Source: Candidatus Fermentibacterota bacterium (lineage in GTDB: Bacteria > JAFGKV01). Taken from it: a DNA stretch of 27,893 nt. The stretch spans positions 1 through 27,893 of the forward strand of contig JAFGKV010000174.1 in assembly GCA_016928395.1 (NCBI GenBank), given 5' to 3'. Of this stretch, positions 1-27,893 are shown in pieces (the first letter of the stretch is position 1; the number at the start of each line of letters is the position of its first letter). The position numbers were made by a program, and so were the translations under genes. The notes under the pieces are model-generated. The model saw only the letters and a list, made by a program, of their open reading frames with translations, was not told the origin of the DNA and did not search any database.

Positions 1-12
1 CGAGCTGAATCC

Positions 13-630
13 GTGACACCCGCCATCATTGTCAGCGCGGCCTACATTGCGGCGCAGATGCTGGCCGACGTGGCAAGCCTTCGGATTGTCCTCTTGGCGG
101 GATTCTCCATCGACGCCGGCACGTTCATCTACCCCTTGACCTTTACCTTGCGGGATTTGGTGCACAAGACAGCGGGCATCAAGGCCGCCCGGGTTCTCAT
201 CCTCGCCGCCGCTGCGGTGAACCTCCTCATGGCGGGCTTCTTCTGGCTGGTGGCTCACCTGCCTGCTGATCCGGCGGTCGGCCCCCAACTGGAGTTCGGG
301 ATTGTGCTTTCCCCGGTGTGGCGCATCGTCATTGCGTCCATCGTCGCCGAGGTTCTCTCAGAGATGATCGATACTGAGAACTACCGGCTGTGGGTGCAGT
401 ACGTAACCCGCCGGTACCAATGGTCACGGGTTCTCGTAAGCAATGCTATCAGCGTGCCCATCGACAGCCTCACCTTTGCATGGCTTGCCTTCGGCGGGAT
501 TCTGCCCTCGAAAGTGGTCTGGTCTATCGTGCTGAGCAATATCCTCATCAAAGGCCTCACCACCGTGCTCACCCTCCCGGCCATCTACCTCGTCAAGGAA
601 CACCCGGGCACCGCTGGTGAGGGCCGATGA
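13..630 (+). CDS. yhhQ: Queuosine precursor transporter, VUT/YhhQ family
   Basis: An integral membrane protein of about 205 residues with around six hydrophobic segments. YhhQ-family proteins import queuosine precursors (preQ0/preQ1) across the inner membrane for tRNA modification. Family-typical stretches are visible: SEMIDTENYRLW near residues 116-127 and SNAISVPIDSLTFAW near 142-156. The C-terminal helix leads into a short basic/acidic tail. The GTG at position 13 is the first start in the window, but the frame is open to the left edge, so the true start may lie upstream. The stop overlaps the ATG of the next gene by four bases (ATGA), suggesting translational coupling to the SGNH protein. 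No other queuosine gene is in view. The family call is confident; the exact substrate (preQ0, preQ1 or queuine) is not determinable. Confidence 0.85.
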   Translation: MTPAIIVSAAYIAAQMLADVASLRIVLLAGFSIDAGTFIYPLTFTLRDLVHKTAGIKAARVLILAAAAVNLLMAGFFWLVAHLPADPAVGPQLEFGIVLSPVWRIVIASIVAEVLSEMIDTENYRLWVQYVTRRYQWSRVLVSNAISVPIDSLTFAWLAFGGILPSKVVWSIVLSNILIKGLTTVLTLPAIYLVKEHPGTAGEGR

Positions 631-1955
631 CTCCTGTCGTGACATCTCGCCGCAGTTCCCTGATCAATCTGCTGGTCTTGGTGATGGCGTCGGCCATCGC
701 CCTCACGCTTCTGGAGATTGCAGCGCCGGTCGTCTTCCGGGCGAACATGGGCCGCTCATTCAGTCGGAAGGAAGCGACAGCTGGCCTCGAGGCGGCACAG
801 GTGACTTTCGAGGATGTCGTCGCTCTGGACGAGCCCGGGTTCACCCAGGATCACGTACTTCATCCGTATCTGGGCTTCGTTGACCTTCATACAGCAACCC
901 TCTCGCCCGGCAACCCACACTATGTGAACACCTTCGGCTTCGTGGGCATGGATCCGATTCAGACGCGGGACCCGGCCACCCTCATCGTCGGCATCTTCGG
1001 GGGTTCAGTCGCGAACATTCTCTATCGGGGATCGCGAGGGCATATCGTGGAGAGACTCCGGGCGCTCTACCCGGAGCGGGAAATCAAGATCGTATGCGGC
1101 GCACTGGCCGGGTATAAGCAGCCCCAGCAGCTTTTGGCCCTCGCCTACTTCCACGCCATCGGCGGCGAGTTTGACATCGTGGTCAATGTCGATGGGTACA
1201 ATGAGATTGCGCTTCCTCACGAGGAGAACATTCTCGCCGGCGTGAATCCCTTCTTTCCTCGAAGTTGGAAGGCATACGCCCGCAAGGCCCTGGACAAGCG
1301 AATCATGGGCAAAATAGGCGAGATCACCCGTGTCCGCGACCGGAGGGCCGCCATGAAGAAGGTCGCCCAGGGATCACTCCTCCGCCACAGTTCCTTCGCT
1401 TTGGTCCTGTGGTCTGCGCTCGATACGCACGCGGCCACCAGAATCAAGGAGCTCAATACGGAAATCCTGGCCATCATCAGAGACGATCGTGAAGCCGATT
1501 ACCAGACGACAGGCCCCGAGTTCGCCTTCACAGGCCTCGGGACGATGTATGCCAGGCTTGTCGCCACCTGGTCCCAGTGCTCCCGTCAAATGGACGGGAT
1601 GGCGCGAGCGAATGGCTTCTCTTACTACCATTTCCTCCAGCCCAACCAGTACCATCGAGGATCAAAGACCCTCACCAGCGGGGAACTGGCTCATGCGTAC
1701 CTGCCGAATACTCTGGGCGCCAAGGCAGCCGAGCGGGCCTACCCGCTCCTCCGCGCCGCAGGGAGGGAGCTCGGTGCCCAAGGTGTCTGTTTCACGGACC
1801 TGAGCATGCTGTTCCAAGACGTGAGCACCGATATCTATGTTGACGACTGCTGCCACTACAATGCGCTGGGGAACCGTATGGTGATGAAGGCCATTGTGGA
1901 CGTCATCACGGCTGACCTCAAGGCTCGGGGACTGGCGGAAAAACCGCGGAGTTAG
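627..1955 (+). CDS. Membrane-anchored SGNH/GDSL hydrolase-like protein
   Basis: A 442-residue protein with an N-terminal hydrophobic segment (about residues 11-36) that should act as a signal anchor, placing the rest outside the inner membrane. SGNH blocks can be recognised: a Ser in GIFGGSVA (S127), a Gly in CGALAGY (about 158-163), an Asn in VDGYNE (N192), and the Asp/His pair in DDCCHYNALGNRM (D407, H410). The spacing suits a large SGNH domain of the type found in exopolysaccharide or lipid O-acylation/deacylation proteins. The middle (about 200-300) is less conserved and basic. It starts inside the stop of the upstream transporter gene. The fold is well supported; the substrate is unknown. 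It could be an esterase or an acyltransferase-like SGNH protein. Confidence 0.7.
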   Translation: MTPVVTSRRSSLINLLVLVMASAIALTLLEIAAPVVFRANMGRSFSRKEATAGLEAAQVTFEDVVALDEPGFTQDHVLHPYLGFVDLHTATLSPGNPHYVNTFGFVGMDPIQTRDPATLIVGIFGGSVANILYRGSRGHIVERLRALYPEREIKIVCGALAGYKQPQQLLALAYFHAIGGEFDIVVNVDGYNEIALPHEENILAGVNPFFPRSWKAYARKALDKRIMGKIGEITRVRDRRAAMKKVAQGSLLRHSSFALVLWSALDTHAATRIKELNTEILAIIRDDREADYQTTGPEFAFTGLGTMYARLVATWSQCSRQMDGMARANGFSYYHFLQPNQYHRGSKTLTSGELAHAYLPNTLGAKAAERAYPLLRAAGRELGAQGVCFTDLSMLFQDVSTDIYVDDCCHYNALGNRMVMKAIVDVITADLKARGLAEKPRS

Positions 1956-2012
1956 CGCGAAAGGCCCCGTCTCGCGGCAAAGACAGGGCAAGTCGCAGAT
2001 GCGCGGGGCTCG

Positions 2013-2915
2013 CTATGGGCCCTTTCCCAAGAAGCGAGGATCCCCTCGCGCCGAAGCCACAGCCTTCAATGCGCTGGCTTCCTTGTCTTTGATCTCCAGC
2101 ATCAGGTCAAAATCGTGAGGGTCGCTCTCGGCAAGGAAGCTGGCAAAATCGCCCATGTCGATGGACTCGGCATGGCTTCCCTGTCTGGCGCCGGCTTTCT
2201 GGCTGCTGTAGTCGACCAGTGGCGGACCGTGCGAGGGCCCCCAGGTTACGGCCGCGCGAGCCAGGGCTTCCTTCAAGGATTCCCCGGATGAATTCACCTG
2301 GTGATGAAACCAGTCAAGTACCACCGGGATACCAGCATCTTCGCTGACCCTGACGCAGTCGGCCAAAGTGAAGAGGCGGTCATCGTTCTCCACCACCAAC
2401 CGCCTCCGTATCCGCCGGTCAAGGACCGCGCACCGGCGGACAAACCGCGCCAGGCTCCCTTCCCTGTCGCCATAGGCACCGCCGATGTGGATCTGAATCT
2501 TTGCGTCGGGGCCCATACCCATGGCATCCAGCACCTCGGCGTGGTAGAGCAACTCGGCGATGCTGCGGGCGTTCACATCGTCCGACGGCGAGTTGAGAAG
2601 CACGAACTGGTCCGGGTGCATGGTGAGTCGGAACCGGTGACACCGGGCGAACTCTCCCAGCCGAGCCAGGGTTTCACCGAAATGGGCGGACCAGTCAAAG
2701 GTACACACGGGATGGGAGGCGAACGGTACGAGATCTGAGGTGATCCGAAAGAAGAGAATATCATGTGCCAGATTGTAGCGCAGCACTGCGTCGAGACAGG
2801 CCAGATTGCCCTTCACGGTGGCGATGAGGCGTTCCTCGCTGTAGGACTTGAGACGAAACGTCGCGGCACCCGTACAGCCTATGCCCCGATTGATGCACGG
2901 GTAGCCGATCCGCAT
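2013..2915 (-). CDS. uvsE: UV damage endonuclease UvsE/UvdE
   Basis: A 300-residue TIM-barrel endonuclease of the UvsE family, which nicks DNA directly 5' of cyclobutane dimers and 6-4 photoproducts in an alternative excision repair route. The start MRIGYPCINRGIGC is typical of the family. Metal-ligand and active-site stretches follow: TMHPDQFVLLNSP (about 98-110), QIHIGGAYGDREGS (about 140-153), VVENDDR (about 173-179), VLDWFHHQ (about 199-206) and MLEIKDKE near the C-terminus. Length matches the family. The ATG lies four bases after the stop of the TIGR01777 epimerase gene, so the two are probably co-transcribed. A perfect palindrome overlapping a -10-like hexamer lies about 25 bases upstream, inside the end of the epimerase gene, and could give uvsE its own damage-responsive control (inference). 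Confidence 0.93.
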   Translation of the reverse strand: MRIGYPCINRGIGCTGAATFRLKSYSEERLIATVKGNLACLDAVLRYNLAHDILFFRITSDLVPFASHPVCTFDWSAHFGETLARLGEFARCHRFRLTMHPDQFVLLNSPSDDVNARSIAELLYHAEVLDAMGMGPDAKIQIHIGGAYGDREGSLARFVRRCAVLDRRIRRRLVVENDDRLFTLADCVRVSEDAGIPVVLDWFHHQVNSSGESLKEALARAAVTWGPSHGPPLVDYSSQKAGARQGSHAESIDMGDFASFLAESDPHDFDLMLEIKDKEASALKAVASARGDPRFLGKGP

Positions 2916-2919
2916 GATC

Positions 2920-3852
2920 CTACAGCACGGAATCCAGAGCTATTCTAATAGTAGAATAGCCGAAACGAAATCCTTCTGCCACCAGTCGTCGGGGATACAC
3001 GCGTTGGCTCGTCAGCAGAACCTCCCGCGCCATGGCGCCGAGACCGAGACGCAGGGCGAAAGCCGGCACGGGACACAGAACCGGGCGACGAAGAGCCCCG
3101 CCCAAAGCCCTGGCAAATTCACCCTGCCGGATCGGCGACGGTGCACAGACATTGAAGACACCCGCCAAATCCGACCTTCCCGCCACGAACTCCACAGCTT
3201 TGGCCACATCCTCGATATGCACCCACGGGAACCACTGGCGCCCATTGCCCAATGGGCCGCCCAAGAAGATTCGGAAGGGCCCCGCGGCGCGGGGCAGGAA
3301 TCCACCCCTGCCAATCACTACTGCCATGCGCATGACAACCCGCCGTACCCCTCGCTGCCCCACTGCGGCAGTGGAGGCCTCCCATGCCTCGACCACCGAC
3401 GGAAGGAAGCCCTTGCCGGCAGGCGAGGCTTCGTCGAGCCGCTCCTCTCCCCTATCGCCGTAGAACCCAACCGCCGAGGCCTGAATCAACGCTTTGGGAG
3501 GTGTGGCGGAGGCTTCGATTGCCTCCACCAGTGCCTCTCCCGCCAGAATGCGGCTGGCCAGGATCCCTTGACGCTTCTCGGATGTCCATACGCCGGTGAT
3601 GGGCTCGCCCGCCAGGTTGATCACTGCGTCCGCCCCGTCAACCTCAAGACACCATGGTCCGGCTGTCTGACCGTCCCACTGAACATACCGGACACCCCCG
3701 TTGGAGAATTCGACGCCCGAGCGCCTGGTAAGAATCACCACGGAGAGCCCGCTCGCCACGAGGCGCGCCGCCACGGCCCGGCCGATGAAGCCCGAGCCGC
3801 CTGCCACCACCACCCGCCCTGCCTTGGCGGCATCATGCAGCCCTTGCGTCAC
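2920..3852 (-). CDS. TIGR01777 family epimerase/oxidoreductase (YfcH-like)
   Basis: A 310-residue extended short-chain dehydrogenase-type protein. The N-terminal Rossmann motif VVVAGGSGFIGRA (about 14-26) binds a dinucleotide. Family hallmarks follow: INLAGEPITG, QASAVGFYGDRGEE, WFPWVHIEDVAKA, and a C-terminal DUF1731-like segment reading LLTSQRVYPRRLVAEGFRFG. These identify the YfcH/SulA-homologue family, whose physiological substrate is generally unknown. The start is a GTG; the first residues are few before the Rossmann strand, so the start is plausible. It is the upstream gene of a two-gene unit with uvsE. Family assignment is confident; the reaction is not known. Confidence 0.88.
   Translation of the reverse strand: MTQGLHDAAKAGRVVVAGGSGFIGRAVAARLVASGLSVVILTRRSGVEFSNGGVRYVQWDGQTAGPWCLEVDGADAVINLAGEPITGVWTSEKRQGILASRILAGEALVEAIEASATPPKALIQASAVGFYGDRGEERLDEASPAGKGFLPSVVEAWEASTAAVGQRGVRRVVMRMAVVIGRGGFLPRAAGPFRIFLGGPLGNGRQWFPWVHIEDVAKAVEFVAGRSDLAGVFNVCAPSPIRQGEFARALGGALRRPVLCPVPAFALRLGLGAMAREVLLTSQRVYPRRLVAEGFRFGYSTIRIALDSVL
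2939..2960. promoter_or_regulatory. Perfect 9-bp palindrome upstream of uvsE, candidate operator
   Basis: The arms GCTATTCTA (2939-2947) and TAGAATAGC (2952-2960) are perfect inverted repeats separated by ATAG. The element lies in the last codons of the epimerase gene and ends 24 bases before the uvsE start. On the minus strand one arm contains TAGAAT, a good -10 match, with a poor -35 (TTTCGT) 17 bases upstream. A repressor bound here would cover that -10. The sequence is not a match to the SOS boxes of E. coli or B. subtilis, so the regulator is unknown. It could instead be an RNA hairpin. Confidence 0.5.
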
Positions 3853-3924
3853 TCTGGCACCGTGTCGGCTGTGTGCTCCGTTGGCGTCTCCGTTGGCGCA
3901 GAGAGCGTATGCCCGTGTGACATG

Positions 3925-6900
3925 CTACGGCCCCGTGGGGGTCAGGAAATCAGTTTCACCCACCCGGTTAGATGCAGGGCCCTCATTGCCCGATGCATCC
4001 CGGGCGGTCACCACGTAGACCCAGTTGAGTTCCGGATCTCCGGCCCCGCCCTCATCAGTCCACGGAGGGTTCTGCACCGTGGTGAGCAACGACCAGGGGC
4101 CGGGTGTGAAATGGGGGATGACGCTCCGGTACACACGGTATTCCGTGACACCCACATTGTCCCACGGGGCTGACCAGGTGAGCACGACATCCTCTCCATT
4201 CACTCCACGCATGATGCCTAGATCGACAATGCCCTCGGGGGGCACGCCGTCCGCCCCATCCAAGAGCCATGCCAGGGCCTGCTGAAGGAAGATGAGCGGC
4301 TGACTGGGCGGCGCCTGGCCAGAGGTCAATGCCTCGAATGGGGTGGCCATGAATACGACGCGGTAGGCCGTCTGGCCGGAGGCCGGGTAGCGCAGGGCCG
4401 TAATCTGGGCCGAGGTTCCCACCGTGAGGATGCCTGCGGCCCCGGCGTCGGGCACGATGGCATCGGGATACTCCGACATGCCGGCGGGGAAGTCCGTGGG
4501 CATCACCATCCCGGCGGTAATGGGATCCGCCGGGACTCCCCGCACTTCATTGACCGTGATACTCGTCGTGGAGCTTGCCACGTGCAGGTAGGTGGAAGTG
4601 AACGAACTGGATCCGTACGAGGTAAGGTAGTTCTCTGCCGAGAAGAGCAGCGCACCGCCCCCGTCCAGATAGGTCGCCAAGGTCTGCTGGTCCGTCGGTG
4701 ACATGGAGGAGACGTTCTGGTCACCGGCGGTCCACACGACAACCGGATACAAAGACAGCATAGCCAAAGGCACGGAGCCCTGAGCCGGTACATCCCACCA
4801 GTCGAAGCTGTAACCGGAGGCGTTCATGGCGTCCAACAGCCGGCCCTCGATGGGTTCGTCGTCCGTATCAACCACGAGGACCGTGGGCTGACCGAGAACC
4901 AGGGTGAACGGCAAGGTCGCCTGCCACGGCCCCAAGGCATCGACCTGCACGGAGAACGCCGCTACGGCCCCTTCGGGGCACTCGCCGCCCACGGAGATGA
5001 CAAAGGGCTGGGCATTGGTTTCACTCCCCCCTGGATTCAGGGACGGGAACGGAGCAATCGCAAATCCGACGGTCACATCGGGATGCGTGGATGCAACGGT
5101 GCCCTGCACCGACGATGCCGAACCGGAGCCCGTATTGCGCAGATAGACGTAGAGATCGACTGTCTCACCGGGATCTGCCCGGCCATTGCCGTTTCCTCCC
5201 GCATCGTCCACCGCAACCGAGTCGATCTGAAGCACGGGAGCATGAAGCACCATGGCAAACTGCCGAATCCAGGCGCTGTCTCCGGAAGACAAGGCCAACT
5301 CGAACGGCACGACATGGTTGTCGGCCGCTCCCCCGGCCACGGCCAACCGGTAGGGACCTGTGCTTTGGGCCGTCGCATCCGGCGCCATGGATCCGTACCC
5401 CTGTACGGCATCGGTAATAGCTACCATGCCATCGCCGGACGAAAGCGTGCCTGTGACCGGAGGTGCCTCACTTTGGCCAACATTCCAGAGCCGTATGTCG
5501 AGGGCCACAGAGTCTCCCTGTTCCACAATGCCATTCACCGTGCCGAAGGTATCGACTGCCATGAGGGAGTCTATCACCACATACCAGCCTTCCGCCGGCG
5601 CCAGTTGAACCGTTCCCTGGTAGGGAATCCTGTTATGAGCGCTTACCACCAGGTCAACCGGGCCGGGTATCGTGGGAGGCTCGTCAAAGATGATGTGGGC
5701 AGTGCCGCCGGAAACCAGTGCCCGGCCCAGCAGGTCACCGTCACGACTCATGGCAGCCATTGCACCGTCGGTGTCGACCAACACGGTGAAACTTGTCACG
5801 CCCACTACGGATGCAGCATCGTGGTTGACGACCATGGCCGCGGGTTCTGCGGTGTGGATATCCTGGGTGGGATCGCCGTAGTAGTGAAACATCTCCATTT
5901 CCGTGCGCGTCGTGGTGGGATCCGGAGCCCAGGGATACCCCGCGCCGTTGGTCAGCACGTACTTGTCATACATCCACCACTTGGCGAAGTCCACCACCAC
6001 CCCCTGGCGGTAGGTGGGGCTGCCCCACGGATTCTGGCTGGTTCCTCCGGGATAGGAGGGATCAAACCCGGGCCACATGGCATCGTAGATGCCTTTCACC
6101 AGCTCGTCGTTGTACCCGCTGTAACTGACCCGGGTCGCGCCGACCACCCCGACGGCGCCCCCGGGGGAGAGCCGGAGCAACTCCTCGCAGAAGCTCTCGA
6201 AGGTGCTGCTATTGCTGTCGGTTTCCGAATCAAAGTAGCCGGTGAGACAGTTCAGACTGTACACGACCGGGAGCATTGCGCCGTTGGCGAGCTGCGCGAA
6301 ATGCGACAGGGTGAAGCTGGGGTGGCTCCATCCATCGGTATCGCCATGATCCCGGTGATTCACGATGAATGAGCCCGCGTTAAAGTTGGCGATGACATCG
6401 GCCGTGGAGCCTGGCGGCGTTCCCGCCTCGTAGGCACGGGTTACGTCGAAGCCGAGGGAGATCAGATAGTCGTAGATCATGTTGGACACGGTGACAAAGT
6501 ATCTGCCCGCCTCGTCGTATGCGGCCAGGAACACATGGTTGTTCCACCCGCCTGCCGGGGGGTTCTGCTCATAGCCAAGGATCTTCGCAAACGGCCCGCT
6601 TTGGGTTGCGCTGTCCACCGAGATGCGCCCATGGTGGATATCGGCAAAGTAGTCGTCGCCATCCACGGTGGCATACCATAGATCCGTCCCCGTCAAAGTG
6701 CCGTGATAGGGATGCGTATAGAGGTAGTTCGTGGGCATCAGATCCGCATCACCAACCAGGAGCACAAAACTAGGAGGCGTCTCCCAGGTCTCATACGCAG
6801 TCTGGACATACGCGCGAATACCTTCGGCATCCCAGCCCGCCTGAGTGCGGGTAACCATCACCGTGGGGATACCCGACATGCGGCGCCATTGTACCAAAGG

Positions 6901-7662
6901 CTGCACGGCCTCGGAGAACCCATCGGGCACGATGATGAGCAGTTCACCTTCGCCCTCGCGCACGGCGGGGAGCGGAGAAACGCCGCCCACCTGGTCGTAG
7001 TTCAGTAGCATGCCGGCATACAGAGGCTCGAAGAAACGTGACCTGAGCCGCTGCGGCACGAAAAAGCCAGCGCCGCCGGTGAATCGAACGTCAACCCGAC
7101 ACCGGGTATACGCAACCAGTCGGGATGTCTCGGCATAGAATCGCAGCGGAAACACTCCGACGAGCGCCGTCTGCAGGCCCCGCACAGTGTAGGGTTGGCT
7201 CACGAGGAGCCTCTCGGCGGGAAACCCCTGGCCGCCTCGATAGTGGCCGTTGTCCATAATGAAGGGCACCTGGGCGCCATCGAGATCTGGGACCGGCTCC
7301 TGCGCGGGCCACACACGAAAACCCTCAAGTATCACACTGTCCAGCACGGCGATGCTGGCCGAGACCGCGGCCCCTCGGGGAAGGCCGATGAAACGCCCAA
7401 CATACGGAATTTCCGGCAGCCCCACGTCTGCAGTCCGTCCTGAGGATGGCAGGCGAAGCCGCTGGAACGGCCCGCCTTCGTGCTCTATGTCCTCGACCCA
7501 CATACCGCCAAGACCCACCTCGTATACGCAGCCCGACAGGTCATTGGAGAGCATGGTGATGGCAATCCCTGCCGGCTCCCCCTCGCCGGCGAAAGACACC
7601 CACCGCTCATCTGCCCGTGAGTGAGCTATCAGAAGAAGCAGAATGGCAAAGAATCGCGTCAC
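3925..7662 (-). CDS. Secreted gingipain-type C25 cysteine peptidase, multidomain
   Basis: A 1245-residue exported protease. The GTG start is preceded by GAGGGAG seven bases away and begins a signal peptide (MTRFFAILLLLIAHSRA). Residues about 20-235 form a C25-type propeptide. The peptidase domain (about 240-605) has the catalytic His in NHRDHG (H439) and Cys in SLNCLTG (C472), followed by the family's FHYYGDPTQ segment. An Ig-like C25 tail domain (about 610-680) comes next. Then follow two CARDB-like adhesive/beta modules, one with a GNGRADPGE motif (about 690-930). A class I glutamine-amidotransferase/ThuA-like alpha/beta domain (about 935-1130) precedes a C-terminal fibronectin-III module (about 1140-1235) ending VGETDF. 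No type IX secretion C-terminal domain is evident. It faces the GAF-GGDEF gene across a divergent intergenic region. It is probably a surface or secreted endopeptidase; specificity cannot be read. Confidence 0.9.
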   Translation of the reverse strand: MTRFFAILLLLIAHSRADERWVSFAGEGEPAGIAITMLSNDLSGCVYEVGLGGMWVEDIEHEGGPFQRLRLPSSGRTADVGLPEIPYVGRFIGLPRGAAVSASIAVLDSVILEGFRVWPAQEPVPDLDGAQVPFIMDNGHYRGGQGFPAERLLVSQPYTVRGLQTALVGVFPLRFYAETSRLVAYTRCRVDVRFTGGAGFFVPQRLRSRFFEPLYAGMLLNYDQVGGVSPLPAVREGEGELLIIVPDGFSEAVQPLVQWRRMSGIPTVMVTRTQAGWDAEGIRAYVQTAYETWETPPSFVLLVGDADLMPTNYLYTHPYHGTLTGTDLWYATVDGDDYFADIHHGRISVDSATQSGPFAKILGYEQNPPAGGWNNHVFLAAYDEAGRYFVTVSNMIYDYLISLGFDVTRAYEAGTPPGSTADVIANFNAGSFIVNHRDHGDTDGWSHPSFTLSHFAQLANGAMLPVVYSLNCLTGYFDSETDSNSSTFESFCEELLRLSPGGAVGVVGATRVSYSGYNDELVKGIYDAMWPGFDPSYPGGTSQNPWGSPTYRQGVVVDFAKWWMYDKYVLTNGAGYPWAPDPTTTRTEMEMFHYYGDPTQDIHTAEPAAMVVNHDAASVVGVTSFTVLVDTDGAMAAMSRDGDLLGRALVSGGTAHIIFDEPPTIPGPVDLVVSAHNRIPYQGTVQLAPAEGWYVVIDSLMAVDTFGTVNGIVEQGDSVALDIRLWNVGQSEAPPVTGTLSSGDGMVAITDAVQGYGSMAPDATAQSTGPYRLAVAGGAADNHVVPFELALSSGDSAWIRQFAMVLHAPVLQIDSVAVDDAGGNGNGRADPGETVDLYVYLRNTGSGSASSVQGTVASTHPDVTVGFAIAPFPSLNPGGSETNAQPFVISVGGECPEGAVAAFSVQVDALGPWQATLPFTLVLGQPTVLVVDTDDEPIEGRLLDAMNASGYSFDWWDVPAQGSVPLAMLSLYPVVVWTAGDQNVSSMSPTDQQTLATYLDGGGALLFSAENYLTSYGSSSFTSTYLHVASSTTSITVNEVRGVPADPITAGMVMPTDFPAGMSEYPDAIVPDAGAAGILTVGTSAQITALRYPASGQTAYRVVFMATPFEALTSGQAPPSQPLIFLQQALAWLLDGADGVPPEGIVDLGIMRGVNGEDVVLTWSAPWDNVGVTEYRVYRSVIPHFTPGPWSLLTTVQNPPWTDEGGAGDPELNWVYVVTARDASGNEGPASNRVGETDFLTPTGP

Positions 7663-7870
7663 GAGACTACTCCCTCGGTTGGGGATCTATGGAACCGGGC
7701 CATGGATAATGCCCACAGAGTACCCCATGACAGCCCATCTGTCCAGTAGACGAGGCCGGCCTTGCCGGTGCGTGCGTGGCATGGTAGAATCACAGGCATC
7801 CTGCTTCCGCCTTCTGGCTCCGCGCACGCCAGGCGGGATCCGGCCGCACCCGAACCGCGGGAGTCATCCC
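7663..7870. other. Divergent intergenic region, C25 peptidase / GAF-GGDEF
   Basis: This 208-base spacer separates two divergently transcribed genes. It holds the ribosome-binding sequence of the peptidase gene next to 7662 and, on the plus strand, a good sigma70-like promoter for the GGDEF gene (7762-7790). A weak minus-strand candidate (CTGTCA, 16 bases, CATTAT; four of six matches each) could serve the peptidase but is not convincing. The plus-strand reading frame of the GGDEF gene stays open through this spacer, but that part looks non-coding because the promoter lies within it. Confidence 0.6.
7762..7790 (+). promoter_or_regulatory. Sigma70-like promoter of the GAF-GGDEF gene
   Basis: TTGCCG (7762-7767), a 17-base spacer, and TAGAAT (7785-7790) form a near-consensus sigma70-type promoter pointing at the GGDEF gene. 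Transcription would start near 7797, giving a leader of about 74 bases before the ATG at 7871. Its location supports the internal ATG rather than the more upstream in-frame starts. Confidence 0.65.
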
Positions 7871-8911
7871 ATGAGGACAAGCCCTCCGATGATCGACCTG
7901 GGCGAACGGGAGAAACTGCTCGCCTGCCTTGAGATCGGCAAAGCCCTTACGTCCACCCTTGATCTGCCCGAAGTGCTGCACCTCATCATGAACACGGGAA
8001 GTCAGATCATTGCGGCCGAGAACTGGAGCCTGCTGTTGCGGGATCCTGACACAGGGGAACTCTCCTTCCAGGTAGTGGTTGGGCTTGACCCTGCTCTGGT
8101 CAAGGATCTGCGCCTGCCCAAAGGTGTGGGCTTCGTTGGATATGTCGCCGAGACCGGCCAGCCGCTCTACGTGCCGGATGCACGTCGCGACGTACGGTTC
8201 AATCCCGATGTAGACCGACGTACCGGGTTCGTGACCCGTTCGGTGATCTGTCTTCCGCTGACCGTCAGGGGCAGCGTTCTGGGCGTGGTGGAAGTAGTCA
8301 ATGTGGAGGATGTGAACGTCTTCCAGAATCGAGAGGCTCCCCTGCTTCGCGTGCTGACCGACTACGCTGCCATCGCCATCGAGAACTCGCGATACGTGCA
8401 ACGCATCCAAGAGCTGACCGTTACCGACGAGTATACTGGCCTGCCAAACGCCCGTTACCTCTATGCCACGCTGGACGAGCTGCTGACCGAAGCCCGCGCC
8501 TGTGGCACACCGCTCTCGGTGGCGTTTGCGGATCTGGACAACTTCAAACAGGTGGTGGATACCCATGGTCATCTCATGGGCAGCAGAGTCTTGCGAGAGG
8601 TCGGCGCGGTTATGAAGACGGCCCTGACGACCGAAGATATCCTCGTCAAGTACGGGGGTGACGAGTATGTCATACTCATGCCGGGTAGGGACAAGCCCGA
8701 GGCGTACGCCGCGTTGGAGGATGTCCGCAGGGCCGTTGCCGCAGCTCGGTTTCTAGCCGATGCCGAGCGAACGACATCTGTCACAGCAAGCATCGGCGTC
8801 GCGACGTTTCCCACTGACGGCTCTACGGCTCGCGACATTTTGCTGCGCGCGGATAGCGCCATGTACGAGGCAAAAAAGACCAAAAACACAGTCGCGTTCG
8901 TGCCCGGTTAG
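7871..8911 (+). CDS. GAF-GGDEF protein with degenerate cyclase site
   Basis: A 346-residue cytoplasmic protein. The ATG at 7871 is preferred because CGGGAG lies seven bases upstream and a promoter lies further upstream. A GAF sensor domain spans about residues 27-172. A helical linker follows, then a GGDEF domain (about 185-345) with signature GGDEY (262-266) and the metal Asp in FADLDNFK (D221). Such domains make cyclic di-GMP from two GTP. However, the two residues that contact guanine in PleD (N335 and D344) are Val229 and Ser238 here, and the inhibitory I-site RxxD is TTED. It may therefore be inactive as a cyclase, or bind another nucleotide. No EAL or PilZ partner is in view. Domain identity is firm; activity is doubtful. 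Confidence 0.9.
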   Translation: MRTSPPMIDLGEREKLLACLEIGKALTSTLDLPEVLHLIMNTGSQIIAAENWSLLLRDPDTGELSFQVVVGLDPALVKDLRLPKGVGFVGYVAETGQPLYVPDARRDVRFNPDVDRRTGFVTRSVICLPLTVRGSVLGVVEVVNVEDVNVFQNREAPLLRVLTDYAAIAIENSRYVQRIQELTVTDEYTGLPNARYLYATLDELLTEARACGTPLSVAFADLDNFKQVVDTHGHLMGSRVLREVGAVMKTALTTEDILVKYGGDEYVILMPGRDKPEAYAALEDVRRAVAAARFLADAERTTSVTASIGVATFPTDGSTARDILLRADSAMYEAKKTKNTVAFVPG

Positions 8912-8937
8912 GCTTCAGCGCTTCGACCCTGCCAGAT

Positions 8938-9381
8938 TCACCTGCCGCCCTGTGCGCCGCGTAGGCTCTTGCGGACCTGGGAAGGCAGGCCCATCGTTCC
9001 CGATCCCGGGCGCGGCGCACTGGGCGCTTGTTCTCCCGCCAGGGGCGCACCGAAAGGCGCGGCGCCCTCGGTGAACGCTGAAACGGCCCGCTCCCAGGTC
9101 ACCGCGACGCCTCCCAGCCCAAGCGGTACGGTGTACCGAACAGACACCTGGCTACGGCTTCCCGCGGGGGTGACTTCCATGGACCTGTCGACAAGAACGA
9201 TGTCTTTGGCCTCAGCCAGTCTCCTCACATCTTCGCAAAGTTGCGCATCGGCCCGACGAGCCCGATGAACGAGGCCGGTGAACTCGCTGTCAAACGTGAT
9301 CGCGCGCCAGACCTCGATCACCACCGAATAGAGCAATGCTCCAACAACTATCAGAGCAGTCAACCGCACAAGCCCTCGCAC
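8938..9381 (-). CDS. Hypothetical small membrane-anchored protein
   Basis: A 147-residue protein with one N-terminal transmembrane segment (about residues 5-26) and an external domain of about 80 residues. The domain has an amphipathic helix followed by a beta-rich stretch (VLVDRSMEVTPAG, then VSVRYTVPLGLGG). A Pro/Gly/Ala-rich, basic, probably disordered tail occupies about 107-147. The GTG start is supported by GAGAGGAG six bases upstream. The topology loosely recalls DUF4845-type proteins with a pilin-like N-terminus, but no signature residue confirms this. It is downstream of the M28 peptidase gene with a spacer of about 90 bases and converges with the GGDEF gene. I cannot assign a function. 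Confidence 0.6.
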   Translation of the reverse strand: MRGLVRLTALIVVGALLYSVVIEVWRAITFDSEFTGLVHRARRADAQLCEDVRRLAEAKDIVLVDRSMEVTPAGSRSQVSVRYTVPLGLGGVAVTWERAVSAFTEGAAPFGAPLAGEQAPSAPRPGSGTMGLPSQVRKSLRGAQGGR

Positions 9382-9470
9382 TGCGCGCTCCTCTCACCCG
9401 GTAATCCAGGGAGGCCTGCCGCCTGGAACCACGGTATGCCTCATCTGGAGAACCTTATCACGGCTGCGCT

Positions 9471-10625
9471 TCAGCGTTCCCGGAGGACGGCATCCACATG
9501 GCAACGAACCCCGCCCCGCAGAAACTCCACGCGCACCGTGTCGCCCGGGGCATACCCTGCAAGGGTGCGAGCCAGGCCCCCAGCGCCGGTGATAGGGTCG
9601 CATCCGAATTGCAGCAACACATCCCCGGCAGCAATGCCCGACGAATCCGCCGGCGATAACGGCGTCACCCCCGCGACCCGCATTCCAGGTCCTTCATAGG
9701 AAAAATCGGGCATCGTGCCGAAACGAACCCGCCGCGTTATCGGCGAACTCTCGAGCAACACGGGAGGGGGTGGCGTGTCGAACGGACCAGGGAACGCCGC
9801 AACAGCCTGCACAAGGTCGACCGTGGCTCGCGTCAGCACAGCCAATCCCTGGTAGTCCAGCGTCTGGGCATCATCATCCACGGTGTTCATGAGAGGATGA
9901 GGGCCCGTAGAAAACCCCAAAGCAGGTACGCCCCGCTCCAAAAAGGCGACGTGATCGCCCGATGCCAGGGCGGGGACGCGCTGCACCGTGATCCCCTGGC
10001 CCTCCAGAACACCCACCGCCAGCGAGTCTAGAAGGGGTTGCCCCTGGCCGCCGATGACCAACAGGGTCGAGTCGAGGTGGCCCACCGCATCAATGCAGAT
10101 GGCGCCCCGGATCCGGCCGATATCCACGCCGGCCAAGAATCCCCGCGCGCCCATGAGGCCTGTTTCCTCACCACTGGAGAAGAGAACGGCCACTCCCACC
10201 GGAAGCTCTGATCCGTGAAGCAGCCTGATCGCCTCCAGCACCACGGCCACGCCGGATGCATTGTCGTGCGCTCCATTGAAGGGCTGCTGAATGCCCTCGC
10301 CGTCGGGAGGGCTGAGACCAAGATGGTCATAGTGGGCACAGAGCACGATAACCGCCGTGTCGGGACCCATGACTCCCACCACGTTCACCACGGGGCCGGG
10401 AACGAGGCTCACGGTATCAGGCCCGCCCCACGAAGGCCGGATCATTCCCAGTGTATCCATCTTCCCGCGGAGATAGGCCTCGGCACGGCCGATGCCTGCC
10501 GTGCCCAACGCCCTACCTTCCATGGAGTCAGCAGCCAGAACGCTGACATGGGCCATCAGGCGGTCTTCCAGATTGAGAGCAGGATCTGCTCCGCAGACAC
10601 ACAGGAGCACAAGGGCCGTCATCAT
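9471..10625 (-). CDS. M28 family zinc aminopeptidase with C-terminal PDZ domain
   Basis: A 384-residue exported metallopeptidase. The short hydrophobic N-terminus (about 3-12) looks like a signal peptide but lacks basic residues. A cysteine near position 9-11 does not fit a standard lipobox. The M28 domain carries the di-zinc ligands and catalytic acids: AHYDHLG (about 96-102), AHDNASG (about 118-124), SSGEETGLMGA (about 149-159), ICIDAVG (about 175-181) and the His in TGPHPLMNTVDDD (about 241-253). A PDZ domain follows (about 310-380; MRVAGVTPLSPADSSGI, then GDVLLQFG). PDZ-bearing M28 peptidases remove N-terminal residues from peptides, usually in the periplasm. ATGATG start codons overlap the stop of the sirtuin gene, implying coupled translation. 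Substrate is unknown. Confidence 0.9.
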   Translation of the reverse strand: MMTALVLLCVCGADPALNLEDRLMAHVSVLAADSMEGRALGTAGIGRAEAYLRGKMDTLGMIRPSWGGPDTVSLVPGPVVNVVGVMGPDTAVIVLCAHYDHLGLSPPDGEGIQQPFNGAHDNASGVAVVLEAIRLLHGSELPVGVAVLFSSGEETGLMGARGFLAGVDIGRIRGAICIDAVGHLDSTLLVIGGQGQPLLDSLAVGVLEGQGITVQRVPALASGDHVAFLERGVPALGFSTGPHPLMNTVDDDAQTLDYQGLAVLTRATVDLVQAVAAFPGPFDTPPPPVLLESSPITRRVRFGTMPDFSYEGPGMRVAGVTPLSPADSSGIAAGDVLLQFGCDPITGAGGLARTLAGYAPGDTVRVEFLRGGVRCHVDAVLRER

Positions 10626-11446
10626 GGTGAGGTACCGGGGTTCAGGGTTCGGTCAGGCCTCTCGTTTGAATCCGTGTGGGAGGGCGGCACGGCAGGAGTC
10701 GGACCGTCCTCGTCGGGGCAATGAGTCCATCGCTCCACGAGAGCGGGGATCACCTCGCCAGCCTTGCCAAGGTGGAACTCATCGTACACCCAGTCAACTT
10801 CGGGTTCCTGGATGTTTACGCCCACGGTAGAGGCCCCGGCGGCGCGGGCGTCGTGGATGAAGGCTGCGGCTGGGTACACATGGCCACTGGTGCCAATCAC
10901 AAGGAACACCTGGGCTCTACGCAGCACGCGGGCGATTCGATCGAGCTCCAGCGGCACTTCTCCGAACCACACCACATGGGGTCTGAGTAGAGCACCGCAT
11001 GAACAACGGGGCAGCTCCTCCAACTCCTCAGGCCGTGCTTCAATCATCCCGCATCCCGTGCATCGCACCTTGCGAAGCTCACCGTGCATCGGGATCAAAG
11101 AGAGGCTTCCCGCCCGCTGATGAAGATCATCAACGTTCTGCGTGATGAGGGTGAAGCGTTCCGGTTCTTGGTAGTTCTCCAGTACCGCCAAGGCGTGATG
11201 GGCCGGATTCGGTTGCACCGTATCCAGCATACGTCGACGGGCATTGTAGAATCGCCATACCATGGCGGGATCGCGCCGGAATGCCTCGGGCGTCGCGACA
11301 TCCTCGGCGCGACGGCCCTCCCAGATCCCCCCCACCCCCCGGAAGGTGGGAAGCCCGGATTCGGCGCTGATGCCTGCTCCCGTGAGAACCACGACCCGTA
11401 CAGATCGGCCGGCAGGCAAATTCCCGGAGACTCCCTGGTCACCCAT
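10622..11446 (-). CDS. cobB: Class III sirtuin, NAD-dependent lysine deacylase CobB
   Basis: A sirtuin of about 274 residues. It removes acyl groups from lysines using NAD. Visible motifs are GAGISAESGLPTFRG (NAD binding), TQNVDDLH, the catalytic His in PMHGELRKVRC, a Zn site with CTGC and CSC, RPHVVWFGE, and IGTSGHVYPAA. The YNARRR stretch supplies the Tyr and Arg (YxxR) that mark class III enzymes such as E. coli CobB and SIRT5, which favour succinyl/malonyl-lysine. I prefer the ATG at 11446. A GTG at 11491 would add 15 residues and reach within 20 bases of the tRNA gene; neither start has a strong ribosome-binding site. A Pro/Ser/Thr-rich C-terminal tail (about 30 residues) extends beyond the usual fold. 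It overlaps the M28 gene by the ATGA arrangement. Family call is firm. Confidence 0.93.
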   Translation of the reverse strand: MGDQGVSGNLPAGRSVRVVVLTGAGISAESGLPTFRGVGGIWEGRRAEDVATPEAFRRDPAMVWRFYNARRRMLDTVQPNPAHHALAVLENYQEPERFTLITQNVDDLHQRAGSLSLIPMHGELRKVRCTGCGMIEARPEELEELPRCSCGALLRPHVVWFGEVPLELDRIARVLRRAQVFLVIGTSGHVYPAAAFIHDARAAGASTVGVNIQEPEVDWVYDEFHLGKAGEVIPALVERWTHCPDEDGPTPAVPPSHTDSNERPDRTLNPGTSP

Positions 11447-11510
11447 GGGATTTTCCGCGGGCCACGCTTGCGTGACCGATACGTGTCGCACTAGTTGGTG
11501 ACGTACACCC

Positions 11511-11596
11511 GGTGGGGTGTCCGAGCGGTTGAAGGAGGCGGTCTTGAAAACCGTTGGCCTGCGGGCCCGTGGGTTCGAATCCCACCCCCACCGCCA
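11511..11596 (+). tRNA. tRNA-Ser (anticodon UGA)
   Basis: An 86-nucleotide tRNA folds cleanly. The acceptor stem GGTGGGG (11511-11517) pairs with CCCCACC (11586-11592). The anticodon stem GCGGT/ACCGT carries the loop CTTGAAA (11543-11549) with anticodon TGA at 11545-11547. A long variable arm follows, then the T arm GTGGG-TTCGAAT-CCCAC, discriminator G, and an encoded CCA (11594-11596). The long variable arm and UGA anticodon identify serine, decoding UCA. It lies on the plus strand between two minus-strand genes, and its 3' end is six bases from the glycyl-tRNA synthetase stop. No clear promoter or T-run terminator is visible. Confidence 0.97.
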
Positions 11597-11602
11597 CAGT
11601 TC

Positions 11603-12913
11603 TCACCCCAAGCGCTCGCGGAAGTAGGCCAGGAGGCCTTCGGAAGGCACCCGTGCCTGGGCCATTGAGTCGCGTTCCCGTACCGTGACGGTATCGTCGG
11701 CAAGGGTCTGGGAATCTACTGTGATGCAATAGGGCGTTCCCAACTCATCCTGTCGGCGGTACCGGCGACCCACGGCGCCCTTTTCGTCGTAAAACACACG
11801 GAAGTGCTTCCGCAGGTCGGCAGCGATGGCGGCTGCCCGGTCAGGCATGCCGTCGCGCTTGACCAGGGGGAAGATGCCCGCCTTGACCGGGGCAACCTTG
11901 GGGTGAAATCGCAATACCACCCGCTCCGGCTCCTCGGCATAAGCTTCCACCAGCACGGTGAGTACGGTGCGATCCGCCCCGGCCGAGGTCTCGATGATGT
12001 ACGGAACGTAGTGCTGGTTGGCCTCTTGATCGAAGTATGAGAGATCCTTGCCTGAGTGTTCCATGTGGCGGCGAAGATCGAAATCGGTCCGGTTATGGAT
12101 GCCCTCCAGCTCCTTCCATCCGAAGGGGAACTCGTACTCGATGTCAACGGCCTGTTTCGCGTAGTGGGCGAGCTCGGCGGGGCCGTGCTCGTGGAATCGA
12201 AGGTGCGTGGGGCTGATCCCGATTCCCTCATACCAGGCCATCCTCTGGTCTCGCCAGTACTCGAACCATGTCAAAGCGTCGCCGGGCGGCACGAAGAATT
12301 GCATCTCCATCTGTTCGAACTCCCGCGATCGGAAGATGAAGTTGCCGGGCGAAATCTCGTTGCGGAATGCCTTGCCGATCTGGGCGATGCCGAACGGTAT
12401 CTTCTGCCGCGAGGGGCTGAGCACATTCTGGAAGTTGACGTAGATCCCCTGTGCCGTCTCCGGGCGAAGATAGACGACGCTTGAGTCTTCCTCCACCGGA
12501 CCCATGAAGGTCTTGAACATCAGGTTGAAGGCCCTGGGCTCCGTGAGGTTCGGGGCGCATTCGGGCAGCACGGGCTTCTTGGTCTTCGGACAGACGGCGT
12601 CCTCAAGCTGGTCGGCCCGAAACCTTGCTTTGCACACCCGGCAGTCCACCATCGGGTCGGTGAACCCCTCCACATGACCCGAGGCATGCCATACCCGCGG
12701 ATGCATGAGAATGGCGCTGTCCAGCCCCTCGATATCGTCACGGAGCTGGGTCAGCTCCTGCCACCAGAGCTCTTTCACATTGCGCTTCAGCTCAACGCCC
12801 GCTGGCCCATAGTCCCAGCAGGCATTGATGCCGCCGTACACTTCGCTCGACTGGAACACAAATCCCCGGCGCTTACACAGGGATGCAATCTTGTCCATCG
12901 CGTCGGATGCCAT
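11603..12913 (-). CDS. glyQS: Glycyl-tRNA synthetase, homodimeric class II type
   Basis: A 436-residue enzyme that charges tRNA-Gly with glycine. The alpha2-type GlyRS is recognised from FVFQSSEVYGGINACWDYGP near the N-terminus and HPRVWHASGHVEGFTDPMVDC. Further marks are class II motif 2 (FRNEISPGNFIFRSREFEQM, about 183-202), motif 3 (SAGADRTVLTVLVEAY, about 310-325) and a C-terminal anticodon-binding domain (about 340-430). Cysteines at about 91, 94, 108 and 119 may form a metal site in the insertion. The ATG has AAAGGA five bases upstream. A strong hairpin lies between it and the upstream subtilase gene. Length is near the short end for bacterial single-chain GlyRS, but all motifs are present. 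Confidence 0.97.
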   Translation of the reverse strand: MASDAMDKIASLCKRRGFVFQSSEVYGGINACWDYGPAGVELKRNVKELWWQELTQLRDDIEGLDSAILMHPRVWHASGHVEGFTDPMVDCRVCKARFRADQLEDAVCPKTKKPVLPECAPNLTEPRAFNLMFKTFMGPVEEDSSVVYLRPETAQGIYVNFQNVLSPSRQKIPFGIAQIGKAFRNEISPGNFIFRSREFEQMEMQFFVPPGDALTWFEYWRDQRMAWYEGIGISPTHLRFHEHGPAELAHYAKQAVDIEYEFPFGWKELEGIHNRTDFDLRRHMEHSGKDLSYFDQEANQHYVPYIIETSAGADRTVLTVLVEAYAEEPERVVLRFHPKVAPVKAGIFPLVKRDGMPDRAAAIAADLRKHFRVFYDEKGAVGRRYRRQDELGTPYCITVDSQTLADDTVTVRERDSMAQARVPSEGLLAYFRERLG

Positions 12914-12949
12914 GGGGTTCCTTTCGGATGTGCCGCCGCTGATTCGCGA

Positions 12950-12983
12950 GCGACGGAGGGCCGGCCACGCAGCCCTCCGTCGC
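12950..12983 (-). terminator. Strong 11-bp hairpin between subtilase and glyQS
   Basis: GCGACGGAGGG (12950-12960) and CCCTCCGTCGC (12973-12983) form a perfect 11-bp stem with a 12-base loop. It starts 21 bases after the subtilase stop and ends about 37 bases before the glyQS ATG. There is no T-run on either side, so it is not a classical intrinsic terminator. It may reduce read-through, protect the mRNA 3' end or attenuate glyQS. The hairpin is certain; its role is inferred. Confidence 0.5.
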
Positions 12984-13003
12984 GTCAGACTCTCACCGTG
13001 GGT

Positions 13004-15340
13004 CTAGGACCCGTCGTCCATCTCGTAGTCGTGCTCACCGACAGTAGCCGACGGATCGGATTCATTCAGTGCCGCGTCATGGGCCGTGACGCGGAAGTAA
13101 TAGTTCACCGCAGGATCGCCGAGACTGCCGGCAACGGAGTATGACGTTCCGGCCGTCGTGCCCAATACTTCCGAACCGCTCACCTCGAAGTAGGCAGCCT
13201 GGCTCCTGTATACGCTGTAGCCCGTCACCCCCACATTGTCGGTCGAGGGCGACCAGGTCAGCATGCCATCGGAACCTAGAGCGGCATTGCCGGGCGCCGT
13301 CGGCGGCTCGGTATCAACGCCGGCCGGGCCGACACCCTCACCCACGGCCACCAGCGAGAACCGCTGCAGGTCATCTTGCAGACTGTCGTAGTAGTGCACC
13401 GTGATGGCATAGGTCCCGGCCTCGGGGGTGCGCAGCCACACCACCTCCGTGGTATTCAGGCGGTCGGCACTGCCCCCGGTGGCGCTCTGTCCGCCTGTGA
13501 ACACATTGCCGAGATAGGTTGCCCCTCCAGGCGCCTGCACCGTCAAGTCTATATCATTCTTGATCTTGGGGCCGCTGCCGGCCAAGGCCCCAGGCTTGTC
13601 CGACCAGCAGAGCACGATTTTCAGCTCACCACCGCAGGCGGCAGTAATCTGCCAGTCCTGAGTGGCGCCCTCTGCGATGCCGCTGGTATCCTGGTAGACC
13701 CACATGGTCCGGGAACGACCGGCGAAGTAGAGGGCATCATCCAGCACGACAAAACCCCATCCCGTACGATCATTGGGTGGTGCGAAGTCAATGGCGTCCC
13801 GAGTCGAGGCGACCATGGTTCCCTTGAGAAGCGAATTGAGAGGAAGGAAACCATCCGACGGATTGGCGCTCCCGCTGGGATAGTAGCCGTTCATGTAGTA
13901 CGAGCGCACCAAGGCTGCGCTGCCGGCCGCGATAGGCGATGACATGCTCGTGCCGGTGCCCATGGCATACCCGGTGTCCGAGTTGTTGGCCGCCGAGCTG
14001 ATGTTTTCCCCCGGAGTGAGGAAGGTCGGCGCGTGCCGGCCGTCCGCCGTGGGTCCCCGTGCTGAAAAATAGGCCAGCAGATTGCCGTTGGTGCTGTTCC
14101 TGCTGGCGCCGACGCAGAGCACTGACTTGGCGCAGGCAGGCGATCCCACATAGAAGTTGGGCGGATTATTGCCCGCTGCAACGGATGCCAGTTCGAATGG
14201 GTAGTACCACATGTAGGAGTCACAACTGGCGTCATTCGTGCCGTACGAGCCTTCGCTGTCATTGCCCCAGCTGCAGTTGTGGATCTTCGCCCCGTGGAGG
14301 CTGGCGCTGTAGAACATGGAGTACGGCGTGCCGCAATAGAGGCCGCCCGCGGTTCCCACATCCGTGACAACCAGCTTCGCCGTCTTGGCCATGCCATCCT
14401 TAATGGTCCAGGTGTCGTCGTCTCCGGCGACGCTGCACGCCACGTGAGTTCCATGTCCGTACGGGGGATAGGGATCATACTCATCGCCGAAGGACCCGTT
14501 GCCCATGGGGGTGCCGTCAAGATAGGCCACGATCTTGCGGTGAGTCGGGTAGACGCCAAAATCGGTGATGGGCACGGCGGGGTCAACAAACGCGCAGTGG
14601 GTGGTCCGCACGCCTGAATCGTTCACCTCAATAATCTGATCCGTGCCGGTCAGCCCGGCGTCCCAGATCGGCCGCGAGTTGGCCGCGAAGCTCTGGGTTA
14701 CCCACTGGGCATTCTGGTTGAAGAGATGAATGGGGAGATTCTCTTCGATCCACTGCACTTCGCGTCGAGCAGCGACCGAAGCCAGGCCGGTCGCGGGAAA
14801 CGTGACCCGGATCAACCACTGATCGGGGCCGAGACGCATGGCGGCCGGGGGAAAACCCTGTGAGTCCAGCCACTGCGCCAAGGGGGAGGCATCCTCGCCG
14901 GGATGCAGCACAATGTTCAGCTCCATGGATCCATCGCGGCCATGGAGGTTCGGAGGCAGCTTGAACCACGGATGCCACAGGTCAAACCACACGACGGAGG
15001 AAGACTCCAGGGCACGAAGCGATGTCAGGGGAAGTCTAATAATGTACGCGTTGTGAGGCAGGTAATCTATGAGCTCCGCGCCCATGTCCCGCAGAGCCTG
15101 ACGCTCGGCACGTGAGGCGGGGGGGAAAAGCAAAACGATGAAGTAGTCATATTCAGCCGCGGCTACGCCGCGCCACGCCTCGGGCACGGACACAGGCACG
15201 CGGGTGGGCTCCAGAGTCCCGCTGTGAAGCAGAATGGTCGATCCCAGCACGGGATCCGAACGCACATCGGAAGCACCGGCCGGGGCAACCGCGAATCCGA
15301 GCAGCGCGACAACAAGCCCAAGCACCACGAATCTCGACAT
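13004..15340 (-). CDS. Secreted KP-43-type subtilisin-like protease with FN3 tail
   Basis: A 778-residue exported S8 serine protease. The ATG (AAGGGAG six bases upstream) begins a signal peptide (about 1-23). A long N-terminal pro-region runs to about 215. The catalytic domain has Asp241 in EVNDSGV, His296 in YGHGTHVACSVAG, oxyanion Asn391 in AAGNN, and Ser465 in GTGTSMSSPIAAG. A beta-sandwich of the KP-43/proprotein-convertase P type follows (about 545-685; LKIVLCWSDKPG, then KNDIDLTVQAPGG). A C-terminal fibronectin-III module (about 690-770; TWSPSTDNVGVTGYSVYRS) ends in VGEHDY. The FN3 core nearly repeats that of the C25 peptidase in this window. It is downstream of the hydantoinase gene (45-base gap). 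It is likely an extracellular or cell-surface endopeptidase. Confidence 0.93.
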   Translation of the reverse strand: MSRFVVLGLVVALLGFAVAPAGASDVRSDPVLGSTILLHSGTLEPTRVPVSVPEAWRGVAAAEYDYFIVLLFPPASRAERQALRDMGAELIDYLPHNAYIIRLPLTSLRALESSSVVWFDLWHPWFKLPPNLHGRDGSMELNIVLHPGEDASPLAQWLDSQGFPPAAMRLGPDQWLIRVTFPATGLASVAARREVQWIEENLPIHLFNQNAQWVTQSFAANSRPIWDAGLTGTDQIIEVNDSGVRTTHCAFVDPAVPITDFGVYPTHRKIVAYLDGTPMGNGSFGDEYDPYPPYGHGTHVACSVAGDDDTWTIKDGMAKTAKLVVTDVGTAGGLYCGTPYSMFYSASLHGAKIHNCSWGNDSEGSYGTNDASCDSYMWYYPFELASVAAGNNPPNFYVGSPACAKSVLCVGASRNSTNGNLLAYFSARGPTADGRHAPTFLTPGENISSAANNSDTGYAMGTGTSMSSPIAAGSAALVRSYYMNGYYPSGSANPSDGFLPLNSLLKGTMVASTRDAIDFAPPNDRTGWGFVVLDDALYFAGRSRTMWVYQDTSGIAEGATQDWQITAACGGELKIVLCWSDKPGALAGSGPKIKNDIDLTVQAPGGATYLGNVFTGGQSATGGSADRLNTTEVVWLRTPEAGTYAITVHYYDSLQDDLQRFSLVAVGEGVGPAGVDTEPPTAPGNAALGSDGMLTWSPSTDNVGVTGYSVYRSQAAYFEVSGSEVLGTTAGTSYSVAGSLGDPAVNYYFRVTAHDAALNESDPSATVGEHDYEMDDGS

Positions 15341-15385
15341 CTGAACTCCCTTCTGACACCGCGCTGTGCGGATGTCGCCAATCTC

Positions 15386-16762
15386 TCAGAGAGGGTAAGC
15401 CGGGCGGCCTCTCACAAGGGGAAGCCCGACAGAATCATCGCCGACAAGACGCCCTCTCTCTGCCACAAGACTCCCCCGAAGATACACTCGCTCGGGAGGA
15501 GAAGCCACCATGCGCCCTTCATAGGGGCTCCACCCTGCCTTTGACACCAGCCTTTGTGCATGTATGGGCATGCGACCCTGAGGGTCAAGGATAACGATGT
15601 CTGCATCGCTGCCAACACCCAGGCTGCCCTTTTGGGGGTACACACCCAAAAGCCGTGCAGGATTGGCCGACATGAGCCGTACCAGATCGGTGATACCGAT
15701 CCTTCCCCCGTGCACTCCCAGCCCGGTCATGACCCGAAGGCTCACCTCCACTCCCGGGATTCCTCCGGGGATACGCGAAAAATCCCCTGCCCACGCATCC
15801 TTGGACGACAGGGAAAATCCGCAGCTATCCGTCGCCACCACGTGCAAATCGCCGGCCGCAACGGCCTGCCACAGGGCGTCAGCGTGAAGCGCCGACCGCA
15901 GTGGAGGAGCGGTGGCATACCTGTGCCCCCCATCCACACCCAGCATCTCCTCAGTCAGCACCAAGTAATGAGGGCAGGTCTCTCCGCTGGCCCAAGCACC
16001 CGAGGCTCGGGCATCGGCCACGTGCCGAATTGAGCCCCCGCATGACAGATGCACAAGATGAATGCGCCCACCGGCGTGGCGAGTGAACGCCAAGACACGG
16101 TAGACCGCCTCCTCTTCAGCTTCCACCGGATGGGATCGCGCCACGGCCAGAGCGCCCTCTCCCCGGCGGCGTGTGGCATCCGATAGAACGCGTACCATTG
16201 CGTCGTTCTCCGCGTGCGCCAAGATGACGAACTCACCCCCGGCCGACGCCTCGATGACCCGGAACAGGGTCTCATCGTCCAGGTAGAGACCGCGCGATCT
16301 GTAGGTGGTGAAGACCTTCACTGAACGGATCTGGCCCGCCAGTGAGAGCACCCTGAGTTCCTCTTCCACTGCCCCGTCCAGCCGAGTGATCATGAGATGC
16401 ACTGCCCAGTCGCATGCGGCGGCCCGCCACGTCTCCCCATGCCGCGCCAGGCTCTCTGACAGGGAGCCTCTCACCTCGGCGAAATCGGCCACGGTAGTCA
16501 CGCCGCCCACCAAAGCCGAGCGCGAACCGGAGGCGACATCGTCTGCCGTTGCGACGCCCTGCGCCTTCAAGAAGAGGTGCACGTGGGGATCAACCACACC
16601 GGGAAGCACCCATAACCCCTCGCACGGGACGATCTCGGCCCCGGTGGAAGAGACGGTGCCGCGGGCGGCAACCGTGCCCGCCTCCACGAGCATGTCTTCA
16701 ACGGTCACACCACCCTCATCGATGATCGATCCCCCCCTGAATACCGTTCGCCGCGGCATCAT
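15386..16762 (-). CDS. Dihydropyrimidinase/hydantoinase-like amidohydrolase
   Basis: A 458-residue cytoplasmic amidohydrolase of the cyclic-amide group that hydrolyses rings such as hydantoin, dihydropyrimidine, dihydroorotate or allantoin. The bimetal ligands are visible: His60/His62 in VVDPHVHLF, the carboxylatable Lys149 in SVKVFTTYRSRG, His183 in LAHAEND, His238 in LVHLSCG and Asp312 in VATDSCGFS. The C-terminal NPARLLGVYPQKGSLGVGSD is typical of D-hydantoinase/dihydropyrimidinase. The loop TDSCGFSLSSK differs slightly from the usual TDHCPF/SDNCTF type. No pyr or allantoin genes are nearby, so the substrate is uncertain. It overlaps the REC-DnaA gene by ATGA, so it is translated in the same unit as the two-component pair. 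Confidence 0.88.
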   Translation of the reverse strand: MMPRRTVFRGGSIIDEGGVTVEDMLVEAGTVAARGTVSSTGAEIVPCEGLWVLPGVVDPHVHLFLKAQGVATADDVASGSRSALVGGVTTVADFAEVRGSLSESLARHGETWRAAACDWAVHLMITRLDGAVEEELRVLSLAGQIRSVKVFTTYRSRGLYLDDETLFRVIEASAGGEFVILAHAENDAMVRVLSDATRRRGEGALAVARSHPVEAEEEAVYRVLAFTRHAGGRIHLVHLSCGGSIRHVADARASGAWASGETCPHYLVLTEEMLGVDGGHRYATAPPLRSALHADALWQAVAAGDLHVVATDSCGFSLSSKDAWAGDFSRIPGGIPGVEVSLRVMTGLGVHGGRIGITDLVRLMSANPARLLGVYPQKGSLGVGSDADIVILDPQGRMPIHAQRLVSKAGWSPYEGRMVASPPERVYLRGSLVAERGRLVGDDSVGLPLVRGRPAYPL

Positions 16763-18564
16763 CCCCGGGCCAGACGCAGCCAGGCCCTGGTCTGGGCCGT
16801 GCTGAGGGTGCCACTGACCATCAGAGGAATTTCGTCGGGAACCCGGAACAGCCGTCTGAGACTCCGGGAGAGGGTCTCCTTGGCCGCCTGAAGCCCATCT
16901 TCTCCGACGCTTACCAAGACAACCACCGCAGCCGCTCTTCCCTGGGGCACCGTGCCGACGAGCTTGCGGGCCTCCATTATCTTGGGGCTCATGCTGTCAA
17001 GGACGACCAGATAGGTGGGCGGATAGTGCGACTCCACGGCCCGGCTGAGATCATCCCCCGGAGTCCACGAGGTGGTACCGACGATAACCCATCGGGCACC
17101 TGGCCCCTCCACATGCACCAGATACGCCCATCGATCGCCCTCGGGAATCTTGGGAGCATGCTCCCGCTTTCCCACCAAGGCTTCCACGGTGTCCATGACC
17201 AACGCCGACGACGGTCCCAACACCACAACCGGCGCGGCCTGCGGCAGGGCCGAGGCGATCTCCTCGGGGTAGCCGATAACCCTGGCGATGGGCACCGGCC
17301 TTCCGAATTCCTCCCCGATGGTATTGTCGTCAAGCTGACCCGCTCTCTGATCCCCCCGCGGCCCCTGCGAGGACGGGGAGGCTTCGATCAGCCCTTCATC
17401 CCGCTCCTCTTCGTCTGAACGCATTACGAGTCTGGCCAGCTCATCCACGGTCTCCCTGGTGACCACTGTCCCCCCGAAAGCCCGCATGGCCACAAGCTTG
17501 CGGGCCGCCCCCTCCATGCTCCTCACGTCCGTATCAAGCTTGGAAGCAAGGTAGTCTAGCAAATCGTCACTGATCTCCCACCCTTTCTGCCTCGCCTTGA
17601 GGCGAAGAATCCGCGACCTCAGCGTCGCATCAGGTCGGTCGATCTCCACCACCAAGCCGAACGCGAAGCCGCTGGTCATCTCTTCCGAAAGGGTCTCCAG
17701 TTCCTCGGGCTTTCGGTCGCTGGTGATGAGAATCTGTCTGCCATGCTCGTACATGTCATACAGGATCTCAGCCGCCACCATCTGAAGGCTGGGCGAGATG
17801 GCGAGAAACTGGATGTCGTCGATCATGAGAAGATCCAGTTTGGTATAGGAGCGACGCAGCTCATCCACCTGCCGCTTCTCGTGCGCATCCAGGACCTGTT
17901 GGCTGAAAATCTCCGAGGAGACATACTCGATCTTGGCGTCGGGCTGCCGCACGTGGATCTCATTGGCCAGGGCACACATGAGATGAGTCTTCCCCAGACC
18001 CGAGCCTCCGAACAGAAAGAGAGGGTTGAACCGAGTGCCCGGGCTCTCCGCTGCAGACTTCGCAGCCTCCGCAGCAGAACGATTGCCCACCCCGATGACA
18101 AAGTTGTCAAATCGATACTCCGCCAGGTGACGAAGCCCTTCCACCTCGAAGGGTCCCTGGGACGAAGCGTCGATGCGTTCCCGAACCTCAGCCTTGCGAC
18201 GCAGCATCGATCTGACGCGAGCCACTAGCTCCCGGGGGCTGAAGGGCTTGGTCAAGTAGTCATCGGCACCCAGTTCCAGACCGCGAACCTTGTCATCCTC
18301 CTCCCCCTTCGCGCTCAGCATCATCAGCGGCGTATTTCCCACCAGGCGATCGCTGCGGACACGCCGAATAAGCTCAAAGCCGTCCACCCGGGGCATCATG
18401 ATGTCACTAATGACCAGATCCGGATGCTCCCCCCGGATTACCTCCAACCCCTGCTCTCCATCTTGGGCGGTCAGCACGTCGAATCCGCTCCGCTCGATGG
18501 TGGTCTGCAGGAGTTTGAGGATAAGAGGATCGTCGTCGATGACCAGGATGCGGGCTTCGCTCAT
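16759..18564 (-). CDS. Response regulator: REC fused to DnaA-type AAA+ ATPase plus unassigned alpha/beta domain
   Basis: A 601-residue fusion. The ATG at 18564 is preferred over a GTG at 18579 because AGGGG precedes it by a few bases and it lies one base after the kinase stop. Residues 5-122 are an intact receiver: acidic D11/D12, phospho-acceptor D54 in VISDIMMP, S84 and K106 in LTKPFSP. Residues about 149-385 match the DnaA ATPase (domain III): YRFDNFVIGVGNRSA, Walker A GGSGLGKT (186-193), Walker B LLMIDDIQF (about 245-253), sensor I ILITSDRKPEEL and sensor II Arg348 in DVRSMEGAARKL. The DnaA box VII arginine finger (SRF) reads SGF at G299, and the DNA-binding domain IV is absent. Residues about 445-600 form another alpha/beta domain resembling a small GTPase without a working P-loop. 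Output is probably protein-protein rather than DNA binding (inference). Confidence 0.9.
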   Translation of the reverse strand: MSEARILVIDDDPLILKLLQTTIERSGFDVLTAQDGEQGLEVIRGEHPDLVISDIMMPRVDGFELIRRVRSDRLVGNTPLMMLSAKGEEDDKVRGLELGADDYLTKPFSPRELVARVRSMLRRKAEVRERIDASSQGPFEVEGLRHLAEYRFDNFVIGVGNRSAAEAAKSAAESPGTRFNPLFLFGGSGLGKTHLMCALANEIHVRQPDAKIEYVSSEIFSQQVLDAHEKRQVDELRRSYTKLDLLMIDDIQFLAISPSLQMVAAEILYDMYEHGRQILITSDRKPEELETLSEEMTSGFAFGLVVEIDRPDATLRSRILRLKARQKGWEISDDLLDYLASKLDTDVRSMEGAARKLVAMRAFGGTVVTRETVDELARLVMRSDEEERDEGLIEASPSSQGPRGDQRAGQLDDNTIGEEFGRPVPIARVIGYPEEIASALPQAAPVVVLGPSSALVMDTVEALVGKREHAPKIPEGDRWAYLVHVEGPGARWVIVGTTSWTPGDDLSRAVESHYPPTYLVVLDSMSPKIMEARKLVGTVPQGRAAAVVVLVSVGEDGLQAAKETLSRSLRRLFRVPDEIPLMVSGTLSTAQTRAWLRLARG

Positions 18565-18565
18565 G

Positions 18566-19732
18566 TCAACCCCTATCACGGCCGAGAGCTTCGGCCATCT
18601 TGCCGGGGCGCCGCGGTATCACGAAGCTGAACACGGTACCACGATCAGGACGGCTAGTGACGCGGACGCTCCCTCCGTGAAGTTCCACGAAGTGCTTCAC
18701 GATGGAAAGACCGATGCCCAGGCCTCCATGTTGCCTCCGATCCGAGCTATCCTCCTGCCGGAAAGCCAGAAACAGGTCGCGCAGCTTCTCCTGGGAGAGG
18801 CCCTTGCCCGCATCCGCAACGCTGAAGAGCACCGCTTTGCCCGCATCGCTGATCTCTAAGTCAATAACCCCGCCGGGGGGGCTAAACTTGACCGCATTGG
18901 ACAGTAGATTCTGAAGGGCCTTGCTCAGTTTGGCGCTATCACCGGTAAGCAGACCAGCGCGAGAATCGATGTTGACGCTCACGGCGAAACCGCGGGTGCG
19001 CGCGTCGCGAAGCAGATCATTCACCTTGCCTTGCAGCACATGGTCGGCCGGGAACATCGAGAGCTCCAGGGGCAGCGCACCGGCCTCGGCCTTGGAGAGC
19101 ATCATCAAGTCTTCGATAAGCGCTTTGAGTTGGTTGGAGCTGCGTACGATGTTCCTTGCGAACTCAGCGGTCTTCTCCGGATCGAGACCTCCCGCGGCCA
19201 GGAGTTCAGAATAGCCGATGACCTCGGTGAGGGGGGTACGCAGTTCATGGCTGATGAGTGAGAGAAACTCCGACTTCAATCTGATGGCTTCCTCACTGGA
19301 GCCTCGCAGCGTCTTCACGGCGTCCCTCATCTCCGCCAACTGGACATGCATATCATGGAGATCAACGGCGTGTTCAATGATCGAGGCAAGCTCAAGACGC
19401 CGCAGAGGCCGCTGCAGCACCAGAAAACGGTGGGAACCAAGATCTAGTGCAGCCAAATCGTCCTCCAGCGAGGAGGCTACCACGATCATCAGGGTGTGCG
19501 GGCTCATGGACGCCAGGAGATCCTTCACCTCGACGCAGTGCCCGTCTCTCACCCAAATCTCGCTGAGGATCGCGACGGGTTGTATGCTGTTGAGAAGCTC
19601 GCGCAACAGCGCGACCCTGCCGATCGCATGGACCCGATGGCCCCTGAGCACCTCGTGGGTTGTGTCGACATCGGCATCAGGCAGGCCGAGCAGCACGATG
19701 TCCTTTGGTTCGCCGATGATCCGTTCAGTCAT
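18566..19732 (-). CDS. Soluble histidine kinase with N-terminal pseudo-receiver
   Basis: A 388-residue sensor kinase without a transmembrane segment. Residues about 10-128 have the order of a receiver domain, but the acidic pocket is lost (VLLGLPDAD). The phospho-acceptor position carries Glu58 (LSEIWVRDG) and the conserved Lys-Pro is Arg-Pro (108-109). A coiled linker leads to HisKA with H162 in LISHELRTPLTEVIGYSE. HATPase follows with N box NLLSNAVKFSPPGG, G1 VADAGKGLS, F box LFLAFRQ and G2 GGLGIGLSIVKH. It should autophosphorylate and phosphorylate the REC-DnaA protein encoded next. The kinase gene overlaps the end of dapF by eight bases and its stop is one base from the regulator ATG. The input signal is unknown, presumably read through the pseudo-receiver. 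Confidence 0.93.
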   Translation of the reverse strand: MTERIIGEPKDIVLLGLPDADVDTTHEVLRGHRVHAIGRVALLRELLNSIQPVAILSEIWVRDGHCVEVKDLLASMSPHTLMIVVASSLEDDLAALDLGSHRFLVLQRPLRRLELASIIEHAVDLHDMHVQLAEMRDAVKTLRGSSEEAIRLKSEFLSLISHELRTPLTEVIGYSELLAAGGLDPEKTAEFARNIVRSSNQLKALIEDLMMLSKAEAGALPLELSMFPADHVLQGKVNDLLRDARTRGFAVSVNIDSRAGLLTGDSAKLSKALQNLLSNAVKFSPPGGVIDLEISDAGKAVLFSVADAGKGLSQEKLRDLFLAFRQEDSSDRRQHGGLGIGLSIVKHFVELHGGSVRVTSRPDRGTVFSFVIPRRPGKMAEALGRDRG

Positions 19733-20642
19733 GACAGTCTCCGTCGATGCCCGGCCATCGCCGGCCCAGCACGCCGAGGCCGCGCCTCATCACGTTCCAT
19801 CCTGCACCGCATCCCTCCGCCTGTTCGTCCGGTGGGAGGAATCCGAGGAAAACCAATCCCGCCTCGCCTTCGATCCAGATTCGCCCCTCAGGGTCAGGCC
19901 ACACGCGAAGTATGCCGCCCGGCTGTCGTACTCGAGTAACCTCGGATGCAAAGCGGCCTGCCCGCCACGTAGCGGCGGCGGCGGCAGCCGCGCCGCTGCC
20001 GCATGCCCGCGTCCACCCGACGCCCCGCTCCAGAACCTCAAGCTCGATGCTCTCATCCCGCGTGGTGCAGAAGCCCACATTGGCCCCTCCTGCAACTGCG
20101 GAAACAAGCTCCGCAGCCAGCTTCTCCTGTCGTTCTCGGGCTTCGGGGCCATCGAACACGACGATGTGGGGATTGGGCATGAACACCAGTGCCCCGGAGG
20201 CATCCCACGCTCCAAGTATCTCGTCAAGAGCCGGAGATGCCCGAAACCTGGGGATGCCCAGCCCAACCGCGCTCGGGAAGCCAGGGCCAGCTATCTCCAC
20301 AGGAAACACGGCATCGGTGATCCTGAAGCAGATTGACCCCGGCATGAAGAAGCCCAGGTCTCTCCCTCCGACCGCAAGGGCCCGCAGACCGTTGCCGCAG
20401 ACCTCCGCAGTTGACCCGTCCGCATTGAGAAACCAGAGTTCGGGATTGTGAGACGCCCCGTTCCACAGTACGATGCCATCCGCGCCCACGCCCAGTCGGC
20501 GATCGCAGACGCGCGGGGCGCGCCGGCTCATCTCCCGCACCGAGTTCGAAGCGGCGGGGTCAAGTATCCAGATAAGATCGTTGCCCAGCGCCTCTACCTT
20601 GGCAAATGGAGTGAGGCCTGGAGGAAACCGACTACGATCCAT
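19725..20642 (-). CDS. dapF: Diaminopimelate epimerase
   Basis: A 305-residue enzyme converting LL- to meso-diaminopimelate for lysine and peptidoglycan synthesis. I prefer the ATG at 20642, since the family begins shortly before the KVEALGNDLI motif; an in-frame start at 20702 would add 20 residues. The two catalytic cysteines are present: Cys82 in NADGSTAEVCGNGLRA and Cys214 in TRACGSGAAA. Substrate residues in GNDLI and PNPHIVVF are also kept. One change stands out: the usual ERGxGET reads ERGVGWT. The C-terminal IEGEAGLVFLG is typical, followed by an extra tail of about 37 residues. It lies downstream of the NagZ-like and LD-carboxypeptidase genes and overlaps the kinase gene, linking wall precursor metabolism with the two-component pair. 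Confidence 0.93.
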   Translation of the reverse strand: MDRSRFPPGLTPFAKVEALGNDLIWILDPAASNSVREMSRRAPRVCDRRLGVGADGIVLWNGASHNPELWFLNADGSTAEVCGNGLRALAVGGRDLGFFMPGSICFRITDAVFPVEIAGPGFPSAVGLGIPRFRASPALDEILGAWDASGALVFMPNPHIVVFDGPEARERQEKLAAELVSAVAGGANVGFCTTRDESIELEVLERGVGWTRACGSGAAAAAAATWRAGRFASEVTRVRQPGGILRVWPDPEGRIWIEGEAGLVFLGFLPPDEQAEGCGAGWNVMRRGLGVLGRRWPGIDGDCHD

Positions 20643-20902
20643 AGAATACTCTTGGGGTGAGTCCTTTCCCCCGCACAAACGCACCGCCGACGGCATGCCC
20701 ACGGCACCCGCTGATCCTCTTCGTACGCCGGCTTCTGTGGGGCTTCACCCCCATGGCTGTCCCCTTGACACGCCGAGCCGTATCGCACGATGGTCCTTCG
20801 GAGGCTGGGAGGGTGATTCCGGCGACCAGTCCTCGTCGCTGTGGATAGTGGTGGGGCGCATAGAATCACACATCGCGTCACCTCGGGTTCTCAAACCAGA
20901 CG
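20643..20902. other. Spacer between the GH3 gene and dapF
   Basis: A 260-base non-coding stretch follows the GH3 stop and precedes dapF. It contains a small hairpin (TGGGG/CCCCA around 20735-20752) without a T-run and, on the plus strand, TAGAATCACA at 20860-20869 with no -35 match. No convincing minus-strand promoter for dapF was found. An alternative in-frame dapF start at 20702 lies inside it. Confidence 0.5.
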
Positions 20903-22321
20903 TCATGGTGACCAATGTACGCGATGAACATCCCCGGGGGAAGCATCAAGAAGTGCCGAAAGGCCAGGCACATCCGGACGGCCGCATGCCTCTATCTCTC
21001 CGCACAGCAACCTGACAGCAGCCTCTTGGGAAGCTGTTGTCGCATCCCCGGCCAAGATCAGTGACATGCGTCCCGCCAGACATCGCGCAGCGTTCAAGGC
21101 GCCGCAGGCCAGTATCACAGGGGCTATTCCCCTCGGTTCTTTGGCTTCGTCAGCCGCCGCCAGCACCGCGGCCGTGGCGGATACCCCGGAGACTGCCACA
21201 AGGGGCATGCCTGCCGGATGCAGAGCGTCCCGCTGCCGCAGCGCGGCCTGCAGGGGACGGGCCCACCCACACTCACCGGCCCGATCAGGTACTATGCGCA
21301 AAGATGCCGGAATGCGGGATCCCATCGGCGGCGGCTTGCACCCTACCCAGGCCACCGCGTGTTCCGCGATCTCCCGGGCCAACACCTCCTCACCCATGCC
21401 CTCGCCGATGGTCTCGGAATCCCTGACCGCGACACCCCCAGAGGAGTGCCCAAAGCCCAGATCAGGCCCGATAACAAGATCAGCCCCCGCCTCCAGCGCA
21501 GCCGCGGCAACCGTGGTATCGTTCCCTCCGGCGCCCGCCATCTCCAGGCTGTCGGTCAGGATGATGCCCTCGAAACCCAACTCCTCACGCAGCAGAACCC
21601 GCAGGATGGCGGGGCTCAGCGATGCCGGCCTCCGAGGCCCAGGATCCAGACTCTCGCTCCATAGGTGTCCCACCATGACCGCGCCAACTCCCGCGCCTAT
21701 GGCCTTCTCAAAGGGAATCGCATCACTCCTCATCCACTCATCATAGCCAACCTCGAGATGAGGCAGGTGGTGATGGGAGTCCTCCTGACTTCGCCCGTGA
21801 CCGGGGAAGTGTTTCGCCGCAGCCATAATGCCTTCACCCTGGCACCCTCTCACAAATGCCTCTACCATGGCACTGACCCTGGCGGGAGTCGCGCCAAAAC
21901 TCCTCGTGCCGATGACGGAACTTGTGCCCGAGAACAGCAGATCCGCCACCGGCGCGAGAATCATGTCCAGTCCGAGAGCCTTGGCGTGCCCGGCAATGGT
22001 CTCTCCCATCAGCCGCGCACAACCAGGAGACCCCGTCGCTCCGACGGTGAAGGCCTTGGGAAGCCACCGGTAGCCTGCCACCTGGCTTGCGGCCCCTTGC
22101 TCGAAGTCCGCCATGAGCAGTGGCCGGGGGTGGCACATGGTTCGGGCCTCGTCGGCCACTCGCCGCCACTCATCAGCCCGACCGCGCCGCAGGAGTACGC
22201 CTCCGAGCCCGTGGGCACGGGCTATGCCGAGTATGTTCTGCCAGACTGCCTGCCAGTCCGGCACGGACAGGTCAAGTACAGGCACCAGATGTCGGTACAG
22301 TGAATCTGGAACCTGCCTCAT
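20903..22321 (-). CDS. nagZ: GH3 beta-N-acetylhexosaminidase, NagZ-like
   Basis: A 472-residue cytoplasmic glycoside hydrolase family 3 protein; no signal peptide is seen. NagZ releases GlcNAc from GlcNAc-anhydroMurNAc-peptides during wall recycling. Marks are ILAPVADLL, IGTRSFG, the KHFPGHG motif (170-176), the catalytic His in EDSHHHLP (H183) and the nucleophile Asp257 in ILTDSLEMAG. The start is set by the ATGA overlap with the upstream ldcA-like gene; a further upstream in-frame start would run deep into that gene. Beyond the barrel (about 330) lies an extra domain of about 140 residues, Ala- and Gly-rich with Rossmann-like strands, absent from the short Gram-negative NagZ. Neighbouring LD-carboxypeptidase supports the recycling role. 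Other GH3 exo-glycosidase substrates are possible. Confidence 0.85.
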   Translation of the reverse strand: MRQVPDSLYRHLVPVLDLSVPDWQAVWQNILGIARAHGLGGVLLRRGRADEWRRVADEARTMCHPRPLLMADFEQGAASQVAGYRWLPKAFTVGATGSPGCARLMGETIAGHAKALGLDMILAPVADLLFSGTSSVIGTRSFGATPARVSAMVEAFVRGCQGEGIMAAAKHFPGHGRSQEDSHHHLPHLEVGYDEWMRSDAIPFEKAIGAGVGAVMVGHLWSESLDPGPRRPASLSPAILRVLLREELGFEGIILTDSLEMAGAGGNDTTVAAAALEAGADLVIGPDLGFGHSSGGVAVRDSETIGEGMGEEVLAREIAEHAVAWVGCKPPPMGSRIPASLRIVPDRAGECGWARPLQAALRQRDALHPAGMPLVAVSGVSATAAVLAAADEAKEPRGIAPVILACGALNAARCLAGRMSLILAGDATTASQEAAVRLLCGEIEACGRPDVPGLSALLDASPGDVHRVHWSP

Positions 22322-23262
22322 ACCACGCCTGGCTGGAGTAAGCGCAGCACGTGATTGTCCGCATCGAGCTCGGCACGGCAGCCCTGTGGCCACGTGGCGA
22401 TGTCACGCTGGTGGCCGACTGCAAGACCGTACACGGTGGGGATGCCAAGACTCCCGATTCGTTCGGCAATCACGTCGATTATCTCACGCTCCGATAGTTT
22501 GTAGCACTCATGGAAGCGACCACACGCCACGCCCGCCACATCCTCGAACCGCCCGGAGAGAATGAGCTGTGTCAGCATTCGGTCTACCCGGTAGGGCGCC
22601 TCCCCAACATCCTCCAGAATCACGATTCGCTGTCGTAACTGCAACTCCCACGGCGTACCCATCAGCGACACCAACGTCGCCAGATTGCCGCCAACAAGGG
22701 CGCCTCGGGCACGACCCCCCCGAATGACCACCGGAGCAGGATCGCCGGGAGCATGGGAGATGGTCACGCCCGGCCCACCCTCTCCCACCGCGGCCCAGAA
22801 TCCGGAAGCCGCCCACTGGGTAAGCCTCGCCTGGCGGCCGAAAGCAGGCATGGGACCGGCGAAGGTAACGACATCGCATCGGAGGGCAGCGGCCTGAAAT
22901 GCCGTCACGTCCGACATCCCGACAAAGACCTTGGGGTGCCGTCGCACCAGGCTCCAGTCCACGTGAGGGAGCAACCGTATGGTGCCATAGCCACCCCGGA
23001 TCGAGATCACTCCCTTGACCGACGAGTCGCTGAATGCCCAATGGAGGTCGGAAAGCCGCTCATCGTCGGCTCCCGCCAGAAAGCGAGAGCGCCTCGCCGC
23101 ATGGGGACCAAGTACGGGATCGAGCCCCAGTGCCCTCGTGGCTTCTGCGGCTCTGCGCAACATACCGCGGGACGCAGTCGGGCTGGCAGGACATACGAGA
23201 GCCACCGCGTCACCCGGACGGAGGGCGGGCGGCCTGATCAGGCGCTTAGCTGCGGAGTGCAC
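22318..23262 (-). CDS. ldcA: S66 LD-carboxypeptidase, LdcA-like
   Basis: A 314-residue cytoplasmic serine peptidase. LdcA removes the terminal D-Ala from murein tetrapeptides so that tripeptide can be reused; the related MccF cleaves microcin C. The family start IRPPALRPGDAVALVCPAS follows closely on a GTG at 23262, which I prefer; a GTG at 23331 would overlap the ABC gene by 86 bases. The triad is visible: Ser117 in FVGMSDVTAF, Glu217 in ILEDVGEAPYRVDRML and His284 in AVGHQ, with the oxyanion-loop RGGYG at 89-93. These positions agree closely with P. aeruginosa LdcA (115/217/285). The gene overlaps the ABC ATPase by 17 bases and the GH3 gene by four, forming one translation unit. Confidence 0.9.
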   Translation of the reverse strand: MHSAAKRLIRPPALRPGDAVALVCPASPTASRGMLRRAAEATRALGLDPVLGPHAARRSRFLAGADDERLSDLHWAFSDSSVKGVISIRGGYGTIRLLPHVDWSLVRRHPKVFVGMSDVTAFQAAALRCDVVTFAGPMPAFGRQARLTQWAASGFWAAVGEGGPGVTISHAPGDPAPVVIRGGRARGALVGGNLATLVSLMGTPWELQLRQRIVILEDVGEAPYRVDRMLTQLILSGRFEDVAGVACGRFHECYKLSEREIIDVIAERIGSLGIPTVYGLAVGHQRDIATWPQGCRAELDADNHVLRLLQPGVV

Positions 23263-24331
23263 TCCCTGTCGACGGATCGAAGAGGTGGGCCTTAGAGAGC
23301 AAAAGGGTGACTCGGACGCGCTCCGCCACACGGTAGTGCCCGGCTCCCACTTGACGGGCCGTCATGCGGACGCTGCCCAGATCAAAATGGAGATAGGTCT
23401 CGTGTCCCATGGGTTCTACGACCTCCAGCACCACGTCCAAAGGTGCACCGCCGCCATCTCCGCTGGCGATGTCTTCAGGCCGGATCCCCAGGATTACGGG
23501 AGTGCCGCCAGTCAAGGCAAGACCGTGGGTCAATGATTCGGGCAGCGACGCCTGGAGGCCGGGCGCATCAAAGACCCACGGTGGGCCTGTCAGTGCCCCT
23601 GGGATCAAGTTGATCGCCGGGCTGCCGATGAAACCGGCAACGAAGGTGTTGGCAGGGCGGTCATACAGCTTCAACGGATCGTCGATCTGCTGGATGAACC
23701 CATCCTTGAGCACCACGATTCGATCGCCCATGGTCATCGCCTCGGTCTGATCGTGGGTGACATAGATCATGGTGGCGTTCAGCCTTCGATGGAGGCCGGA
23801 AAGCTCGGCTCGCATCTGAACCCTCAGCTTGGCATCCAGGTTCGACAACGGTTCATCAAACAGGAAGACCTTTGGATGGCGCACAATGGCCCTGCCCACG
23901 GCTACCCGCTGCCTCTGGCCTCCGGAGAGTGCCTTTGGCTTTCGAGAGAGAAACTCGCCGATGCCCAGGATCGCCGCTGCCTCTTTCACGCGGTGATCGA
24001 TCTCGTTCCGCGTGAATTTCCGCATTCGGAGGCCAAACGCCATGTTTTCATAGACCGACATGTGAGGATAGAGGGCATAGTTCTGAAACACCATGGCGAT
24101 GTCTCGGTCTTTCGGCGGCACCTTGTTGACGACCAGATCATCGATGAGGACTCTCCCCTCGGAGATCTCCTCCAGCCCCGCGACCATCCGTAAAAGTGTG
24201 GATTTGCCGCATCCGGAAGGCCCGACAAGAACGACAAACTCCCTGTCGCGCACCTCAAAGCTGGCATCCCGCACGGCCACAACCCCACCCGGGTATCGCT
24301 TCGTTACATTCTCCAGCGTCACCTTCGCCAT
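23246..24331 (-). CDS. ABC transporter ATPase, sugar-import type (MalK/UgpC/MsmK-like)
   Basis: A 361-residue ATP-binding subunit. The ATG at 24331 has GGAGAG eight bases upstream; the frame extends further but without family similarity. The nucleotide-binding domain shows Walker A GPSGCGKST, Q-loop VFQNYALYPHMSVYENMAFG, signature LSGGQRQR, Walker B VFLFDEPLSNLD and H-loop VTHDQTEAM. A C-terminal OB-type regulatory domain (about 240-360; GIRPEDI) is typical of CUT1 importers for oligosaccharides or glycerol-phosphate. No permease or solute-binding gene is in the window, so it may serve remote permeases, as MsmK does in streptococci. Being first in the block with ldcA and nagZ, it may energise uptake of muropeptides or amino sugars (inference). 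Confidence 0.93.
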   Translation of the reverse strand: MAKVTLENVTKRYPGGVVAVRDASFEVRDREFVVLVGPSGCGKSTLLRMVAGLEEISEGRVLIDDLVVNKVPPKDRDIAMVFQNYALYPHMSVYENMAFGLRMRKFTRNEIDHRVKEAAAILGIGEFLSRKPKALSGGQRQRVAVGRAIVRHPKVFLFDEPLSNLDAKLRVQMRAELSGLHRRLNATMIYVTHDQTEAMTMGDRIVVLKDGFIQQIDDPLKLYDRPANTFVAGFIGSPAINLIPGALTGPPWVFDAPGLQASLPESLTHGLALTGGTPVILGIRPEDIASGDGGGAPLDVVLEVVEPMGHETYLHFDLGSVRMTARQVGAGHYRVAERVRVTLLLSKAHLFDPSTGSALRS

Positions 24332-24404
24332 GGATAGAGCTCTCCGGTTGGAGGAGGAGGACTTCGCATGCTGCCGGTAGAGGGCAGTGGGCATGCAGAT
24401 ACGC

Positions 24405-24451
24405 CAAGAAGGGCGCGGGGTCAAGCCCCAAGAGGGACCGCCCTCGCGCCC
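24405..24451 (-). terminator. Likely intrinsic terminator of the TSUP gene
   Basis: GGGCGCG (24411-24417) pairs with CGCGCCC (24445-24451), extended by GGG/CCC across a one-base bulge. Read on the minus strand, it begins 17 bases after the TSUP stop and is followed by TTCTT. It separates the TSUP transcript from the downstream ABC-ldcA-nagZ unit. Confidence 0.6.
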
Positions 24452-24467
24452 GCCTGAGGGGAGGGGA

Positions 24468-25280
24468 TCAGCGAAGCGTCAGTATGATGGTGCGCAGATT
24501 GGTTAACACCAGGAGGACCCCGATAAGGATACCCAACAGCTTGTGGGGGAGCTTCCGGCACAGCCATGCCGCAGTGGGAGCCGCGATGACCCCGCCGACA
24601 AGCATGCATGCCACAATAGTCCAGTCGAAGTTTTCCGGGCCGATGGAAAAGAGGAAGGTCACCGTGATTGCCGTGGTGACGAAGAACTCCGACATATTGA
24701 CTGAACCTACGACCCTGTGAGGCTTCACATTATGTCCCAGAAGCAAGGTCGGCGTTGTGACGGGGCCCCATCCCCCGCCCCCAAAGGCATCGAGGGCCGC
24801 GGCCACGAAACCGACGACTGTGAGCCTCATCCGTGAGAGACCGGCCCCATTGGGCCCGATCTGAGACTTCTCGTCTGCCGAAGGGGTCTCATCCACCTCG
24901 CCGCGGGCCACGAATCGCCAAATGACGATGATGCCCATGACCAGCAGAATACCTGCCACCCACGGTTTCACTATCTTGCCCGGCACGTTGGAAAGGAAGA
25001 GTGCACCGGCCACGCCCCCGAATACTCCGGGAATCACCAGTGCCGTGACCAGTTTCCGGTCAACGTTGCCGAGTCTGTGGTGTGCCACGCCGGACACCAG
25101 GGTCGTCACCGTCTCGGCAGTGTGCACCGAAGCGCTGGCGATGGCGGGGGCAAGGCCTGCAGCCATAAGCAGAGTGGTCGAGAACACGCCGTAACCCATG
25201 CCCAGCGTGCCATCCACGAATTGTGCCACGAAACCGATGAGACCGATGGTCAGCAGGTACGACAGGTGCCGTTCGCTCAT
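24468..25280 (-). CDS. TSUP/TauE-SafE family membrane permease
   Basis: A 270-residue integral membrane protein with about seven or eight hydrophobic segments in two repeated halves. The TSUP family moves sulfite, sulfonates, sulfoacetate or related anions across the inner membrane. The first half shows IGFVAQFVDGTLGMGYGVFS (about 14-33) and the second DAFGGGGWGPVTTPTLLLG, the pseudo-repeat glycine motifs of the family. The start is fixed by a near-perfect AAAGGAGG four bases before the ATG. A strong sigma70-like promoter lies about 55 bases upstream and a terminator follows, so it is a single-gene transcript. No sulfur gene is adjacent, so the substrate stays open. Confidence 0.88.
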   Translation of the reverse strand: MSERHLSYLLTIGLIGFVAQFVDGTLGMGYGVFSTTLLMAAGLAPAIASASVHTAETVTTLVSGVAHHRLGNVDRKLVTALVIPGVFGGVAGALFLSNVPGKIVKPWVAGILLVMGIIVIWRFVARGEVDETPSADEKSQIGPNGAGLSRMRLTVVGFVAAALDAFGGGGWGPVTTPTLLLGHNVKPHRVVGSVNMSEFFVTTAITVTFLFSIGPENFDWTIVACMLVGGVIAAPTAAWLCRKLPHKLLGILIGVLLVLTNLRTIILTLR

Positions 25281-25284
25281 GAGA

Positions 25285-25292
25285 CCTCCTTT
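25285..25292 (-). promoter_or_regulatory. Near-consensus ribosome binding site of the TSUP gene
   Basis: AAAGGAGG on the minus strand, four bases before the ATG at 25280. It decides the start in favour of MSERHLSY over in-frame starts further upstream, and it is the strongest Shine-Dalgarno sequence in the window. Confidence 0.8.
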
Positions 25293-25335
25293 GCGTAACG
25301 GGGAGACCATGCGATATGGAGACGCGAAGCACCTC

Positions 25336-25363
25336 AGTATACATATCCTATCGGAGTTGTCAA
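25336..25363 (-). promoter_or_regulatory. Near-consensus sigma70 promoter of the TSUP gene
   Basis: On the minus strand TTGACA (25363-25358), a 16-base spacer, and TATACT (25341-25336) make a nearly perfect housekeeping promoter. Transcription would begin near 25329, giving a leader of about 50 bases before the TSUP start. The surrounding sequence is markedly AT-richer than the genes. Confidence 0.8.
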
Positions 25364-25428
25364 GTATTAGGCGATTCGGCCACACCAGGTGCGGTCCGAC
25401 CATTCTTATGGCTAGAAGGATCAGGGGA

Positions 25429-25460
25429 AACGCCCCCGCTCCCCCCGGGGAGACGGCGTT
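25429..25460 (-). terminator. Terminator-like hairpin after phoH
   Basis: AACGCC/GGCGTT outer arms (25429-25434 with 25455-25460) enclose an inner CTCCCC/GGGGAG stem. On the minus strand the structure begins 16 bases after the phoH stop and is followed by TT only, a weak T-run. It lies between phoH and the TSUP promoter and probably ends the phoH transcript. Confidence 0.6.
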
Positions 25461-25475
25461 CAGCGTTTGATCACG

Positions 25476-26804
25476 CTACAGCAGGTTGGACGCCAACTCG
25501 GCCAGCTGAGATCGTTCGCCTTTCTCCAGAGTAATATGCGCGTAGACACTTTGGCCCTTCATCTTGTCGATGAGGTAGGTCAACCCATTGCTCCGCGAAT
25601 CCAGGTACGGGGTGTCAATCTGATAAGGATCTCCCGTGAACACGATCTTCGTGCCTTCCCCGGCCCGAGTGATGATCGTCTTCACCTCGTGGGGCGTCAG
25701 GTTCTGGGCTTCATCCACGATGAAGTACACCTTGGAAAGACTCCTCCCCCGTATGTACGCCAACGCCATGATCACCAGTTTCTCATTCTGTACCATCTCA
25801 TTGATCTTCTGGTAGTTGCTGGCGTCTTCCTTGAATTGGCTCTGGATGACGTAGAGGTTGTCCCACAGGGGCTGCATGTACGGGTCGAGCTTGCTCTTGA
25901 TGTCGCCGGGCAAGTAACCGATATCCTTGTTGGACAGAGGAATGACCGGTCGGGCGAGGAGCACCTGACGGTAGTGACTGCGGCGCTCCAGCGAAGCCGC
26001 CAGGGCGAGAAGCGTCTTGCCAGTTCCCGCCTTGCCCGCCAGAGTCACCAGTTGGGCATCACAGTTCAAGAGCGCGTCCAGCGAGAAGGCCTGCTCGGCG
26101 TTCCGTGGAGAGATGCCGTAGGCCGCCATCTTCTCCAGTAGAACCAACTCTCCCCGGGGGGAGTCGTATCGGGCCAGCACGCTCTTGCTGGGGTTGCGGA
26201 GGATGAAGTACTCATTGGGATTGGGCTCGAGGGGGATGCCCGAGTCCTCGAGAGGAATGAATCCCTTTGAGGCGATCGACTGCACCGTGGAGTCCGGCGC
26301 ATCCTCGATACGGTTCCTGCCCGTATAGAGATCGTCGATGCTCTTGATCTTGCCGGTCTCATAGTCCTCGGCGCGGACACCGACACTCTTGGCCTTCATC
26401 CGGAGATTGATGTCCTTGGATACCAAAACCACTCGCTGTACGCCGTGGGAGAGCCCGAGAGTGTGAGCCAGTGCCAGAATCCGGTGATCGGGCTTGTCTT
26501 CCCAGAACAACTCCCGCAGCGCCTGGTCCTTTCGGCTGTCGGCGATCACGACGAGGAATCCTCCGCTGGGAAGCTCGACCCCCTCATTCAGGAGCCGATC
26601 GCCTATCAGCGAATCCAGTTCCCGTACGAACTGGCGTGCATTGAAGTTGATCGTTTCGTTCCCCTTCTTGAACCTGTCAACCTCCTCCAGAAGAGTGAAG
26701 GGAATAACAACGTTGTGTTCCTGGAAGGAGTAGATTGACTGATGATCGTAGAGCACGACATTCGTATCGAGCACGAAGATCTTCTTGCCATTGCTATGGA
26801 GCAT
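25476..26804 (-). CDS. phoH: PIN-PhoH fusion protein (PhoH2-type RNase/ATPase)
   Basis: A 442-residue cytoplasmic protein. The N-terminal PIN nuclease domain (about 8-150) carries acidic metal ligands: Asp13 in FVLDTNVVLYD, Glu40/41 in LLEEVDRF, Asp106 in PDHRILALA and Asp131 in SKDINLRMKA. The C-terminal PhoH ATPase (about 235-440) has Walker A AGKAGTGKT (256-264) and Walker B VYFIVDEAQN (359-368), plus the family stretches LARPVIPLSNKDIGYLPGD and FTGDPYQIDTPYLDS. Mycobacterial PhoH2 proteins of this architecture unwind and cleave RNA. All catalytic positions look intact. No antitoxin-like gene such as phoAT is visible immediately upstream. A hairpin follows its stop. Confidence 0.95.
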   Translation of the reverse strand: MLHSNGKKIFVLDTNVVLYDHQSIYSFQEHNVVIPFTLLEEVDRFKKGNETINFNARQFVRELDSLIGDRLLNEGVELPSGGFLVVIADSRKDQALRELFWEDKPDHRILALAHTLGLSHGVQRVVLVSKDINLRMKAKSVGVRAEDYETGKIKSIDDLYTGRNRIEDAPDSTVQSIASKGFIPLEDSGIPLEPNPNEYFILRNPSKSVLARYDSPRGELVLLEKMAAYGISPRNAEQAFSLDALLNCDAQLVTLAGKAGTGKTLLALAASLERRSHYRQVLLARPVIPLSNKDIGYLPGDIKSKLDPYMQPLWDNLYVIQSQFKEDASNYQKINEMVQNEKLVIMALAYIRGRSLSKVYFIVDEAQNLTPHEVKTIITRAGEGTKIVFTGDPYQIDTPYLDSRSNGLTYLIDKMKGQSVYAHITLEKGERSQLAELASNLL

Positions 26805-26983
26805 AGGGTGGACTCACTGTGGGTGGTCCCGTGTCGAAGCAGGCGGAGTGGCCATGCATACGGGAGGAAGCGACCATGCGACAGGGAGCAAGCGCTGCGT
26901 ACGAGGTGGCGACAGGGATAGAATCCCAGATGATGAGGTAAGGACAGGCCACGACGATGTACCCGAAGCCGCGAGCCAGTCGA
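26805..26983. other. Spacer upstream of phoH with imperfect 22-bp tandem repeat
   Basis: A 179-base stretch between the DUF3795 stop and the phoH start. It contains two adjacent 22-base units (26851-26872 and 26873-26894) sharing 16 of 22 positions, both with the core CCATGC and ending AAGCG. It also holds the small palindrome GGGAT-AGA-ATCCC (26915-26927). The open frame across it on the minus strand resembles no family. No clear phoH promoter was found. Confidence 0.5.
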
Positions 26984-27433
26984 TCAATATCGCGGTCTCG
27001 CGCACTGCTCCCGATAGAAGGCTTCGGGGCCGATTTCCCCCATCCTCTTGCCGTAGGCACGCCACCGCTCTCCCAGGGAGTCCGGATACTCATTCCGATC
27101 ACAGGGGAACTCGTCGCACTGAAAGCAAAAATCCACGCCCTTGTCCCGGAAACACGTTCTGGCCGAGCAGAAGGGCACGCTCGACCCACCGGCACGGCAG
27201 CCGGTGCATGAGCCGCTCTTCAGAAACTGGAGTACACTCTCGAACTCTGGGTAGTGAGTCAATACCGGCACAAAACCGGCCATACGCGCGGCAACGCTCT
27301 CATAGCCCGCCAATGCGCCATCCAGTTCTGCGGCCAGCCTCCTGACGGCGCCGCCCGCAAAAGCGACACAACGGGTGCAGTCAAGGCCACACGGAGCCAG
27401 ATGGTCAAGAATGTCATCATAGATCTCTGCCAT
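26984..27433 (-). CDS. Cysteine-rich DUF3795 family protein
   Basis: A 149-residue protein with a predicted metal-binding cysteine pattern. The N-terminus has APCGLDCTRC, the middle SCTGCRAGG, and the C-terminal half FCSARTCFRDKGVDFCFQCDEFPCDR. This arrangement is that of DUF3795, small proteins thought to bind zinc or an iron-sulfur cluster, with no established function. The ATG is supported by GGGAGA six bases upstream. It lies upstream of phoH in the same direction with a 179-base spacer, so co-transcription is possible but not shown. Family call is confident; role unknown. Confidence 0.88.
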   Translation of the reverse strand: MAEIYDDILDHLAPCGLDCTRCVAFAGGAVRRLAAELDGALAGYESVAARMAGFVPVLTHYPEFESVLQFLKSGSCTGCRAGGSSVPFCSARTCFRDKGVDFCFQCDEFPCDRNEYPDSLGERWRAYGKRMGEIGPEAFYREQCARPRY

Positions 27434-27709
27434 GGAGAATCTCCCAACCGTCGATCCGACCCATGGGGTCCCTCACGTCGGTCTTACACCAGGGTCCGAT
27501 TCGCAAAACTGCAGCCGTTCTCCTGCTTGGTACTCGGGTTCATGAGGATGGTCAAGCTCGAAGACCGGCCGGGCGATCGGGCAGCGGGCCAGCGACGAGG
27601 GCAGATATCTGCGGTGATGCCCAACCGATCGAGTGACACACAGTCGAGCGACACACAGTGCCGCGGTGCGACGGCGATCGAATGCGACCACAGGTGTGAA
27701 TCCCAGCAC
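27434..27709. other. Spacer with a 15-bp tandem repeat, no supported gene
   Basis: A 276-base stretch between the partial FN3 gene and the DUF3795 gene. It includes two adjacent 15-base units, TCGAGTGACACACAG (27629-27643) and TCGAGCGACACACAG (27644-27658), differing at one base. Minus-strand open frames of about 80 codons cross it but show no family similarity and no good start. It probably holds the DUF3795 promoter and the end of the upstream transcript, neither of which I can place. Confidence 0.5.
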
Positions 27710-27893
27710 CTACGGCTGCGCGAAGTCAAACTCGCCGGCGCGGTTGGAGGAGCACAGCTCAGTGCCCGAGCCGTCCACCGCCATCACCAGGTAGACCCAG
27801 TTATAATCCGGATCGCCCATGCCCGCGGCGCTGCTCCAGCTCGTCGTCCCCGAGGGAAGCACCGCCACCCGGTGCGCATACCCAGGCCCCATC
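27710..27893 (-). CDS. C-terminal fragment of a secreted protein with FN3 module (partial, cut by window edge)
   Basis: The last 60 or so codons of a minus-strand gene whose 5' part lies beyond the window; the ATG near the edge is unlikely to be the true start. The residues match the second half of the FN3 modules in the C25 peptidase and the subtilase of this window: MGDPDYNWVYLVMAVDGSG parallels GDPELNWVYVVTARDASG, and it ends SSNRAGEFDFAQP, parallel to SNRVGETDF. It is therefore the tail of a third FN3-terminated exported protein, perhaps another protease. The remainder cannot be inferred. Confidence 0.75.
   Translation of the reverse strand, partial: MGPGYAHRVAVLPSGTTSWSSAAGMGDPDYNWVYLVMAVDGSGTELCSSNRAGEFDFAQP

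Follow-up and report, generated by a model that had tools for sequence, protein, structure and literature searches.

The window, by which we mean the whole stretch of 27,893 nucleotides analysed here (contig JAFGKV010000174.1 of a Candidatus Fermentibacterota bacterium), carries a response regulator gene within a compact run of genes on the reverse strand (Table 1). Its place and strand are those given in the earlier note; an in-frame GTG at 18579, upstream of the ATG, is the mechanical start of the open reading frame. The kinase gene is upstream of and coupled to the regulator gene, with a TGAcATG junction, and the N-terminal part of its product resembles a degenerate receiver, along which it aligns weakly. 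The gene order dapF-kinase-regulator-amidohydrolase-S8 peptidase is kept in a genome of the same genus (G001) and in one of the same family (G002). Scanning for promoters and terminators gave results at or under chance, and Rfam returned tRNA only.

Table 1. Genes at the regulator locus and domains of the regulator, in window coordinates.
Feature	Position	Strand	Remarks
dapF-like gene	19725..20702	-	Assigned by eye from its sequence; 8-base overlap with the start of the kinase gene
Histidine kinase, HisKA-HATPase_c	18566..19732	-	Pfam; stop one base before the regulator ATG
Receiver–DnaA domain III AAA+–pseudo-GTPase response regulator	16759..18564	-	601 aa; ATG at 18564, stop at 16759
Receiver domain, residues 1-126	18187..18564	-	OmpR/PhoB type; D10, D11, D54, S84 and K106 intact
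DnaA-type AAA+ domain, residues 138-386	17407..18153	-	Walker A GGSGLGKT, Walker B MIDD
Disordered, unconstrained linker, about residues 387-413	17326..17406	-	dN/dS about 0.95 against the G001 orthologue; pLDDT <50 for 384-410
C-terminal pseudo-GTPase domain, residues 414-601	16762..17325	-	Lineage-specific; fold prediction, 12 homologues
Amidohydrolase	15386..16762	-	ATG overlaps the regulator stop by 4 bases; synteny kept

The domain anatomy of the regulator is well supported. Pfam assigns Response_reg to residues 6-118 (E 6e-33) and Bac_DnaA to residues 149-307 (E 9e-49), with no match to Sigma54, Bac_DnaA_C, DnaA_N, HTH or other DNA-binding families. The NCBIfam DnaA model TIGR00362 covers residues 143-386 at 254 bits; its equivalog cut-off of 343.9 is not reached because domain IV is absent, as expected. 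The receiver matches the PhoB model TIGR02154 and, in the AlphaFold model, superposes on OmpR/PhoB-type receivers (1mvo, 54% identity, TMt 0.93), while the AAA+ part is best matched by domain III of Bacillus subtilis DnaA (8bv3; 2.2 Å over 228 columns, TMt 0.88). NtrX/NtrC-type structures fit the latter poorly (TMt about 0.3-0.4, rmsd 15-22 Å). Among solved structures, the nearest by sequence are the DnaA proteins of B. subtilis (E 7e-50), T. maritima and A. aeolicus, with Hda (5x06) trailing at E 5e-8. The full-length model has a mean pLDDT of 78.9 and a pTM of 0.45, so that the placement of the domains relative to each other is uncertain. The earlier note had described an intact receiver fused to a DnaA-type AAA+ domain and then to a further domain, with the DnaA-box-binding domain IV missing; this description is borne out, and every motif quoted in its support is present in the protein. 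Its proviso that the AAA+ part might match NtrC or another clade better did not materialise, and an NtrC-type identity is ruled out by Pfam and the structure comparison.

The combination differs from those of known systems. The AAA+ fold and sequence, Walker A and B, the sensor I Asp and the sensor II Arg are common to DnaA domain III and the window protein, but the latter lacks domains I/II and IV, the Arg finger, the box VII Arg and the KERxQEEFFHTFN motif, and has a receiver at its N-terminus. With OmpR/PhoB-family regulators it has the receiver and the histidine kinase linkage in common, whereas their winged helix is replaced here by a DnaA-type ATPase and a pseudo-GTPase. The receiver-then-AAA+ order is that of NtrC-type sigma54 activators, and the two would be alike as phospho-controlled AAA+ proteins; however, the AAA+ domain comes from another clade and is accompanied by no sigma54 domain or HTH among the matches listed. 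As a response regulator whose output is a DnaA-type ATPase with a pseudo-GTPase, the window protein is a new variant. The literature searched, with most subscription papers outside its scope, gave no published account of a receiver-DnaA protein or, as the earlier note had supposed, of a characterised system with this domain order.

The window protein is a family member and not a singleton. The source genome (4.79 Mb, 343 contigs) yields 13 matches to Bac_DnaA: a single canonical DnaA, which has domain IV and an intact Arg finger (contig C126, L010), four receiver-DnaA proteins with the C-terminal domain (C78, C20, C126 and C218, the window), two receiver-DnaA proteins without a C-terminal domain of the window type (C150, short, and C311, long), four DnaA domains in three MshEN-type proteins on contig C299, and two weak matches, one of which (C234) is an IstB beside a transposase-like gene. 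Four full-length copies are likewise found in each of G001 and G002, giving 12 over three related MAGs, all with the same domain order and none with domain IV, which rules out loss of that domain through an assembly error, a caveat of the earlier note. The note had also raised the question of whether a kinase gene is always adjacent: this is so for only 7 of the 12, with none adjacent in 4 and 1 copy at a contig end.

Beyond these MAGs the architecture is rare. The C-terminal domain occurs in 3 of 386 sampled genomes, all of one family (f1), and no receiver-DnaA fusion was found outside this family in about 385 sampled genomes, including the two or three each from the phyla of G107 and G026, two genomes with accessory DnaA-type proteins. 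The sample apparently holds two or three genomes per phylum, and re-sampling from a second centre drew largely the same genomes; at a few genomes per phylum it establishes rarity of receiver-DnaA proteins, not exclusivity to the lineage. Among 85,000 named species genomes, only Candidatus Eisenbacteria (Prado127) and Candidatus Fermentibacteria (CSMAG_2897) MAGs have the C-terminal domain, a lower bound given that this search used one degenerate peptide pattern.

In the 29 canonical DnaA sequences with which we compared the AAA+ domain, there is hardly any variation at the box VII Arg, in the RLxSRF-type Arg finger or in QEEFFHTFN. The ATP site is kept: Walker A GKT, Walker B DD, sensor I D283 and sensor II R348 are present in all 12 full-length copies, as are the receiver residues D10, D11, D54, S/T84 and K106. 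By contrast, the box VII Arg is lost in 18/18 receiver-DnaA AAA+ domains (E295 in the window protein) and the Arg finger in 15/18 (G299), the exceptions being the C20 copy, its orthologue and one copy in G002, which retain an Arg at the finger position. KERxQEEFFHTFN has become S-x-S-[LM]-Q-x-VA in 12/12 full-length copies. In E. coli DnaA, R285, R281 and K243 make DnaA-DnaA contacts and R245 of domain III binds ssDNA (PMC5742627). Going by these E. coli roles, the kept ATP site and the lost contact residues make it likely that the window AAA+ domain acts as an ATP-binding switch, and unlikely that the protein forms a self-activating filament or unwinds DNA.

The same residues bear on whether the protein is instead a transcriptional regulator that contacts DNA or RNA through its AAA+ or C-terminal domain. 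Such a role would fit the DNA-binding outputs that most OmpR/PhoB-type receivers have. Domain III does bind ssDNA in DnaA (PMC5742627), but where E. coli DnaA has R245, the basic residue that binds ssDNA, all 12 copies have an aligned Ser, no HTH or other DNA-binding family is present, and the C-terminal domain has a GTPase fold. We consider nucleic-acid binding improbable.

The C-terminal domain has no Pfam family in any of the 12 copies. Predicted alone with the 12 homologues, it folds with high confidence (pLDDT 89.9, pTM 0.89), and the nearest solved folds are GTPases, with YsxC/EngB at Z 12.4 and an rmsd of 3.4 over 163 residues; the GTPase Der is a weak profile match (E 0.017), and a viral structure library gave general GTPase matches only. 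The fold is that of YsxC/EngB, Der and other TRAFAC GTPases, and of pseudo-GTPases such as those of p190RhoGAP (PMC5593906). However, identity is only about 8-12%, and GK[S/T] of the GxxxxGK[S/T] P-loop is found in 0 of the 12 homologues. Given this fold and the missing GK[S/T], the domain is best called a pseudo-GTPase, as it lacks the residues for usual GTP binding. An origin from MglA was considered and dropped; profile comparison gave no match, and support extends no further than the general GTPase fold. The high-confidence fold and the invariant G450 and D458, at the start and end of the P-loop position in the 12 homologues, would suit an active GTPase with an unusual site, making the protein a two-nucleotide (ATP and GTP) switch, but with the P-loop signature gone throughout the family we regard this as very improbable.

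Selection acts on all three domains. Compared with the G001 orthologue (78% identity), dN/dS is 0.07 for the receiver, 0.09 for the AAA+ domain and 0.10 for the C-terminal domain, so that each is under constraint, with the linker close to neutral. Although the loss of the Arg finger and domain IV might be expected of a decaying, functionless duplicate of a DnaA, the dN/dS of about 0.1 beside a neutral linker contradicts decay, as do the invariant ATP-site and phospho-acceptor residues in 12/12 copies and the four copies kept in each of 3 genomes. Decay can be given practically no credence. The lost Arg finger and DnaA DNA-contact motif, the dead P-loop of a GTPase fold and the paralogous family all go beyond the earlier note.

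We built an IQ-TREE phylogeny of 64 AAA+ domains, in which the bootstrap is not fully settled. All 18 receiver-DnaA domains form one clade (99/90), which groups with four MshEN-DnaA domains of the same family as its sisters (100/98), and a deep split sets all accessory forms apart from canonical DnaA, to which the DnaA of this lineage belongs (96/86). On this tree the receiver fusion is probably a single event, in which a receiver may have taken the place of an MshEN-type input domain. MshEN-DnaA proteins and the window protein both join a sensory N-terminal domain to a DnaA ATPase, but the input differs: MshEN, found in pilus and secretion ATPases, is a receptor domain for c-di-GMP (PMC5013675). 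They also differ in that the MshEN-DnaA-coiled-coil ATPase keeps its Arg finger.

The genes around these relatives point to pili and cell polarity. In the source genome a prepilin-peptidase-like gene, identified by eye, precedes the MshEN-DnaA cluster (L009), and in G002 the cluster is followed by PilB (L049). Outside the phylum, the MshEN-DnaA gene of G026 directly adjoins a PilB with MshEN and T2SSE (L091), and G118 has an operon of Robl/LC7 (MglB-like), MglA-like GTPase, DUF4388, MshEN-DnaA and DUF4388 (L104), as well as a second DnaA-AAA+ protein near a PilT-like gene (L106). Tandem-DnaA proteins adjoin DUF4388 in G107 and G243, and TPR-DnaA proteins are present in G014 and G301. The source genome itself has MglB-MglA-DUF4388 (L119). 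G002 gave no MglA match at E 1e-8, and MglA is therefore not required. No receiver-DnaA gene was seen adjoining pilus or MglA genes, and the literature searched gave no published account of MshEN-DnaA ATPases beside PilB or MglA.

The phylogeny also weighs on a role in replication, in which the DnaA-like domain of the phosphorylated regulator would cap or block DnaA filaments and tie replication to the kinase signal. The true DnaA of the source genome has an intact Arg finger, which the regulator's own intact ATP site could take up, and in E. coli the DnaA paralogue Hda controls DnaA (PMC5742627). However, the AAA+ domain groups with MshEN-DnaA and not with the lineage's own DnaA, its Arg finger is lost, and a receiver stands in place of the N-terminal clamp site of Hda. 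Moreover, each genome has six receiver-DnaA paralogues (4+1+1), a large number for a single target, and none of them neighbours dnaA; the closest, on contig C126, lies about 13 kb from it. Control of replication thus seems unlikely. The earlier note had compared the protein to Hda and DnaC, a likeness that stands in that these proteins and IstB are DnaA-like AAA+ proteins without domain IV. The analogy is weakened by the missing finger and box VII arginines. Sequence similarity to Hda is also lower than to DnaA, and there is no N-terminal clamp-binding stretch. As for an interaction with genuine DnaA or other partners, also suggested there, the kinship with MshEN-DnaA and its pilus- and MglA-gene neighbours leads away from DnaA.

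The leading reading, about which we are evenly divided, stays close to the phospho-controlled, ATP-dependent scaffold of the earlier note: judging by sequence and structural models, the regulator may be a kinase-controlled, ATP-binding, DNA-free scaffold from a non-replicative family of DnaA ATPases, with an envelope or polarity output. By analogy with known families, the coupled kinase would phosphorylate D54 and the receiver would dimerise via its alpha4-beta5-alpha5 face, which could pair two ATP-bound DnaA modules. The AAA+ domain lacks an Arg finger of its own and so would need a finger-bearing partner; instead of forming a self-hydrolysing filament, the module might bind ATP as an end piece or scaffold and take the finger of that partner, for which the relatives make the cell's own MshEN-DnaA-coiled-coil ATPase the most likely candidate. 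The pseudo-GTPase could offer a surface for protein docking and so decide which target each paralogue has. The controlled machine would then be envelope or polarity related, of the type IV pilus/MglA type, and not oriC; we infer this pilus or polarity output from the gene neighbourhood of the sister clade. Against the scaffold stand the five of 12 copies without an adjacent kinase (one at a contig end) and the three that keep the finger-position Arg.

Teaching presents DnaA as the initiator of replication, yet the source genome has, beside one real DnaA, ten further ATPase domains of the DnaA type, of which six are under receivers; these numbers suggest reuse of the DnaA-type ATPase as a signalling module. 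The window protein may be part of a broader branch of DnaA ATPases outside replication. More tentatively, we propose that such a second branch, comprising MshEN-DnaA, TPR-DnaA and tandem DnaA with DUF4388, could serve signalling and pilus/polarity machines in several phyla through hetero-assemblies of finger-less and finger-bearing members, having come under phospho-control here by fusion to a receiver and a pseudo-GTPase. If so, the range of two-component outputs would be wider, and natural finger-less DnaA modules would be at hand for the study of filament assembly. There is also a hint of a link between DnaA-type ATPases and the type IV pilus and MglA polarity machinery.

The first 120 residues of the histidine kinase encoded upstream of the regulator have the look of a degenerate receiver, with QRP in place of the usual KP, and in profile comparison their receiver likeness is weak only. 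Two further receiver-DnaA proteins lack the pseudo-GTPase domain; one (L014) is of a long type with a divergent receiver (27% identity).

In the window's own genome, contig C299 carries four consecutive MshEN genes, three of which encode DnaA AAA+ domains, with a prepilin-peptidase-like gene upstream. One of the proteins has two such domains, and one MshEN-DnaA protein combines a very long coiled-coil-like tail with an intact Arg finger. The window's diguanylate cyclase might supply the MshEN-DnaA proteins with c-di-GMP. Synteny of the S8 subtilase gene with the regulator was found in three genomes.

In G118, which belongs to a different phylum, a DnaA-type ATPase lies within a polarity-type operon, the gene order being MglB-like, MglA-like, DUF4388, MshEN-DnaA and DUF4388. 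Among the long DnaA-AAA+ proteins listed below, a tandem pair of DnaA domains is shown for two of the three, which have a DUF4388 gene nearby.

Coordinates of the features, in the window or in extracted loci (L)
Feature	Position	Genome
C25 (gingipain-type) peptidase, large, with propeptide	window 3925-7662	own
GAF-GGDEF diguanylate cyclase	window 7643-8911	own
S8 subtilase, large peptidase	window 13004-15340	own
Histidine kinase	window 18566-19732 (-)	own
MshEN gene cluster	L009:4940-14341	own
Receiver-DnaA, no pseudo-GTPase domain	L013:3825-5045, L014:5271-6785	
Polarity-type operon	L104:3364-7677	G118
TPR protein, >1500 aa, C-terminal DnaA AAA+ domain, Arg finger intact	L088:5958-11000, L087:2-4732	G014, G301
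Long DnaA-AAA+ proteins, ~700 aa	L105:3393-5498, L107:1424-3517, L090:2021-4096
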